A program made the position numbers and the translations under genes. From NCBI RefSeq assembly GCF_011764445.1, contig NZ_BLPG01000001.1:8485316-8549315 (forward strand): a DNA stretch of 64,000 nt, in the 5' to 3' direction. Source of the stretch: Phytohabitans rumicis (GTDB lineage: Bacteria; Actinomycetota; Actinomycetes; Mycobacteriales; Micromonosporaceae). How positions within the stretch are numbered: position 1 is the stretch's first letter; every line of letters starts with the position of its first letter. Below, piece after piece: positions 1 through 64,000 of this stretch. A model generated the notes under the pieces. It was not told the DNA's origin, ran no database searches, and was given only the letters and a program-made list of their open reading frames with translations.

Positions 1-63
1 CGGCCGTTTGCCCTTGATCGGCGGGAAATCCCTTGATCGGCGCGCGCCGGTCCTTGATCGGCG
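1..63. repeat. Partial copy of the TCGATCAAGG nested palindrome
   Basis: The window opens inside a right half of the repeat seen complete at 195-296. CGGCCGTTTGCCCTTGATCG is followed by two further CCTTGATCGGCG units. The left half lies outside the window. Here the arms read GATCGGCG instead of GATCGACG, so this copy has drifted. Confidence 0.75.
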
Positions 64-194
64 AGGCCGGCCGGGAGGTGGGGCTCGCGCGGCGGGCCGT
101 GGCGCTGCGCGCCGCGTTGACCGCGACGTGGCGCGCGTGGTGTGGGCGTGCGGTTGGCGCGCCGGGCGGGTCGGGGTGGGTTGGGTTGGGCGTG

Positions 195-296
195 CGTCGA
201 TCAAGGCTTTCGTCGTCGATCAAGGGCGAATGGTCGCGGTTTGGAGATCGAAGCACGGCCGTTTGCCCTTGATCGACGAGGAGAGCCTTGATCGCG
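195..296. repeat. Nested palindromic intergenic repeat, copy A
   Basis: About 102 bp in which the decamer TCGATCAAGG (or its complement) occurs four times: an outer arm, a short spacer, an inner arm, a loop of about 15 nt containing GGAGATC, then the inner and outer arms reversed. It can fold as a hairpin within a hairpin. The flanks are almost pure G/C. Other copies are at 5691-5794, 25868-25951, 31611-31714 and 53989-54092. Apart from these repeats, nothing that looks like a gene is present in 1-400. Confidence 0.85.
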
Positions 297-400
297 GCGG
301 GGCGGGCGGCGGGGCGCGGGCGCGGCGGCGCGGCGGGGGCGTGGGGCGTGGCGGCGTGGCGGGGGCGTGATGGGGTGATGGGGGTGGCGGATGCTGGGGG

Positions 401-1036
401 ATGATTCGGGCGATCACGCCGGCGTTGCTGGTGGAGGAGGTGGCCGGGCGGCTGGCTGCGGAGCGGGTGGGGGAGCGGCTGCGGGTGGCGGTGGACGGGG
501 CGCCGGCGGCGGGACCGGATGCGCTGGCCGCCGCGCTGGTCGATCCGCTGCGGGCTCGTGGGCGGCCGGCCATCCATGTGCCGGCCGGTGGGTTCTTGCG
601 GGCCGCGTCGTTGCGGTACGAGTTCGGGCGGGACAATCCGGACTCGTTCTACGCCGGCTGGCTCGACGAGGCGGGGCTGCGGCGCGAGGTGCTCGACCCG
701 GTCGGTCCGGGCGGGTCCGGGCGGGTCCTGCCGAGCCTGTGGGACGCGGTCACGGACCGGGCGACCCGAGCCGGCTATGTTACGGCGCCGGCCGCCGCCG
801 TCGTACTCGTGAGTGGGCAGTTGTTGCTCGGCGGCGGCCTGCCGTTCGACGTGTCGGTGCATCTGGTGATGTCCGCGGCGGCGCTGGACCGGCGGACGGC
901 GGCCGACCAGCGGTGGACGCTGCCGGCCTATGCCCGGTATGAGGCGGAGGTGGCGCCCGCGACGTTCGCGGACGTCGTGGTGCGCGTGGACGACCCGCGA
1001 CACCCCGCCCTGGTGGAGACTGGGGGGCGTGGGTGA
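401..1036 (+). CDS. Uridine kinase-like (P-loop kinase fold) protein, degenerate Walker A
   Basis: A 211-residue protein resembling the actinobacterial group usually annotated as uridine kinase. The N-terminal strand is followed by VAVDGAPAAGPDAL where an active kinase would have a G-x4-G-K-[ST] P-loop; the lysine and the Ser/Thr are absent. Downstream features match the fold: a FLR...SLRYEFGRDNPDSFY segment, a VVLVSG strand and a C-terminal VVRVDDPRHP motif. The ATG at 401 follows a G-rich ribosome site. The stop overlaps the next gene by 8 bp, so the two are probably co-translated. Catalytic activity is doubtful; it may be a nucleotide-binding or structural homologue. Confidence 0.75.
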   Translation: MIRAITPALLVEEVAGRLAAERVGERLRVAVDGAPAAGPDALAAALVDPLRARGRPAIHVPAGGFLRAASLRYEFGRDNPDSFYAGWLDEAGLRREVLDPVGPGGSGRVLPSLWDAVTDRATRAGYVTAPAAAVVLVSGQLLLGGGLPFDVSVHLVMSAAALDRRTAADQRWTLPAYARYEAEVAPATFADVVVRVDDPRHPALVETGGRG

Positions 1037-1898
1037 GATCAAGGTCGGCACCGCGTCCTGGACCGACCGGACCCTGCTGGCGTCCGGCTGGTACCCCGCG
1101 AGCGCGGACACGGCGGAGAAGCGGCTGAGCTACTACGCGGACCGGTTCGCGCTGGTCGAAGTGGACGCGACCTACTACTCGCCGCCGGCCGAGCAGACCG
1201 CGGCGCTGTGGGCGCAGCGCACGCCGCCCGGGTTCACGTTCAACGTCAAGGCGTTCAGCATGCTGACCGGGCACCCGACGAAGGTGTCGTCGATCTACAA
1301 GGACCTGCGGCCGGAGACCGACAAGACCAATGTGTACCCGGACGACCTGGGCCCGGCCGCGTACGAGGAGGTGTGGGCGCGGTTCCTGTCCGCGCTCCAG
1401 CCGCTGGTGGACGCCGGCAAGTTGGGCGCGCTGCTGTTCCAGTTTCCGCCGTGGTTCACGATCCGCCGGTCCAACAAGGAGTACCTGCTGGAGGTGCAGC
1501 GGCGGGTCCGGCCGCTGCGAGCGGTGTTCGAGTTTCGGCACGCGTCCTGGTTCGACGGGAGCAACCGGGACGAGACGCTCGGCTTCCTGCGCGAGCACAA
1601 GCTGCCGTACGTCGGCGTGGACATGCCGCAGGGTCACAAGTCGTCGGTCCCGCCGGTGCTGGCGGCGACGGCCGACCTGGCGGTGGTGCGGTTTCACGGG
1701 CACAGTGACAAGTGGACGAGCAAGGACATCCACGAGAAGTTCGGCTACCTGTACTCCGGGCGGGAGCTCAAGGAGTGGGTGCCGAGGCTGCGCGAGCTGG
1801 CCGCGGAGACCGACCAGACGTACGTGTTGATGAACAACTGCTATCGGGACTACGCGCAGCGGAACGCCGCCGATCTGACCGACCTGCTGAGCGGCTGA
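1029..1898 (+). CDS. DUF72 family (YecE-like) TIM-barrel protein
   Basis: A 289-residue protein starting at the GTG at 1029 inside the end of the upstream gene. It opens with EIKVGTASWTD, the usual DUF72 N-terminus, and keeps EVDATYYSPP, FNVKAF, LLFQFPPWF, FEFRHASW and a late VVRFHGH strand. DUF72 proteins form a TIM barrel related to sugar-phosphate-type enzymes, but their reaction is not established. A second, more distant DUF72 gene lies on the other strand at 4875-5612, so the two paralogues bracket the peptidoglycan-hydrolase cluster. Confidence 0.9.
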   Translation: MGEIKVGTASWTDRTLLASGWYPASADTAEKRLSYYADRFALVEVDATYYSPPAEQTAALWAQRTPPGFTFNVKAFSMLTGHPTKVSSIYKDLRPETDKTNVYPDDLGPAAYEEVWARFLSALQPLVDAGKLGALLFQFPPWFTIRRSNKEYLLEVQRRVRPLRAVFEFRHASWFDGSNRDETLGFLREHKLPYVGVDMPQGHKSSVPPVLAATADLAVVRFHGHSDKWTSKDIHEKFGYLYSGRELKEWVPRLRELAAETDQTYVLMNNCYRDYAQRNAADLTDLLSG

Positions 1899-1947
1899 AA
1901 CGGCTTGTGCGGTTGCGTCCGGGCGGGTGTTGTGCGTGACTAGCCCG

Positions 1948-2640
1948 ATGGCTTGGTACCTCGCGCCGTCGCTCTCGGTGCTCCGATCGGAGGTCAACAC
2001 GCGTTGGCCCCGGCGGGACAAGACCAGCGACGGCACCATCGGTGATATCGCGCACCAGCAGCGGCCGAGCGATCACAACCCGAACTCCCGCGATTCGGTC
2101 GACGCCTGGGACATGGACAAGGACGGCGTCGACGTCGACGAGGTGATCTGGGCGTTTGAGCAGCATCCGAGTGCGCACTACTGGATCTGGAACCGGCAGA
2201 CCGCCGACAAGGACAACGGCTGGCGCCGGCAGCGGTACGACGGGGAGAACCCGCACACGGCGCACGTGCATTTTTCGATCAGGCAGAGCGCGGCCGCCGA
2301 GCAGAATCGGCGGACCTGGGGACTACTGGAGGACACCATGACGCCGGCCGAGTTCGTCAAGATCCTGGACGACCCGCAGGTGCAGGCCAGGATGCGCCGG
2401 TTGCCGTGGCAGTACATCGGCGGCGGCATCCCCGTCGGAATGTCCACGTTGGGCGTGCTGAACGGCGCGTACACGTACGCCAAGGCGGCCGCGGGCCAGC
2501 CGCCCGTGCCGGCCGACCTGGTCGAGCGGCTGGACGCGATCCTGGCGGCCGCACTGGACGAGGGCGACGGCTCCGTGCGGCTCGATCCGGACGCGCTGGC
2601 CGAGGTCCAGGCGATCCGGGACGCCATCGGCGCGCTCTGA
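1948..2640 (+). CDS. M15-like peptidoglycan hydrolase (endolysin-like), paralogue 1
   Basis: A 230-residue protein. Residues 1-115 carry a LAS-type metallopeptidase pattern: SDH at 41-43, acidic ligand candidates D52 and D55, and HVH at 106-108. This suggests a Zn-dependent D-Ala-D-Ala or L-Ala-D-Glu peptidase like phage endolysins. A hydrophobic stretch near residues 155-180 and a helical tail follow. There is no signal peptide. The ATG at 1948 was chosen because the paralogue at 2695 begins at the same residue; in-frame GTG codons at 1927 and 1936 are alternatives. The next gene encodes a near-identical catalytic domain with a different tail. Confidence 0.75.
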   Translation: MAWYLAPSLSVLRSEVNTRWPRRDKTSDGTIGDIAHQQRPSDHNPNSRDSVDAWDMDKDGVDVDEVIWAFEQHPSAHYWIWNRQTADKDNGWRRQRYDGENPHTAHVHFSIRQSAAAEQNRRTWGLLEDTMTPAEFVKILDDPQVQARMRRLPWQYIGGGIPVGMSTLGVLNGAYTYAKAAAGQPPVPADLVERLDAILAAALDEGDGSVRLDPDALAEVQAIRDAIGAL

Positions 2641-2694
2641 CCTTTGTAGGGGGTCGGTTGGACCCCGTTCACCGAGGGCGTGTAGGAAAGGCGG

Positions 2695-3393
2695 GTGGCT
2701 TGGTACCTCGCGCCCTCGCTGTCCGTACTCCGTTCGGAGGTCGACACCCGTTGGCCCCGCCGGGACAAGACCAGCGACGGCACCATCGGCGACACCGCGC
2801 ACCAGGAGCGTGCGAGCGACCACAATCCGAACTCCCGCGAGTCGGTGGACGCGTGGGACATGGACAAGGACGGCGTCGACGTCGACGCGGTGATCGGGGC
2901 GTTCCAGCGGCACCCGAGCGCGCACTACTGGATCTGGAACCGGCAGATCGCCGACAAGGACAATGGCTGGCGGCGCCAGGCGTACGACGGCGAGAGCCCG
3001 CACACCGCGCACGTGCACTTTTCGATCAGGCAGACCGCCGCCGCGGAGCAGGACCGGCGGTCGTGGGGACTTCTGGAGGACGACATGGACTTTCGGGATG
3101 GCGGCGACGGTGAGGCCCTGATCTACCGGCTGTCGGCGCTGGTGACGGGTGCCGCGACGGTCCAGGGTGGCCCGACCAAGGGCGAACGCGTCGCTCTCAT
3201 CGAACGGGTCAACAGCACCCTGTCCAGGCTCGACGCGTTGACCGCGCGGGTCGAGGCACTGGGTGCGGCCGAGGCGCAGCGGGACGCGGCCCTGCGCACG
3301 CTGCTCGTGGAGCACAGCTCGGGTCAGCTGGACGCCGAGGCGGTGGTACGCCGAATGGGTGAACTGCTCGCCGCGTCGGCGACCCAGAGCTAG
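2695..3393 (+). CDS. M15-like peptidoglycan hydrolase (endolysin-like), paralogue 2
   Basis: A 232-residue protein starting at a GTG preceded by AGGAAAGG. The first 115 residues are nearly identical to the product of 1948-2640, including SDH, WDMD and HVHFS, so this is a recent tandem duplication. The C-terminal half is unrelated: a predicted coiled coil (RVNSTLSRLDALTARVEALG and what follows) replaces the hydrophobic tail of paralogue 1. No signal peptide is visible, so export would need a holin-like partner or another route. Confidence 0.75.
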   Translation: MAWYLAPSLSVLRSEVDTRWPRRDKTSDGTIGDTAHQERASDHNPNSRESVDAWDMDKDGVDVDAVIGAFQRHPSAHYWIWNRQIADKDNGWRRQAYDGESPHTAHVHFSIRQTAAAEQDRRSWGLLEDDMDFRDGGDGEALIYRLSALVTGAATVQGGPTKGERVALIERVNSTLSRLDALTARVEALGAAEAQRDAALRTLLVEHSSGQLDAEAVVRRMGELLAASATQS

Positions 3394-3504
3394 CCGTCCG
3401 CCTGATATTGCCGGGTTCCTTCTTCTGAGGTCGTGGACCTGACAGACCAGGCAGGACCGGCTCCTCGACACTGTGGACACGTCGTAGCGACCACAGGAGG
3501 AGCC

Positions 3505-4431
3505 ATGGCGCCGACGAGGGCGCAGTTGGAGGCCGAGCCGTGGTGGGGCCGGGAGATCATCACCACGGAGCTGGACTGGCTCGGTGACGAGATCTGCCGG
3601 CTCACCCACCGGCCCCGGGGAGCGGCCGGCACCAAGGGCGACATCGCGCACCTGCGGGGTGCCCACCGCTCGCAGGAGTGGATCCTCAACTCGAAGTTCT
3701 GCGCGCGGCGGGCGTACACCGTCCAGAGTGGCCTGAGCGACGCCCAGCGGCGCCACATCGCCGGGTTCGACTTCACACCCGGCGAGTGGGGTACGGCGGA
3801 GAACCGCCGGCTCATGAAGATCTACACCCAGCGGCTGCTGACCGCGATGAGGGCCGGCCGCCTCGACGAGGTGCGCGAGATGTTCGGCACCGTCGACGGC
3901 GAGGAGGTGACCGGGTGGAACAACGTGGAAAACCGCTTCGTCACGGCGGGCAGCTCCCATCTCGACCACTGGCACCTGTCGATCGACCGACGCCACTGCG
4001 CTAACCAGGCATTGATGGAGCGGATCCTCGCGATCGCGCTCGGAGAGGACGATGACGACATGGCCAACATCCAGCAGGGCGACTGGGAGGCTCTGAAGTG
4101 GCGGGTCGAGGGCCTGGTACGCGGCCGGACGACCGAGCTCAAGGGCCCCACGGCCGGGTCGCCGATCGTGCCCAACACCAAGATCGGCGTGCTGGAGCAG
4201 AAGATCGCGGCGCTCGGCACCGCGGTCAGCGCGCTCGGGCCCGAGGTGGCCCGCCAGCTGCGCGCCGAGTTCGACCAGATCGACGCGTCGAATAGCGCCA
4301 TCCTGGCCGCCATCAGCCAGGCCGACGACTCCATTGAGGACGCCGACTCGCCCGAGGAGATCGCCGCGCGGCTGCGCGAGGTCCTCGGCGACAAGGCGAA
4401 GGCGGTGGGCGCTATCCTCGCCCAAAACTGA
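3505..4431 (+). CDS. Third peptidoglycan-hydrolase-like protein with helical tail
   Basis: A 308-residue protein with a strong AGGAGG site before the ATG at 3505. The N-terminal ~180 residues contain AHRSQEW, a GFDF segment and HLDHWHLS, a histidine/acid arrangement similar in order to the LAS metallopeptidases next door but clearly diverged. After a DDDD linker, the C-terminal half is helical and ends in a region (GTAVSALGPEVARQLRAEF) typical of phage and actinobacterial lysin tails. It is followed at 17 bp by the holin-like gene, so these genes probably form one lysis-type unit. The enzymatic assignment is an inference. Confidence 0.6.
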   Translation: MAPTRAQLEAEPWWGREIITTELDWLGDEICRLTHRPRGAAGTKGDIAHLRGAHRSQEWILNSKFCARRAYTVQSGLSDAQRRHIAGFDFTPGEWGTAENRRLMKIYTQRLLTAMRAGRLDEVREMFGTVDGEEVTGWNNVENRFVTAGSSHLDHWHLSIDRRHCANQALMERILAIALGEDDDDMANIQQGDWEALKWRVEGLVRGRTTELKGPTAGSPIVPNTKIGVLEQKIAALGTAVSALGPEVARQLRAEFDQIDASNSAILAAISQADDSIEDADSPEEIAARLREVLGDKAKAVGAILAQN

Positions 4432-4448
4432 ACGGGGAATGGGGAGCG

Positions 4449-4898
4449 ATGAAGTTCAAGATCTTCGGACGGGAGCCGACCCTGGTGATCGGGGTCATCG
4501 CGGCCGTTCTGTCCATCCTGGTGTGTTTCAACCTCGACTTCCTCAGCGCCAAGCAGGCGGCCCTCATCGTGGTCGCGCTCAACGCCCTGCTCGGCGCCCT
4601 CAACGCGCTGGCCGTACGGCCCATCCCGCCGGCCGCGGTGACGTACTTCGTGGGGGCGGTCGCGGCGCTGCTCGCCGCGTACGGCCTGGACGTGACGCAG
4701 GAGCAGGTGGGCGCGGTCAACGGCGCGTTCATCGCGATCCTCATGTTCCTCACCCGTGGCCAGGTCACCCCGGTCGCCGACCCGCGCCCGGTCGACGGCG
4801 TGATACCGGCGGGCGTGACCGTGCCGGACGCCGCGACCGAACCCACCGGCCCGATACCGGCGCAGCCCGTGCCCTCAGGGCGTGCGGCTGACGAGTAG
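4449..4898 (+). CDS. Holin-like small membrane protein
   Basis: A 149-residue protein with three predicted membrane segments (about residues 10-32, 39-58 and 62-80), possibly a fourth near 88-100, and a Pro-rich polar tail. Size, topology and position directly after three cell-wall hydrolases are what is expected of a phage-type holin. The start ATG has GGGGAG upstream. The 3' end overlaps the convergent DUF72 gene by 24 bp. No strong sequence signature of a named holin family was recognised, so the role rests on context. Confidence 0.6.
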   Translation: MKFKIFGREPTLVIGVIAAVLSILVCFNLDFLSAKQAALIVVALNALLGALNALAVRPIPPAAVTYFVGAVAALLAAYGLDVTQEQVGAVNGAFIAILMFLTRGQVTPVADPRPVDGVIPAGVTVPDAATEPTGPIPAQPVPSGRAADE

Positions 4899-5612
4899 AC
4901 CTCGGCTCCGGGCCGCCCCGGCCAAGGCGCCGGCGTCGATCACGGCGGCGCCGCCGGGGTCGTTGTTGAAATAGACGAACGTGTCGAGCGCCGGGTCGAT
5001 CCGGTCCAGCCAGGAACGCAGCGCGGCCCGGCCGTAGCGAGGCCAGGGCCGTGCCGCGCCCTCGTGCAGGCGCAGGTAGCCGAAATCCGCCGTACGCCAC
5101 AGTGGAGTGACCGGCCGCCCCTTGCGATCGGCCCAGCACAGCGCGGCATTGTGGCCCGCCAGCACGGCCCGCGCCGGCTCGGTCCACCACGACGCGTGGC
5201 GCGGCTCCACCGCGACGCGTACGTGCGGCGGAAACTGGGCGAGCGCCTCCTCCAGCGCGTCCAGGTCGGCCCGCAACGTGGGCGGCAGCTGCAGCAGCAC
5301 CGGGCCGAGCCGGTCGCCGAGCGCGGACGCCCGGTCGAGGAAGCGGGCCACCGGCTCCTTCGGCTCCCGCAGCCGCCGGATGTGCGTGAGGTAGCGGCTG
5401 ACCTTCACCGCGACGCAGAAGTCGTCGGGCGTACGGGCCCGCCACTGGGCGAACGTGTCCCGCTCCGGCAGCCGGTAGAACGCATTGTTGACCTCTACGG
5501 TGGCGAAGTGCGCCGCGTAGTGCTCCAACCAGCGCCGCTGCGGCAGCCCGTCCGGGTAAAACCGGCCGCGCCAGTCCCGGTACTGCCATCCCGACGTACC
5601 CACGACAATCAT
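4875..5612 (-). CDS. DUF72 family (YecE-like) protein, second copy
   Basis: A 245-residue DUF72 protein. It begins VVGTSGWQYRDWRGRFYP and keeps EVNNAFYRLP, FCVAVKVSRYLTH, VLLQLPP, VEPRHASWW, YLRLHE and FVYFNND. It belongs to the shorter YecE subgroup, unlike the 289-residue copy at 1029-1898. Its function is unknown beyond the barrel fold. The upstream intergenic space carries repeat copy B. Confidence 0.9.
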   Translation of the reverse strand: MIVVGTSGWQYRDWRGRFYPDGLPQRRWLEHYAAHFATVEVNNAFYRLPERDTFAQWRARTPDDFCVAVKVSRYLTHIRRLREPKEPVARFLDRASALGDRLGPVLLQLPPTLRADLDALEEALAQFPPHVRVAVEPRHASWWTEPARAVLAGHNAALCWADRKGRPVTPLWRTADFGYLRLHEGAARPWPRYGRAALRSWLDRIDPALDTFVYFNNDPGGAAVIDAGALAGAARSRGLLVSRTP

Positions 5613-5690
5613 GGCCAGCCCAGTATCCCGCGTACGCGGGGTGGGCGCTGCGGGGCGGGCGCCGCGCGCCGGGTGGGCGCCCGCGCGCCG

Positions 5691-5794
5691 CGTCGATCAA
5701 GGGTTTGTGCGTCGATCAAGGGCGAATGGTCGTGGATCGGAGATCAAAGCACGACCGTATGCCCTTGATCGACGGCAAAGTCCTTGATCGACGC
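5691..5794. repeat. Nested palindromic intergenic repeat, copy B
   Basis: A complete 104-bp copy with the four TCGATCAAGG decamers and the GGATCGGAGATC loop. It lies between the start of the DUF72 gene and the end of the leftward oxidoreductase gene, whose reading frame enters the repeat and stops within its left inner arm. The GC-rich flanks extend the outer arms by a few base pairs. Confidence 0.9.
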
Positions 5795-6960
5795 AGCCGG
5801 CGCCGCGGGCGGGGCGCGGGCGGGGCGGCGTGGGCGGGGCGTGGAGTACGGGGGTTAGGCGGCGGCGGGGAGTTGGGGGTGGGGGTCCAGGGGGCGCCTT
5901 CGCCGTCCATGCGGTAGTAGAACGGGGAGCCGGGGCGGATGTCGCCGCGCGCGACGCGCTGGCCGGTGAAGGCGGACGCGTACACCGCCGCCACCAGCTC
6001 CACAGTGGACCTCGCCGCGCTGGCGGTGACGGGTGGGGCGGCGCCTTCCTCCAGGGCGTCGAGGATGGCGGTGTACTGCGCGATGTGGCCGCTCTTCCGG
6101 CCCTTCGGGCCTTCGGACCAGGCGGCCGCGACGGCGTCGGCGTGTCCGGGGGCGGGGGTCACGGTCCAGTCCCGGTCGTGGTAGCCGTACAGGTGCTCGA
6201 GCTCCACTGTGGCGTGTGCGAAATCGAAGCGCAGGTAGCTGGTTTCGCGCGGGGAGAGCAGGCTGTTGACGACCGACGCTACCGCGCCGTTGGCGAACGT
6301 GACGATCGCGCAGGACAGGTCTTCGGTGGCGGTGGGGCGGGCCTGGCGGGCGGCGACGGCGATGACGTCGCGCCATTCGCCGAGGATGGACAGCAGCAGG
6401 TCCATCTGGTGGATGCCGTGTCCCATGGTTGGACCGCCGCCTTCGACCTCCCACCGTCCGCGCCAGGGCACGGTGAAGTAGTCGTCGGGCCGGTACCACA
6501 GCGTGTGGCACACGGCGGTCAGCGGCGGGCCGAGCCGTGGGTCGCCGACGAGCCGGCGCAGCGTCACCGCGCCGCTGCCGAACCGGTGTTGGAACACCGT
6601 GGCGAACGGGGCGCGGTCGGTCTCGGCCGCGATGATCTCGTCCAACTCCGCGAGGCTCAGCGTGGGCGGCTTCTCGCACAGAACCGGGATGCCGTGTTGC
6701 AGGCAGGCGACCGCCTGGGCGCGGTGCAGGCCGGGCGGCGTACAGAGGGTGACCAGGTCGGGCTGCTCGCTGCCGAGCAGCGTGGGCAGGTCGGCGTGCA
6801 GCCGGGAGACGTCCCACTTCGCGCCGAACGCGGCCAGCCGGCGCAGGTCGACGTCGGTCGCGGCGACGATCCGCGCCCGCCCGCCGAGCCGCCGGATGGC
6901 GTCCGCGTGGACGCCGGCGACGCCGCCCGCACCAACGAGAGCGACGTCGAACGTCCTCAT
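5716..6960 (-). CDS. Gfo/Idh/MocA family NAD(P)-dependent oxidoreductase
   Basis: A 414-residue product. Residues 1-120 form a Rossmann domain (VALVGAGGVAGVHADAI, then VTLCTPPGLH and the CEKPP signature containing the conserved Lys). The C-terminal α/β domain has GHGIHQMDLL with a catalytic-type His. It probably oxidises or epimerises a sugar. It overlaps the GH3 gene by ATGA, so the two form an operon. The conserved part ends near GSPFYYRMDGEG; beyond that lie a Pro-rich stretch and a tail of about 28 residues translated from repeat copy B, which also supplies the stop codon. Confidence 0.88.
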   Translation of the reverse strand: MRTFDVALVGAGGVAGVHADAIRRLGGRARIVAATDVDLRRLAAFGAKWDVSRLHADLPTLLGSEQPDLVTLCTPPGLHRAQAVACLQHGIPVLCEKPPTLSLAELDEIIAAETDRAPFATVFQHRFGSGAVTLRRLVGDPRLGPPLTAVCHTLWYRPDDYFTVPWRGRWEVEGGGPTMGHGIHQMDLLLSILGEWRDVIAVAARQARPTATEDLSCAIVTFANGAVASVVNSLLSPRETSYLRFDFAHATVELEHLYGYHDRDWTVTPAPGHADAVAAAWSEGPKGRKSGHIAQYTAILDALEEGAAPPVTASAARSTVELVAAVYASAFTGQRVARGDIRPGSPFYYRMDGEGAPWTPTPNSPPPPNPRTPRPAHAAPPAPRPRRRLRRSRTLPSIKGIRSCFDLRSTTIRP

Positions 6961-9337
6961 TGGATAGTCACCTCCGTGGTGAGTTGGCGGCCGTGGCCGA
7001 CGGTGCGTTCCGGGCCGACCAGCCGCACGGGTACGGCGTGCCGGTGGTCCGCGCTGGACGCGGACAGCCGCAGCTCCAGCGCGCCGGGCTCGACCACCCG
7101 CCGGCCGGAGCGCCCGGTGAACGAGGACAGGTCGGCGTGCACCCGGAAGTCCACGCGGCGCGCCTCGCCCGCGGCGAGCGGCACCCGGGCGTACCCGATG
7201 AGCCGGACCACCGGGCGGGTGATCTGCGCGATCGGGTCGTGCAGGTAGAGCTGGACCACGTCGACGCCGGCGCGCTCGCCGGTGTTGCGGACGGTGAGCG
7301 AGACGGTGACCGCGCCGTCGGTGGCGACGTTGGTGGGGCGCGCGGCGTCCACCGGCGCGCCGTCCACGCACAGGTCGTCCCACGCGAACGTCGTGTACGA
7401 CAGGCCGTGCCCGAACGCGTACAGCGGGGTCGGGTCGACCGACGTCACCGTGCCGGCGTGGGCCAGCAGCGGGCCGAGGTAGGTGGACGTCCCGCCGCCG
7501 GGCCGGCGCGGCACGCCGACCGGGAGCCGGCCGGACGGGCTGACCCGGCCGGACAGCACGCCGGCCACGGCGGGACCGCCCTCCTCGCCGGGGAAGAACG
7601 CCTGCACGGTCGCGGCGAGCCGGTCGGCGTACGCGCCCAGCGCGTAGGGTCGCCCGGCCAGCAGCAGCGCGACGACCGGCGTACCCGTGGCGAGCAGTGC
7701 CTCCAGGAGGCGGCCCTGGACGCCGGGCAGCGCGAGGTCTTCGGCGTCGCAGCCTTCGCCGGACGTGCCGTGGCCGAAGAGGCCCGCGCGGTCGCCGAGC
7801 ACCGCGACGCACACGTCGGCGGCCTCCGCGGCGGCCGCGGCCGCCGCGATCCCGGCGACGTCCGGACCATCCACATCACATCCGGGTACGTGGATGAGGG
7901 CGGCCCCGGGCAGTTCGGCGCGCAGGGCGGCGAGCGGGGTGGGGATGTCGATGCCGGCGGACAGCTCCGGGTGCTGGGAGCCGACGTGGCTGGGGAACGT
8001 GTAGCAGCCGAGCATCCCGGTGATGACGTCGGCGAGCGGGCCGACGACCGCGACCCGCGCGTCCGGCCGCAGCGGCAGGGTGCCGTCGTTGGCGAGCAGC
8101 ACCACCGACTCCTCGGCCAGCTCGCGGGCGAGCGCCCGGCTCGCCGGCGGGTCGAGGTCGATGCCGCCCTCCGTGACGCCTTCGAGCCTCGCCGGCAGCG
8201 GCTGCCACTCCGGGTCGAGCAGGCCCAGTTCGACCTTCTGCCGCAGCACCCGGCTGGCGGCGCGGTCGATGAGCGCCTCGGGGACGGTGCCGGCGCGTAC
8301 CGCGTCGACGAGGTCGGGGCCGAAGCTGCGTACGGTGGGCAGCTCGACGTCGAGGCCGGCGGCCAGCGCGAGCGCGGCGGCCTCGACCTCGTTCGCGGCG
8401 ATGCCGTGGTGCATCCGCAGGAACGACACGCCGAAGTAGTCCGCGACCACGGTGCCGGTGAAGCCCCACTCCTCGCGCAGCACCTCGGTGAGCAGCCAGG
8501 GGTCGGCCGCCGCGGGCACGCCGTCGATGTCGACGTACGCGTGCATGACGGACCGGGCGCCGCCGTCGCGGAGCGCCATCTCGAACGGCGGCATCAGCAC
8601 GTCGGCCAGCTCGCGGCGGCCCATGTGTACGGGGCGAAGTTGCGGCCGCCGATGGAGGCGGAGTAGCCGGCGAAGTGCTTGAGGGTGGCCACCACCCCGG
8701 CCGATTCGAGCCCCCGGACGAAGCCGGTGCCGACGGTCGCGACCAGGTACGGGTCCTCGCCGATGCTCTCCTCGGTGCGCCCCCAGCGCGGGTCACGGGT
8801 CACGTCGAGCACCGGCGCGAGCCCTTGGTGCAGGCCGAGCCGGCGCATGTCGGCGCCGATCCGGGCGGCCATCCGCTCGACCAGGTCGGGGTCGAAGGTG
8901 GCGCCCCAGGCCAGCGGCGTCGGGTAGACGGTGGCGCCCCAGGTCATCAGGCCGGTCAGGCACTCCTCGTGCGCCACGGCGGGGATCCCGAACCGCCCGG
9001 CGGCGACGATCTCGCCCTGCAGGCGGGCGAGCGCCCGGGCGCCGAGGGCGGCGTCGACCGGCGTGGTGCCGAACGGCCGGGTGAGCTGGCCGAGTCCACT
9101 GCGGACGAGCGCGTTCCAGTCGAGCGTGTCGTCGACCATCTCGTGCTGCTGCGGGGCCAGGTCGTCGGGGTTGGCGTTCGCGCCGAGCCAGAGGCTGTAG
9201 AGCTGGGCGACCTTCTCCTCCAGCGTGAGCCGGCCGAGGAGGTCGGCGACCCGCTTCTCCGCGGGAAGGCTCGGGTCCTGCCAGGGCCCGGGGCCGGCAA
9301 CCGCTTCCCCGACGGTGGCCGTTGTCTGTTCGCTCAC
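6957..9337 (-). pseudogene. GH3 family β-glucosidase/β-xylosidase, one-base frameshift
   Basis: Glycoside hydrolase family 3 gene split into two frames at about 8630. Adding one base there joins IGGRNFAP to MGRRELADV and gives a 793-residue protein. The N-terminal barrel has KHFAGY and RDPRWGR; the nucleophile Asp is in VVADYFGV; the second α/β domain and a C-terminal fibronectin-like domain follow. The start is the GTG at 9337 with AGGAG upstream. It has no signal peptide, so it would hydrolyse imported oligosaccharides. It is divergent from the sugar transporter and next to the oxidoreductase. The break looks like a sequencing error, because both halves are fully conserved. Confidence 0.85.
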
Positions 9338-9423
9338 GGAGGGGCTCTCCTGTCGTTTGGGCATGTTCCGGTAGCCGCATGCACCCCCACGTGCTGCGCG
9401 GCCGCAACGCTCGGACGTCTTTT

Positions 9424-9440
9424 CGGGAGCTTTCCGGAAA
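9424..9440. promoter_or_regulatory. Candidate LacI-type operator upstream of GH3
   Basis: TTTCCGGAAA, a perfect 10-bp palindrome, with an upstream CGGGAGC, lies about 90 bp before the GH3 start in the divergent region. It resembles, with mismatches, the sites near the GH10 and LacI genes. The remainder of 9338-9667 is AT-richer than its surroundings and probably holds both promoters. Confidence 0.35.
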
Positions 9441-9567
9441 CTCTAACGAACGTCGAGCGATCTATGTTGCCTTACGGTAACGCTTGGTTCCGCCGAACGA
9501 TAGGGCTTGACCGCCAGTTCACGCCGTCGTAGCGTGCGCCACATCACGACGAATTATCGGGCCGACG

Positions 9568-9581
9568 CCGAAAACTTCCGG
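9568..9581. promoter_or_regulatory. Candidate LacI-type operator upstream of sugar ABC transporter
   Basis: CCGAAAACTTCCGG, 87 bp before the solute-binding-protein start. It matches, with one base fewer in the middle, the sites CCGGAACACTTCCG (19474) and the complement of CGGAAGTGTTTCGG (19587) that flank the divergent xylanase and LacI promoters. This suggests one regulon. Confidence 0.4.
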
Positions 9582-9667
9582 GCGCCGGTGTCGGCCCTAG
9601 TCCAGGCGTACGTAGGACCCCCGGCCGGCGCGAGGCGTGCGCGCCGGCATTTCTGAAGGGACGGCAC

Positions 9668-10958
9668 ATGACGACCCCACGTACTTCTCGCGCAGACACA
9701 TACTCGGCCTCGCCGGCCTTGGTGCCGGCGCGGTCATCCTCGGCGGCTGCTCCGACGACGACAGTGGCGGCGGCTCCAGCGGCACGGCCGAAATCGAGTG
9801 GTGGCACATCGCGAACACCCCGCCGATGCTCCCGGTCTGGGACGAGCTGGCGAAGTCGTACCAGAGCAGCCACACCGGGGTCACCATCAAGATCACCCCG
9901 CTGGAGAACGAGGCGTACAAGGCCCGGCTCACCACGGTCACCCAGGCGGGCACCCCGCCGGACCTCTTCCACACCTGGGGCGGCGGCGTACTCAAGCAGC
10001 AGGTCGACGCCGGGCTGGTCAAGGACATCTCCGCCGACATCGCCGACGTCAAGTCCACCCTGACCGGGGTCGCGATGGGCCGTACGAGTTCGACGGCAAG
10101 TCGTACGGGTTGCCGGTTGACCAGGGCATGATCGGGTTCTGGTACAACAAGAAGCTCTTCGCGCAGGCGGGCATCTCCACCCCGCCGGCCACCTGGGGTG
10201 ACCTGCTCGCCGCGGTCACCAAGCTCAAGGGCGCCGGCGCCACGCCCATCGCCCTCGCCGGCAAGGACAAGTGGCCCGGCCACTACTACTGGGCGTACCT
10301 GGCCATGCGGATCGGCGGCCTGCAGCTGCTCCAGCAGGCCGGCGTGGACGGCAAGTTCGACAGCCCCGACTTCGTCGCCGCCGGCACGCGCCTGAAGGAG
10401 CTGGTCGACCTCCAGCCGTTCCAGAAGGGCTTCCTCGGCGCGGAGTACGGCAGCCCGGACGGCCAGGCCGCGACCATGGGCAACGGCAAGGCGGCGATGG
10501 AGCTGATGGGCCAGTGGGCGCCGTCGGTGCAGAAGGAGGCGTCCGGCAAGGGCCTCGGCGCCGACCTCGGCTTCTTCCCGTTCCCCGCGGTCGACGGCGG
10601 CAAGGGGTCGGCCAGCGACGCGTTCGGCGGCGGTGGCGGCTTCGCGGTCGGCAAGGACGCGCCGAAGGAGACGGTCGACTTCCTGAAGTTCCTGGTCTCC
10701 GTCGACAGCCAGAAGAAGGAGGCGGCGACCAACGCGATCGTGCCGGTCGTGAAGGGCGCCGAGGAGGCGCTGACCGACGCCAACCAGAAGGTCGTGGCGC
10801 AGACCCTCGCCTCCGCGACCGGATTCCAGCTGTACCTGGACCAGGCGTACGCGCCCGAGGTCGGCCAGGAGGTCAACGAGCAGGTGGCCCAGCTCATGGC
10901 CGGCAAGAGGAGTCCGGAGCAGGTGACGAAGGCCATCACCGAGACGGCGCAGCGGTAA
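9668..10958 (+). pseudogene. Sugar ABC transporter solute-binding lipoprotein, frameshifted
   Basis: Extracellular solute-binding protein family 1. SRRHIL is a twin-arginine motif and the signal ends at the lipobox LGGC. The mature part begins with IEWWHI and has GTPPDLFHTWGGG, GFWYNKKLF and PATWGDLL. One base is missing between 10080 and 10081; restoring it joins TLTGVAMG to PYEFDGKSY. A second probable loss near 9690 separates the well-placed ATG at 9668 (AAGGGA upstream) from the SRRHIL frame; otherwise an unbroken GTG start at 9637 would have to be used. Repaired length is about 430 residues. It is followed immediately by two permeases and imports oligosaccharides. Confidence 0.85.
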
Positions 10959-11981
10959 ATGTCATCCAGCACAAGTGACCGGGTCGGGGCGGGGCGTGCC
11001 GTGGAGGTCGTAGACCGCACGGCGCCCCCGCCCGCCGGGGCGTCACCGGAGGCCGGCGCACCCACGCGCCGGCACCGGGGCGGCCGGATCCTGACCATCG
11101 TCCTGTTCCTGCTGCCGGCGCTGGTCCTGTTCGGCACGCTGGTCCTGCTGCCGATGCTGCTCGCGATGTACACGAGCCTGTTCGACTGGAACGGGTTCGG
11201 CGGCCGGCCCACCGACTTCGTCGGGCTGGAGAACTTCCAGCGCCTGCTCACCGACGACATCTTCGTCGGCGACCTGCGTCGCGGGCTGCTGCTGATCGTG
11301 CTGTCGCTGCTGATCCAGCTTCCGCTGTCGCTCGGCATCGCCATGCTGCTCAACCAGAAGCTGCGCGGCCGGGCGTTCTACCGGCTGCTGTTCTTCGTGC
11401 CGTACGTGCTGTCCGAGGTCATCACCGGCGTGCTGTTCACGATGGTCTTCTCGCCCAACCGCGGGTTGGCGGGCCACATCGCGGGCTGGTTCGGCTTCCA
11501 CGACATCGGGGCGACCTGGCTGTCCGACCCGGAGACGGTGATGTACTCGCTGTTCTTCGTGATGACCTGGAAGTACTTCGGCTTCCACATGATCCTCTAC
11601 CTGGCCGGCCGGCAGAGCATCCCGAACGAGCTCATCGAGGCGGCCCAGGTGGACGGCGCGGGGAGCTGGCAGGCGTTCCGCCACGTCACCCTGCCGCTGC
11701 TCGGCCCCACGATCCGGATCAGTGTCTTCCTGTCCGTCATCGGCACCATCCAGCTCTTCGACCTGGTGTGGGTGCTCACCGGTGGCGGGCCGCTGCACGC
11801 GTCCGAGACACTCGCCGTCACGATGTTCAACGACGGCTTCCGGCGCTCCGACGTCGGGTACGCCAGCGCGACCAGCATCGTGATGCTGCTGATCAGCCTG
11901 GTCTTCGCCTTGTTCTACCAGCGCTTCATCATGCGCCGCGACATCGAGGGAGCGGTTACGGTCATGCAGGGCAAGAAGTGA
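10959..11981 (+). CDS. Sugar ABC transporter permease (MalF-type)
   Basis: A 340-residue integral membrane protein with a polar N-terminal extension of about 40 residues and six predicted membrane segments. The cytoplasmic EAA loop is visible as ELIEAAQVDGAGSWQAFRHV, followed by LPLL. The start ATG directly follows the stop of the binding protein, and the end overlaps the second permease by GTGA. No ATP-binding subunit is encoded here. Many actinobacterial sugar transporters share one MsiK-type ATPase encoded elsewhere. Confidence 0.92.
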   Translation: MSSSTSDRVGAGRAVEVVDRTAPPPAGASPEAGAPTRRHRGGRILTIVLFLLPALVLFGTLVLLPMLLAMYTSLFDWNGFGGRPTDFVGLENFQRLLTDDIFVGDLRRGLLLIVLSLLIQLPLSLGIAMLLNQKLRGRAFYRLLFFVPYVLSEVITGVLFTMVFSPNRGLAGHIAGWFGFHDIGATWLSDPETVMYSLFFVMTWKYFGFHMILYLAGRQSIPNELIEAAQVDGAGSWQAFRHVTLPLLGPTIRISVFLSVIGTIQLFDLVWVLTGGGPLHASETLAVTMFNDGFRRSDVGYASATSIVMLLISLVFALFYQRFIMRRDIEGAVTVMQGKK

Positions 11982-12811
11982 AGACGGGGGCTGCCCGGGT
12001 CAAGGGCGTGGTCCTCCAGGTGATCGTCTGGGTGATCGCGGCGGTCATCATCGTGCCGATCGCGTTCGGCGTCATCGGCGGCTTCAAGGACAACGCGCAG
12101 CTCTCGGAGAACCCGTTCGGGCTGCCGTCGCCCTGGGTCGCGTCGAACTACACCGACATCCTGGTCTCGGAGAACTTCTGGCGGCCGCTGTTCAACAGCA
12201 CGCTGATCGCGCTGGTGACCACGTTCGTGACGGTCGGCGTCTCCGCGATGGCGGGGTACGTCTTCGCGCGGTACGCGTTCCGCGGCCGGGAGTTCATCTT
12301 CACGCTCTTCACGATCGGGCTGATGTTTCCGTTCGCGGTGGCGATCCTGCCGCTGTTCATCCTGCTGCGCACGATGGGCCTGCTGAACAACCCGCTCGGC
12401 GTGATCCTGCCGCAGGCCGCGTTCGGGCTGCCGGTGACGATCATCATCCTGCGCTCGTTCTTCCGGACCATCCCCGCCGAGGTCGAGGAGGCGGCGATCC
12501 TCGACGGCTGCACCCCGTTCGGCTTCTTCTGGCGGGTACTCCTGCCGATGGCCCGGCCGGCGCTGGCCACGGTGTCGGTGCTGGCGATCGTGGCGAGCTG
12601 GAACAACTTCATGCTGCCGCTGGTGGTCTTCAACGACCCGAGCTGGTGGACGATCCCGATCGGGGTGCGGCAGTTCCAAGGGCAGTACTCGGACGACACG
12701 GCCCGGGTGCTCGCGTACGTGGTGCTCGCGATGGTGCCCGCGCTGGGCTTCTACGCGGTAGCGGAACGCCAGCTCATCGGCGGCCTGGCAACGGGGGCGA
12801 CGAAGGGCTGA
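11978..12811 (+). CDS. Sugar ABC transporter permease (MalG-type)
   Basis: A 277-residue membrane protein starting at the GTG at 11978, which overlaps the stop of the first permease. It has six predicted membrane segments and the EAA loop EVEEAAILDGCTPFGFFWRV, followed by LLPMARP. It pairs with the upstream permease to form the channel of a carbohydrate importer. The gene ends before a palindromic repeat that probably terminates transcription. Confidence 0.92.
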   Translation: MKTGAARVKGVVLQVIVWVIAAVIIVPIAFGVIGGFKDNAQLSENPFGLPSPWVASNYTDILVSENFWRPLFNSTLIALVTTFVTVGVSAMAGYVFARYAFRGREFIFTLFTIGLMFPFAVAILPLFILLRTMGLLNNPLGVILPQAAFGLPVTIIILRSFFRTIPAEVEEAAILDGCTPFGFFWRVLLPMARPALATVSVLAIVASWNNFMLPLVVFNDPSWWTIPIGVRQFQGQYSDDTARVLAYVVLAMVPALGFYAVAERQLIGGLATGATKG

Positions 12812-12817
12812 AGGGGT

Positions 12818-12869
12818 GTTAGGAAGGGACCCTTGCTATGCAAAAAGCGTTAACAAGGGGCCCTTCCTT
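12818..12869. terminator. Palindromic repeat family 2, copy 1 (bidirectional terminator)
   Basis: A ~52-bp palindrome with arms beginning TTAGGAAGGG and ending CCCTTCCTT around a GCAAAAAGCGTTAAC centre. It lies between two convergent genes. Further copies are at 16753-16804, 37956-38007 and 41526-41576. The stem with a short A-rich centre and its position at gene ends suggest a bidirectional terminator. Confidence 0.7.
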
Positions 12870-12874
12870 GCTCC

Positions 12875-13714
12875 TTAGACGGGGACGTTGAGGGTGGCGA
12901 CGTAGCCGGCGGAGACGCTGCCGGTCACGGTGGCCAACTGGTGTACGGCCTTGTCGTCGCTGAAGACGTTGTCGGTGGCCAGCGTGGTCTGCTTCATGTT
13001 GCTGACGCTCTGCTCGTAGCCGTCGGTGGCGTACACCGTGTTGCACACCGCCTCGGGCAGGGCGAGCTGCGACGTCGCGATCTTGTTGTCCGACGACGTC
13101 GCCTGGTCCAGGCTCGGGTAGACCTCGAAGTGGACGTGCGGCCACCGGCCCGAATAGGCGGCCGGGAAAATGCTCGTGAACGTCACCGTGCCGTCGTTTC
13201 CGGTCTCCTGGACGCCGCGCAGGTAGTTCTCGTTCGTGACGGCCTGGGAGTAGAGCGAGTAGTTGCCGTCGCGGTCGCAGTGCCACAAATAGACGGCCGC
13301 TCCGGAAAGAGCCGCGCAGTCGTTCGCGGTGTCCGTCAGGGTCAGCTTGATGGTCAGCGGCACGCCCTCCGCGGTGCCCGACGCGGAGCCGAAACTCGAC
13401 CGGATGTCGCTGCGCACGATGCCGCTCTGGCTCAGCACGTTCGGGCCGTTGGAGCCGTCGCCGGGGTACGGGCCGGCCGTCTCCTCGGGGATCTCCTCGC
13501 AGCTCCCCGATGCGGCGGTCGAGGTCGCGGCCGGCGTGGTCGCGGTCGCGCTCGTCGGGGTCGACGTGGCGGTCGCGGTGGGCGACTCGTCGTCGCCGCA
13601 CCCGACGAGCGTGGCGACTCCGGCGCCGGCGAAAAGTCCGAGGATCCGGCGCCGATCCCACAGCGTCGACACGTCGAATTGCAGCCCGCGGTCGTGCAGG
13701 TCATCGTGACTCAT
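12875..13714 (-). CDS. Secreted intradiol ring-cleavage dioxygenase-like lipoprotein
   Basis: A 279-residue protein with RRRILGLFAGAGVATLVGCG near the N-terminus, a twin-arginine-type signal ending in a lipobox Cys. A Thr/Ala/Pro-rich linker of about 40 residues follows. The dioxygenase-like β-sandwich then shows ETAGPYPGDG, AAVYLWHCDRDGNYSLYS and WPHVHFEVYPS, which supply the two Tyr and two His ligands expected for non-haem Fe(III). It would act outside the membrane on a catechol-type aromatic, perhaps lignin-derived. The substrate is not evident, and some members of this family are not proven enzymes. Confidence 0.8.
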   Translation of the reverse strand: MSHDDLHDRGLQFDVSTLWDRRRILGLFAGAGVATLVGCGDDESPTATATSTPTSATATTPAATSTAASGSCEEIPEETAGPYPGDGSNGPNVLSQSGIVRSDIRSSFGSASGTAEGVPLTIKLTLTDTANDCAALSGAAVYLWHCDRDGNYSLYSQAVTNENYLRGVQETGNDGTVTFTSIFPAAYSGRWPHVHFEVYPSLDQATSSDNKIATSQLALPEAVCNTVYATDGYEQSVSNMKQTTLATDNVFSDDKAVHQLATVTGSVSAGYVATLNVPV

Positions 13715-13779
13715 GTTTATTTTCCCTTTTGTCCCGACTCGGTGTTGGCCGTGACTATACCGAGGGACCGCTTGCCAGA

Positions 13780-15023
13780 ATGGTCCGCGTGACGATCCGG
13801 ACGCTGCTCGGCCCGCTGGCCAGCGGCAGGACGTACCGGCGCGGGGTGCACCTGCTGCTCGGTGCGGTGATCCTGCTGCCGTACGTGTTGCTGGGGGTCA
13901 CCTTCGCGCGGATGCTGACCGGCCCGCGCGAGTACCGTGGCGCGGCGCTGCTGCTGCTCGCGGTCACCGGGGCGATCGCCGCCGTGCCGGCGTTCATGCG
14001 CGGCACCCGGTCGCTGGAGATCGCCGCCGCCCGCGCCCTGCTCGGCGTCGACCTGCCCGACCCGCCGGCCGCGCCGCCGGCTCGGGAGACCCGGGTACGC
14101 GGTGCGCTCTGGTTCGGCGTCCACCTGGTGGCCGGCGGAGCCGTGGCGGCGGGCCTGCTCGTCGCGGTGCCGATGGCGTTCATCTTCGTGGCGGAGCTGT
14201 TTGGCGTGGCCACCGAGGCCACCGAGGGACTGCGGATCGGCCAGCCCTGGCTGTCGCTGCTCGGGGTGCTGCTCCTGGTCGGCATGGCGTACGCCGTCGC
14301 CGGGCTCGGCGCGCTGGCCGCCCTCATGGCGCCGGTGCTGCTCGGCCCCTCACCCGCGGAGGAGATCGCGGCCCTGGCGGCCCGCGCCGAGCGGCTCGCC
14401 GAACGCAACCGGCTCGCCCGCGAACTGCACGACTCGGTCGGGCACGCGCTGACCGTGACCACGCTCCAGGCGGCGGCCGCCCGGGAGGTGCTGGACAGCG
14501 ATCCGGAGTTCGCGCGCCGGGCGCTCGCCGCGATCGAGGACGCCGGGCGCGGGGCGATGGCCGACCTCGACTACGTGTTGGGCGTACTCCGGGATCGGGA
14601 GGACGAGCGCCGCGCGCCGCAACCGACGCTCGCGGACCTGGACCGGCTCGTGGCCGACGCCCGGTCGGCCGGGGTGGCGGTGCGGCTGGAGCGTGGGCCG
14701 CTCGACGCGGTGCCGGCGGCGGTGTCCCGGGAGGGGTACCGGATCGTGCAGGAAGGGCTGACCAACGCGGCCCGGCACGCCGGCCGGGTGCCGGTGACGC
14801 TGCGGGTGGCGGCGGCGAATGGCACCCTCGACATCGACGTGGCGAACCCGCTTCTCGCCCCAAAAGGGCAGCCGTATACCCGGCTCGGCGGGCATACGGC
14901 TGCCCTTTTGGGAACAGGGCGCGGGCTCGCCGGGATGCGGGAGCGGGTGACGCTGTTGGGCGGGCGGATGACCGCCGGCCCGGAAGGGGGAGCTGGCGCG
15001 TGGTCGTGAGGCTGCCGATATGA
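13780..15023 (+). CDS. Sensor histidine kinase (NarX/DesK type), frameshift near 3' end
   Basis: Four predicted membrane segments (first ~180 residues) precede the HisKA_3 motif RLARELHDSVGHAL with the phospho-accepting His. The C-terminal ATPase domain has EGLTNAARHAG (N box) and TGRGLAGMRERV (G box). The frame as read ends early at 15009. Adding one G in the run at 14986-14990 gives the usual ending SWRVVVRLPI with a stop at 15021-15023, overlapping the regulator start by ATGA. Between the N and G boxes an 18-codon perfect palindrome (14859-14912) is inserted in frame. The start ATG is at 13780. The signal sensed is unknown. Confidence 0.9.
14859..14912. repeat. 54-bp perfect palindrome inserted in frame in a kinase gene
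   Basis: Arms CCCAAAAGGGCAGCCGTAT (14859-14877) and its exact complement (14894-14912) enclose a 16-nt loop. The element is 54 bp, exactly 18 codons. It sits in the variable loop before the G box of the ATPase domain and adds PKGQPYTRLGGHTAALLG. No second copy was seen in this window. Confidence 0.9.
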
Positions 15024-15681
15024 CGGCCGTTCTTATCGTCGACGACGACGAGCTGATCCGGGTCGGGCTGCGGGCGATCATCGGTGCGCAGCCCGACCTG
15101 TCCGTGGTCGGCGAGGCGGCGGACGGCGCCGAGGTGCCGCCGCTGGTGGCCAAGCTGCGGCCGGACGTGGTGCTGATGGACGTGCGGATGCCCGCCGTCG
15201 ACGGCATCCAGGCCACCCGGCACCTGCTGGCCACGTCCGCCGATCCGCCGCGGGTGCTGGTGGTCACCACGTTCGAGAACGACGAGTACGTCTACGAGGC
15301 CCTGCGCGCCGGCGCGAGCGGGTTCCTGCTCAAGCGGGCCCGGCCGCAGGAGGTGGTCGACGCGATCCGGGTGGTCGCCCGCGGCGAGTCGCTGCTCTTC
15401 CCGACGGCTATCCGGCGGCTCGCGGCGGCGTACGGCGGGGGCGGCCGGGACGGGCTGCGCGGCGCCAAGCTGACCGAGCGCGAGGCCGGGGTGCTGCGGC
15501 TGATGGCGGCCGGCCGCTCCAACGCCGAGATCGCCGCCGAGCTGGTGGTCGGCGTCGAGACCGTCAAGACCCACGTCGGCAACGTGCTGACCAAGCTGGA
15601 CGCCCGCGACCGCACCCAGGCGGTGATCCGCGCGTACGAGTCCGGCTTCGTCCTCCCACGCGCGGGGAGGACGTTCACTAG
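15020..15681 (+). CDS. NarL/FixJ-type response regulator, probable 3' frameshift
   Basis: The receiver domain has DDDE at residues 8-11, the phosphorylated Asp in VVLMDVRMP, and conserved Thr and Lys in TTFEND and LLKRARP. The LuxR-type HTH follows (LTEREAGVLRLMAAGRSNAEIA, split by a turn, then VETVKTHVGNVLTKL). The uncorrected frame would run on for more than 800 codons of non-protein-like sequence over the next genes. One missing base in the C run near 15657 gives a stop at 15679-15681 and a normal length of 220 residues. It is partner of the overlapping kinase gene. Confidence 0.88.
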
Positions 15682-15725
15682 CGGGCGGGAAGACCCGGGG
15701 CACGGCCCGGCGGCAGGGTCGGGGT

Positions 15726-16757
15726 ATGACTGCTCGACTTGTCGCGGGGTGGGCCGCGGTGTACGGGACGTTGGCGCTTTTCTGGACGGCCACCGGGCGG
15801 GGGTTTCCGTTCGGGGAGAACGATCCGGACGGCGACGCGAGCCTGCTGCGCGGGCTCCCCGCCGAGGCCGGCGCGCCGCTGTTCGCCGCGGTCCTGGTCG
15901 CGACCGCGGTCGCGGCCGTCGGGATGGCCGGCCAGCCGCGGGTACGCCTGCGCGGCGCGCCCCGCACGCTCCTGCTCGCGTTCGGCTGGACGGTGGTGGC
16001 CGCGCTCCTGCTCGTCGTGCCGGACGCGCGGCTGCTGACCGTCGCCGGGTACGCCCCGATGCTCGTCATCGGCGCGCCGTTCGGCTGGCCGGACGTGGAC
16101 TACGCGGAGATCTTCACCTGGCCGCTGGCCAACATGGCGTTCAGCGTGGCAGGCGGTCTGCTGCTCGCCCGTGCGCTGCTGAGCTGGCAGTTCCGCACCG
16201 CCGGCGCGTGTGTCTCCTGTGGACGGAGCGGTCGTGCCCGCGGGTGGGCATCGGTCGGGTCCGCCGCCCGCTGGGGCCGCTGGGCCACATACCTGGCCGC
16301 GGCCATCCCGGTGGCGTACGCGCTGACCCGGTTCGCCTGGCTGGCCGCGGCGCTGCTCGGCTGGTCCGACGGGCACCTGGAGGAGTTCGACGGCGACGCG
16401 GTCGTGTGGGTGGGCGCCGGGCTGGGCGCGTTCGCTGTGGTGGGCGCGGTGCTGACCGTCGGCCTGGTACGCCCCTGGGGCGAGGTGTTTCCGCGCTGGG
16501 TGGTCGGGCTGGCCGGCCGCCGGGTGCCCGTCATGCTGGCCGTGGTGCCGGCGACGGTCGTGGCCGTCTTCGTGACCTCGGCGAGCCTGGGGCTGCTCAC
16601 CTCCGGCGTGCTGTGGGACCTGGCGGCGGGGGAGGGCTCGTGGCTAGCCCTCCCGATGCTGCTCTGGCCCGCCTGGGGCGCCGCCCTAGCGTTGGCTACC
16701 CTGGCCCACTACCTCCGCCGCCGCGGCGCCTGCCCGCGTTGCGGTTTGAGTGGTTAG
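15726..16757 (+). CDS. Multi-pass integral membrane protein of unknown function
   Basis: A 343-residue protein with about eight predicted membrane segments. Two cytoplasmic CxxC pairs (ACVSCGRSG in the middle and ACPRCG at the end) could bind a metal. The start ATG is 45 bp after the regulator, so it may be controlled by or act with the two-component pair. The stop codon TAG is the TAG of palindromic repeat copy 2, so the repeat defines the C-terminus. No family was recognised. Confidence 0.75.
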   Translation: MTARLVAGWAAVYGTLALFWTATGRGFPFGENDPDGDASLLRGLPAEAGAPLFAAVLVATAVAAVGMAGQPRVRLRGAPRTLLLAFGWTVVAALLLVVPDARLLTVAGYAPMLVIGAPFGWPDVDYAEIFTWPLANMAFSVAGGLLLARALLSWQFRTAGACVSCGRSGRARGWASVGSAARWGRWATYLAAAIPVAYALTRFAWLAAALLGWSDGHLEEFDGDAVVWVGAGLGAFAVVGAVLTVGLVRPWGEVFPRWVVGLAGRRVPVMLAVVPATVVAVFVTSASLGLLTSGVLWDLAAGEGSWLALPMLLWPAWGAALALATLAHYLRRRGACPRCGLSG

Positions 16758-16804
16758 GAAGGGCCCCTTGCTATGCAAAAAGCGATAACAGGGTGCCCTT
16801 CCTT
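16753..16804. terminator. Palindromic repeat family 2, copy 2 (bidirectional terminator)
   Basis: A second copy of the TTAGGAAGGG...CCCTTCCTT palindrome, with centre GCAAAAAGCGATAAC. It fills the gap between convergent genes exactly: the rightward gene takes its stop codon from the repeat and the leftward GH43 gene stops one base beyond it. Confidence 0.7.
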
Positions 16805-18292
16805 TCACTCGGTGGGGTCGTAGGCCAGCCAGTCGAAGCGGACCGTGCCGGCGGTGGCGTACATGCCCAGCACGCGGCCGGTGAACCCGCCCGCGACCTC
16901 GGTGGACAGATAGCGCCCGTCCAGCTCGTCCAGCACGACGAAACGGCCATCCACGGTTTCGTAGCCGAGGCGGACCACGTCGGGCTCCTGGCGGGGGTGG
17001 TCGGGGCTGGGGTCGGACGCCTGGGTCTCGATCCGCAGCACGAGCGGGCCGCCCGGCAGCGGCCGGCTGGCGCGCAGCTGCTGCGCCGGGCCGATCCGGA
17101 TCCGTACCCGCACCTCGCCGTCGCCGGCCTCGACCTCGTAGTGGTGCTGCTCGTCGAGGCGTACGGCGAGGCCGCCGCGGCCGGCGCCGGCGTCGACGAG
17201 GGCGCGCACCCGGCAGGAGTGGTGCTGCTGCCGGCGGCCGACGAACGTCACCGAGGCGTCGTCCAGGGACCGGTCCTGGGCGTGCAGGGTGAGCCAGCCC
17301 GGCGGGTCCTTGAGCGAGTGGGTGAGCGCCGGGCGGGCCCGCACCGAGATCCACTGTGGATGGAGGTCGGCGCCGTCGAAGTCGTCCCGGGCCGGCGGCA
17401 GCGGCAGCGGGTGGGCGGGCAGCCCGCCGGTCATCGACGGGCCTACCTCGCCGACGACCGGCCAGCCGTCGACCCAGGTGACCGGCGCCAGGAACGTCTC
17501 CCGGCCGAGCACGTGCCAGCCGGGCGTGCCGCCGCGCGGGCGGGTGCCGAGGAACACCAGCCACCACGAGCCGTCGTGCGCCTGGATCAGGTCGCCGTGG
17601 CCGGTGTTCTGGATCGGATGGTCGGTGCTGCGGTGGGTGAGGATCGGATTGGCCGGGCACGGCTCGAACGGGCCGTCCGGGGCCGGGCCGCGGGCCACCG
17701 AGATGCCGTGGCCGGCCTCGGTGCCGCCCTCGGCGATCAGCAGGTACCAGAGGTCGCCGACCCGGTACAGGTGCGGCGCCTCCGGCCACTGCGCGCCCGG
17801 CGTACCCGACCAGAGCCGGCGCGGCGCCTCCAGCGCCGCACCGGTGGCCAGGTCGACGCGGACCTGCCGGATGCCCGCGTACGTGCACCAGCAGGTGCCC
17901 TCGTCGTCCCAGGCGAGGTCGGGGTCGATGCCCGGAACGCCCGGGAGCCGGACCGGGTCGGACCACGGGCCGGCCGGATCGGTGCTGGTCACCACCAGCG
18001 TGCCGGCGTGCGGCACGTTGGAGGTGATCAGGTGGAACCGGCCGTCGTGGTGGCGCAGGGTCGGTGCGTACACGCCGCCGGAGGACGGGGTGGTCGGCGG
18101 CAGGTGGAGCTGGGTGGGGCGGTCGAGCGCGTTGCCGATCTGCTCCCAGTGCACGAGGTCCCGGCTGTGGAAGATCGGTACGCCGGGGAAGTACTCGAAG
18201 CTGGAGCAGGCCAGATAGTAGTGCTCCCCGACCCGGCAGACGCTCGGGTCGGGGAACATGCCGGCGATGACGGGGTTGCTGAACGTCCGGAT
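16805..18292 (-). CDS. GH43 family glycoside hydrolase (β-xylosidase-type)
   Basis: A five-bladed propeller enzyme plus a C-terminal β-sandwich, about 495 residues. The N-terminus has NPVIAGMFPDPSVCRVGEHYY with the catalytic-base Asp in FPDPS. A second acidic residue is in GIDPDLAWDDEG and the likely acid Glu is in WPEAPHLYR. It has no signal peptide and probably removes xylose or arabinose from imported xylo-oligosaccharides. No ATG, GTG or TTG lies in frame before the conserved NPV. GGGAGG with a 6-nt spacer precedes an ATC at 18292, which is taken as the start with low certainty; the next in-frame ATG at 18259 would delete conserved residues. Confidence 0.82.
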   Translation of the reverse strand: MRTFSNPVIAGMFPDPSVCRVGEHYYLACSSFEYFPGVPIFHSRDLVHWEQIGNALDRPTQLHLPPTTPSSGGVYAPTLRHHDGRFHLITSNVPHAGTLVVTSTDPAGPWSDPVRLPGVPGIDPDLAWDDEGTCWCTYAGIRQVRVDLATGAALEAPRRLWSGTPGAQWPEAPHLYRVGDLWYLLIAEGGTEAGHGISVARGPAPDGPFEPCPANPILTHRSTDHPIQNTGHGDLIQAHDGSWWLVFLGTRPRGGTPGWHVLGRETFLAPVTWVDGWPVVGEVGPSMTGGLPAHPLPLPPARDDFDGADLHPQWISVRARPALTHSLKDPPGWLTLHAQDRSLDDASVTFVGRRQQHHSCRVRALVDAGAGRGGLAVRLDEQHHYEVEAGDGEVRVRIRIGPAQQLRASRPLPGGPLVLRIETQASDPSPDHPRQEPDVVRLGYETVDGRFVVLDELDGRYLSTEVAGGFTGRVLGMYATAGTVRFDWLAYDPTE

Positions 18293-18333
18293 CGTTGGCC
18301 TCCCGTCGATGCGTGGTGGGCTACAGGCTAACC

Positions 18334-19449
18334 TCAGCGGCCCGCGAGGGTCAGGCTGTTGCTCACCGCCTGGTACGCGGGCTTGGGCGCGAAGTTCTCG
18401 TCGAGCAGGTTCGCGGCGCCCTGCCCGCTGAAGAAGCCCGGTACCCAGGAGTACTTGTCGGTGAATCCCCAGACGGTGAACGAGACGCACCGCTTGGCGA
18501 GCAGGCACGCCTGCAGCAGCAGCGTGTAGCCCGCCGCCTGGGCCTGCAGCTTGGGGTTGTCGACGGGGAGGATCATCCGCACGTCCACCTCGGTGAACGC
18601 GGTCTCCAGGCCGAGCTTCTCGAAGCGCAGCACGTTGTCCAGGGCGGTGCCGTCGAAGCCGTACTGCACGCCGAGGTGGCCCTGCATGCCGAAGCCGTGC
18701 ACCGGCACGCCGTCCTTGCGCAGCTGCTTGGCCAGCTCGAAGTACTTGGTGCTCTTGGCGTTGATGCCCTCGACGTTGTAGTCGTTGAGGTAAAGCTTGG
18801 CCTTCGGGTCGGCCTGGTGGGCCCAGCGGAACGCGTCGGCGATGTAGCCGGGGCCGAGCATCCGCAGCCAGAACGTGTCGCGCAGGTTGCCGTTGTCGTC
18901 GATGACCTCGTTGACGACGTCCCAGCCGTACACCTTGCCGCGGAAGTGGCCGGCGACCGTGTAGATGTGCTGACGCAGGATCTGGCGCAGCTCGGCGGCG
19001 TCGATCTCGCCGGAGTTGACGCCCGACGTGAGCCAGGCCGGGTTCTGGTTGTGCCACAGCAGGGTGTGCCCGCGTACCTGCTGGCCGTTGCGGCGGGCGA
19101 AGTCGACCAGCTCGTCGGCGGCGGCGAAGTCGGAGACCCCGCGCTCCGGTTCGAGGAACTGCCACTTCATGACATTTTCGGCGGTGACGCTGTTGAACTC
19201 CGCGGCCACGCGCTCGCGGTAGGTGGTGTCGTCGGCGAGGGCGGCCATGTCGACCGCGGTGCCGATGCGGACGCCGGTGCGCTTCGCCAGCGCGCGCAGG
19301 GTGCTGGCGTCGCCGCCGTGGGCTGCGATGGCGGCGGCCTCCGGAGCGGCGGCGGGCTTCGCGGGCGCGGCCGGCGCGCCCTGGGCGTTGAGGGAAACGA
19401 GGACGGCCGCGGCCACGGCGGCGCCGGCGACCACGCGAGTCACCTTCAT
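18334..19449 (-). CDS. GH10 endo-1,4-β-xylanase, secreted
   Basis: A 371-residue enzyme. An N-terminal signal peptide (MKVTRVVAGAAVAAAVLVS) ends near an AxA site, followed by an Ala/Pro-rich linker. GH10 motifs are in order: VTAENVMKW, RGHTLLWHNQNPAW, the acid/base Glu in WDVVNEV (about residue 178), LYLNDYN, GFGMQGHL, the nucleophile Glu in FTEVDVR (about residue 286), and VWGFTDKYSW. The ATG at 19449 follows GAAGGGATT and was preferred over an ATG 33 bases upstream that would spoil the signal. It cleaves the xylan backbone outside the cell and supplies oligosaccharides to the nearby importer. Confidence 0.93.
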   Translation of the reverse strand: MKVTRVVAGAAVAAAVLVSLNAQGAPAAPAKPAAAPEAAAIAAHGGDASTLRALAKRTGVRIGTAVDMAALADDTTYRERVAAEFNSVTAENVMKWQFLEPERGVSDFAAADELVDFARRNGQQVRGHTLLWHNQNPAWLTSGVNSGEIDAAELRQILRQHIYTVAGHFRGKVYGWDVVNEVIDDNGNLRDTFWLRMLGPGYIADAFRWAHQADPKAKLYLNDYNVEGINAKSTKYFELAKQLRKDGVPVHGFGMQGHLGVQYGFDGTALDNVLRFEKLGLETAFTEVDVRMILPVDNPKLQAQAAGYTLLLQACLLAKRCVSFTVWGFTDKYSWVPGFFSGQGAANLLDENFAPKPAYQAVSNSLTLAGR

Positions 19450-19473
19450 GGGAATCCCTTCGAAGAAAAGCTT

Positions 19474-19487
19474 CCGGAACACTTCCG
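19474..19487. promoter_or_regulatory. Candidate LacI-type operator upstream of GH10 xylanase
   Basis: CCGGAACACTTCCG lies 25 bp before the xylanase start. The complement of CGGAAGTGTTTCGG at 19587 matches it at 12 of 14 positions. Together they bracket the divergent promoter region. Confidence 0.45.
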
Positions 19488-19586
19488 TAACTCGTTTGGA
19501 ACGCTAGGGCCGTCTATGCGGGTCGTCAAGCCCCGGGCGTGCGGCAAGATTGCGGGCGAGGGCCGGCAGGCGGGTCGATTTCGGCT

Positions 19587-19600
19587 CGGAAGTGTTTCGG
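19587..19600. promoter_or_regulatory. Candidate LacI-type operator upstream of the LacI gene
   Basis: CGGAAGTGTTTCGG, 35 bp before the regulator start, is an imperfect palindrome of the kind bound by LacI-family dimers. Its position allows autoregulation together with the xylanase. Confidence 0.45.
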
Positions 19601-19634
19601 TCGTAGGCTGACACCCTCGACGAAGGAGCTGATC

Positions 19635-20651
19635 GTGACGGTCGACGAAGGGCGCAGGATCACCATCACCGCGATCGCGCGTGAGGCCGGCGTCTCGGTG
19701 CCGACCGTCTCGCGCGTACTCAACGGCCGGTCGGACGTGGCGCCGCAGACCCGCGAGCGGGTCGAGGAGCTGCTGCGGCGGCACGGCTACCGGCGCCGGG
19801 CGGCCCGCCCCCGGGTCAGCGCGAGCCTGATCGACCTGGTGTTCAACGACCTCGACAGCCCATGGGCGGTGGAGATCATTCGCGGCGTCGAGGACGTCGC
19901 GCACGCGGCCGGCGTGGGCACCGTGGTCTCCGCGATTCACCGGCGAACCGCTTCGACCCGCCAGTGGCTGCAAAACCTGCGTACCCGTGCCACCGACGGC
20001 GTGGTCCTGGTCGCCAGCGACCTGGCCCCGCCGGTGCACGCCGAACTGCGCCGGCTCAACGTGCCGATGGTGCTGGTCGACCCGGCCGGAGTGCCCACAT
20101 TGGACATCCCGACGATCGGGGCGACCAACTGGACCGGCGGGCTGCGCGCCACCGAGCACCTGCTGTCGCTGGGCCACCGGCGGATCGGCTTCATCGCGGG
20201 CAGCCCGCAGATGCTGTGCAGCCGGGCCCGGCTGGACGGCTACCGGGCCGCCCTGGAGGCCGCCGGCGAGCCCATGCGCGACGAGCTCATCCAGCCGGGC
20301 GACTTCTACCACGAGTCCGGGCTGGAGGGCGCCAAGGCGCTGCTGGCGCTCGACGAGCCGCCCACGGCCATCTTCGCCTCCAGCGACCAGATGGCCTTCG
20401 GCGCGTACGAGGCGGTGCGCCAGCGCGGCCTGCGGGTGCCGGACGACGTGAGCGTGGTCGGGTTCGACGACCTGCCGGAGGCGCGCTGGTCGTCGCCGCC
20501 GCTGACCACCGTCCGGCAGCCCCTCGCCGAGATGGGGCTGCTCGCGGCGCGTACCGTGCTGCGGCTGGCCCAGGGCGAAGCGGTGGAGACACCGCGGGTC
20601 GAATTGGCGACGGACCTCGTGGTCCGGGACAGCACCGCCACGCTCGGATGA
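19635..20651 (+). CDS. LacI family transcriptional regulator
   Basis: A 338-residue protein. The N-terminal HTH is ITAIAREAGVSVPTVSRVLN with the hinge-helix region GRSDVAPQTRERVEELLRRH. It is followed by a periplasmic-binding-like effector domain with GHRRIGFIAG, IFASSDQMAFGAYEA and VVGFDDLPEA. The GTG at 19635 has GAAGGAG 6 bases upstream. It is divergent from the GH10 gene. Context and shared operator-like sites suggest that it represses the xylan-use genes and responds to a xylose-type sugar. Confidence 0.92.
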   Translation: MTVDEGRRITITAIAREAGVSVPTVSRVLNGRSDVAPQTRERVEELLRRHGYRRRAARPRVSASLIDLVFNDLDSPWAVEIIRGVEDVAHAAGVGTVVSAIHRRTASTRQWLQNLRTRATDGVVLVASDLAPPVHAELRRLNVPMVLVDPAGVPTLDIPTIGATNWTGGLRATEHLLSLGHRRIGFIAGSPQMLCSRARLDGYRAALEAAGEPMRDELIQPGDFYHESGLEGAKALLALDEPPTAIFASSDQMAFGAYEAVRQRGLRVPDDVSVVGFDDLPEARWSSPPLTTVRQPLAEMGLLAARTVLRLAQGEAVETPRVELATDLVVRDSTATLG

Positions 20652-20768
20652 AGGTATTTCCGGGAGATTACCGGAAGAGCGTTGACCGGGACCTCGACGG
20701 TCTTCGATACTGAGCGCGGGTGTGGCGCGGTGGACTGCCCAGCCACCGCGCCGCGCCCCTCCGGAACG

Positions 20769-21419
20769 CTAGAAGGCCAGCAGGAGCGTCGCCGTGGTCG
20801 CCAGGCCCGCGGCCACCACGACGGTGATCGTGGTGGGGTCCAGGGCTACGTGGCGGCGGTCGGCTACCACCTTCGCGGGCCACAGGCCCACCAGGGGGGC
20901 CACCAGCGTCACCACCAGGGCCAGGACGGGGAGGCCCACGGCCAGGTCGCCGCCGTGTTCGCGGCCCAGCCAGAGCGCGGCCTCGCGCAGGCCGACGGCC
21001 ACGCCGGCCCCGACCGCGCTGAGCAGCACCAGCAGCGGGTACGCCTGCCGCGACATCCGCCCCGGCCGCCAGGCGTCGTCGATCAGCCGCAGCGCGCCCT
21101 CCAGCACCTGGTGCGGGTTGTACGCCTCGCCCTGCGGCGCCGGCGCCGGCGGAGGCGTGCCGCCGTACCGGGCCGCCACCGGGCCGAGCCGCCGGATCGT
21201 GGTGCGCCACACCTCGTCCGCCTCGGCGTCGACCCGTTCGACGAGCTGCTGGGCCCCCGCCACCGACTCGGTCGCCGCCGCCACCGCGGCCGCCGCCTCC
21301 CGGGTGGCCCGCTCGACGGCGGCGACCTGCCGGGCGTACCACTCGGTGGCCTCGGCCCGCTGGGCGTCCACCCCCGCGTACGCCCGGGCCAGCTGCTCGA
21401 TCGCCGCTCGGTAGCTCAT
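20769..21419 (-). CDS. Coiled-coil protein with C-terminal membrane segments, last gene of FtsK-like operon
   Basis: A 216-residue protein. The first ~90 residues are Ala/Glu-rich helix with heptad character (SYRAAIEQLARAY, then RATREAAAAVAAATES). A Pro-rich linker follows, then three hydrophobic segments (AYPLLVLLSAVGAGVAVG, LPVLALVVTLVAPLVGLW and TITVVVAAGLATTATLLLAF). It is the final gene of the leftward operon and its start overlaps the stop of the 27-codon linker element by ATGA. It is a plausible membrane anchor or channel partner for the ATPase. The family was not recognised. Confidence 0.7.
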   Translation of the reverse strand: MSYRAAIEQLARAYAGVDAQRAEATEWYARQVAAVERATREAAAAVAAATESVAGAQQLVERVDAEADEVWRTTIRRLGPVAARYGGTPPPAPAPQGEAYNPHQVLEGALRLIDDAWRPGRMSRQAYPLLVLLSAVGAGVAVGLREAALWLGREHGGDLAVGLPVLALVVTLVAPLVGLWPAKVVADRRHVALDPTTITVVVAAGLATTATLLLAF

Positions 21420-21499
21420 GGCCGTCCTCGCTTCGCTGCGGGCGGCCACGAGGCTCCATGCGCGCTGTGCCAACTGATTCGCTCGCTGCGCTCACTCAT
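21416..21499 (-). repeat. 84-bp linker element encoding a 27-residue mini-ORF between coupled genes
   Basis: The ATG overlaps the stop of the FtsK-like gene (ATGA), and its TGA overlaps the ATG of the membrane-protein gene (ATGA). The 27-codon frame begins MSERSERISWHSAHGASW and is Arg/Ser-rich and unlike a normal protein. The DNA contains short inverted segments such as GCAGCGAAGCGAGG. It looks like a mobile or repeated palindromic element that inserted at an ATGA junction and left translational coupling intact on both sides. Confidence 0.6.
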
Positions 21500-24234
21500 G
21501 TGGTGAGTCCGTACGGGATGACGACCTCCGGGGTGCGGTGCCGCGCGCGGTCGAAGTAGAGGGCGCGCCACGGCCGGGGGTACCAGACCGGGCCGCCCTG
21601 CTGGGGATAGAACCCGCTCAGGTCGCCGCCCTGCACGTCCAGGGCCACCCACGCGCCGATCGAGTCGGTGCGCGAGCCGATCCCGCCGAGGTCGTCGCGC
21701 AGCCGGGCCACGCTCCGCCACCACCCGAGCACGTGGGTGCGCCGCTCCGGCCCGGTGTTCAGGAGCCGGCGCAGGTGCTCGTGCCCGGAACGGCCGCCGG
21801 TCTTGACCGCGAGCGTGGAGGCGGCCGCGTCGGCGGCGAACAGGAACAGGTAATGCGGGCGGGACGGGTCCGGCTCCAGCTCGGGCAACAGCTCGGCCAG
21901 CCCGGGAGCGTCGTACCAGCCGGTGTCCGGCGGCAGGTCGGGGCGCAGCGACTCGGCGGTGGCCGCCGCGTCCTGGTCCAGGCAGGCCACCGAGAAGCGG
22001 GCGTCCGGTGACTGCCGGGCCAGCGACCGGGCGGCCGCCGCGAGCACCGCGCACGCCTCCTCCACGCGGGTGCCGACGACCGCGATGTTGCGTCCGGGCG
22101 AGCGGGACAGCGGCAGCCGCGCCGACCGGGCCTGTACGTCGATCGACTCCCCGAGCAGCACCACCGGGTCCACCGTGCCGGGGCGCAGGGCCGCGAAGTC
22201 CGGGGACGTGGCCAGCTGGGGCACCGCGTCGCCGTCGAAGAGCCGGGGCGCGCCGAGCGAGGCCGGCCGGTCCCGCCAGTCCCGCCACAGCCGGTGCTGC
22301 AGCTCCCCCCACGTACGGCGGTCGCTGGCGGCGGGGATCCGCACGATGCGGTTGGCCTCGACGGCGCCGGAGTCGGCGTTCACCACGGCGTGGTGCCGGG
22401 GCAGCGTCTCCGCCGCCGTGTTGGTCTCGGCCAGGATCCGCCGCGCCTTGGGCAGCGCGATCCGCAGCGTGAACTGCGCGACCAGCGCCGGCCGCCCCCA
22501 CAGCGCCTCGATGCCGGACACGTCCTGCGACGCGAGGATCAGGTGGATGCCCTGCGAGCGGCCGCGCCGGGCCAGGTCCTCCAGCAGCGTCGCCGCCTCC
22601 TGGGCGAGCGCGTCCCGCCCGGTCAGCAGCACCTGGAACTCGTCGACCACCGCCACGATCCGCGGCCAGTGCCCGGTGGGATCCTCGGCGCGCAGCTCGG
22701 CCAGCTTGGTGACCTCGTGCTGCTTGGCCGCGTCGGCCCGCCGGCGCAGCTCCCGCCCGAGGAACCGCAGCAGCGCCAGCCCGAACTCCCGGTCGGTGTT
22801 GACGTTCACGCCGACCAGGCGCACATGCGGCAGCCAGCTCGGGTCCCGCTGCCCCGGCGCGAACCGCGCGAACGACACCCCCTCCTTGAAGTCCAGCAGA
22901 TAGAACTCCAGCTCGGTCGGGGAGTAGCGGGCCGACAGCGCGCCCATCCAGGCGTAGATCAGGTTGGTCTTGCCGGTGCCGGACGGCCCGGCGATCAGCG
23001 CGTGCGGCGGGTAGTCAGCCAGCGTCACCGACACCGGCCGGCCCTCCGGGCTGTCGCCGACCGGCGCGGTGAGGCCGGCCGCCGAGCTCTCCGTCCAGAT
23101 CTCCTCGGGCAGCAGGTCGGCGAAGACCGCCGGTGCGGGCCCGGTCGACACCCGCTCGGCCAGCCGCCGGGACGTCGCCGTGACCAGGTCCGCCGGCGGC
23201 GGCCCATCCAGGAGTACGGGCAGCGGCCCGCAGCTGGACAGCAACGCCGTGTCCCCGTCCACCGTCACGGTCTCCACAGTGGACCATTCGGGCACCGGGA
23301 TGCCGCGCACGATCAGGTGTACGCCGCACGCGGCCCCCGTACGCAGGATCCGCTCCAGCTGGGCCCGCTCGTGCCGGGACAGCTCGTCGCCGCCGAGCAG
23401 CACCGCCACCCGCCACGGCTCGGGTCGCTTTCCGGTCGCCACGGCCATCTCGCGCAGCGACGAGTGCTCGCCGGCCAGCACCGTCTCGTTGATCCGCCGG
23501 ATGTGGTCGACCAGGTCGTCGAGGAGCCCGGCCAGCCCGCCCGGCCCCACGAACGTGAGCAGCCCGGCCGGGGCCAGCGGCGCGAACCCGGCGAGCCCGC
23601 CGCCGAGCCGCTCCGGGTCGTACCCGGTGATCCGCACCGTGCCCGGCGCGGCCCGGCCGAGCGCGCGCAACAGCAACGTGGCGACCAGGCTGTGCTGGCT
23701 GGCGCTCGCTCCGCTCGCGCTGGCCCCCGCGCCTTGGAGGCGCTGTCTTCCCTCGTCGCTTCGCTCCTCAGTCCAGACAGCGCCGGCGCCAGGGCCGGTG
23801 TGCGGGCCGACCAGCGCGACGTGGCCGCGGTCCAGGAGCGGCACGAGCGCCGGCACCGGCGGGGCGCCGGGGATCCGGATCTCGCCGACGCGCAGCAGGT
23901 CGGGCGGCTCGGTGCGGATGGCCGGCGTCGGGTGCCAGCCCGGCCACGGGTCGCCGGCCGCGCCGGTCGCCCGCAGCGCGCCGGCCACCGCGGCCCGCCG
24001 CGCCAGGTCGGCCATGCCGGCCGCGTGCTTGTCCGCGAGCTCCGCGAGCCGCCGGTCCCGCTCCGCGGCCGCGCGGGCCGGCCGCTGCTCGCCCGCCTGC
24101 TGGACGCGGGCCAGCCGCGCCTCCGCGCCGGCCAGGTCGGACCGGGCCGCGTCCAGGTGCACCCGCGCCGCGGCGCGGGCGCGCGACAGCGCCGCGCGGA
24201 CCGACTCGACGACGGACGTCCGCACGTCAGGCAT
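21496..24234 (-). CDS. FtsK/SpoIIIE (EccC-like) multi-domain ATPase
   Basis: A 912-residue protein. Residues 1-90 are a predicted coiled coil. Three FtsK/SpoIIIE-like ATPase modules follow. Module 1 (about 135-400) has a degenerate P-loop (VALVGPHTGPGAG). Module 2 (about 410-640) is intact, with Walker A GPSGTGKTNL near 415-422 and Walker B IVAVVDEF near 524-531. Module 3 (about 710-850) has VVGTRVEEACAV without the P-loop Lys. This layout is like EccC of type VII secretion, although there one N-terminal module is usually membrane-tethered and no membrane segment is seen here. The start ATG overlaps the upstream gene. A palindrome at 23739-23784 is inserted in frame in module 1. Confidence 0.85.
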   Translation of the reverse strand: MPDVRTSVVESVRAALSRARAAARVHLDAARSDLAGAEARLARVQQAGEQRPARAAAERDRRLAELADKHAAGMADLARRAAVAGALRATGAAGDPWPGWHPTPAIRTEPPDLLRVGEIRIPGAPPVPALVPLLDRGHVALVGPHTGPGAGAVWTEERSDEGRQRLQGAGASASGASASQHSLVATLLLRALGRAAPGTVRITGYDPERLGGGLAGFAPLAPAGLLTFVGPGGLAGLLDDLVDHIRRINETVLAGEHSSLREMAVATGKRPEPWRVAVLLGGDELSRHERAQLERILRTGAACGVHLIVRGIPVPEWSTVETVTVDGDTALLSSCGPLPVLLDGPPPADLVTATSRRLAERVSTGPAPAVFADLLPEEIWTESSAAGLTAPVGDSPEGRPVSVTLADYPPHALIAGPSGTGKTNLIYAWMGALSARYSPTELEFYLLDFKEGVSFARFAPGQRDPSWLPHVRLVGVNVNTDREFGLALLRFLGRELRRRADAAKQHEVTKLAELRAEDPTGHWPRIVAVVDEFQVLLTGRDALAQEAATLLEDLARRGRSQGIHLILASQDVSGIEALWGRPALVAQFTLRIALPKARRILAETNTAAETLPRHHAVVNADSGAVEANRIVRIPAASDRRTWGELQHRLWRDWRDRPASLGAPRLFDGDAVPQLATSPDFAALRPGTVDPVVLLGESIDVQARSARLPLSRSPGRNIAVVGTRVEEACAVLAAAARSLARQSPDARFSVACLDQDAAATAESLRPDLPPDTGWYDAPGLAELLPELEPDPSRPHYLFLFAADAAASTLAVKTGGRSGHEHLRRLLNTGPERRTHVLGWWRSVARLRDDLGGIGSRTDSIGAWVALDVQGGDLSGFYPQQGGPVWYPRPWRALYFDRARHRTPEVVIPYGLTT
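23739..23784. repeat. In-frame palindrome within the FtsK-like gene
   Basis: GGCGCTGTCT and its exact complement AGACAGCGCC enclose 26 bp containing TCGTCGCTTCGCTCCTCA. On the coding strand it encodes WTEERSDEGRQR and neighbours, a hydrophilic insert at about residues 150-165 in the degenerate P-loop region of ATPase module 1. A further Ala/Ser/Gly-rich stretch adjoins it. Confidence 0.7.
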
Positions 24235-25101
24235 GGGACTCCGCGGATTCGACGGGCTCCGGCGCGGTCGGGTCCAGCGAGTCCGGCTCGCGGTGCAGCA
24301 TTTGCAGGAGTACGCCGGTGAGCACGCTCGCCGCCACGGCCGCGTCGGCCGGGTGCGGGGGCGGACCCTCCTCCCGCTCGGCCGGCACCCGGCAGATCCG
24401 CCGGAACTGGGTCTCCAGCACCTCCGGCGGCAGATTGGGCAGCAGCTCGCGGACCCGCGGGCCGGCCTGCTTGGTGAGCTGCTCCAGGTCCTCGGCGCGG
24501 GGCCGGTGGCGCAGCAGGTCGCCGGCCAGCCGGTGCAGCACCGGCGGGGCGAGCGCCGACAGGCCCAGCCCGACCGGCGCCTCCACGCCGCCCAGCTCGC
24601 GGTGCAGCCGGCCACGGTCGCCTGCCTTGACCCCGGCGGCGACCCGGCGCAGCAGGTCGGCGCCGTCGGCCGCGGCCGACTCGTCCCGCTCGGCGGCGGA
24701 GCCGTGGCCGGTCAGCTCGGCGACCCGCGCGGCCCACCAGCGGCCCAGCGGGGGCGGCGGCGCGCCGTCGGGCACGGGCTGCGCGGGCCGGTCGGTCTCC
24801 GCGTCCAGCCCGGTGCGCCAGGCGCCGTCCGGACCCGCCGTGCCGTCGTGCGCCAGCCCGATCGAGGCGAGGTACGACAGGAGCGCGTCCTGCGCCACCC
24901 GGAGCGCCTGGACGGCCTGCTCCGCGTGCTCGGTCGCGCCGGCCACCTGGGGCACCCCGAGGGGTTGGCGGACTCCTGGCGTACCCACATCAACAGCTCA
25001 CCGGCGAGCCGCAGCCGTTCGACGGCGACCGTGACCAGGCCGACCGGTAGGTCGTCCGATGTCGCGCGGACCCGGGCACCGAGCTCCTGGATCAGGGACA
25101 T
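24227..25101 (-). pseudogene. Helical protein of the FtsK-like operon, one-base frameshift
   Basis: Starts MSLIQELGARVRATSDDLP; the frame breaks at the G run 24961-24964. Restoring one base joins WVRQESANP to LGVPQVAGATEHAEQAV and gives 291 residues. The protein is mostly helical: an N-terminal Ala-rich part, a Pro-rich linker (PDGAPPPPLGRWW) and a C-terminal helical region. It has no membrane segment. It lies between the 86-residue helical protein and the FtsK-like ATPase and overlaps the latter by 8 bp. The function is unknown; it may be an adaptor or substrate. The break is probably a sequencing error. Confidence 0.7.
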
Positions 25102-25111
25102 GGCCGCGGCC

Positions 25112-25372
25112 CTACAGGGCGGCGACGTAGGACTGCGCCTGCTCCACCGCGGCCTGCGTGGCGGCGAGACACTCCTCCAGCTCGAGCGTGGCCTGCGAGA
25201 GCGAGGCGTGCGCGGTGCTGACCGCCTCGTGACCGCTGCCGTCCAGCGCCATCGCCAGGCTCTGCTGGGCCTCGGTGATCTTTTCGCTGGCCGCGTGTAC
25301 GGCGGCTTGGCCCTCGCTCACCTGCTGGATCGCGGCATCGATGGCCGACTTCACCTCGGCGACGCTCGCCAC
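25112..25372 (-). CDS. Small all-helical protein (WXG100-sized, no WXG)
   Basis: An 86-residue protein, first gene of the operon. The GTG at 25372 has AGGAGG about 8 bases upstream. It is predicted as two long helices (about 3-40 and 48-84) joined by a turn ALDGSGHEA, the hairpin layout of WXG100 proteins, but there is no Trp and no W-x-G. A C-terminal YVAAL is present, not the YxxxD/E secretion signal. Co-occurrence with an EccC-like ATPase makes it a candidate substrate or structural partner. This is inference from size, composition and context. Confidence 0.7.
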   Translation of the reverse strand: MASVAEVKSAIDAAIQQVSEGQAAVHAASEKITEAQQSLAMALDGSGHEAVSTAHASLSQATLELEECLAATQAAVEQAQSYVAAL

Positions 25373-25481
25373 GGGGGACCTCCTGGGGGGTAGAGGAGGA
25401 ATTGATACCACGGTAGTCGGATCAGCCTTGCTGCGACCCCCTGCCCGTTGTTGCCCACTGTGAATCTAGAACTACTCAGTG

Positions 25482-25832
25482 CTAGTAGTTTACGGTGCGC
25501 GGGCCGCGTACGCCCGCGCCCAGATCGGTGACCCGCTCCCGCAGGCCCCGGTCGGCGGTGACCACGACGACCCGCCTGTCGCCGGCCGCGGCGCGGACCA
25601 GGTCCACGATGGTGTCGTCGCCGGAGCCCGGGGCCTCGACCACCCGCACCCCGTCGACGCTCTCCACGCCGCGCGCCTTTCCCTCGACGACCAGCACCAC
25701 CTCGGCCGCCTCCGCCTCGGCGAGCCCGCGCAACCGGTCCCGCAGGCGCGTGGCGGCTCCCGCCCGATCCCGCCACCACCCGTCCGGCCGCGACCCCACC
25801 ACATTGGCCCCATCCACAATCACCAGATCCAC
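25482..25832 (-). CDS. PIN/NYN-like small putative ribonuclease
   Basis: A 116-residue protein. It opens with VIVDGANVVGSRPDGWWRDR and continues with GSGDDTIVDL and VVVVTADRGLRERV. This Asp-x-x-N, D-D, T-A-D-x-x-L series is the acidic active-site pattern of NYN/PIN-type Mg-dependent nucleases. Homologues are sometimes labelled NTP pyrophosphohydrolase, but these motifs fit a nuclease better. It is separated from the FtsK-like operon by 109 bp and has its own upstream region with repeat copy C. Confidence 0.65.
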   Translation of the reverse strand: MDLVIVDGANVVGSRPDGWWRDRAGAATRLRDRLRGLAEAEAAEVVLVVEGKARGVESVDGVRVVEAPGSGDDTIVDLVRAAAGDRRVVVVTADRGLRERVTDLGAGVRGPRTVNY

Positions 25833-25867
25833 CCCCTTACTCTGCCCCCTCCGCCGCCCGTCTTTTT

Positions 25868-25951
25868 GCGTCGATCAAGGGCAAACGGTCGTGCTTTGAT
25901 CTCCAAACCACGACCGTTCGCCCTTGATCGACGCGAAAGTCCTTGATCGCG
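25868..25951. repeat. Nested palindromic intergenic repeat, copy C (core inverted)
   Basis: Contains TCGATCAAGGGCAAACGGTC on the left and CGACCGTTCGCCCTTGATCG on the right. The central loop reads TTTGATCTCCAAA, the complement of the GGAGATC loop in the other copies, so the core is flipped. The left outer arm is missing or diverged. Confidence 0.85.
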
Positions 25952-26022
25952 CTCCGACGTTTCCGGCATCACGGGTACAAGATCCGGCCGCACCTCGCCC
26001 AGGGCGAACCCGGTCGGTAGCC

Positions 26023-26039
26023 AGTAGGGCGCCCCTGTT
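26023..26039. repeat. Left arm of palindrome P1, the target of the outer mobile element
   Basis: AGTAGGGCGCCCCTGTT; its exact complement is at 28155-28171. With the inserted DNA removed, the two arms form one hairpin about 80 bp long whose interior carries GGGGCGCCC, the duplicated target. Confidence 0.8.
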
Positions 26040-26148
26040 GGGTGTTCCGCCGTGAGTGGGGCGCCCTCAAGGCCGGGTAGTTAAGGATTCCTGGGCGCGT
26101 CAAGCCGCGCGGCTGATCGCTTGCCCAGCGTTGGAGCCGACGCCAGCT

Positions 26149-26214
26149 TGCGGTGATCATGAAGTTAGCGGCAGGGAGAAGGCTCTCCCGGGCGTCAACT
26201 TCATGATCACCGCA
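26149..26214. repeat. Palindrome P3
   Basis: TGCGGTGATCATGAAGTT (26149-26166) and its exact complement (26197-26214) around a 30-nt loop. It lies inside the 534-bp element. Confidence 0.85.
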
Positions 26215-26298
26215 GGAGTCGGGTCACCGTCCGGGTGATCGGGGACGGCGCGGTCACCTGACCCTGATGGCACCCCCTGTCATGCGACGACGAGGCGG

Positions 26299-26348
26299 GT
26301 AGATCTAGACGAGTTATGGCTGACATCGAGCCCTAACTCGTCTAGATC
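26299..26348. repeat. Palindrome P2, interrupted by the IS
   Basis: Left arm GTAGATCTAGACGAGTTA (26299-26316). The right arm starts at 26334 and is cut after 26348 by the IS; its last three bases TAC are at 27874-27876. The restored right arm is the exact complement of the left. The loop is 17 nt. Confidence 0.85.
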
Positions 26349-27863
26349 CAATGCCGCTCAGTTAAGGCGTGGTGTGGCGTCGTCAAGGGCTCTGGGGCAC
26401 GAGGATGTCGATGCTGATCGTGGCCTGGTAGGTCTTCCGGTCGATGTTGGGGCCTTTGGCGTTGTACTTGGAGATCGCTCGTTTGACGATCCGCGGGGCG
26501 CGCCTGGTCCGACGCTCGGGCATGAGGTTGGCTAGGACTCGCCGGCCGATCGCGCCGACCAGGTCGATCACCGCGCCGGTGATGGCGTTCGCCGCCTGCA
26601 CGACCAGGTCACGCGCCGCGCTCAAGGCGGTAGTGAAGCAGGCCCGGTCGGGGTCAAGGTCGGGCTGGGTGTCGGTGGCGTCGGCCATGGCCAGGCGGAT
26701 GGCCTGGTAGGTCACCAGCAGGGCGTAGACCTCCTGGCGGACCCCGGCCGGGGTCCTGGCTCGTAGTACCCGCCCGCCCAGGATCGTCGATTTCAGTTCC
26801 AGGAACGCTGTTTCGACCTCCCACCGTTCGTGGTAGAGCCGGACCAGGTCGAACGCCGGATAGTGGTGGTGCTCAATCAGCGTGGTGACGAGGCGGTACA
26901 TGGTCGTGGCACGCCCGGCCGTGGTCTGCACGTGGATTTGACACTCCACCACGCGGACCCGCAGTTGGCCGATCACCGATAGGTATGAGCCGTCCGGCAG
27001 CCGCTGTATCACCGGCAGTTTCCGGTTGTCCTTGACCCGCACCACCAGGTATGCCCTGGCCTGCGCGATCGCCTCGATCAGGTCCGCCGCCCCAAAGGCC
27101 CGGTCCAACAGCACGACCATCGACGGACGCAGGCTGGCCACCAACCGTTTGGCGTAGGGCATCTCCCCACCCCGGTGGGCCCGAAGATCGCGTCGATGAC
27201 GGTCCGGGTTCCGCAGCACACCAACACCAGCAGCCGCAGCTTCGGATAGCCCGACCCGCCATGGTTGCAGCGATGCGGGGTGTACTCGGCCAGATTCGCC
27301 GCGCTGGCCGGGACAGCCGCGCTGGTCCCGTCTATAGCGCAGACCAGCAGCCCTCGCCACCACCGCCCACGGGTACGCGGCGCCGGACCCGGTCCCCGCA
27401 CCAGGTCGAACAAGGCCCGCAAAGGAGCCGGTCCCATGCGTTGGCGGGCCTGGGCCAGCACACCCGAGGTCGGGTTCGCCACCGGCACACCGTCCAGGGC
27501 CGCTACCAGCTTGTCCCAGACCTGCCGGTAGCCCACCTCGGCGAACAACGCGCCGGCTAACAGCAGGTAGACCACAACCCGGGCTGGTACCTCACGCACA
27601 CGGGACTTACCCAGACCGGCCTCCGCCAACGCGGCATCGACCATCTCGAACGGCACATGCTGCGTCAACTCCCCAACGTGCCCTGGGGCGAACACACCCG
27701 CAGCGACCTTGATCATCCGGCGGGTGACAAAATACGTGGACAGCGAGGCTCCCTACAGATCATGACCGTCTTGTGAGGACAGCCATGTCTACCGGAGCCT
27801 CGCTGCCCGTCTACCCCGGCCCCATCAACAACGCCCGGCCAGACCCTTAACTGAGCGGCATTG
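26349..27863. mobile_element. IS4-family insertion sequence, 1,515 bp, with 10-bp target duplication
   Basis: The terminal inverted repeats CAATGCCGCTCAGTTAAGG (26349-26367) and exact complement (27845-27863) are 19 bp and perfect. The flanking direct repeat CGTCTAGATC is identical at 26339-26348 and 27864-27873. The single transposase gene is on the minus strand. The length, duplication size and YREK motif are typical of the IS4 family. Perfect ends and duplication indicate a recent insertion. Confidence 0.93.
26383..27716 (-). pseudogene. IS4-family transposase, one-base frameshift
   Basis: The N-terminal IS4 domain (from MIKVAAGVFAPGHVGELTQH) includes the first catalytic Asp in CAIDGTSAAV. 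The second Asp is in VVLLDRAFGAAD and the catalytic Glu lies in YHERWEVETAFLELK, which fits the IS4 signature Y-x2-R-x3-E-x6-K. The frames switch at about 27175, where FGPTG should continue into GEMPYAKRL. One added base gives a 444-residue protein. Either the copy is inactive or the base was lost in sequencing, as elsewhere in this window. Confidence 0.88.
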
Positions 27864-28154
27864 CGTCTAGATCTACTGCCAGCTTCGACTTGGCCAGGGG
27901 TGGGCCGGGCCCGCACCCGGATGTATCCGACACAACCGGCCGCTGGATCTGGGTCCGCCGACCGGGCCGGTGATGTGTTCGACGGCGGGGCCGACCTACG
28001 CCGCGACTGTGGCGAACAGTTGCCCCTGGGCGGGCAATTTCTCGACACAGTCGCCAAAGTCGAGGGCGATGGCCGCGTCACATCAGCGCTCGACATGGAC
28101 CTGATTCCCTTAACTACCCGGCCTTGGGGGCGCCCCCATACCCGCTATGTCGTG

Positions 28155-28171
28155 AACAGGGGCGCCCTACT
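28155..28171. repeat. Right arm of palindrome P1
   Basis: AACAGGGGCGCCCTACT, the exact complement of 26023-26039. The space from here to 28279 holds only the 3' flank of the protease gene. Confidence 0.8.
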
Positions 28172-28279
28172 CACGAGCGCGGCCGCTCAGCGAGTGCTGT
28201 TCCAGTCATGCGGCGCGAGCCGTGACGGGCGCGGCCTCGATCGGCGCGCGCCCGCCTCGGTGACTTGGGGAAAGCGGGG

Positions 28280-29749
28280 TTACGGGTTGCTGAAGCCGAG
28301 CGTGTAGCTGCCCGAGCCGCTGTAGGAGTAGACCCGGTACCGGTAGTACCCGGCCGTGCCGCTGTACGTGATGGTCTCGTCCGGGTTGGCGCTGGTGCCG
28401 CTGGCAACCGCCGCCCAGGCGCTGCCGTTCCACTTCTGCAGGTACAGGTCGAAGTCCACACCGGACGGTCCGTCGAGGCAGGCGCTGTGCGTACCGGAGA
28501 CCGTGGACTGGTAGTAGCTGCCGTCCGGCTGGTACGCGCTGACGCCGGTGCCGGACAGCGAGCCGGTGCGGGTGAACTCGTACCCGGAGCAGCCGCTGCC
28601 GCCGCCCCCGCCGCCACCGCTGGTGGTGAGCGTGAGCCCGTACGCGGAGAGGATCTCGTTGACCGGCTGGAAGTACGTGGTGCCGCCGGACGTGCAGTCG
28701 CCGGAGCCGCCGGAGGTCACGCCCTGGGCCTGCTGGCCGGACAGCCAGGAGCCGCCGGAGTCGCCGGGCTCGGCGCACACGTTCGTACGCGTGAGGCCGC
28801 TGACGCTGCCCTCGGCGTAGTTGACGGTCTGGTTCTTCGCCGAGACCGTGCCGCAGTGCCAGCCGGTGGTGGAGCCGGAACGGCAGATCGACGCGCCGAC
28901 GGCCGCCTCGGTGGAGCCGGCCACCGTCACCGTGCCGCCGCTGTAGTTGTCGACGGTCGGCGTGGGCGTCCAGTTGGAGTTGACCTGCACCCAGGAGTAG
29001 TCGTTGCCGGGGAACGACGAGGCCCGGAACGTTCCCTGGGAGACCTGGTTGTAGCCGGTGGTGGTGTCGCCGGTGCTGCCGCAGTGGCCGGCGGTCACGA
29101 ACCCGCCGGTGACGGAGAAGCCGACCGAGCACCGGCCGCCGCCGATGTAGTACGCGTCGCCGCCGACCACGTCGTACAAGGGCTTGGGCGTCTCGTTCGA
29201 GGCGACGACCCGGACGGCGCCCGACTTCGCCAGCGCCGCGAACGCCGTCGCGGCCGACGCGTTGCCGCGGGCGAGGACGACGACGCTGTTGGTGACGACG
29301 TCGACGTACCAGCCGGGGACCGACGCGGCCGGCGCCTTGGCGGCGTTGCGGTCGAGGACGGCCTTGAGCTGGTCGAGTTGGGCGGCGCTGCGGGCGACGA
29401 CCTTCGGGGTGGCCCCGGCCGCCCGGACCCGGGCCGCCTGGCCGGCGTCGGTGACCCCGACGACGAGCGTGCTGGCGCCGTCGGTGAGCCAGCCGCCGGC
29501 GTACGCGGCGCCCAGGTCCTTGCGCAGTTGGGCGTCGGCCCGGCCGGCGACGTCTTCGCGGGCCAGCCGGGCGCGGGCCTCGGTCGCCGTCAGGCCGAGG
29601 TCGCGGGCGAGCGCGCTCAGCATCGCCGGGGAGGCCGCGTCGGCGGTCGCCGGTGCCGTGCCGGGGTCGGGCGCGGCGCCGGCCGGCGCGGCCAGGACGC
29701 CGACGGGCAGCAGGATTCCGGCCGCAAGCGCGGCCAGTCTTCCCTTCAT
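28280..29749 (-). CDS. Secreted S1 family serine protease (streptogrisin C-like) with C-terminal PPC-type domain
   Basis: A 489-residue preproenzyme with a signal peptide (LAALAAGILLPVGVLAAPAGA) and an α-lytic-type propeptide of about 160 residues. The protease domain has the triad His in TAGHCG (about 220), Asp in NDYSWVQV (about 248) and Ser in GDSGGSW (about 328). Cys pairs suggest disulfides. After a Gly-rich linker, the last ~95 residues form a β-sandwich like bacterial pre-peptidase C-terminal domains (VDFDLYLQKWNGSAWAAV). The start ATG is preceded by GAAGGAGA. It degrades extracellular protein. Confidence 0.93.
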   Translation of the reverse strand: MKGRLAALAAGILLPVGVLAAPAGAAPDPGTAPATADAASPAMLSALARDLGLTATEARARLAREDVAGRADAQLRKDLGAAYAGGWLTDGASTLVVGVTDAGQAARVRAAGATPKVVARSAAQLDQLKAVLDRNAAKAPAASVPGWYVDVVTNSVVVLARGNASAATAFAALAKSGAVRVVASNETPKPLYDVVGGDAYYIGGGRCSVGFSVTGGFVTAGHCGSTGDTTTGYNQVSQGTFRASSFPGNDYSWVQVNSNWTPTPTVDNYSGGTVTVAGSTEAAVGASICRSGSTTGWHCGTVSAKNQTVNYAEGSVSGLTRTNVCAEPGDSGGSWLSGQQAQGVTSGGSGDCTSGGTTYFQPVNEILSAYGLTLTTSGGGGGGGSGCSGYEFTRTGSLSGTGVSAYQPDGSYYQSTVSGTHSACLDGPSGVDFDLYLQKWNGSAWAAVASGTSANPDETITYSGTAGYYRYRVYSYSGSGSYTLGFSNP

Positions 29750-29822
29750 AGGGTGCTCTCCTTCGGGGGTTTGAGGAGCGTACGGCGCACCCTAACGGCC
29801 GTTTAATTGACCATGGCAGATA

Positions 29823-30794
29823 TCAGCTAGGTAATAGCGCCTGAGCACCGAACGGGGGATTGTCGCGCAGCCAGCGGTAGTAGAGGGGGTTGCGGCCGAC
29901 CATGTCCTCGTATGCGGCGACCGCGTGGCCGAGCACCTCGTCGGCGAACTTGGCGGCGAGCGCGTCGGGATGCCAGCCGAGCAGCAGCCGCCAGCGCAGC
30001 GGCGCGCCGGCGAGCGGCCGGGTGACCAGCCCGCTGGCCGGCCGGAACGTGGCCTGGCACAGTGCCACCGCCTCGCCCGACTCGACCATGTCGATGCAGC
30101 CGCGGATGTCGGTCTCGTACACCTTGCGGGGGGTGAAGCCGGAGCGGGCGCACGCGGCCGCGAAGCAGTCGCCGAAGCACCCGTCGCCGGGCGCGGCCAC
30201 CCACTGGGCCTCGGCCAGGTCGGCCAGCTTGACCTCGTCGTTGCGGGCCAGCGGATGGGCCACGGGCAGCATGACGAAGACCGCGTCGACGGAGACCACC
30301 CGCCACGCCAGGCCGTGCGCCGCCGACGGCGCCGCGTCCCCACACACCCCCACGAGTACGTAGTCCAGCCGGCCGCCGAGCACCATCTGGGCCAGCTCGT
30401 CGGCGTACCAGGAGGCGTAGGTGCTGATCTGGGCCTCGGGTTGGGCGATGGCGAGGCGATGTACGAGGCCGCCCACGATCGGGCTGTTGGCACCTCCCAC
30501 CCGGTAGCGGCTCATCACGTCGCCGGTGCCGGCCAGCCGGGCCGCCTCGTCCTGCAGGCCCTTCATCGCCGGCAGCAGTACGCGCGCGCGGGCCAGCACC
30601 AGCTCGCCGAGGGCGGTGGGTCGGGCACCGCGCCGGTCCCGTTCGAAGAGCGGTCCGCCGAGGGTCCTTTCGATGCGCTGGAGCTGAGCAGTGAGCGCCG
30701 GTTGTGCCAGCCCCAGTTGCGAAGCAGCCTTGGTCACGCTGCCCGTCTCCGCGATCGCGACCACCACTTTGAGGTGTCGCAGCTCCAGGTTCAT
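29823..30794 (-). CDS. LysR family transcriptional regulator
   Basis: A 323-residue protein. The N-terminal winged HTH is LRHLKVVVAIAETGSVTKAA followed by LGLAQPALTAQLQRIE and LGGPLFERD. The effector domain has the usual two lobes (VGGANSPIVGGL; SGEAVALCQ). The ATG at 30794 begins the standard MNLELRHL. It ends 74 bp from the protease start; both genes read leftward, the protease being downstream, so it could control the protease. The target is unproven. Confidence 0.9.
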   Translation of the reverse strand: MNLELRHLKVVVAIAETGSVTKAASQLGLAQPALTAQLQRIERTLGGPLFERDRRGARPTALGELVLARARVLLPAMKGLQDEAARLAGTGDVMSRYRVGGANSPIVGGLVHRLAIAQPEAQISTYASWYADELAQMVLGGRLDYVLVGVCGDAAPSAAHGLAWRVVSVDAVFVMLPVAHPLARNDEVKLADLAEAQWVAAPGDGCFGDCFAAACARSGFTPRKVYETDIRGCIDMVESGEAVALCQATFRPASGLVTRPLAGAPLRWRLLLGWHPDALAAKFADEVLGHAVAAYEDMVGRNPLYYRWLRDNPPFGAQALLPS

Positions 30795-30895
30795 AGCGTG
30801 ACGGTAGGACCAACGTGGGATCGCGGGAAGACCTTCGGCTTGTGAAAGGTCCCCCAAACGCCAGGTTGCCGGTAACCGAAAGGTTAACGGCTTGA

Positions 30896-31489
30896 TCAAA
30901 AGAGCCGATTGGCGTACCGGCGAGTAAGCATTTTGGCAGACGTCGGACGTCCGGTGACCGCGTCCCGGAGCCGGTCGAGGGTGCCGAGCGCGGGATCGAC
31001 GACCTTGTTCCAGGGCGGCGTCGCGGGCGCTCCCGGGTGCGGCCGGGTCGGGGCGGCCTCCTCCGCGACCTCGACGCGGCTGCCCAGCCGTACCAGATCC
31101 TCCACAGTGACCGCCCCGGCCAGCCGGTCCAGCAGGGCGGCCGTCGCGTCCACGTGCCGGCGCAGCGCGCCCGCGACGTCTGCACGGTCGCGCAGGCTTA
31201 TCAAAATCTCGTGGCCCGCCGCGACCTCGCGGGCGGCCAGCGCGGCGCCGTCCGGTAGCGCGGCGCGGACGGCGGGATAGAGGTACTGCCGCTCGGCGCA
31301 CAGGTGCCGGGACGCGCTGGCGGCGAGAACGTCGAGGAGGTCACGCCGCCGCCGCGCCGATCCCGCGCCGGCCCCGAGCAGGGCGAGCAGTTCGCGGTGC
31401 TCCTCGGCGAGCACGTCCACGACGCTGCGCCCGCTGAGGGAGCCGGCGACCGGCGGCAGCGGCGGCAGATGGAGCGGCGGCAGGCGCAC
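30896..31489 (-). CDS. Hemerythrin-like (HHE cation-binding) protein
   Basis: A helical protein of about 197 residues with VVDVLAEEHRELLALL, HLCAERQYLYPAVR, HEILISLRD and HVDATAALL, which supply the His/Glu ligands of a diiron four-helix HHE domain. The C-terminus is a basic tail. The GTG at 31489 is a guess; the frame is open further upstream through GC-rich DNA into repeat copy D, where the sequence is not protein-like. Possible roles are oxygen, NO or peroxide sensing. Confidence 0.75.
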   Translation of the reverse strand: MRLPPLHLPPLPPVAGSLSGRSVVDVLAEEHRELLALLGAGAGSARRRRDLLDVLAASASRHLCAERQYLYPAVRAALPDGAALAAREVAAGHEILISLRDRADVAGALRRHVDATAALLDRLAGAVTVEDLVRLGSRVEVAEEAAPTRPHPGAPATPPWNKVVDPALGTLDRLRDAVTGRPTSAKMLTRRYANRLF

Positions 31490-31610
31490 GGCACGCCAGA
31501 TACCCCAGCCGCCCCACGCCAAAACCCCGCCGCTGCCGCCGTCCCGCGCCGCTGGGGCGCCCCGCGCCGCGGGGTGCTCGCCGCCGCTGCCGGCGCCTGC
31601 GCCGGCGGCG

Positions 31611-31714
31611 CGTCGATCAAGGACTTCGGCGTCGATCAAGGGCGAATGGTCGTGGATCGGAGATCAAAGCACGGCCGTTTGCCCTTGATCGACGGGAAAG
31701 TCCTTGATCGACGC
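31611..31714. repeat. Nested palindromic intergenic repeat, copy D
   Basis: A complete 104-bp copy. Flanking GCCGGCGGCG on the left and CGCCGCCGGC on the right lengthen the outer arms by ten base pairs, giving a perfect outer stem of 22 bp. The rest of 31490-31903 is G-rich spacer followed by an AT-richer promoter-like region before the SGNH hydrolase. Confidence 0.9.
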
Positions 31715-31903
31715 GCCGCCGGCAGCGGCGCGGCCCGGGGCGGGGGGCGGCGAGAGGTGGGGTGCGGGACGCGGCGGGGGAGCGGTGGGGTTTGGGGGGT
31801 TTTTCCGCGACACGCCGCTTAACCATTGTCACCGATGTAACTCACAGATTACCGTCTGATCACCCCCTGCAACTCCGCTCTCCCGCGTAACGGAGGCTTA
31901 CCC

Positions 31904-32740
31904 ATGTCACTCCCGCGCCTGGGCGCGGCGCTGGCGCTCACCCTCAGCGTCGCCGCCGTCCTTGCCTTCCCGCAGCCCGCGGCCGCGGCCGAGCCGCTCC
32001 CGGCGGCCATGGCCAGCGTCGGCGACTCGATCACCCGGGGCTTCAACGCCTGCGGGTTCTACGTCGACTGCCCGTCCCGGTCGTTCAGCACCGGCGACAA
32101 CTCCTCGGTCAACAGTCACTACCGGCGGCTCCTGGCGGCCAACCCGGCGATCCAGGGGCGCAACTACAACGACGCGGCGTCCGGGGCGACGGCTGATGAC
32201 CTGCCCGGCCAGATGTCCACCGTGGTCGGCCAGAACGTCGGCTACGTCACCGTGCTCATCGGCGCCAACGACGCCTGCGCGGGCAGCGAGGCCGGCATGA
32301 CGGCGGTCGCGACGTTCCGCGGGCACATCGACACCGCGCTGGCCCGGCTGCGCGCCGGCCTGCCGAACGCCCGGGTCCTCGTGCTGAGCATCCCCGACAT
32401 CAAGCGGCTCTGGGCGGTCGGCAAGGGCAACTTCCTGGCCCGCAGCGCCTGGTCGCTGCTGAGCATCTGCCAGTCCATGCTGGCCAATCCCACTTCGACC
32501 GCCGCCGCCGACGTGGCCCGCCGCGACCGGGTACGGCAGCGGGTGATCGACTACAACGCACAGCTCGCGGCGGCGTGCGCGGCGTACGGGCCGCTCTGCA
32601 AGTACGACGGCGGCGCGGTGTTCGGCTTCCAGTTCACGCTCGCGCACCTGTCAGGCTGGGATTACTTCCACCCGGACACCGACGGGCAGACCGTCCTGGC
32701 GGCCACCAGTTACGCGGCCGGCTTCTCCTGGGTTGCATGA
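31904..32740 (+). CDS. Secreted SGNH/GDSL hydrolase
   Basis: A 278-residue protein with an N-terminal signal peptide ending near AAAA at about residue 29. Block I has the catalytic Ser in SVGDSITRG; block III is IGANDAC with the conserved Asn; block V is DYFHPDTDG with the Asp and His. Several Cys suggest extracellular disulfides. The ATG at 31904 has GGAGG upstream. It is probably an esterase or lipase, perhaps removing acetyl groups from plant polysaccharide, but the substrate is not shown. Confidence 0.9.
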   Translation: MSLPRLGAALALTLSVAAVLAFPQPAAAAEPLPAAMASVGDSITRGFNACGFYVDCPSRSFSTGDNSSVNSHYRRLLAANPAIQGRNYNDAASGATADDLPGQMSTVVGQNVGYVTVLIGANDACAGSEAGMTAVATFRGHIDTALARLRAGLPNARVLVLSIPDIKRLWAVGKGNFLARSAWSLLSICQSMLANPTSTAAADVARRDRVRQRVIDYNAQLAAACAAYGPLCKYDGGAVFGFQFTLAHLSGWDYFHPDTDGQTVLAATSYAAGFSWVA

Positions 32741-32769
32741 TCACCTTCCCGGGCTGGTAAGAAAGGCAG

Positions 32770-34073
32770 ATGAGCTCATCCGTCGACGAAGTGGTCGACC
32801 TCTGCCGCGACCTGCTGCGCATCGACACGACCAACACCGGTGACAACGCCACCAGCGCCGGCGAACGGGCCGCCGCCGAGTACGTGGCGGAGAAGCTTGC
32901 CGAGGTGGGCGTGTCCAGCGAGATCCACGAGTCGGCGCCCGGCCGAGCATCGCTGGTGGCCCGGATCCCGGGCACCGACCCCGGCCGCGGCGCCCTCCTG
33001 GTGCACGGGCACCTCGACGTGGTGCCGGCGGAGGCGGCCGAGTGGTCGGTGCCCCCGTTTGCTGGGGAGATCAAGGACGGGTTCCTGTGGGGCCGCGGCG
33101 CGATCGACATGAAGGACTTCGACGCGATGGTGCTCGCCGTCGTACGCGAGTGGCAGCGCACCGGGGTCCGGCCGCCGCGCGACATCGTGCTGGCGTTCAC
33201 CGCCGACGAGGAGGCCGGTGGGGACTTCGGCGCGCACTTCCTCGTCGACAAGCACCGCCACCTGCTCGACGGCTGCACCGAGGGCATCGGCGAGGTGGGC
33301 GGCTTCTCGTACACGGTGAGCAAAGACCTGCGCCTCTATCTGATCGAGACCGCCGAGAAGGGGATCAACTGGCTGCGCCTGCACGCGCGCGGCCGCCCGG
33401 GGCACGGCTCGATGGTCCACGACGACAACGCGGTGACCGCCCTCGCCGAGGCGGTGGCCCGGGTCGGCCGGCACCGCTTCCCGGTGGTGGTCACGCCGAC
33501 CGTGCGGGCGTTCCTGGAGGAGGTCTCCGAGGCGCTCGGCATCGAGCTGGACCCGGACGACCCGGAGGCCGCGATCGGCAAGCTCGGCACGATCGCCAAC
33601 ATCATCGGCGCCACCGTCCGCAACACCGCCAACCCGACCCGGCTCGACGCCGGCTACAAGGACAATGTCATCCCCAGCCGGGCCTCGGCCACGATCGACT
33701 GCCGGACCCTGCCCGGCCAGGCCGACCTCTTCCTGGAGCAGTTGCGCGAGGTGATCGGCCCGGACGTGGAGATCGAGCACGTCCAGCGGCAGCCGGCGCT
33801 CGAGACGACGTTCGACGGGGCGCTGGTCGACGCGATGGCGGCCGCGCTGCGCGCCGAGGACCCGGCGGCGCGGCCGGTGCCGTACATGCTCTCCGGCGGC
33901 ACCGACGCCAAGGCGTTCAACCGGCTGGGCATCCGTTGCTTCGGGTTCGCCCCCTGCAACTACCTCCGGACCTGAACTTTTCCGCCCTGTTCCACGGCAT
34001 TGACGAGCGCGTTCCCGTGGAGGGACTACAGTTCGGCGTGCGTGTTCTCGACCGATTCCTACGCAACTCCTAG
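32770..34073 (+). CDS. M20 family metallopeptidase, frameshift near 3' end
   Basis: Two-zinc M20 exopeptidase or deacylase. Ligands are the His in VHGHLDVVP (about 80), the bridging Asp in WGRGAIDMKD (about 111), and the Glu pair in ADEEAGGD (about 147). The lid domain follows (GRPGHGSM). The frame ends early at 33975. Restoring one C in the run near 33952 gives APLQLPPDLNFSALFHGIDERVP, split by normal reading, with the conserved late His and a stop at 34073, 434 residues in all. The ATG at 32770 has AAAGGCAG upstream. It probably hydrolyses a dipeptide or acyl-amino acid. Confidence 0.88.
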
Positions 34074-34098
34074 ACCCTGCGGAAGGGGCCCTTCCACC

Positions 34099-34772
34099 AT
34101 GACCGACCAGCACGCGGAGCTGGACGCCGCTCTCGAGCGGGTGATCGAAGCCGCGCGCGGACACCTCGCGGCCGTCAAGGCCGCCGAGGGCCGCATCGAC
34201 GATGACGACGTCTGGCAGGCATACGTCACCCTCAACAACGCCTCCTACGAGTACGACGAGCTGCTGCTCGACGCGTTCGGCGAGGTGACGCCCTGGGATG
34301 TCGAGTCGATCGACCCGGACGAGGCGGACGAGCGCTTCGGCGCCGGCCTCGGCGGGCTCGACGGAGCCGAGCCGTCCGACCCCACCCGCACGTGGTCTCG
34401 GTGCGCCAGCGCCGCGACTACCGGGTGCCCAGCGTCGCCGCCCTGGTCCGGGCGGCCGAGGCGGCCCGGCGCTCCGGGCTGCCCGAAGACGAGGAGGAGG
34501 CGGAGCCGGTCGAGAGCGTCGGCGAGGCCGTACTGGAGCTGCTGCAGGCCGGCGATGGCTCGCTGGGCGCGCTCGACATCCCGGAGCTCGAACCGCTCGA
34601 CGGGGTGGTGATGGTCAGCGAGGTGGACACCGCGCTCGACCTGGAGAGCTTCGGCGAGGAGGACGCGGCCGGGCCGTTCCAGCCGAGCAGCGAAGACCGG
34701 CTCGTCGGCCGGCTCGACGAGCACCCGTTCGTGCCGCTCGAGATCGACGAGGAGATCGAGCGGACGCCCTGA
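34099..34772 (+). pseudogene. Acidic conserved actinobacterial protein, one-base frameshift
   Basis: Starts MTDQHAELDAALERVIEAARGHL; the first 95 residues are helical, with NNASYEYDELLLDAFGEVTPWDVE. The frame breaks near 34383; one added C in the run converts the sequence to DPHPHVVSVRQRRDYRVPS and continues to 34772 with a very acidic C-terminal half, 224 residues in all. Homologues are sometimes called primosomal protein without support. The function is unknown. The palindrome GGAAGGGGCCCTTCC at 34081-34095 overlaps its ribosome site and resembles an arm of repeat family 2. Confidence 0.7.
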
Positions 34773-34775
34773 GGG

Positions 34776-34967
34776 CTAAATAGAAAGACCCGGTTGTGGC
34801 TGGGCCGCGACCCGGCGACGCAGCACCACCTGCCGCGTCCCGTCGCGGAACAGCCGCACCCGGGCCAGCTCCCAACCGGAGAATTCCGCTTGGATCGCCA
34901 GTTGCGCCGCTGCGGTCAGCCGGTCGACATTTGGCGGTAACCGCAGCGGCGCGTACTCGTAGTCCAT
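34776..34967 (-). CDS. Small conserved protein (DUF5703-like)
   Basis: A 63-residue protein beginning MDYEYAPLRLPPNVDRLTAA, with FSGWELARVRLFRDGTRQVV, then a basic tail. It resembles the short DUF5703-type proteins common in actinobacteria. The ATG at 34967 is preferred over one 18 bases upstream. It is convergent with the acidic protein at a 3-bp gap. The function is unknown. Confidence 0.7.
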   Translation of the reverse strand: MDYEYAPLRLPPNVDRLTAAAQLAIQAEFSGWELARVRLFRDGTRQVVLRRRVAAQPQPGLSI

Positions 34968-35000
34968 GCGACCTATATTGCACACGCTCCGGAGCCGCCG

Positions 35001-35972
35001 CTACCCTTCGCGCTCGGGATAACCCACCGGAATTGCGGACACATCGTCCAGGGCTTGGGTGATCTCCGCGGGGAGGGTCATCTCCTCCACCCGCAGCGCT
35101 CCGAGCAGCTGTCCGACCGTCCGCGCACCCAGGATCGGCGCGACCACACCGGGCCGGTCGCGCACCCAGGTCAGGGCCACCTCCAGCGGCGAGACCCCGA
35201 GCCCGCCGGCCGCCGTCACGACCGCCTCGACGATGCTGGAGCAGCGCGGCTCCAGGTACGACGCCACGAACGCCTCGAAGTGCGGCGACGCGGCCCGGGA
35301 GTCGGCCGGCCGCCCGTGCCGGTACTTGCCGGTGAGCACCCCGCGTCCCAGCGGCGACCAGGGCAGCACGCCGAGGCCCAGCGCGGCGCAGCCGGGCAGC
35401 ACCTCCCGCTCGACGCCGCGCTCCAGCAGCGAGTACTCCATCTGGGTGGCCACGATCGGGGCGCGCCCCGGAAAGGCGGCCTGCCAGGTGGCCGCCCGGG
35501 CGGTCTGCCAGGCGGAGAAGTTGGACACGCCCACGTACCGGACCCGGCCGCTGAACACCGCGTGGTCCAGGGCGGTCAGCGTCTCCTCCAGCGGCGTCTC
35601 CGGGTCGTACCCGTGCACCTGCCAAAGGTCGACGTGGTCGGTGCCGAGCCGGCGCAGCGACGCGTCGAGGCTGCCCAGCAGGTGCGACCGGGAGCCGTCG
35701 CGGCGCCGGGCGGCGCCGGGCCGCAGCCCGGCCTTGGTGGCGATGAGCACATCCTCGCGCGGTACGAGGGTGCCCAGCAGCGCGCCGATGACCGCCTCGG
35801 CCTCGCCGTCGGCGTACACGTCGGCGGTGTCCACCAGGTTGCCCCCGGCGTCCAGGAAGCTCTTGAGCTGCGCGGCCGCGTCGTCGGCGTCCGTGTCCCG
35901 GCCCCAGGTCATGGTGCCGAGCGCGAGCCGCGACACCGCCAGCCCGCTCCGCCCGAGCGGTCGCTGTTGCAT
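35001..35972 (-). CDS. Aldo/keto reductase
   Basis: A 323-residue TIM-barrel oxidoreductase. The catalytic tetrad is visible: Asp in NLVDTADVY, Tyr in the same motif, Lys in LIATKAG and His in LWQVHGYD. VGVSNFSAWQ and PWSPLGRGVLTGK complete the family pattern. It reduces carbonyls with NADPH. The physiological substrate is unknown. Confidence 0.92.
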   Translation of the reverse strand: MQQRPLGRSGLAVSRLALGTMTWGRDTDADDAAAQLKSFLDAGGNLVDTADVYADGEAEAVIGALLGTLVPREDVLIATKAGLRPGAARRRDGSRSHLLGSLDASLRRLGTDHVDLWQVHGYDPETPLEETLTALDHAVFSGRVRYVGVSNFSAWQTARAATWQAAFPGRAPIVATQMEYSLLERGVEREVLPGCAALGLGVLPWSPLGRGVLTGKYRHGRPADSRAASPHFEAFVASYLEPRCSSIVEAVVTAAGGLGVSPLEVALTWVRDRPGVVAPILGARTVGQLLGALRVEEMTLPAEITQALDDVSAIPVGYPEREG

Positions 35973-36069
35973 GGGTGAACCTTATTCAGTCCCGTGTCCC
36001 TGTCCAGTGGCCAGGGCTGATTGCGTACCCTGGTGCGCCTCGGGTTGGGGGAGCGTGTAGGAGGCCACC

Positions 36070-37121
36070 GTGCGACTTGGACTTAGTCTCGGCTATCAGA
36101 CGGCGTGGACGACACCCGCGGACCACCTGGCCATGGCCCAGGAGGCGGAGCGGCTCGGGTACGCGGTGGTGTGGGCGGCCGAGGCGTACGGCTCGGACTC
36201 GCCCAGCACCCTGGCCTGGATCGCCGGCCAGACCTCCACCATCGATCTGGGCAGCGCGGTCATGCAGATCCCGGCCCGTACGCCGGCCGCCACGGCGATG
36301 ACCGCGGCGACGATCGACGCGCTGTCCGGCGGGCGGTTCCGCCTCGGGCTCGGCGTGTCCGGGCCGCAGGTGTCCGAGGGCTGGCACGGCGTGCGCTTCG
36401 CCAAGCCGCTGGCCCGCACCCGGGAGTACGTCGACATCGTCAAGCTGGCGATCGGTCGCCGCCCGGTCGAGTACGCCGGCGCGCACTACACGCTGCCGCT
36501 GCCGGACGGACCGGGCAAGGCGCTCAAACTGGGCTTCCACCCCCGCGCGAGCAGATCCCGATCTACCTGGCCGCGGTCGGCCCGAAGAACCTGGAGCTGG
36601 CCGGCGAGATCGCCGACGGCTGGCTGGCCATCTTCTTCTCCCCGGACACCGCCGCCGACCAGCTCGCCGCGATCGCGGCCGGGCGGGCGAAGGCCGGGCT
36701 GGACGTCAAGGGCTTCGACATCGTGCCCAGCGTGCCGGTCGTGGTCGGCGACGACGTGGCCAACTGCGCCGAGCTGGTCCGCTGGTACGCCGCCCTCTAC
36801 GTCGGCGGCATGGGCAGCCGGGAGCAGAACTTCTACAACCAGCTCGCCACCCGCATGGGGTACGGCGACGCCGCCCGCGAGGTGCAGGATCTGTACCTGG
36901 CCAAGCGGCACCGGGACGCGGCCGCCGCCGTACCGCTGGAGTTCATCGACCGTACGTCGCTGCTCGGCTCGAAGGAGCGGATCGCCGACAAACTGCGCGA
37001 GTTCGCCGACGCCGGGGTGACCACGCTGTCGGTGACGCTCTTCGTCGGCGACCGGGAGGACGGCGTACGCACGCTGCGTACCGTCGCCGAGGCACTCGAC
37101 CTCGCCGGAGTCGGGAAGTGA
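36070..37121 (+). pseudogene. LLM-class F420-dependent oxidoreductase, one-base frameshift
   Basis: A luciferase-like barrel of 350 residues after repair. It starts VRLGLSLGYQ at the GTG at 36070 with TAGGAGG upstream. [13 protein letters not shown] and [11 protein letters not shown] are typical of F420-dependent members. The frame breaks in the C run around 36541-36545; one added C joins LKLGFHP to [16 protein letters not shown]. The C-terminal part ends [14 protein letters not shown]. It overlaps the uppP start by GTGA. The substrate is unknown. Both halves are well conserved, so the break is probably technical. Confidence 0.87.
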
Positions 37122-37951
37122 GCTGGGTCGAGGCGATCGTTCTGGGGATCGTGCAGGGGCTGACCGAGTTCCTGCCGGTCAGCTCCTCGGCGCACCTGCG
37201 GATCACCTCGGCCATCTTCTTCGGCGAGGACGCGGGCGCGTCGTTCACCGCGGTGACCCAGCTCGGCACCGAGGCGGCCGTGCTGATCTACTTCGCCAAG
37301 GACATCTTCCGGCTCGCGAAGACCTGGATCGTCGGCCTGTGGGACCGGTCGGTGCGGTCCTCACTGGACTACCGCATGGCCTGGTACGTCATCCTCGGCT
37401 CGATCCCGATCGGCCTGTTCGGTTTCCTGTTCAAGGACCAGATCCGCTCGGCGGCCCGCAACCTGTGGCTGGTCTCCACCACGCTGATCGTGTTCGCGCT
37501 GGTCCTGGCGTTCGCCGAGTACTGGGGCCGGAAGGTGCGGACCATCGAGCAGTTCACGCTCAAGGACGGCGTGGTGATGGGCTTCGCCCAGGCGATGGCG
37601 CTCATCCCCGGCGTGTCCCGGTCGGGCGGCGTCGTCACCGCCGGCCTCTTCCTCAACCTGACCCGCGAGACCGCCACCCGGTACTCGTTCCTGCTGGCGA
37701 TCCCCGCCGTCGTGATGTCCGGCGTGTTCAGCATCCCGGACGTGTTCGACTCCTCGGGCGAAGGGCTGACCCCGTCCGGAGCGCAGATGGTGGTGGCGAC
37801 GCTCATCGCGTTCGTGCTCGGGTACGTGTCCATCGCCTGGCTGCTGCGCTATGTGGCGCACCACACCCTGTACGCCTTCGTCCTGTACCGGGTCGCCCTC
37901 GGCAGCCTGGTGCTCTGCCTCCTGGTGAGCGGCACCATCACCGCGACATAG
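37118..37951 (+). CDS. uppP: Undecaprenyl-diphosphatase
   Basis: A 277-residue membrane enzyme of the BacA/UppP family. It dephosphorylates undecaprenyl pyrophosphate to recycle the lipid carrier of peptidoglycan synthesis and confers bacitracin tolerance. Conserved motifs are [19 protein letters not shown] near the N-terminus with the catalytic Glu, and [11 protein letters not shown] (about residues 163-173) with the essential Arg. Seven to eight membrane segments are predicted. The GTG start overlaps the upstream stop. The synteny with the genes at 38030-41519 is common in actinobacteria. Confidence 0.95.
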
Positions 37952-37955
37952 GGGC

Positions 37956-38007
37956 AAGGAAGGGCACCCTGTTAACGCTTTCTGCATAGGAAGGGGCCCT
38001 TCCTAAC
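37956..38007. terminator. Palindromic repeat family 2, copy 3
   Basis: AAGGAAGGGCACCC...GGGGCCCTTCCTAAC around GTTAACGCTTTCTGC, in the opposite orientation to copies 1 and 2. It lies between two rightward genes, after uppP. Confidence 0.65.
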
Positions 38008-38029
38008 GTCTGACATAGGGTGAGCAACT

Positions 38030-38734
38030 GTGGCGACGGTGTTGCTTCTTAGGCACGGGCGTACTACCGCGAACGCCGACGGTGGGCTCGCCGGGCACCG
38101 GCCCGTCGAGCTCGACGACACCGGGCGGGCGCAGGTGGCCGCGGTGGGGGACCGGCTCAAGGCGGTGCCGCTCGCCGCGGTCGTCACCAGCCCGCTGATC
38201 CGGTGCCGGCAGACCGTCGAGTTGGCGCTGCCCAGCCACGAGGCGTACGTCGAGGACGGGCTCATCGAGTGCGGGTACGGCGAGTGGGAGGGCCAGCCGC
38301 TCAAGAAGCTCGCCAAGGATCCACTGTGGCCGGTCGTGCAGCAGCACCCGAGCGCGGCCGTCTTCCCGGGCGGCGAGGCGATGGCGGCCATGGCGGCGCG
38401 CGCCTGCGCCGCGGTGCGCCGCTGGGACGCCCGGGTCACCGCGGAGCACGGGCCGGACGCGGTCTGGCTGGCCTGTAGCCACGGCGACGTGATCAAGGCG
38501 ATCGTCGCTGACGCGCTGGGCGTACACCTGGATCTTTTTCAAAGGATCGTGGCGGATCCGGCCTCGCTGACCGCGATCGGCTTCACCCCGACGCGGCCGT
38601 TCCTGCTCCGGCTGAACGACACCGGCGGTGATCTCGCCGGTCTGGTGCCGCGCAAGCGGCGCCGCCCTCGGCGCCCGCGTGCCAACGATTCGGACGCGGC
38701 GGTCGGGGGTAGACCGGGGACTACGGGCGGATAG
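38030..38734 (+). CDS. Histidine phosphatase family protein
   Basis: A 234-residue protein with the RHG motif LLLRHGRTTANA at residues 5-16, the second acidic/His block ECGYGEWEG, and the late catalytic His in WLACSHGDVIKAIV. It belongs to the actinobacterial MSMEG_4193-type phosphomutase-like group. The C-terminus is a basic tail. The GTG at 38030 has AGGGTGAG upstream. It lies just before the DUF3090 gene, the usual arrangement. The substrate is unknown. Confidence 0.9.
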   Translation: MATVLLLRHGRTTANADGGLAGHRPVELDDTGRAQVAAVGDRLKAVPLAAVVTSPLIRCRQTVELALPSHEAYVEDGLIECGYGEWEGQPLKKLAKDPLWPVVQQHPSAAVFPGGEAMAAMAARACAAVRRWDARVTAEHGPDAVWLACSHGDVIKAIVADALGVHLDLFQRIVADPASLTAIGFTPTRPFLLRLNDTGGDLAGLVPRKRRRPRRPRANDSDAAVGGRPGTTGG

Positions 38735-38744
38735 GGTCTTAGGT

Positions 38745-39328
38745 ATGACCCACCAGGTGCACGCCTTCGAGCCGCCGGAGCGGTTCGTCGCTGGGACCGT
38801 GGGTCCGCCGGGGGAGCGGACGTTCTTTCTCCAGGCGCGTGGCGGCGGCCGGCTGGTCAGCGTCGCGCTGGAGAAGGTGCAGATGTCGTTGCTGGCCGAA
38901 AAGCTCGAGGAGCTGCTGGCCGAGGCGCACCGGCGGTTCGGGGCCGAGCTGCCCGAGGCCCCGCCGGGACTGTCCGACAACGAGCCCCTGGACACCCCGG
39001 TCGACGAGGAGTTCCGGGTGGGCACACTGGGCCTGGCGTACGACGTCGACACCGCGACCGTGGTGATCGAGGCGATCGCGGCCGGCGAGTCCGAGGTCGA
39101 GGTTGAGCTGGGCGGCGCCGGCCCCGAGCTGCCCGAAGACGAAGAGGACGAAGAGCCCGACGACGACCTGGACCGGCTGCGGGTGCGGCTGACCCCGGCC
39201 GCGGCGCGGGCGTTCATCGACCGGGCCCGCCGGGTGCTCGCGGCCGGCCGGCCACCGTGCCCGCTGTGTGGGCAGCCCCTCGACCCGCGCGGGCACCTGT
39301 GCCCCGCCACAACGGCTATCACCGGTGA
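38745..39328 (+). CDS. DUF3090 family protein, frameshift near 3' end
   Basis: Starts MTHQVHAFEPPERFVAGTVG. The core is α/β with an acidic linker (ELPEDEEDEEPDDD). The C-terminus carries a zinc-ribbon-like CPLCGQPLDPRGHLCP. As read, the frame runs on past the conserved end. One added C in the run at 39302-39305 restores the family ending RHNGYHR with a stop at 39326-39328, overlapping the next GTG by GTGA; repaired length is 194 residues. It is found beside the phosphatase and SCO1664-like genes across actinobacteria. The function is unknown. Confidence 0.88.
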
Positions 39329-40140
39329 GCGTCGACGCCCAGCCCACACTCGACGAGGGCGATGCGCTCCGGTTGCTGGAGCGCGGGGAGTTCGAGCTGG
39401 AAGGCCGGCTGGTCGACGCGTCCAACACCACGCTGCGCGGGTTCCTCACCCTCGACGGGATGACCGCCCGCTGCGTCTACAAGCCGGTCCGCGGGGAGCG
39501 GCCGCTGTGGGACTTCCCGGACGGCACGCTCGCCGGCCGGGAGGTGTCGGCGTACCTGGTGTCCCGGGCCACCGGGTGGCGACTGGTGCCGCCCACGGTG
39601 CTGCGCGACGGCCCGCTCGGCGTCGGCGCCTGCCAGCTCTGGATCGACGAGCCGTCGGCGGCGGAGGCGCTGGTCGGATTCGTCCCGGTTTATGAGCTGC
39701 CGGCGGGGTGGTTCCGCATCGCGGCCGCCCGCGACGAGGAGGGCAACGCGTACGCGCTCGCGCACGCCGACGACCCCCGCCTGGCCCGGCTCGCGGTGCT
39801 CGACGCCGTCATCAACAACGCCGACCGCAAGGGCGGCCACGTCCTGGTCGGGGCCGGGGCGCAGGTGTACGGCGTGGACCACGGCGTCTGCTTCAACGTC
39901 GACGACAAGCTGCGCAGCGTGCTGTGGGGCTGGGCGCGTCGGCCGCTGCCGGCCGACGCGGTCGACGTGCTCGAACGGCTGGCGCCGGCCCTCGACGGTG
40001 CGCTGGGGGAGCAGCTCGCGGTGCACCTGACCGCGGCCGAGGTGGCCCGCACCCGGGAACGGGTCGGCGAGCTGCTGGCGAGCCGGCGGTTTCCGGTGCC
40101 GTCCGAGGACTGGCCGGCGGTGCCCTGGCCCGCCATTTGA
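39325..40140 (+). CDS. SCO1664-family (PI3/4-kinase-like) protein
   Basis: A 271-residue protein. The kinase-like elements are CVYKPVRGERPLWDFPDGTLAGREV near the N-terminus, with a Lys that could bind ATP, LDAVINNADRKGGHVLV resembling a catalytic loop (N-x-D-R-K), and VYGVDHGVCFN resembling a DxG-type metal-binding motif. The GTG at 39325 overlaps the DUF3090 stop. Members are widespread beside mshC; the substrate is not known. Confidence 0.85.
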   Translation: MSVDAQPTLDEGDALRLLERGEFELEGRLVDASNTTLRGFLTLDGMTARCVYKPVRGERPLWDFPDGTLAGREVSAYLVSRATGWRLVPPTVLRDGPLGVGACQLWIDEPSAAEALVGFVPVYELPAGWFRIAAARDEEGNAYALAHADDPRLARLAVLDAVINNADRKGGHVLVGAGAQVYGVDHGVCFNVDDKLRSVLWGWARRPLPADAVDVLERLAPALDGALGEQLAVHLTAAEVARTRERVGELLASRRFPVPSEDWPAVPWPAI

Positions 40141-40147
40141 GCCCGGA

Positions 40148-40254
40148 GCGCTCGCGAGGCGCGGCGGCGTTTTCCTGGCGGCGTCGCGGACTCCGGCCAC
40201 GCGCGGGCGTTGCCGCCGCCGGGAAGACGGCGCCTCCCAGCGCCTCGCGAGCGC
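40148..40254. repeat. Long GC-rich palindrome before mshC
   Basis: Arms GCGCTCGCGAGGCGC (40148-40162) and exact complement (40240-40254), with further partial pairing inside (GGCGGCG with CGCCGCC). It fills most of the gap between the SCO1664-like gene and mshC. Confidence 0.75.
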
Positions 40255-40282
40255 GACCATTTGGCCCGGATAGGGTTGCCTG

Positions 40283-41519
40283 ATGGACTCTTGGACCGGG
40301 CACGAGGTGCCGAGGTTGCCGGGTACGGGGCAGCCGCTCGCGTTGTTCGACTCGGCGCGGCGTGCGGTGCTGTCGACCGCGCCGGGCGAGGCGGCCACGA
40401 TGTACGTCTGCGGCATCACGCCGTACGACGCCACCCACCTCGGGCACGCCGCCACGATGATCACGTTCGACCTGGTGCAGCGGGTGTGGCGGGACGCCGG
40501 CCACCGGGTGACCTATGTGCAGAACGTCACCGACATCGACGACCCCTGCTGGAGCGGGCGAACCGGGACGGCGAGGACTGGGTCGTGCTGGCCATGCGGG
40601 AGACGGCGCTTTTCCGCGAGGACATGGAGGCGCTGCGGATGATCCCGCCGGCGCACTACGTCGGCGCGGTCGAGTCGATCCCGGCCATCGTGGAGAAGGT
40701 CGTCACGCTGGTGGACGGCGGCGCCGCGTACCGGCTGCCGGACGACTCCGGCGACGTCTACTTCGACGTCGCGGCGGCGCCCCGGTTCGGCTACGAGTCC
40801 AACCTGTCCCGGGAGCAGATGCTCGCGTTCTTCGCCGAGCGGGGCGGCGACCCGAGCGGGCCGGCAAGCGCGACCCGCTCGACCCGCTGCTGTGGCGCGG
40901 CGCCCGCGAGGGCGAGCCGGCGTGGGCGGGCGGCCCGCTCGGCCCCGGCCGGCCCGGCTGGCACATCGAGTGCGCCTCCATCGCGCTGGACCTGCTCGGC
41001 GACTCCATCGACGTCCAGGGCGGCGGCAACGACCTGCTCTTCCCGCACCACGAGTGCTCCGCCGCGCACGCCGAGCGGCTCACCGGCGTCGCGCCGTTCG
41101 CCCGGCACTACGTGCACGCCGGCATGATCGGGCTGGACGGCGAGAAGATGTCCAAGTCCAAGGGCAACCTGGTCTTCGTGTCCCGGCTGCGGGCCGACCG
41201 GGTCGACCCGATGGCCCTGCGGCTGGCGCTCGTCGCCGACCACTACCGGGCCGACCGGCAGTGGACCGACGACCTGCTGAAGACCGCCGAGCAGCGGCTG
41301 GCCCGGTGGCGCGCGGCCGCCGCGGCGCGCGCCGGCCGGTCGGGGGCCGAGCTTCTCGCCGGGGTACGAGGGCGGCTCGCCGACGATCTGGACACGCCCG
41401 GCGCGCTGGCCCTCCTGGACGAGTGGGCCGACAGCGCGCTGGCCGGAGCGGGCGAGGACGCATCCGCGCCCGCCCTCATGTCGACGCTGGCTGACGCCCT
41501 GCTGGGTGTGCGGCTTTAG
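40283..41519 (+). pseudogene. mshC: L-cysteine:1D-myo-inosityl 2-amino-2-deoxy-α-D-glucopyranoside ligase, two one-base frameshifts
   Basis: MshC joins Cys to GlcN-Ins in mycothiol synthesis and is related to cysteinyl-tRNA synthetase. Motifs: [16 protein letters not shown] with a zinc/substrate Cys and HxGH-type signature, [11 protein letters not shown] with zinc ligands, and KMSKSKGN. The frame breaks at about 40550 (C run; should read [15 protein letters not shown]) and about 40862 (should read [11 protein letters not shown]). Adding one base at each gives 412 residues, the normal MshC size. The start is the ATG at 40283. Two single-base losses in one conserved gene argue for sequence error. 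Confidence 0.93.
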
Positions 41520-41525
41520 AGATGC

Positions 41526-41576
41526 AAGGAAGGGCACCCTGTTAACGCTTTCTGCATAGGAAGGGCCCCTCCTAAC
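41526..41576. terminator. Palindromic repeat family 2, copy 4 (bidirectional terminator)
   Basis: A copy very similar to 37956-38007, filling the space between the convergent mshC and GntR genes. It is positioned to terminate both. Confidence 0.7.
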
Positions 41577-41579
41577 AGC

Positions 41580-42371
41580 TCAGCCCAGCGCCAACCCGGG
41601 ATCCGGGTCGGGGTCTGGGTGCGGGGCGGGGATTTTGTACTCCTCGGTCAGCGTGGTCATCGGGCCGGGCCAGGTCGCCTGGGCCACCTCGATCGGCTTG
41701 TGCTGCTCGTCGTACGCCACGTGCAGCAGGTGCAGCACCGGGGTGTCGGGGCGGATCTGCAGGATCTCGGCCTCCTCCCGGCTCGGCTGGCGGGCGCTGA
41801 TCGTGTCGGTGGCCGAGGCGTACCGGCGACCGATCTCCTCCTCGGCCTCCTGGTAGAGCGGGCGGCCGAACGCCTCGCGCCGCTCCAGGCTGGTGCCGCT
41901 GGCGTCCTCGACCCGGAACCAGGAGGCCCCCACCTCCACCGGTACCTCCTCGGTGCGCACGACGTGCCGGCGGACCAGCAGCTCGGTGCCGTCCCGTACG
42001 CCGAACGCGTCGGCCACCTCGGGCGGGGCGGGTGCCCGGCCGACCTCGTGCAGCTGCTGGCGGTAGCGGGCGGCCAGGTCGGCGTGGTAGCCGCGGTGCG
42101 CGCCGTACCGGCCTCGGGCCAGCCGGTTGAGGCGGCGCTTGGTGCCGCGCACGTACGTGCCGGAGCCGGGCTTGGTGATCAGTAGGCCCTCGACGCGGAG
42201 CTGGTCGACGGTGCGCTGGACGGTCTGCTTGGCCACGCCGTACATCTCCGCGATCGCGGGGATGCTCGGCAGCCGCTCGCCCGGCGCCCAGTCGCCCCGC
42301 CGGATCCGCTCGCGCAGCTGCGCCGCGATCTGCCGATGCGGATGCTCAGCCGCCCCCGGATTAACGCTCAT
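41580..42371 (-). CDS. GntR family regulator with UTRA domain (HutC type)
   Basis: A 263-residue protein. The winged HTH occupies residues 12-75 (QIAAQLRERIRRGDWAPGERLPS; AEMYGVAKQTVQRTVDQLRVEGLL; PGSGTYVRG). The UTRA effector domain covers about 110-250 (LLVRRHVVRTEEVPVEVGASW; ILQIRPDTPVLHLLHVAYDE). It is convergent with mshC and divergent from nothing close. The likely operator is directly upstream of the ATG, suggesting autoregulation. The effector is unknown. Confidence 0.92.
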   Translation of the reverse strand: MSVNPGAAEHPHRQIAAQLRERIRRGDWAPGERLPSIPAIAEMYGVAKQTVQRTVDQLRVEGLLITKPGSGTYVRGTKRRLNRLARGRYGAHRGYHADLAARYRQQLHEVGRAPAPPEVADAFGVRDGTELLVRRHVVRTEEVPVEVGASWFRVEDASGTSLERREAFGRPLYQEAEEEIGRRYASATDTISARQPSREEAEILQIRPDTPVLHLLHVAYDEQHKPIEVAQATWPGPMTTLTEEYKIPAPHPDPDPDPGLALG

Positions 42372-42376
42372 AGGTT

Positions 42377-42392
42377 CCTAGGATGCCCTAGG
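42377..42392. promoter_or_regulatory. Candidate GntR operator
   Basis: CCTAGGATGCCCTAGG: two CCTAGG hexamers ten bases apart, 6 bp before the GntR start codon. The site overlaps the place where polymerase or ribosome would bind, as expected for autorepression. Confidence 0.4.
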
Positions 42393-42428
42393 GGCGTGAC
42401 TTCGCTCACCCTGACACGCCAAAACTGC

Positions 42429-43298
42429 TTACCAGGAGCCGGCCGTCGGGCCGGCGGAGCCGCCTCGGCGGCGGAGGTACTTCTCGAACTCCTGGGCGAT
42501 CTCGTCACCGGTCAGCGGCTGGATGCCGGCGTCGCCGACGCGCTCCTCCAGCTCGCGGACGTACTCGCCCAGCTCCGCGTCCTGCTCGGCGGCGGCGCGT
42601 ACCCGCTGCTCCCACTCGGCGGCCTCCTCGGCGAGGTCGGCCATCGGCACCGGCAGGTCGAGCACGTCCTCGACCCGGTGCAGGAGCGCCTGGGTCGCCT
42701 TCGGGCAGGGCGGGTTGTTGGCGTAGTGCGGCACGTGCACCCAGAAGGACACCGCGTCGACCTCGGCCCGCGTACACGCGTCTTGCAGGACCCCGACGAT
42801 GCCGGTGGGGCCGTCGTAGCGGGTGGGCGTCAGGCGGTAGCGCTCGGCGGCGTCCTTGTCGGACGCGCTGCCGCTGATCGGCAGCGGCCGGGTGTACGGC
42901 ACGTCGGCCAGCAGCGCGCCCAGCAGCACCACCCGGTTGATCTCCAGGCTGTGGCACAGCTCCAGCACCTGCTCGCAGAACGTGCGCCACCGCATGCTCG
43001 GCTCGATGCCGCGGATCAGGACCACGTCGCGCTCGGTGCCGGGCGGTGTGGCCACCATGAACCGGGTGGTCGGCCACTCGATGCGGCGGGTCTCGCCGTC
43101 CGCCATCGTGATGGTGGGGCGGCTGACCTGGAAGTCGTAGAAGTCTTCCGGATCGAGCGCCGCGATCTGGCGCGCCTCCCACACCTGCTCCAGATGTTCG
43201 ACCGCGGCGGTGGACGCGTCGGCGGCGTCGTTCCACCCCTCGAAAGCGGCTATTGCCACGGGGGAGCGCAGCACTGGCAGCCCGTCAAACTCGGTCAC
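42429..43298 (-). CDS. PAC2 family protein
   Basis: A 289-residue protein related to proteasome assembly chaperone 2. It has LPVLRSPVAIAAFEGWNDAA near the N-terminus, VVLIRGIEPSMRW and NRVVLLGALLADVPYTRP in the core, and a helical C-terminal tail (EEAAEWEQRVRAAAEQDAEL). Actinobacterial PAC2 proteins are conserved near metH and the proteasome region, but a role in proteasome assembly is not established for them. The GTG at 43298 gives the usual VTEFDGLPVL start. The 60-bp gap to the GntR gene holds its operator. Confidence 0.9.
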   Translation of the reverse strand: MTEFDGLPVLRSPVAIAAFEGWNDAADASTAAVEHLEQVWEARQIAALDPEDFYDFQVSRPTITMADGETRRIEWPTTRFMVATPPGTERDVVLIRGIEPSMRWRTFCEQVLELCHSLEINRVVLLGALLADVPYTRPLPISGSASDKDAAERYRLTPTRYDGPTGIVGVLQDACTRAEVDAVSFWVHVPHYANNPPCPKATQALLHRVEDVLDLPVPMADLAEEAAEWEQRVRAAAEQDAELGEYVRELEERVGDAGIQPLTGDEIAQEFEKYLRRRGGSAGPTAGSW

Positions 43299-43385
43299 GG
43301 GTCTCAGACTACGTGGCCGGTGCGGAGTGGGCCCGATGGCGCCGCCGCTGGGCGGGTCGAAAGGCGGTGCCATTAACCTTGGACC

Positions 43386-46300
43386 GTGCCGATTTCGCTG
43401 CTTGACGCGCTCGCCGACCGCATCCTCATCGCCGATGGGGCGATGGGCACGATGCTGCAGGCCGCGGACCTGGATGTGGACGAGGACTTCGAGGGGCTCG
43501 AGGGCTGCAACGAGGTCCTCAACGTCACCCGCCCCGACGTGGTACGCGGGGTGCACGACGCGTACTTCGCGGCCGGCGCGGACTGTGTCGAGACGAACAC
43601 GTTCGGTGCCAACCTGGCGGCGCTCGGCGAGTACGACATCCCGCACCGGATCCGCGAGCTGTCGGAGGCGGGCGCCCGGCTCGCGCGCGCGTCGGCGGAC
43701 AGCTTCTCCACACCGGACCGGCCGCGCTTCGTGCTCGGCTCCATCGGACCGGGCACCAAGCTGCCCACGCTCGGCCACGCGCCGTACCCGGCGCTGCGGA
43801 CGGCGTACCAGGAGAACGCCGCGGGCCTGATCGCCGGCGGCGCGCACGCGCTGATCGTGGAGACCTGCCAGGACCTGCTGCAGACGAAGGCCGCGGTGAT
43901 CGGTGCGCGGCGGGCGATGGCCGAGATCGGGCAGACCGTGCCGCTGATCTGCCACGTCACCGTGGAGACCACCGGCACGATGCTGCTGGGCAGCGAGATC
44001 GGCGCGGCGCTGACCGCGCTGGAGCCGCTGGGCATCGACCTGATCGGCCTCAACTGCGCGACCGGCCCGGCGGAGATGACCGAGCACCTGCGCTACCTGT
44101 CCCAGCACGCCCGGGTGCCGCTGTCGGTGATGCCGAACGCCGGCCTGCCCGAGCTGACCGCCGACGGCGCCCGCTACCCGCTGACGCCGGACGAGCTGGC
44201 CGAGGCGCTCGACCGCTTCGTCAACGAGTACGGCGTGGCCCTGATCGGCGGCTGCTGCGGCACCACCCCGGAGCACATCCGGGTGGTCTCCGAGCGGCTG
44301 CGCGGGGCGTCCGCCGCCGCCCGTACCCCGCAGGTCGAGTCCGGCGTCGCGTCGCTCTACCACCACGTGCCGTTCGCCCAGGACGCCAGCGTGCTGATGG
44401 TGGGCGAGCGCACCAACGCCAACGGCTCCAAGGCGTTCCGGGAGGCCATGCTGGCCGGCGACTTCCAGGCGTGCGTGGAGATCGCCCGGAGCCAGGCCCG
44501 GGACGGCTCGCACCTGCTCGACGTGTGCGTCGACTACGTCGGGCGGGACGGCGCGCAGGACATGCGCGAGATCGCCGGCCGGTTCGCCACCGCGTCCACC
44601 CTCCCGATCATGCTGGACTCCACCGAGCCGGGCGTGATCGAGGCCGGCCTGGAGATGCTCGGCGGGCGCTGCGTGGTCAACTCGGTCAACTTCGAGGACG
44701 GTGACGGCCCCACCTCCCGCTACGCGCGGGTGATGCCGATCGTCAAGGAGCACGGCGCCGCGGTCGTCGCGCTCACCATCGACGAGGAGGGCCAGGCGCG
44801 TACGGCGGAGTGGAAGGTACGCGTCGCCGCCCGCCTCATCGACGACCTCACCGGCCGCTGGGGCCTGGACCTGGCGGACGTCATGGTCGACTGCCTGACG
44901 TTCCCGATCGCGACCGGCCAGGAGGAGACCCGCCGGGACGGCATCGAGACGATCGAGGCGATCCGCGAGATCAGCCGCCGCTACCCGGGCGTCAACTTCA
45001 CGCTCGGTCTGTCGAATGTGTCGTTCGGCCTCAACCCGGCCGCCCGCCAGGTGCTCAACTCGGTGTTCCTGCACGAGTGCGTGCAGGCCGGCCTGACCAG
45101 CGCGATCGTGCACGCCAGCAAGATCCTGCCGATGGCGAAGATCCCCGACGAGCAGCGCGAGGTCGCCCTCGACCTCGTGTACGACCGGCGCCGCGACGGC
45201 TACGACCCGCTGCAGCGCTTCATCGAGCTCTTCGAGGGCGTGGACGTCGCCTCCGCGCGCGCCACCCGGGCCCAGGAGCTGGCCGGGCTGCCCCTGGACG
45301 AGCGGCTCAAGCGGCGCATCATCGACGGCGAGCGCAACGGCCTGGAGGCCGACCTCGACGAGGCCCTCCAGACCCGGTCCGCCCTCCTGATCATCAACGA
45401 GATCCTGCTCGACGGCATGAAGGTCGTCGGCGAGCTCTTCGGCTCCGGCCAGATGCAGCTGCCGTTCGTGCTGCAGTCGGCCGAGGTGATGAAGACCGCG
45501 GTGGCGTACCTCGAACCGCACATGGACAAGAGCGACGACGCGGGCAAGGGCCGAATCGTCCTGGCGACGGTCCGCGGCGACGTGCACGACATCGGCAAGA
45601 ACCTGGTCGACATCATCCTGTCCAACAACGGGTACGAGGTCGTCAACATCGGCATCAAGCAGCCCATCAACGCGATCCTCGACGCGGCCGAGCAGCACGA
45701 CGCCGACGCGATCGGCATGTCCGGCCTGCTCGTCAAGAGCACGGTCATCATGAAGGAGAACCTCCAGGAGATGGCCACCCGCGGCGTCGCCGAGCGGTGG
45801 CCGGTGCTGCTGGGCGGTGCCGCGCTGACCCGGGCGTACGTGGAGGACGACCTGCGCTCGATGTTCAGCGGCGAGGTGCACTACGCGCGCGACGCGTTCG
45901 AGGGACTGTCCCTGATGGAGCGGGTGATGGCCGCGAAGCGCGGCGAGGCGCCCATCGTGGACGAGGCCCGCGAGGCCGCGCTGGCCGCGCGGCGGGCCCG
46001 GCGCGAGCGGCAGCGGACCATCGTCGCGGAGTCGCTGCCCGACCTCGACGACACATCGGTACGCTCCGACGTCGCCACCGGCGTCGACATCCCCGCGCCG
46101 CCGTTTTTCGGCACCCGCGTGGTTCGCGGGCTGGCCTTGGCGGACTACGCGGCGCTGCTGGACGAGCGGGCGACCTTCCTCGGCCAGTGGGGGCTGCGGG
46201 GCGCCCGCGGCGGCACCGGACCGTCCTACGAGGAGCTGGTCGAGACCGAGGGCAAGCCGCGGCTGCGCTACTGGCTCGACCGGCTGATCTCCGACAAGGT

Positions 46301-46904
46301 GCTCGAGGCCGCCGTCGTGTACGGCTACTTCCCGGCCTACTCGGAGGGCAACGACCTGGTCGTGCTGGACGAGAACGGGCACGCCGAGCGGGCCCGCTTC
46401 ACGTTTCCCCGGCAGCGGCAGGAGCGGCGGCTGTGCCTGGCCGACTTCTTCGCGCCGCGCACCTCCGACGGGCTGGACGTGGTGGCGCTGCAACTGGTCA
46501 CCGTCGGCCACCCGGTCAGCGAGTACACGGCGAAGATGTTCGCCCGCAACGAGTACCGCGACTACCTGGAGGTGCACGGCCTGTCGGTGCAGCTCACCGA
46601 GGCGCTGGCCGAGTACTGGCACAAGCGGATCCGTGCCGAGCTCGCCCTGCCCGGCGGCCGCACGGTGGCCGACGACGACCCGGCCGACCTGGCCGGCCTG
46701 CTGCGCACCGACTACCGCGGCTGCCGGTACGCGTTCGGCTACCCGGCCTGCCCCGACCTGGAAGACCGGGCCAAGATGGTCGACCTGCTCGGCGCGGACC
46801 GGATCGGCGTACAGCTGTCGGAGGAGTTTCAACTCGTGCCGGAGCAGGCCACCGACGCGATCGTGGTGCACCACCCGGACGCCAACTATTTCAACGCCAA
46901 ATAG
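43386..46904 (+). CDS. metH: Cobalamin-dependent methionine synthase
   Basis: A 1,172-residue enzyme that methylates homocysteine from methyltetrahydrofolate through cobalamin. The homocysteine-binding barrel has IADGAMGTML and zinc ligands Cys in GLNCATGP (about 223) and GGCCGTTPEH (about 287-288). The folate-binding barrel has MVGERTNANGSKAF. The cobalamin domain has the lower-ligand motif DVHDIGKN (about 731-738) and later GMSGLLVKST. The C-terminal reactivation domain has RYAFGYPACPDLEDR and an SAM-binding fold. The GTG start is at 43386. The 87-bp gap to the divergent PAC2 gene is too short for a cobalamin riboswitch and none was seen. Confidence 0.97.
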   Translation: MPISLLDALADRILIADGAMGTMLQAADLDVDEDFEGLEGCNEVLNVTRPDVVRGVHDAYFAAGADCVETNTFGANLAALGEYDIPHRIRELSEAGARLARASADSFSTPDRPRFVLGSIGPGTKLPTLGHAPYPALRTAYQENAAGLIAGGAHALIVETCQDLLQTKAAVIGARRAMAEIGQTVPLICHVTVETTGTMLLGSEIGAALTALEPLGIDLIGLNCATGPAEMTEHLRYLSQHARVPLSVMPNAGLPELTADGARYPLTPDELAEALDRFVNEYGVALIGGCCGTTPEHIRVVSERLRGASAAARTPQVESGVASLYHHVPFAQDASVLMVGERTNANGSKAFREAMLAGDFQACVEIARSQARDGSHLLDVCVDYVGRDGAQDMREIAGRFATASTLPIMLDSTEPGVIEAGLEMLGGRCVVNSVNFEDGDGPTSRYARVMPIVKEHGAAVVALTIDEEGQARTAEWKVRVAARLIDDLTGRWGLDLADVMVDCLTFPIATGQEETRRDGIETIEAIREISRRYPGVNFTLGLSNVSFGLNPAARQVLNSVFLHECVQAGLTSAIVHASKILPMAKIPDEQREVALDLVYDRRRDGYDPLQRFIELFEGVDVASARATRAQELAGLPLDERLKRRIIDGERNGLEADLDEALQTRSALLIINEILLDGMKVVGELFGSGQMQLPFVLQSAEVMKTAVAYLEPHMDKSDDAGKGRIVLATVRGDVHDIGKNLVDIILSNNGYEVVNIGIKQPINAILDAAEQHDADAIGMSGLLVKSTVIMKENLQEMATRGVAERWPVLLGGAALTRAYVEDDLRSMFSGEVHYARDAFEGLSLMERVMAAKRGEAPIVDEAREAALAARRARRERQRTIVAESLPDLDDTSVRSDVATGVDIPAPPFFGTRVVRGLALADYAALLDERATFLGQWGLRGARGGTGPSYEELVETEGKPRLRYWLDRLISDKVLEAAVVYGYFPAYSEGNDLVVLDENGHAERARFTFPRQRQERRLCLADFFAPRTSDGLDVVALQLVTVGHPVSEYTAKMFARNEYRDYLEVHGLSVQLTEALAEYWHKRIRAELALPGGRTVADDDPADLAGLLRTDYRGCRYAFGYPACPDLEDRAKMVDLLGADRIGVQLSEEFQLVPEQATDAIVVHHPDANYFNAK

Positions 46905-46945
46905 GACTTTTGTGGCGTAGCGTCAGGGCGTAGAGGGGGTGCGCC

Positions 46946-47233
46946 ATGACCGTCAAGCTCGTCGCCCGGCTTCATGTGCGGGACTACGACACGTTCAAGT
47001 CCGTCTTCGATGAGATGCGCCCGGTGCGGCAGGAGCACGGCGCCAAGAACCACCGGCTGCACCGGGCGCTGGACGACCGGAACCAGGTCCTCACCATCAC
47101 CGAGTGGGACAACGCGGACCAGGCCCGCGCGTTCGCGCACAGCCTGCAACTGAAGGAGGCGCAGGAGCGCGCCGGCACCGACGCGCCCTCCGACTTCACC
47201 GTCTACGAGGAGGTGGAGGCGGTCACCTACTGA
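46946..47233 (+). CDS. Small ABM/Dabb-like ferredoxin-fold protein
   Basis: A 95-residue protein starting MTVKLVARLHVRDYDTFKSV with AGGGGGT upstream. The pattern is a βαβ half followed by VLTITEWDNADQARAFAHS, the typical layout of antibiotic-biosynthesis-monooxygenase or stress-responsive dimeric α/β barrels. Members often quench or oxidise aromatic compounds, but many have no known reaction. It is convergent with the VOC gene. Confidence 0.75.
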   Translation: MTVKLVARLHVRDYDTFKSVFDEMRPVRQEHGAKNHRLHRALDDRNQVLTITEWDNADQARAFAHSLQLKEAQERAGTDAPSDFTVYEEVEAVTY

Positions 47234-47243
47234 CCGCCTCGGC

Positions 47244-47600
47244 TCACCAGCACAGGCAGAACGGGTGGCCGGCCGGGTCGGCGTACACCCGGAAGTGGGC
47301 CTCGGGCTCGAGGACCGGCAGCGGTGTCGCGCCGAGGGCGAGCACCGCTGCCGCGGCCGTCTCGAGGTCGTCCACCTCGATGTCGAGGTGGAACTGCTGC
47401 GGGTGGGCCGGGTCGGGCCAGCGCGGCGGCACATGGTCGGGCGCGTGCTGGAAGCTCAGCGTGAACTCCTTGCCGTCGCCGATGTCGACCCAGTCGCCGT
47501 CGACCCGGGTGATGGGCCAACCCAGCAGCTCCGAGTAGAACCGCGCCAGCGCCTGCGGGTCGGCGCAGTCGAGCACCACGTTGGACAAACGACCGATCAT
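47244..47600 (-). CDS. VOC family (glyoxalase-like) protein
   Basis: A 118-residue protein with paired βαβββ modules. Possible metal ligands are His and Glu in FHLDIEVDDLE and FRVYADPAGHPFCLC; the last segment is typical of glyoxalase/bleomycin-resistance-like proteins. Two ATG codons lie at the start. The one at 47600 is chosen because GGAAGGAG sits 6 bases before it and would abut the other. Confidence 0.88.
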   Translation of the reverse strand: MIGRLSNVVLDCADPQALARFYSELLGWPITRVDGDWVDIGDGKEFTLSFQHAPDHVPPRWPDPAHPQQFHLDIEVDDLETAAAAVLALGATPLPVLEPEAHFRVYADPAGHPFCLCW

Positions 47601-47683
47601 CGCCATCTCCTTCCGCGAATTCCGTCGCCGCACACCTTGCCGCAGGGGTACGACAAGTTGCGGAGGCCGGGTACAACGGGGGC

Positions 47684-48355
47684 GTGAAGACGCGGTGGGT
47701 GCCTGTCGTCGTGCTGGTGATGGTCCTGTCCACGGCGGGCTGCGCCGAGTCGCCGTCCGCGCCATCGCCGCGGAGCACCAGCACGGAAGACGGCACGATG
47801 ACGGTGGAGGAGTTCGAGCGGGACATCACCGGCGCCGTCGAGCTGGCCGAGCAGTACTGGGACGGCAAGGTGCGCGACTTCCAGCCGGTCCGCCGCGTGC
47901 TCGCGTACCAGGAGGAGGGCGAGGTGTCGTGCGGCGGCCAGCCGCTGCCCCGCAACAACGCCGCCTACTGCTCCGCCGGTGACTTCATCGCGTACGACGT
48001 GCGGTGGGCGGTCGCGGTGTTTCGCCAGATCGGCGACGCGTTCCTGTTCTACCTGCTCGGGCACGAGTACGCGCACGCGGTGCAGGCCCGGCTGGGCATC
48101 CAGACCCGGTTCACCATCCAGATGGAGCTGCAGGCCGACTGCATGGCCGGCGCGTACATCGGGGACTCCGTGCGGGGCAAGAGCCTCACCCTGGACGACG
48201 GCGACCTGGACGAGTTCCGGCAGGGCCTGCTGGCGGTCGGGGACAACCCGGACCAGCCCTGGTTCGCGCCGGACGCCCACGGCACGGCCGAGCAGCGCAG
48301 CGCGTCCTTCTTCAGCGGGTACGAGAAATCGCTCGACCCGTGTGATCTCGGCTGA
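47684..48355 (+). CDS. Neutral zinc metallopeptidase-family lipoprotein
   Basis: A 223-residue protein with a signal peptide and the lipobox LSTAGC at residues 15-20, so it is probably membrane-anchored outside the cell. The zinc motif HExxH is in LLGHEYAHAVQ, and the third ligand may be the Glu in MELQADCMAG. It matches the putative neutral zinc metallopeptidase family (YpfJ type) in motif order, but is shorter than some members. The GTG start is at 47684. Confidence 0.85.
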   Translation: MKTRWVPVVVLVMVLSTAGCAESPSAPSPRSTSTEDGTMTVEEFERDITGAVELAEQYWDGKVRDFQPVRRVLAYQEEGEVSCGGQPLPRNNAAYCSAGDFIAYDVRWAVAVFRQIGDAFLFYLLGHEYAHAVQARLGIQTRFTIQMELQADCMAGAYIGDSVRGKSLTLDDGDLDEFRQGLLAVGDNPDQPWFAPDAHGTAEQRSASFFSGYEKSLDPCDLG

Positions 48356-48359
48356 ACGA

Positions 48360-48569
48360 TTATCGGGGCCGGAATTCGCCGTTCTTGACGGCGGCGAGGA
48401 ACGCCGCGAACTGTGTGTGAGTGAACGTCATGAACGGCCCGTCGGGATCCTTTGAGTCCCGCACGCCCACCCGGTCGCTATCGAGGATCGCAATTTCCAC
48501 ACAGTCTCCGTCTTGACCGGAGTACGAGCTTTTGCGTGGCGTCGCCAGTGCCGGGTCGATCTCCGCCAT
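48360..48569 (-). CDS. DUF397 domain protein
   Basis: A 69-residue protein with RKSSYSGQDGDCVEIAILD, VGVRDSKDPDGP and FAAFLAAVKNGEF, the DUF397 signature. The ATG at 48569 has GGGAGG upstream. DUF397 genes pair with Scr1-type helix-turn-helix genes in actinomycetes; here the partner is divergent at 48759. Confidence 0.93.
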   Translation of the reverse strand: MAEIDPALATPRKSSYSGQDGDCVEIAILDSDRVGVRDSKDPDGPFMTFTHTQFAAFLAAVKNGEFRPR

Positions 48570-48673
48570 TCGCGCCCCTCCCAGAACGGGCACTCATTGT
48601 ACTCAATCTCCTACGCTCCGACATACCCCCTGCTCGCGTGGCGGGTACCAGACCGCCAGTGGCTGGCGTACGA

Positions 48674-48699
48674 TGGCCGTCTGCACGTGCAGACGGCCA
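48674..48699. promoter_or_regulatory. Perfect 26-bp palindrome in the DUF397/Scr1 intergenic region
   Basis: Half-site TGGCCGTCTGCAC and its exact complement meet without a spacer. It lies 60 bp before the Scr1-type start and 105 bp before the DUF397 start. It is a strong candidate operator for the Scr1-type regulator. Confidence 0.6.
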
Positions 48700-48758
48700 G
48701 TGGCCGATCTTGTCCACCTCCGATTTTCCTCCCCTCGGTGGACCTCGAAAGGAGATTC

Positions 48759-49628
48759 ATGCCTACCGGCCAGGGGCCAACCACCGTCCGGCGACGCCTT
48801 CGCGCCGAACTGCGCAGCCTTCGTACGGCAAAGGGAATGACGGTGGAGGAGGTGACCAACGAGGTCGAGTGGTCGATCTCCAAATTGATCAGAATAGAGA
48901 ATGGTCAGGTAGGCGTTTCCGTCTCGGATTTGGCGGCGCTTCTTCAGGTTTACGGCGTGCGTGACAAGGCGCGCGTCGACGAGCTGAAGGAACTCGCGCG
49001 GGCCACCCGGCAGCGGACGTGGTGGAGCCGCTATCAGAAGTACCTACCGCAGCCCTACCTCGAATTCATCGGCGCCGAATCGGACGCGACCCGGGTGCGC
49101 CACTACCATCCGACGATGGTGCCGGGGCTGCTCCAGACCCTCGACTACGCCGCCGCCATCATGGCGGCCACCGGGGTGACGCGGCTGCCCGCCGACGTCG
49201 AGAAGGCCCGCATCGAGGTGCGCATGCTGCGCCAGCGCGACGTGCTGGGCAGGGAGCAGCCGCCCGAATTCACCGTGATCCTCGACGAGCCGGTGCTGCG
49301 CCGCCCGGTCGGTGGACCCGCCACGATGCAGCAGCAACTCGACCATCTGGTCGATCTCGCGAGCCGGGAAAAGGTCAATGTCGTGGTGCTGCCGTTCAGC
49401 GTCGGCCCGCACCCGGGACTGCTCGGCGCGTTCGCGCTGATGGAGTACGACGACCCGCTCAACGACGACGTCGTCGGCCTGGAGACCGCGTCCGGCAACC
49501 TCATCCTTCGGGACCTGCCGGACGTGACCGCGGAGTACCGCGCGGTGGCCGAGCATCTGGTGGAAATGGGGCTGACCGGCGAGGACGCGATCGCCTTCAT
49601 CAGGCAGGTGCGCAAGAGCTACGACTGA
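48759..49628 (+). CDS. Scr1-family helix-turn-helix transcriptional regulator
   Basis: A 289-residue protein. The XRE-type HTH is in residues 12-70 (LRAELRSLRTAKGMTVEEV; WSISKLIRIENGQVGVSVSDLAALL). The DUF5753 region follows from about 95, with QPYLEFIGAE, HPTMVPGLLQTLDYAAAIM and LPFSVGPHPGLLGAFALMEY. The ATG at 48759 has AAAGGAG upstream. Scr1 proteins act with DUF397 partners in development or secondary metabolism in Streptomyces; the role here is inferred. Confidence 0.92.
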   Translation: MPTGQGPTTVRRRLRAELRSLRTAKGMTVEEVTNEVEWSISKLIRIENGQVGVSVSDLAALLQVYGVRDKARVDELKELARATRQRTWWSRYQKYLPQPYLEFIGAESDATRVRHYHPTMVPGLLQTLDYAAAIMAATGVTRLPADVEKARIEVRMLRQRDVLGREQPPEFTVILDEPVLRRPVGGPATMQQQLDHLVDLASREKVNVVVLPFSVGPHPGLLGAFALMEYDDPLNDDVVGLETASGNLILRDLPDVTAEYRAVAEHLVEMGLTGEDAIAFIRQVRKSYD

Positions 49629-49692
49629 TGACGTGGTAGGTCACCGGAAGGTGGCACATGTCGCCGGTGAGCAGGGAAGATGTAGCAAATCT

Positions 49693-49708
49693 GCCATGTG
49701 CAGATGGC
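49693..49708. promoter_or_regulatory. Imperfect palindrome before the NDT/TIR-like gene
   Basis: GCCATGTGCAGATGGC, a 16-bp palindrome with one mismatched pair. Its right half TGCAGATGGC matches TGCAGACGGC in the perfect palindrome at 48674-48699 with one change. It is therefore a possible second site for the Scr1-type regulator, about 130 bp before the gene at 49840. Nothing else was recognised in 49629-49839. Confidence 0.4.
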
Positions 49709-49839
49709 GTAGGGCCGACGGACACTTGTCGACGGCCACGGTCTGGCTGATAGTGGTAATTGGCATCGTGCAATGGAGGCTGTCGCGCTGCCCTCCGGAC
49801 GCCCGTGTCCACCATCCACGTCGGCTGTAGGGGTGTTCC

Positions 49840-50391
49840 ATGCGTCCGCGGTGTTTCATCAGCATGCCGATATCGACGCCGTCGAATCGGGTCGCCGATT
49901 ACGGCGACGACGCCGATCACTTCGCCCACGTGTTGGACTGCCTGTTCGTACCGGCCGTCGAGGCGGCCGGTTTCGAGCCGTGGCTGCCTACCGCGACCGC
50001 GGCCGACTTGATCCACGCGGAGTTCTGCCGTGGGCTGTGCCAGGCCGAACTGGTCCTCGTCGACCTGTCCGGGCTCAACCCGAACGTCTTCTTCGAGCTG
50101 GGCCTGCGCACCGGGCGGGACGGGCCGACCTGCCTCGTCTGCGACGACAAGACCGACCCGATCCCGGTGGACGTCGGGATCTGGAACTTCCACCGGTACG
50201 ACTCGACGCTGCGCGCGTGGAAGCTAGAGGGCGAGATCGCCGTCCTGGCCGACCATCTGCGCGCGTCGGCGCGCCGCTCGGCCGGGCACAACACGTTCTG
50301 GCAGCGGTTCGGCGTGGCCGACCCCGAGCACCCGCCAGAGCCGGTGCCGCTGCGGTTCCGCATCCCGGCCCGGGTCAACGACCCGGTCTGA
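49840..50391 (+). CDS. Nucleoside 2-deoxyribosyltransferase/TIR-like fold protein
   Basis: A 183-residue protein. It begins RCFISMPIS, followed by FVPAVEAAGFEPWLP, then AELVLVDLSGLNPNVFFELGLR. The ISMPI strand and the LSGxNPNVFxELG motif with its conserved Glu match the NDT-like branch of the TIR/SLOG-like superfamily, whose members cleave N-glycosidic bonds of nucleosides or NAD. The C-terminus is a basic helix and a Pro-rich tail. In actinobacteria such domains often occur in conflict systems. It lies after the Scr1/DUF397 pair with a related palindrome upstream. Activity is not proven by sequence. Confidence 0.7.
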   Translation: MRPRCFISMPISTPSNRVADYGDDADHFAHVLDCLFVPAVEAAGFEPWLPTATAADLIHAEFCRGLCQAELVLVDLSGLNPNVFFELGLRTGRDGPTCLVCDDKTDPIPVDVGIWNFHRYDSTLRAWKLEGEIAVLADHLRASARRSAGHNTFWQRFGVADPEHPPEPVPLRFRIPARVNDPV

Positions 50392-50452
50392 TCGTTTGAG
50401 GCGTCGGCCACAGTCGGAGGCGGCGCGCGGCCGGGTCGGGGAGGATCGACGG

Positions 50453-51136
50453 GTGACCCTGACCAGGCCGGGACTCGCCGCCGTGCTGTTCGACATGGAC
50501 GGCACCCTCGTCGACAGCGAGAAGCTCTGGGACGTCGCGCTGAAGGAGTTGGCCGCATCGTACGGCGGCACGCTCTCCGACGCCGCCCGCATCGCGATGG
50601 TCGGCAGCGACGCCACGACCTCGATGCGGATCCTGCACGCCGACCTCGGGCAGGAGTGGCGCGACCTGGACGCCAGCTCCGCGTGGGTCGAGCGGCGCAT
50701 GGTCGAGCTCTTCCGCACCGGGCTGGTGTGGCGGCCGGGGGCGCTGGGCCTGCTGGCAGCGGTACGCGCGGCGGCCATCCCCACCGCGCTGGTCACCTCG
50801 ACCGCCCGGCCCCTCGTGGACGTCGCCCTGGAAACGCTGGGGCCGGACAACTTCGACGTGGTGGTGGCCGGCAACGAGGTGCGCTCGCCGAAGCCGGACC
50901 CGGAGCCGTACCGGATGGCCGCCCGGCTGCTCGGCGTACCCATCGAGCGCTGCGTCGCGATCGAGGACTCGCCGGCCGGTGTGGCCAGCGCGCTCGCCGC
51001 CGGCGCGGCGGTGCTCGGCGTGCCCAGTGAGGTGCCGCTGGACCCGGCGGGCGGCGTACACCTGCTGGAGAGCCTGACCGGCGCGGACCTGGACCTGCTC
51101 GCTGGTCTGCTCGGCTCGGTCGATGTGACCCGCTAG
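50453..51136 (+). CDS. HAD family hydrolase (phosphatase/phosphoglucomutase-like)
   Basis: A 227-residue protein with motif I FDMDGTLVDSE (nucleophile Asp), a helical cap, motif II LVTST, motif III Lys in SPKPDPEPY, and motif IV in CVAIEDSPAG. It is typical of the β-phosphoglucomutase/phosphatase subfamily. The GTG at 50453 has GGGGAGG upstream. Confidence 0.92.
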   Translation: MTLTRPGLAAVLFDMDGTLVDSEKLWDVALKELAASYGGTLSDAARIAMVGSDATTSMRILHADLGQEWRDLDASSAWVERRMVELFRTGLVWRPGALGLLAAVRAAAIPTALVTSTARPLVDVALETLGPDNFDVVVAGNEVRSPKPDPEPYRMAARLLGVPIERCVAIEDSPAGVASALAAGAAVLGVPSEVPLDPAGGVHLLESLTGADLDLLAGLLGSVDVTR

Positions 51137-51142
51137 CCCGGG

Positions 51143-52435
51143 TCAGGCCACCAGGAGGGGCGCGACGAGGTCCCGCAGCTCGTTGGCGGTCCGCTCGTCG
51201 AGGCGGCCCTCGTCGGCCTGGTCGTCGATGTCGTCGAGCAGGTCCCTGACCCGGTCGCGGATCTGCTCGTCCGACTCGCCGTCCTGGACGTCCTCGCGCA
51301 GCTTGTCGATCCGGTCGCGGAGCCGGCGGGCGGCGCGCCGGTCCATGCGGCCGTCGTTCAGCGCCTCGGTCACGGTCCGGTCCAGCGCCACGAGCACGGC
51401 GGCCGGCGCGGAGGGCGGCGGGGTGGTCGGCGGCGCGGTCGAGGCGGGCGGCGTCGGCGAGACGGTGGCGGTGGCCGTCGGGCCGGGCTGGGCGGCGCCG
51501 GTCGACCCGTCCGGGTAGAGCGCGGCGGCGACCACCGCCACGGTCAACCCGATCGCCATGACCGCGCCGGCGAGGCCGATCTGGAGCAGCCGGTTGGGCT
51601 CGCGCCGGGCCGGGAGGCGCTCGATGATCGTGGGCGGCGACGGGAAGCGGGCGACCGGCGCGGGGGCGACAGCGGGGGAGCCCAGGCGGGCGGCCACCTC
51701 GGCGGCGGTGGGCCGGTCGGCCGGCTGCGCCGCGGTGCAGGCCCGGCACAGGTGGGCGATGTCCGGCGGCAGCCCGGGCACGTCCGGGGCGGCGCCCGGG
51801 CGGGGCGGTCGCCCGGTGAGCGCCTCGTGGAGCAGCACGCCGAGGGCGTACACGTCGCTGGCCGGCTCGGCGGCGGCGCCGGCCAGGCGTTCCGGGGCGA
51901 CGTAGCCGGGGGTGCCGACCACGAGGCCGCGCTCCGGCTCGGGCCGGTCCAGGAGCGCGGCGATGCCGAAGTCGAGCACCTTCGCCCCGGCCGCGGTGAG
52001 CATGACGTTGCCGGGCTTGACGTCCCGGTGCACGACGCCGAGGCGGTGCGCGGCGGCGAGCGCGCCGGCGACCTGCGCCGCCATCCGGGCCGCCTCCGGC
52101 CAGGGCAGGGCGCCGGCCCGCAGGCGGTCCGCCAGCAGCTGGCCGTCGACCAGCTCCATGACGAGGTACGGCACGACCGAGCCGTCCGGCATGGGCGCTT
52201 CGCCGTAGTCGTACACCTGGGTGACGTGGGGGTGGGCGAGGCGGGCCGCCGCACGGGCCTCCCGCCAGGTCGCCGCATGGTCGACGGCCACCGGCGCGGC
52301 GAGCACCTTCACCGCGACGTGGCGGTCGAGCACCGCGTCGCCGGCGCGCCAGACCTCCGACATCCCGCCCAGCCCGATCCGCTCCACCAGCGTGAAGCGA
52401 TCGTGCAGGCGCAGTCCGGGCTGGAACGAGGACAC
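51143..52435 (-). CDS. Ser/Thr protein kinase with membrane anchor
   Basis: A 430-residue Hanks-type kinase. The glycine-rich loop is IGLGGMSEVWRA, the catalytic Lys is in VAVKVLAAP, the loop HRDVKPGNVML has the base Asp, DFGIAALL follows, and GTPGYVAPERL is the P+1 region. After residue 270 a juxtamembrane linker leads to one membrane segment (GLAGAVMAIGLTVAVVAAAL), a Pro/Thr-rich stretch and an extracellular helical region (TVTEALNDGRMDRRAARRLRD). No PASTA repeats are present. The GTG start at 52435 is chosen because homology begins there. The target is unknown. Confidence 0.93.
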   Translation of the reverse strand: MSSFQPGLRLHDRFTLVERIGLGGMSEVWRAGDAVLDRHVAVKVLAAPVAVDHAATWREARAAARLAHPHVTQVYDYGEAPMPDGSVVPYLVMELVDGQLLADRLRAGALPWPEAARMAAQVAGALAAAHRLGVVHRDVKPGNVMLTAAGAKVLDFGIAALLDRPEPERGLVVGTPGYVAPERLAGAAAEPASDVYALGVLLHEALTGRPPRPGAAPDVPGLPPDIAHLCRACTAAQPADRPTAAEVAARLGSPAVAPAPVARFPSPPTIIERLPARREPNRLLQIGLAGAVMAIGLTVAVVAAALYPDGSTGAAQPGPTATATVSPTPPASTAPPTTPPPSAPAAVLVALDRTVTEALNDGRMDRRAARRLRDRIDKLREDVQDGESDEQIRDRVRDLLDDIDDQADEGRLDERTANELRDLVAPLLVA

Positions 52436-52583
52436 GGACAACAGTGTGCGGGGTCCGGTCCAACCGTGTCGCCCGAGGGGTGGCCGCCGATGTGGCAAGA
52501 CACGCCGGCACGCGGCTGACCAGCCCAAACCTCCGGCTGACATACGCTTTTGCCGGAATTATCCGGTATGCCTGGAGGGTGTA

Positions 52584-53162
52584 ATGCGTGCTGCGTGGCT
52601 GTACCGGCTCGGCGTGGTGGCCGCCGCCGGCGTTCTCGTCGTAGGCCCGGCCAGTCCGGCGTGGGCCGTCCAAATCAACATCAATCCCGGCAACGTCCCG
52701 ACGACCGCCGCCAAGGCCGAACAGAACTGCGACCCCAACTTCGGTGGTGGGCCGCACCCCGGCGAGGACGTGTGGGTGTTCAACCTGCCCATGAACAACG
52801 GCGTCTTCCTGTCACTGACCGCGAACTTCGGGGCGAACGGGTCGGTCTCCCTCCCCGGGCCGGCCGGTGAGATCGAAAACGACATGGGTACGAGCAAGGC
52901 GTGGATCATCACCCCGGCGGGCTGGACGCTGACCGGCGCCTCGGCCGAGGTCACGGGTACGGCCCCGCAGTTTGTCCTCACCCACGCCTGCGCGACCGAC
53001 TCCACGCCGAAGCCGACGGTCAAGCCCAGCGGTGCCCCGGAGACCGGTGGCGGCGGCGGGCAGCAGGCCGGAAGCGTGGCTTTGGGCGTCGGTGCTCTCG
53101 CCGTGGCCGGCGCGGCCGGCCTGGTCCTCACCCTGAGCCGCCGGCGCCGCCGTGGGGCCTAG
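52584..53162 (+). CDS. Cell-surface protein with sortase-type anchor
   Basis: A 192-residue protein. The signal peptide (YRLGVVAAAGVLVVGPASPAWA) is followed by a compact domain with two Cys (QNCDPN and HACATD) and a Pro/Thr linker. The C-terminus has PETGGG, then a hydrophobic segment (VALGVGALAVAGAAGLVL) and RRRRR: the order sorting motif, membrane segment, basic tail. PETGG is a variant of LPXTG. It is followed directly by a class E/F-type sortase gene that overlaps its last codons. It is probably the dedicated substrate. Confidence 0.82.
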   Translation: MRAAWLYRLGVVAAAGVLVVGPASPAWAVQININPGNVPTTAAKAEQNCDPNFGGGPHPGEDVWVFNLPMNNGVFLSLTANFGANGSVSLPGPAGEIENDMGTSKAWIITPAGWTLTGASAEVTGTAPQFVLTHACATDSTPKPTVKPSGAPETGGGGGQQAGSVALGVGALAVAGAAGLVLTLSRRRRRGA

Positions 53163-53967
53163 CGCCCGGTACGACGCGGGCCCGGCCCGCCGCTTCCAGC
53201 CCGGCGTGGGGCGCCGCCCGGTGCCCCGCCTCGGCCCTGGTGCCCGGCCCGGTTTCGGGCCGGGCACGGGTGCCCCGCCGCCGCGGCCGCCATCCAGTTC
53301 GCGGGTACGCCGGAACCGGCTGATTGCGTGGCTGCTCGTCGCCGTCCTCGCCGGCTGGGGCGTCACGCAGATCCGGTCCGCCACCGCCGCGCCGGCCGGA
53401 CCGCCCGCCCTGGCCGCGCCCGCCGCGACCGGGGCGCCGGCACCCGTCGTACGGGAGGCGCCGGAGCCGGACCGCGTCCCCGCCGGCATGCCGATCTGGC
53501 GGGCGCCCGCGCTCGACCGGTCGGTCCCGACGAAGATCGCGATTCCGTCCATCAACCTTCGGGCCTGGGTCGACCAGATCGGCCTGCTGCCGGACGGCAC
53601 GATCGAGACACCCCCGTACGAGACAGCGCACCGGGCATCCTGGTACGCCCCCGGGCCGGCGCCCGGCGAGCCGGGTTCCGCGGTGGTCGTCGGCCACGTC
53701 GACTCGAAGAAGGCCGTCGCCGTGTTCTGGTACCTCGCCCGGATCCAGCCCGGCGACCCCATCGAGGTGACCCGCGAGGACGGGCGTACGGCGGTGTTCA
53801 CGGTCAGCACGGTCGAGCGGTTCACCAAGACCGCGTTCCCCACCGACCGCGTGTACGCGGACGTCGACGTACCGGTGTTGCGCCTGGTCACCTGCGGCGG
53901 CCAGTACGAGGCCGGCCGGTACACGGACAACGTGATCGTGTTCGCCAGCATGACCGAGACCCACTGA
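53152..53967 (+). CDS. Class F-type sortase
   Basis: A 271-residue protein. A cytoplasmic Pro/Arg-rich leader is followed by one membrane segment (LIAWLLVAVLAGWGV). The catalytic domain has IPSINLRAWVDQIGLLPDG, the His in VVVGHVDSKKAVAVFW, the Cys in LRLVTCGG and the Arg in AGRYTDNVIV. It overlaps the substrate gene by 11 bp. It cleaves and transfers sorting-signal proteins to the cell wall. The GTG start at 53152 is the first in frame; a shorter start is possible. Confidence 0.9.
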   Translation: MGPSARYDAGPARRFQPGVGRRPVPRLGPGARPGFGPGTGAPPPRPPSSSRVRRNRLIAWLLVAVLAGWGVTQIRSATAAPAGPPALAAPAATGAPAPVVREAPEPDRVPAGMPIWRAPALDRSVPTKIAIPSINLRAWVDQIGLLPDGTIETPPYETAHRASWYAPGPAPGEPGSAVVVGHVDSKKAVAVFWYLARIQPGDPIEVTREDGRTAVFTVSTVERFTKTAFPTDRVYADVDVPVLRLVTCGGQYEAGRYTDNVIVFASMTETH

Positions 53968-53988
53968 CCCGTACGCCGCGCGTTCGCT

Positions 53989-54092
53989 CGTCGATCAAGG
54001 CTTTGTGCGTCGATCAAGGGCATATGGTCGTGGTTTGGAGATCGAAGCGCGGCCGTTTGCCCTTGATCGACGCGGAAGCCCTTGATCGACGC
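53989..54092. repeat. Nested palindromic intergenic repeat, copy E
   Basis: A complete ~104-bp copy between convergent genes (sortase and ABC permease). The inner arm reads TCGATCAAGGGCATATGGTC and the loop carries TTTGGAGATCGAAG. Some 110 bp of G-rich sequence separate it from the permease stop. Confidence 0.9.
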
Positions 54093-54205
54093 GGGCCGGC
54101 GCCGTGGGCGGGGGACGGGAGGGCGGGGACGGGGGCGGGGACGGGGGCGGGGGCAACGATGGGGGCGGCCCGCCCGAGCCGCCCCCCATCTACCCCCGAT
54201 CTGGG

Positions 54206-56758
54206 CTATTCGTGCGCGATGGCGCCCAGCACGTTCAGCCGTGCTGCGCGGATCGCGGGCAGGACCGCGGCGACCACTCCAACGACCGCTGCCAGCACCA
54301 CGAACAGCCCCATCTGGGACCAGGGAAGGACCAGGTCGGTGATGCCGTCGTCCTTCAGGGCGCGCACCACGGAGGCGCCCAGCCCGGATCCGACCACGAC
54401 GCCCAGCAGCGCGCCGAACATCGAGATCACCACGGCCTCGACCGTGACCATCCGCATGGTCTGCGCCCGGCGCAGGCCGATGGCCCGCAGCAGGCCCAGC
54501 TCACGGGTCCGCTCCAGCACCGACAGGGCCAGGGTGTTCACGATCCCGAGTACGGCGATGAGGATCGCCAGCGCCAGCAGGATCTGGATCATCGTGAGGA
54601 CGCCGTCCAGGCTGCTGGTCTGCTCGTCGATGAACGTGCTCCGGTCGGCCACCGAGACCTCGGGGCTGTCCGCGAGCAGCTTGTCCACTTCGGACTGCAC
54701 CTGCGACACCGACGTGCCCGGGTCGAGTTGCAGGTAGCCCTGGGTGGGCTGGGGCACCGCGAAGCCCTTCGCCGCCGTCACCGGGAGCACGAACCCGCTG
54801 TACAGATCCGACTCGTTGTAGACGCCGGAGAGCGTGTACGTCTTCGCGTCGCCCCGGGACGTCTGCACCGAGAGCGTGGCGCCCACGGACAGGCCCATGT
54901 CCTTGGCCGTCTTCGAGTCGACCAGCAGTTGGTCGTCGCCGAGGCTGTCGATGGTGCCGGCGGTGGGCGTGGCCCGGTAGATGTCCTTCAGCGCGCCGAT
55001 GTCGCTGACCGCGGTGACGTACTCCCGCTTTCCGTCGACCGATGCCATGTCGGCGTACAGGCCGGCGACCTCGTGTACCCCGGGCAGGGCCGCGGCCTTG
55101 TCCAGGACGGCGGCGTCGAAGCTCGGCGGGCGTGGCCCGCTCTGCGTGCCGGAGATGACCAGTTCGGCGTTGATGGTGTTCTCGGCGAGCTTGGTGAAGC
55201 TCGACTTGGCCGAGTCGAGGATCACCGTGACGCCGGTGACCAGCGCGATGCCGACCATCAGCGCGGCCGCCGTGATGGCGGTGCGGCGCGGGTTGCGCCC
55301 GGAGTTGAGCCGGCCCAGCTTGCCGGGCACCGACCAGGAGAACAGCCGGCCGAGCAGCGACACCACGGGCTTGCTGATCAGCGGGGTGAGCAGTGCCACG
55401 CCGATGAACGTGATCAGCACTCCACCTAGGACGGTCCACAGTGTCCCGTCGCCGGCGTTGCCGCTGAGGCCGAACGCCAGCAGCGCGCCGCCCGCGGCGC
55501 CGATGATCGCGCCGATGATGGTGACCCGGGTCAGCGGGCGGTCCGGGTTGGCGACGTCCTGCATCGCCGCGACCGGCGGGATGCGGGAGGCCCGCAGCGC
55601 CGGCAGCGTCGCGGCGATCACCGTGACGAGCAGGCCGACCACGAACGAGCTGATCACCGCGCTGGCCGGCACGCCGACCGACGCGATCTCCAGGCCGCCG
55701 CCGCCGAGGTTGCTGAAGGCGAACGCCAGCAGCGCGCCGACCCCGACGCCGGCGCCGAGGCCGAGCAGGGACGCGACCAGGCCGATGATGACCGCCTCGA
55801 CGAGCACCGAGCCGATCATCTGCCGGCGGCTGGCCCCGACCGCGCGCATCAGCGCCAGCTCCCGGGTCCGCTGCGCGACGATGATGGAGAACGTGTTGAG
55901 GATCAGGAAGATCCCCACGAAGAGCGCGACGCCGGCGAAGCCGAGCAGGATGTTGTTGAAGAAGCTCAGCCCCTGCTTGATGCTGTCGGACGCCTCGTCG
56001 GCGAGCTGCTTGCCGGTCTTCACCTCGTACCCGCTGCCGACCGCGGCGGCGATGTCGTCGCGCAGCTTCTCGTGCGAGACGCCGTCCGCGGCCTTCACCG
56101 TGATTCCACTGTAGACACCGGTCTCGCCGAGCATCAGCTTCTGCGCGACCGGCTCGGTGAAGTCGACCTGCTGTACGCCGCCGAGGCTGTCCCGGCCGCC
56201 GCTGTAGCCGAAGATGCCGACGATCTTGAAGTCCTTCTTCGGCTCCAGGGTGAGCACGCCCACCGTGTCGCCGACGGTGACCTTGGCGGTCTTGGCGAGG
56301 GTGGCGTTGATGGCGATCTCGTTGTCGGCGGTCGGGCCGCGGCCCTCGCGCAACTGCACGAGCTCGTCCTCGCCGGTCCAGCTCTCACCGAGCTGCGGCG
56401 GGCCGAACGAGGTGACCACCTTGCCGTTCTTGCCGATGAGGCGGGCGCCGTCGACGGACACGTACGGGGTGACCTTGGCGGCGCCGGGCACCGACCGGAC
56501 GGTGTCCACCGTGGACGTCGGGATCGGGGCCTGCACCTCCTCGCCCTCGAACTCGGAGACCTCCACCTTGGGCTTGGCGCTCACGCCGACGTCGGTCTGC
56601 GACAGCGCGGACGCGAACACCGCGTCGAACGAGCGGCCCAGCGTGTCCGTGAGCACGAACGCCCCGGCCACGAACATCACGCCCAGCACCACCGCCAGCC
56701 CGGACAGGACCAGGCGCAGCTTGCGGGCGAGCAGGCTTTTCAGAGTGGCGCGCAGCAT
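54206..56758 (-). CDS. FtsX/MacB-type ABC transporter permease
   Basis: An 850-residue protein with one N-terminal membrane segment (LVLSGLAVVLGVMFVAGAF), a large extracellular MacB-like domain, three membrane segments around 270-390 with VAQRTRELALMRAVGASRRQMIG, four to five segments in the middle, a second extracellular domain, and a terminal FtsX domain with LERTRELGLLRAIGLRRAQT. This duplicated layout is typical of actinobacterial macrolide- or peptide-type exporters. The start overlaps the ATPase stop by one base. Confidence 0.93.
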   Translation of the reverse strand: MLRATLKSLLARKLRLVLSGLAVVLGVMFVAGAFVLTDTLGRSFDAVFASALSQTDVGVSAKPKVEVSEFEGEEVQAPIPTSTVDTVRSVPGAAKVTPYVSVDGARLIGKNGKVVTSFGPPQLGESWTGEDELVQLREGRGPTADNEIAINATLAKTAKVTVGDTVGVLTLEPKKDFKIVGIFGYSGGRDSLGGVQQVDFTEPVAQKLMLGETGVYSGITVKAADGVSHEKLRDDIAAAVGSGYEVKTGKQLADEASDSIKQGLSFFNNILLGFAGVALFVGIFLILNTFSIIVAQRTRELALMRAVGASRRQMIGSVLVEAVIIGLVASLLGLGAGVGVGALLAFAFSNLGGGGLEIASVGVPASAVISSFVVGLLVTVIAATLPALRASRIPPVAAMQDVANPDRPLTRVTIIGAIIGAAGGALLAFGLSGNAGDGTLWTVLGGVLITFIGVALLTPLISKPVVSLLGRLFSWSVPGKLGRLNSGRNPRRTAITAAALMVGIALVTGVTVILDSAKSSFTKLAENTINAELVISGTQSGPRPPSFDAAVLDKAAALPGVHEVAGLYADMASVDGKREYVTAVSDIGALKDIYRATPTAGTIDSLGDDQLLVDSKTAKDMGLSVGATLSVQTSRGDAKTYTLSGVYNESDLYSGFVLPVTAAKGFAVPQPTQGYLQLDPGTSVSQVQSEVDKLLADSPEVSVADRSTFIDEQTSSLDGVLTMIQILLALAILIAVLGIVNTLALSVLERTRELGLLRAIGLRRAQTMRMVTVEAVVISMFGALLGVVVGSGLGASVVRALKDDGITDLVLPWSQMGLFVVLAAVVGVVAAVLPAIRAARLNVLGAIAHE

Positions 56759-57528
56759 CAGGCCGCCGCCTCACCGGTGAGCACGTCGAGGCGCTTCATC
56801 GTGTCCAGCACCGACTCGGGCGTCGGGTCCAGCAGCTCGGAGACGATCCCGCCGTCGGCGAGGAAGACCACGCGGTCGGCGTACGAGGCGGCCACCGGGT
56901 CGTGCGTCACCATGACGATGGTCTGGCCGTAGTCGCGGACCGAGCGCTGCAGGAAGCCCAGCACCTCGGCGCCGGAGCGGGAGTCCAGGTTGCCGGTCGG
57001 CTCGTCGGCGAAGACCACCTCGGGCCGGGCCACCAGGGCGCGGGCGCACGCCACCCGCTGCTGCTGGCCGCCGGACAGCTGGGACGGCCGGTGGCCGAGC
57101 CGGTCGCCGAGGCCGACCGTCTGGATGACGGTGTCGAACCACGCCTGGTCCGGCTTGCGTCCGGCGATCGACAGCGGGAGCAGGATGTTCTCCCGCGCGG
57201 ACAGCGTCGGCAGCAGGTTGAACTGCTGGAAGATGAAGCCCACCTTGTCCCGCCGCAGCTTGGTCAGGCCGGCGTCGCCGAGTCCGGTCACCACCGTGTC
57301 GCCGATGGAGACCTGCCCGCGCGTCACCGAGTCCAGCCCGGCCAGGCAGTGCATCAATGTGGACTTGCCGGACCCGGACGGGCCCATGATCGCGGTGAAC
57401 CTGCCCCGTTCGAACTCGGCGGTCACCCCTCGCAGCGCGACCACCTGGGCCTCGCCGGAGCCGTACACCTTCCACACGTCGCTGGCGCGGGCCGCCACGT
57501 GCGTGTCTCGGGCTACCGTCGTTGTCAC
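56758..57528 (-). CDS. ABC transporter ATP-binding protein (MacB/LolD type)
   Basis: A 256-residue protein. Walker A is GPSGSGKST, the Q-loop is in FIFQQFNLLP, the signature is LSGGQQQRV, Walker B is VVFADEPTGNLDSR and the H-loop is in VMVTHDPVAA. The GTG at 57528 has GAGGGGG upstream, and homology begins there. It powers the permease encoded downstream. The two-component genes at 57814-59743 read toward it and are probable regulators, as in bacitracin- or lantibiotic-type resistance modules. Confidence 0.94.
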   Translation of the reverse strand: MTTTVARDTHVAARASDVWKVYGSGEAQVVALRGVTAEFERGRFTAIMGPSGSGKSTLMHCLAGLDSVTRGQVSIGDTVVTGLGDAGLTKLRRDKVGFIFQQFNLLPTLSARENILLPLSIAGRKPDQAWFDTVIQTVGLGDRLGHRPSQLSGGQQQRVACARALVARPEVVFADEPTGNLDSRSGAEVLGFLQRSVRDYGQTIVMVTHDPVAASYADRVVFLADGGIVSELLDPTPESVLDTMKRLDVLTGEAAA

Positions 57529-57671
57529 TTGTCCCCCTCGGAAGAAAATCTGGTCCGGCCGGAGCTTCGTGCGCACCGGCCGGCAGCATCCATGGTCAGG
57601 GCGGGCAAGAGCGGAATCGTCCGTCCACGGGGTGAACCCGAAACCCACCTTTCGATGCGGGCCACCCCCTA

Positions 57672-57701
57672 CACGCGCTCAGGGTTACCCCTGAGCGCGT
57701 G
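57672..57701. promoter_or_regulatory. Perfect hairpin between the two-component genes and the ABC transporter
   Basis: Arms CACGCGCTCAGGG and exact complement, loop TTAC. It lies 113 bp after the response-regulator stop and about 145 bp before the ATPase start, both reading leftward. It may terminate the regulator transcript or be the operator of the response regulator. No T-tract follows. The rest of 57529-57813 shows nothing further. Confidence 0.5.
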
Positions 57702-57813
57702 CACCCCCGATGCTTTGTCTCACGCTAGGTGACCAGGGGCGCCGAGCCGTCGTGCTTGCGGAGAGTCTTCGGGTACGTCCCCCGCCGGGCGCCCGCTACT
57801 CCTGCAGGAGGAG

Positions 57814-58491
57814 TCAGGCGCCGGGGCGTACCAGACCCGTCTCGTACGCGAGGACGACCGCCTGTACGCGGTCGCGCAGCCCGAGCTTGGTCAGCACGTG
57901 CCCGACATGCGTCTTGATGGTGGTTTCGCTCACCGACAGCGCCCCGGCGATCTCCGCGTTGGACAGCCCGCGGGCCACCTGGATGAGCACCTCGCGCTCC
58001 CGCTCGGTCAGCGAGTCCAGCGCCTTCGGCGGCGTCGCCGACGGGTCCGGCAGGCTCTCCGCGAAGCGGTCCAGCAGCCGCTTGAGGATCCGCGGCGCGA
58101 CCACCGCCTCGCCCGCGGCCACCGTGCGGATCGCGGTGACCAGGTCTTCCGCGGGTACGTCCTTGGCCAGGAACCCGCTCGCGCCGGCCCGCAGCGCGCC
58201 GACGACGTACTCGTCGAGGTCGAAGGTGGTCAGGATGAGCACCCGCACCGGCAGGCGGGCGTCGACGATCGCGCGGGTCGCGGCCACCCCGTCCATGCGG
58301 GGCATCCGGATGTCCATGAGGACGACGTCCGGCAGCAGCCGGCGGGCCAGGTCGACGGCCTCGGCCCCGTCGCCGGCCTCGCCGACGATGTCCAGGTCCT
58401 CCTCCGCGCCGAGCACCATCCGGAACCCGGTACGCAGCAGCGGCTGGTCGTCGGCGAGCAGAATCCGTACCGGCCGCTCGGTGCCTGTCAC
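57814..58491 (-). CDS. NarL/FixJ-type response regulator
   Basis: A 225-residue protein. The receiver has ADDQPLLR, the phosphorylated Asp in VVLMDIRMP, TTFDLDEY and FLAKDVPAEDL. The LuxR-type HTH is LTEREREVLIQVARGLSNAEIA followed by ETTIKTHVGHVLTKL. The GTG at 58491 follows the kinase gene by 19 bp. It probably activates the ABC exporter operon ahead of it. Confidence 0.94.
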   Translation of the reverse strand: MTGTERPVRILLADDQPLLRTGFRMVLGAEEDLDIVGEAGDGAEAVDLARRLLPDVVLMDIRMPRMDGVAATRAIVDARLPVRVLILTTFDLDEYVVGALRAGASGFLAKDVPAEDLVTAIRTVAAGEAVVAPRILKRLLDRFAESLPDPSATPPKALDSLTEREREVLIQVARGLSNAEIAGALSVSETTIKTHVGHVLTKLGLRDRVQAVVLAYETGLVRPGA

Positions 58492-58510
58492 GCGTGCTCC
58501 TCTTTACCCG

Positions 58511-59743
58511 TCAACGCTGTTCCATGGGGATCTTCGCGTACACCCGGAAGCCGCCGCCGGGCCGGGGGCCGGTGCGCAGCGTGCCGCCGTAGAGGGCGAC
58601 CCGCTCGCGCATGCCGACCAGGCCGTGGCCGACCCGGTCCGAGCCCGGCGCGGGCCCGCGGCCGGTGTCGAACACCTCGACGATCAGCCAGTACACGCCG
58701 AAGCTGAGCCGGACCTGCGCGGTGGCCGACCCGGCGTGCTTGAGCGCGTTGGTCAGCGCCTCCTGCACGATCCGGTAGATGGTCAGCGCCACCCCGGGAT
58801 CGAGCGGGCCGGGGGAGCCGTCGACCCGCAGCGCCACCGGCAGGCCCGCCTCGCGTACCTGCTCGACCAGCGCCTCGATGCCGGCCAGGCCCGGCTGCGG
58901 GCTCAGGTCGGCGGCCGGCTCGGCGTCGGTGCGCAGCACGTCGAGCAGGCGCCGCATCTCGCGCAGCGTGGTGCGGCTGGTGTCCTCGATGGTGGCGAGG
59001 GCCTCGTCGGCGGAGTCCGGGTCGCGGCTCAGCACCCGCCGCGCGCCGGTGGCCAGCACGCCCATCACGCTGACGTGGTGCGCGACCACGTCGTGCAGCT
59101 CGCGGGCGATGCGCCGGCGCTCGTCGCCGACCGCCTGCTCGGCGAGGGCGCGCTGGTTTTCCTCGGCGGCGCGGGCCCGCTCCTCCAGCGCCGCCGTCGA
59201 GGTGCGCCGGGCGTGCACGGTGCGGCCGACGAAGAAGCACACCATGGCGATGAGGCCGTTGAGGAAGATGACGTAGCCGGCCGACATGTCGTTCGGGCGC
59301 AGGTCGGGCGGCGTGACCAGGTTGAGGATCACGACCGGCACCCAGAGCAGCGCGGTGGCCAGCGAGGCTCGCGGCAGCACGAACTGGGCCGCGACCGTGT
59401 ACGTCAGCAGCAGGATCGCCACCGTCCCGGTGACCATCTGGTGCTCGGTGACCGCCGAGGCGGCGCCGGCGGCCAGCAGCAGCACCACCGAGCTCCACGG
59501 GGCGGTCCGGCGCAGCAGCAGCGGCAGGGCGCCGGTGAGGCTCAACAGCACGACACCCGGCCAGCCGACCTCGCGCGGCTGCGGTGGGCCGATGGCGGTC
59601 AGTACCAGCTCGACGGCGACGACCGCGGCGGCGAGCAGGCCGTCGTAGCGCAGCGTGCGGCGGGTCTCGCCGTCCAGGCGCAACCGTGCCCACCAGCCGC
59701 CGAACAGCGGCCGGCCGGCGAGCGGAGCGTCGGCGCGGGCCAT
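58511..59743 (-). CDS. Sensor histidine kinase (NarX/DesK type)
   Basis: A 410-residue protein with four to five N-terminal membrane segments (about 30-170), the HisKA_3 motif DERRRIARELHDVVAHHVSVM with the phosphorylated His, and an ATPase domain with QEALTNALKHAG and HGLVGMRERV. It has no long extracellular loop, so like DesK it may sense the membrane itself or work through the transporter. It forms an operon with the regulator. Confidence 0.94.
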   Translation of the reverse strand: MARADAPLAGRPLFGGWWARLRLDGETRRTLRYDGLLAAAVVAVELVLTAIGPPQPREVGWPGVVLLSLTGALPLLLRRTAPWSSVVLLLAAGAASAVTEHQMVTGTVAILLLTYTVAAQFVLPRASLATALLWVPVVILNLVTPPDLRPNDMSAGYVIFLNGLIAMVCFFVGRTVHARRTSTAALEERARAAEENQRALAEQAVGDERRRIARELHDVVAHHVSVMGVLATGARRVLSRDPDSADEALATIEDTSRTTLREMRRLLDVLRTDAEPAADLSPQPGLAGIEALVEQVREAGLPVALRVDGSPGPLDPGVALTIYRIVQEALTNALKHAGSATAQVRLSFGVYWLIVEVFDTGRGPAPGSDRVGHGLVGMRERVALYGGTLRTGPRPGGGFRVYAKIPMEQR

Positions 59744-59752
59744 GCAGCGACG

Positions 59753-60646
59753 CTATCCGTTACCGCGCGCCTGTCCTTCGTCGCCCGCGGTGAGCCGGTC
59801 CTCCTCCTGCGGGATGAGGGGGATCGTCCGTTCGGGAAACGGGGGCGGCGTCCCGCCGTACTCCGGGCAGAGGGCCTGATGGCTGCACCAGTCGCAGAGC
59901 CGGCTCGGCTTGGGCCGGAAGTCTCGCTCGGCGGTCGCCCGGTCGATCGCCTGCCACAGCGCCAGCAGCGTGCGCTCGAACCGCAGCAGCTCCTCCGGGT
60001 CCGGCGCGTAGTCGCAGATCTCCTGGTCGCGCAGGTAGAGCAGGCGCAGCACCCGGGGCACCACCCCGCGCGTGCGCCACAGCACCAGCGCGTAGAACTT
60101 GAGCTGGAACAGCGCCCGCGCCTCGAACGCCTCGCGCGGCGCGCCGCCGGTCTTGTAGTCGACCACCCGCAGGTCGCCGGCCGGCGAGACGTCGAGCCGG
60201 TCGACGTAGCCGCGGATCAGCAGCCGCTCGTCGATGACCGTGGAGATCAGGCTCTCCCGCTCGGCCGGCTCCAGCCGGCGCGGATCCTCCACCGCGAAGT
60301 ACCCGTCCAGCAGGTCGCCGGCCGAGGCGAGGAAGCCCTCCTGTTCGCCGTCGGCGAACAGCTCGGCCAGCAGCGGCGCCTCCTCCGTCAGCCGGGCCCA
60401 CTGCGGCGCCACCAGGGCGAGCGCCGCGGCCGGGGTGCGCTCGGCGGCCGGCAGGTCGAACAGGTGCTCCAGCACCGCGTGCACCAGCGTGCCCCGGGCC
60501 TGGTCGGCCGTGGGCTGCTCGGGCAGCCGGTCGATGGTGCGGAACCGGAACAGCAGCGGGCAGGTCTTGAAGTCGGCGGCCCGCGACGGGGACAAGGTCG
60601 GGTAGGTCACCTCAGGGCCCACGACATCGGGCTCAGCCACCGTCAT
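59753..60646 (-). CDS. RecB-like PD-(D/E)XK nuclease with iron-sulfur motif
   Basis: A 297-residue protein with LSPSRAADFKTCPLLFRFR at the N-terminus (first Cys), HAVLEHLF (conserved His), an Asp in RGYVDRLD, the catalytic VVDYKTGG (D-x-K), QLKFYALVL, and a terminal CDWCSHQALCPEY. The Cys plus C-x2-C-x5-C pattern is the AddB/Cas4-type 4Fe-4S site. The actinobacterial homologue lies beside trmI in many genomes. It is likely a single-domain DNA exonuclease. The ATG is at 60646. Confidence 0.92.
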   Translation of the reverse strand: MTVAEPDVVGPEVTYPTLSPSRAADFKTCPLLFRFRTIDRLPEQPTADQARGTLVHAVLEHLFDLPAAERTPAAALALVAPQWARLTEEAPLLAELFADGEQEGFLASAGDLLDGYFAVEDPRRLEPAERESLISTVIDERLLIRGYVDRLDVSPAGDLRVVDYKTGGAPREAFEARALFQLKFYALVLWRTRGVVPRVLRLLYLRDQEICDYAPDPEELLRFERTLLALWQAIDRATAERDFRPKPSRLCDWCSHQALCPEYGGTPPPFPERTIPLIPQEEDRLTAGDEGQARGNG

Positions 60647-60714
60647 GCGCAGAAGGCTATGGCACGGGTACGACAGAAGCGCGCGGCGCGCGGCGCAACC
60701 CGTAGCATCGAGGC

Positions 60715-63369
<2,655 letters not shown>

Positions 63370-63499
63370 CCGGGTTGTCGTCCCAGTCGCTGGACCAAAG
63401 AGATCAAGAGTCAGTGACGAGGGTGTTGCGTAGGTTCGAATCGTCGTAACACCGGTTAGTGTTATGGCAGTACGTTTTGAGCCCCCGGGGAGGTGGGAC

Positions 63500-64000
63500 G
63501 TGGCACGCAGCGACGACGCGGACTCGCGCGCCGCACGGTGGGAGAAGGAGGCCCACGATCTCTCCACTCAGGTCGCGTTCCTTCAGGAGGAACTCGCTCT
63601 GGTGCGGCGTAAGCTGACCGAAAGCCCACGACACGTCCGGCAGCTCGAGGAGAGGCTAGCGGCAACGCAGGCGCAGCTTGCCCGACTGACCGAAAACAAC
63701 GAGCGGCTCGTGAGCACTCTCAAAGAGGCTCGAGCCCAGATTGTGACGCTCAAGGAAGAGATTGACCGCCTGGCACAGCCGCCGAGCGGTTACGGCGTCT
63801 TCCTGGCCAGGCATGACGACGGCACGGTGGACGTGTTCACCGGCGGTCGCAAGCTACGGGTGGCGGTATCTCCGTCGCTCGACGTCGACGAGCTGCGTCG
63901 CGGGCAGGAGGTCCTGCTCAACGACGCGCTCAACATCGTCGACGCGTTCGGTTACGAACGCGTTGGCGAGGTGGTCATGCTCAAGGAGGTGCTGGAGCAC
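63500..64000 (+). CDS. arc: Proteasomal AAA ATPase ARC/Mpa, 5' part
   Basis: A 167-codon start of the gene, cut by the window end. The GTG at 63500 has GGGGAGG upstream. Residues about 10-95 are the N-terminal coiled coil that recognises Pup ([22 protein letters not shown], split by heptads, and [22 protein letters not shown]). The first OB domain follows ([25 protein letters not shown]). The AAA module lies outside the window. ARC unfolds pupylated proteins for the 20S proteasome. The 63370-63499 gap has an AT-richer segment that probably holds its promoter. Confidence 0.95.

What the first reader, a model, noticed from the sequence alone, without database searches (positions are those of the whole stretch)
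26023..28171. Three-layer nesting: IS4-family IS inside an older IS4-like element inside a palindrome
The inner IS (26349-27863) has perfect 19-bp ends and a perfect 10-bp duplication. It lies in a 534-bp element with its own perfect 19-bp ends (26068-26086 and 28108-28126), 15 of 19 bases shared with the inner ends, and a 10-bp duplication GGGGCGCCC[TC] with one difference. Removing everything restores palindrome P1 with 17-bp exact arms. The outer element has no transposase and could be a MITE-like family moved by a relative of the inner IS. The mismatch in the older duplication against the perfect newer one fits the order of events.
Basis: partly seen in the sequence, partly recalled or inferred. 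Interest (0 to 1): 0.75.

Follow-up and report, generated by a model that had tools for sequence, protein, structure and literature searches.

The report
Nested transposons landing in dispersed palindromes
A recently spread jumping gene sits inside an older, gene-less jumping element, which itself sits in a short palindrome repeated around the same bacterial chromosome; each layer appears to carry the preferred landing site of the next one.

Summary
The inner element (26349-27863) is an IS4-family insertion sequence: 8 copies in this genome, 5 identical, all at CTAG-centred 10-bp targets. The window copy has a one-base deletion; intact copies exist. The outer 534-bp element belongs to a transposase-less (MITE-like) family: 21 end-paired elements (196-658 bp, window counted without its IS) at 19 sites, flanked by RGGGCGCCCY-type 10-mers. 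By a fixed rule 16 of these 19 sites lie in a dispersed palindrome (P1) not found in 199 other family genomes; among free RGGGCGCCCY sites in the first 3 Mb it is 16 of 49. The joined window flanks with one target copy match an empty P1 without a gap. The likely driver differs from the one implied: the exact 19-bp outer ends occur on 1.8-kb IS4-family elements of Planomonospora and Streptomyces, in a transposase clade apart from the inner IS, with GG..CC-framed flanks. No such driver was found in the host, and clean direct duplications are not shown for those two. The outer elements carry other palindromes that act as landing pads for IS4-type and, in one copy, IS630-like elements. New variant of known kinds.

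The parts
26023..26057 (.). left part of palindrome P1 (one full GGGCGCCC core at 26026-26035; the next core, 32 bp on, is the one interrupted by the outer element)
   Evidence: (I6)
26058..26067 (.). outer target duplication, left copy GGGGCGCCCT
26068..28126 (.). outer non-autonomous (MITE-like) element, 534 bp without the inner IS and one copy of its duplication
26068..26086 (+). outer 19-bp end CAAGGCCGGGTAGTTAAGG
28108..28126 (-). outer 19-bp end, inverted copy
26149..26214 (.). internal palindrome P2 (GCGGTGATCATGAAGTT type), also found outside the paired elements
26302..26348 (.). internal palindrome P3 (GTAGATCTAGACGAGTTA type), landing site of the inner IS; its right end resumes after 27873
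26339..26348 (.). inner target duplication, left copy CGTCTAGATC
26349..27863 (-). inner IS4-family insertion sequence, 1515 bp here (1516 in intact copies); perfect 19-bp ends 26349-26367 and 27845-27863
26383..27716 (-). transposase gene, split by a one-base deletion into two overlapping ORFs (26383-27363 with DDE_Tnp_1; 27078-27716 with Nterm_IS4)
27864..27873 (.). inner target duplication, right copy CGTCTAGATC
28003..28054 (.). internal palindrome P4 (GACTGTGGCGA..TCGACACAGTC type)
28127..28136 (.). outer target duplication, right copy GGGGCGCCCC
28137..28171 (.). right part of palindrome P1 (core at 28159-28168)
   Evidence: (I6)

Best explanation
Three successive insertions with different target preferences. 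(1) P1, a palindrome of roughly 80-130 bp with two to four GGGNNCCC-type cores about 32-35 bp apart, is dispersed in this genome. (2) A transposase-less element with IS4-type ends inserted in a P1 core, duplicating about 10 bp (RGGGCGCCCY). It belongs to a family of at least 21 such elements that must have been moved in trans. The best candidate mover, at about 60%, is the IS4-family lineage with the same 19-bp ends that occurs as elements of about 1.8 kb in Planomonospora, Streptomyces and Saccharothrix; it was not found in this genome. (3) The outer elements carry further palindromes, and one of these (P3) holds TCTAGA. A 1516-bp IS4-family IS that inserts at CTAG-centred 10-bp targets, and has multiplied recently, inserted there. 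Steps shown: nesting, family membership, targets, empty sites, clade of the matching ends. Steps inferred: past trans-mobilisation, loss or absence of the driver, and growth of large elements by insertion beside an existing copy followed by movement as a unit.
For: Repeats. 59 end matches vs 0 control. 21 paired elements and their targets. P1 arm at 16 of 19 element sites vs 16 of 49 free RGGGCGCCCY sites among all 57 positions that one search listed (Fisher one-sided p 0.00014). Empty P1 loci. Window junction with one core aligns ungapped over 84 bp (88%, 107 bits) to L080; zero or two cores need 10-bp gaps (72 and 90 bits); one core best at 10 of 19 sites. Inner IS Nterm_IS4 + DDE_Tnp_1; 8 copies, 5 identical, CTAG at 8 of 8. 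Restricted to this genome: 1 of 300; 1 of 200. Exact ends on both sides of 1787-bp IS4-type elements L171 and L169; clade of four 99/99. Of 23 flanks at exact ends elsewhere, first base a purine in 23, last base C in 21. Internal core followed by the first 8 bases of the end in 3 of 7 elements with an internal core.
Against: The window's outer duplication is imperfect, and so are the flanks at 15 of 19 sites (window included). In the empty-site test 1 site favours two cores (L016), 1 favours none (L034), 1 is a tie between one and none (L071) and 6 gave no spanning alignment. Three sites fail the P1 rule (L016, L034, L079; L016 has a second core nearby). The free sites without P1 arm look largely coding, so avoidance of genes may explain part of the P1 bias. 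The autonomous candidates show no clean direct duplication: L171 flanks are perfect inverted copies and 8 of 10 direct; L165 9 of 10 inverted; L169 7 of 10 direct. The 23 flanks have no composition control and some come from the same genome. G236 has an IS with nearly the same ends (17 or 18 of 19) that targets CTAG, so ends alone do not fix target choice. No driver was found in the host; present-day mobility is not shown.
Confidence: 0.82

Rival explanations
1. The inner IS (or its CTAG-targeting relatives) itself moved the outer element in trans; the outer ends are a diverged version of its own.
For: 15 of 19 end bases shared; same 10-bp duplication length; the 456-aa frames among the host's Nterm_IS4 loci are all inner-IS copies (6 of 9 loci); G236 shows that ends close to the outer type can go with a CTAG target.
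Against: None of the 19 outer-element sites has CTAG in its flanking 10-mers; inner-IS sites are CTAG-centred in 8 of 8; transposases with exact outer ends form another clade.
Confidence: 0.12
2. GGGGCGCCCY is part of a 29-bp terminal repeat of the outer element, not a target duplication; the elements entered P1 by homology.
For: The 10-mer is nearly invariant and nearly palindromic and abuts the ends at most sites; flanks of L171 and L165 are inverted copies; L034 favours zero cores.
Against: Empty P1 loci contain one core where the junction predicts it (best score at 10 of 19 sites, among them the window, L029, L042, L043, L065); L034 has the off-consensus AGCACGCCC on both outer sides; L162 in Microtetraspora glauca has a perfect 10-bp direct duplication GGGCTTGATT next to the same kind of ends.
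Confidence: 0.07
3. The outer element is a decayed autonomous IS that lost its transposase at each site, not a family moved in trans.
For: Such elements arise from ISs; L162 is a 1285-bp pair with only a C-terminal piece of transposase.
Against: 21 paired elements of many sizes share ends and modules, none long enough for an IS4 transposase, at 19 separate target sites; this is more easily explained by movement after loss of the gene.
Confidence: 0.05

Closest known systems
IS4 family, subgroup IS4 (De Palmenaer et al. 2008, PMC2266710; outline, abstract and passages incl. Table 1 seen)
   Same: Inner IS: 1516 bp (subgroup 1400-1650), ends with AATR at positions 2-5 and WTW at 14-16, 10-bp duplication (10-13), Y(2)R(3)E(6)K motif. 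The paper notes strong target-arm specificity for some subgroup members.
   Different: Outer ends have G instead of T at position 4; transposases with the exact outer ends have R instead of K in the YREK motif, and those of L171 and L169 are 550 and 547 aa.
MIC231 and other IS-ended cassettes, bacterial MITEs (MIC231: listings and reference lists only, otherwise recalled; PMC2229807 passages)
   Same: Transposase-less units with IS ends, thought to be moved in trans.
   Different: MIC231 carries passenger genes (recalled); these carry palindromes and vary in module content.
IS elements that target REP palindromes, e.g. ISRm22, ISRm19, ISPsy8, ISPpu9/10 (PMC1525189; abstract and outline seen)
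   Same: Transposons with strong preference for a dispersed extragenic palindrome.
   Different: Here two different palindromes serve two layers, and one layer brings in the target of the next.
TIMEs, mosaic non-autonomous transposons of the Tn3 family (PMC4133298; abstract opening and passages seen)
   Same: Non-autonomous miniature elements that build larger composite units.
   Different: Tn3-type there, IS4-type ends here; movement was captured with trap plasmids there, not shown here.

Membership tests
IS4 family, subgroup IS4 (inner IS) | Nterm_IS4 and DDE_Tnp_1 transposase | tested here: met
IS4 family, subgroup IS4 (inner IS) | Y(2)R(3)E(6)K motif | tested here: met
   YHERWEVETAFLELK in intact copy L051; definition
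IS4 family, subgroup IS4 (inner IS) | ends -AATR--------WTW----, 1400-1650 bp, 10-13 bp duplication | tested here: met
   CAATGCCGCTCAGTTAAGG, 1516 bp, 10 bp; table
MITE / non-autonomous IS4 derivative (outer element) | terminal inverted repeats shared with an autonomous element | tested here: met
   exact 19-bp ends on IS4-type elements L171, L169; no such element found in the host
MITE / non-autonomous IS4 derivative (outer element) | no transposase gene, multiple dispersed copies | tested here: met
   21 paired elements, 196-658 bp; too short for an IS4 transposase; their small ORFs were not scanned
MITE / non-autonomous IS4 derivative (outer element) | target-site duplication | tested here: met
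   with the imperfections stated there (perfect 10 bp at 1 of 19 sites, perfect 8-9 bp at 3)
MITE / non-autonomous IS4 derivative (outer element) | demonstrated movement in trans | not testable with these tools
   needs an assay or strain comparison
Outer ends as subgroup IS4 ends | -AATR at positions 2-5 | tested here: not met
   CAAGG: G at position 4; positions 14-16 fit
REP / REPIN (P1, P2, P3) | 20-40 bp REP units tied to a REP-associated tyrosine transposase | not tested
   no search for such a transposase was made; P1-P4 are longer palindromes
IS4-type lineage of L171/L169 as driver | same ends and same target frame (GG..CC) | tested here: inconclusive
   ends identical; target frame agrees; direct duplications unclear in L171, L165, L169

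The most novel reading that the evidence does not exclude
A layered 'landing-pad' system: miniature elements that insert at a palindromic core duplicate their own target, so further copies insert beside them and the group then moves as one unit. In doing so they collect other dispersed palindromes, which become the preferred sites of unrelated transposons (IS4-type and IS630-type, both at CTAG). Nested insertions would then be the expected outcome of target choice, not accident.
Probability: 0.35. Interest if true: 0.62.

Novelty: new variant of a known kind. Interest (0 to 1): 0.48.

Why it matters
It is a worked example in which the target preference of each mobile element can be read from the layer below, with empty sites, many separate insertions and autonomous relatives. 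It ties a family of gene-less elements in one genome to a driver lineage that was not found in that genome, and it suggests that palindrome-targeting elements can build their own nests. Within the IS4 family it also shows relatives with similar ends but different target cores (CTAG, TGATCA, CTATAG, GTGTCA, possibly GG..CC), a natural set for studying how a DDE transposase chooses its target.

Tried and rejected
Ordinary conserved intergenic DNA: rejected. Rfam: 10 matches in 5 loci, all microRNA families and all below their gathering scores, taken as chance matches of long hairpins. An autonomous driver in the host: apart from elements that hold an inner IS, the only facing pair of outer-type ends around a transposase within 3.5 kb in the fetched loci is 7214594-7217401 (L073). 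Its ends are CAAGGCCCTGTAGTTAAGG, its flanks end in CTAGATC, and it holds an IS3-type insertion, so it is not taken as the driver. Target choice inferred from ends alone: rejected because of G236. First control for P1 bias: 20 RGGGCGCCCY sites not fetched before gave 0 of 20 with a P1 arm. This sample was biased, since P1 sites had been fetched earlier because they matched P1, so I replaced it with a count of all 57 positions that the capped list shows, which raised the baseline to 16 of 49 free sites. Avoidance of genes was not separated from targeting. Papers: in the titles and abstract openings listed by searches I saw none describing this family or P1; most subscription journals are not in the library. 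Plasmid collection: one record, 4% of the query; related transposases are common there (598 records). No call named the organism; actinomycete is inferred from G+C (72% in the window) and from the named hosts of the ends.

Full report
What is there. The window lies in contig C1 of a three-contig 10.7-Mb genome. The repeats named in the finding are present. From outside in: palindrome P1 (17-bp perfect arms), a 10-bp pair GGGGCGCCC(T/C), 19-bp inverted ends CAAGGCCGGGTAGTTAAGG, a 534-bp body, and inside it a 1515-bp element with perfect 19-bp ends CAATGCCGCTCAGTTAAGG and a perfect 10-bp duplication CGTCTAGATC.

The inner IS. Its two ORFs match Nterm_IS4 and DDE_Tnp_1. The genome holds 8 copies (a further hit, 7216096, is a 70% relative and two are short). 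Five copies are identical (L049-L053), one differs by one substitution (L054), the window copy by a one-base deletion that splits the gene, and L055 by 20 one-base deletions. Nterm_IS4 occurs at 9 loci in the genome, 6 of them with a 456-aa open frame. All 8 sites have CTAG in the duplicated 10-mer. By eye from the flanks, five are in P3-type palindromes (window, L050, L051, L053, L054), one is in another palindrome seen in the outer family (L049), and two are elsewhere (L052, L055). Length, ends, duplication and YREK motif fit subgroup IS4 of De Palmenaer et al. (PMC2266710; outline and passages seen; motif).

The outer element is a family. DNA searches with its two halves found many partial and near full-length relatives. 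The 19-bp end with up to 3 mismatches occurs 59 times, control 0. Pairing ends (up to 4 mismatches) in the fetched loci gave 21 elements including the window, 196-658 bp with the window counted as 534, at 19 sites. Two sites hold two elements in tandem with one shared 10-mer between them (L034, L069). I dropped unpaired ends, pairs made of one outer and one inner end, the L072 pair (no matching flanks), the L073 pair, and outer elements with an inner IS whose second end was not recognised (L050, L054). In pieces of at least 150 bp the window element aligns with nine relatives at 67-95%, some pieces inverted; with the short relatives it shares only ends and modules. The modules include palindromes P2, P3 and P4. 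Outside the paired elements, in the fetched own-genome loci, P2 has 25 matches and P3 has 5, some of them next to unpaired ends or an inner IS, so not all are free-standing. P3-like stems also occur in congeners G003, G004 and G005, which lack the target-plus-end pattern. I read this as palindromes that exist apart from the outer elements.

Target P1. P1 arms occur 160 times with up to 3 mismatches against 13 in the reversed control. A 53-bp double-core form gives 20 matches at 18 places in this genome and none in 199 other genomes of the family, 5 of them congeners. Many copies have further cores about 32 bp outside. By a fixed rule (5 of 6 bases of GTGAGT next to the core on either side), 16 of 19 element sites are P1 sites, 17 if a second core nearby is also accepted. 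The difference, 16 of 19 against 16 of 49, has p 0.00014. Some of the 49 lie in or beside outer-type elements (for example 2268151 and 2540424). The free sites without arm that I looked at look largely coding, so avoidance of genes may contribute.

Insertion, not shared ancestry. With one core copy kept, the joined window flanks align with a P1 copy that has no outer end near it (L080) over 84 bp, 88%, without a gap; with none or two, a 10-bp gap appears and the score falls from 107 to 72 and 90 bits. Over 19 sites, one core scores best at 10, two at 1 (L016), none at 1 (L034), one and none tie at 1 (L071), and 6 gave no spanning alignment.

Who moves it. Target plus end occur in this genome only, of 300 family genomes (41 matches, control 0). 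The exact 19-mer occurs in 21 stretches of named records, all actinomycetes (the tool may leave out the own genome). L171 (Planomonospora sp. ID82291) and L169 (Streptomyces spiralis) are 1787-bp elements with the exact end on both sides and 550- and 547-aa Nterm_IS4/DDE_Tnp_1 proteins. In a tree of 33 transposases (midpoint root, for drawing only), four from elements with at least one exact end (L165, L168, L169, L171) form one clade (99/99). The G236 IS, with ends CAAGGCCGGGTAGTTAGG(C/G) and a CTAG target, is its sister, and the inner IS falls in another group of 21 (100/99). Of the 23 flanks at exact ends, 23 start with a purine, 21 end in C, and 14 have GG..CC (no composition control; some flanks come from one genome). 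This agrees with RGGGCGCCCY. Against it: L171 and L165 show inverted rather than direct flanks, and L169 only 7 of 10 direct. The one perfect direct 10-bp pair with such ends is L162, GGGCTTGATT. I take this lineage as the most likely driver, at about 60%, and its absence from the host as loss or incomplete sampling.

Related IS4 elements. A protein search (E up to 1e-40, at most 5 candidates scored per genome) found relatives in 42 of 250 family genomes, the own one included. Of 30 loci returned, 25 gave an end pair; 13 have a perfect and 3 an imperfect CTAG-type 10-bp duplication. The other 9 do not, among them CATGATCATG (G067), CGCTATAGCG (G025) and GTGTCAGAAC (G074) with perfect duplications, and L177 without one (further copies). 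Target cores thus differ between relatives.

Deeper nesting. In L050 an ORF with a DDE_3 domain (IS630-like) lies, as far as I can read the junctions by eye, at CTAG in the left duplication of an inner-IS copy, itself in P3 of an outer element whose left end abuts a P1-type core: four layers. A similar DDE_3 ORF lies just outside the L073 element and would explain its imperfect flanks. Seven of the 21 elements contain an internal RGGGCGCCCY; in three it is followed by the first 8 bases of the 19-bp end, in four by a version with 4 of 8 matching. With the tandem sites L034 and L069 this suggests growth by insertion next to an existing copy, then movement as one unit; L034, with AGCACGCCC on both outer sides, would be such a moved pair. 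This is inference.

Place among known kinds. IS4-family ISs, IS-ended cassettes and MITEs, and ISs that target extragenic palindromes are known (PMC1525189, abstract, names ISRm22, which PMC2266710 puts in subgroup IS4Sa; PMC2229807 and PMC4133298, passages). The similarity to the IS231A target GGG(N)5CCC is recalled, not tested. What is unusual is the chain of targets: each layer supplies the next one's landing site.

Noticed in passing
L050 1-3300 (G000:C1:8040035-8043334): Four-layer nest: IS630-like element at CTAG in an inner-IS duplication, in P3 of an outer element, beside a P1-type core.
   Followed up: partly
L055 (G000:C1:2939686-2941181): An inner-IS copy with 20 one-base deletions and no other differences, which looks like uncorrected long-read error; the window copy's one-base deletion may be of the same kind.
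   Followed up: partly
window 25868-25936; L050 1-50: Another roughly 67-bp palindrome (GCGTCGATCAAGGGCAAACGG..), with similar sequence next to the L050 nest; possibly one more dispersed family.
   Followed up: no
window, whole: CTAG occurs 26 times against about 163 expected from base composition, so the CTAG-bearing palindromes are rare landing sites.
   Followed up: partly
L128, L136, L134: P1 copies have GGGNNCCC or GGGGNCCCC cores at about 32-35 bp spacing, close to three helical turns, in mirrored order; a protein-binding array is possible.
   Followed up: no
L211 and L212 (G067): IS4-family copies with CATGATCATG duplications have nearly the same flanks at two places, so here too the IS may sit in copies of a dispersed palindrome.
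   Followed up: no
L165, L171: IS4 elements with exact outer ends flanked by inverted (GAGGTTCCCC/GGTGAACCTC, GGGGTTCCCC/GGGGAACCCC) rather than direct 10-mers.
   Followed up: partly
L175 4890-5132 (Streptomyces monashensis): A 243-bp pair of outer-type ends, possibly a similar miniature element in another genus.
   Followed up: no
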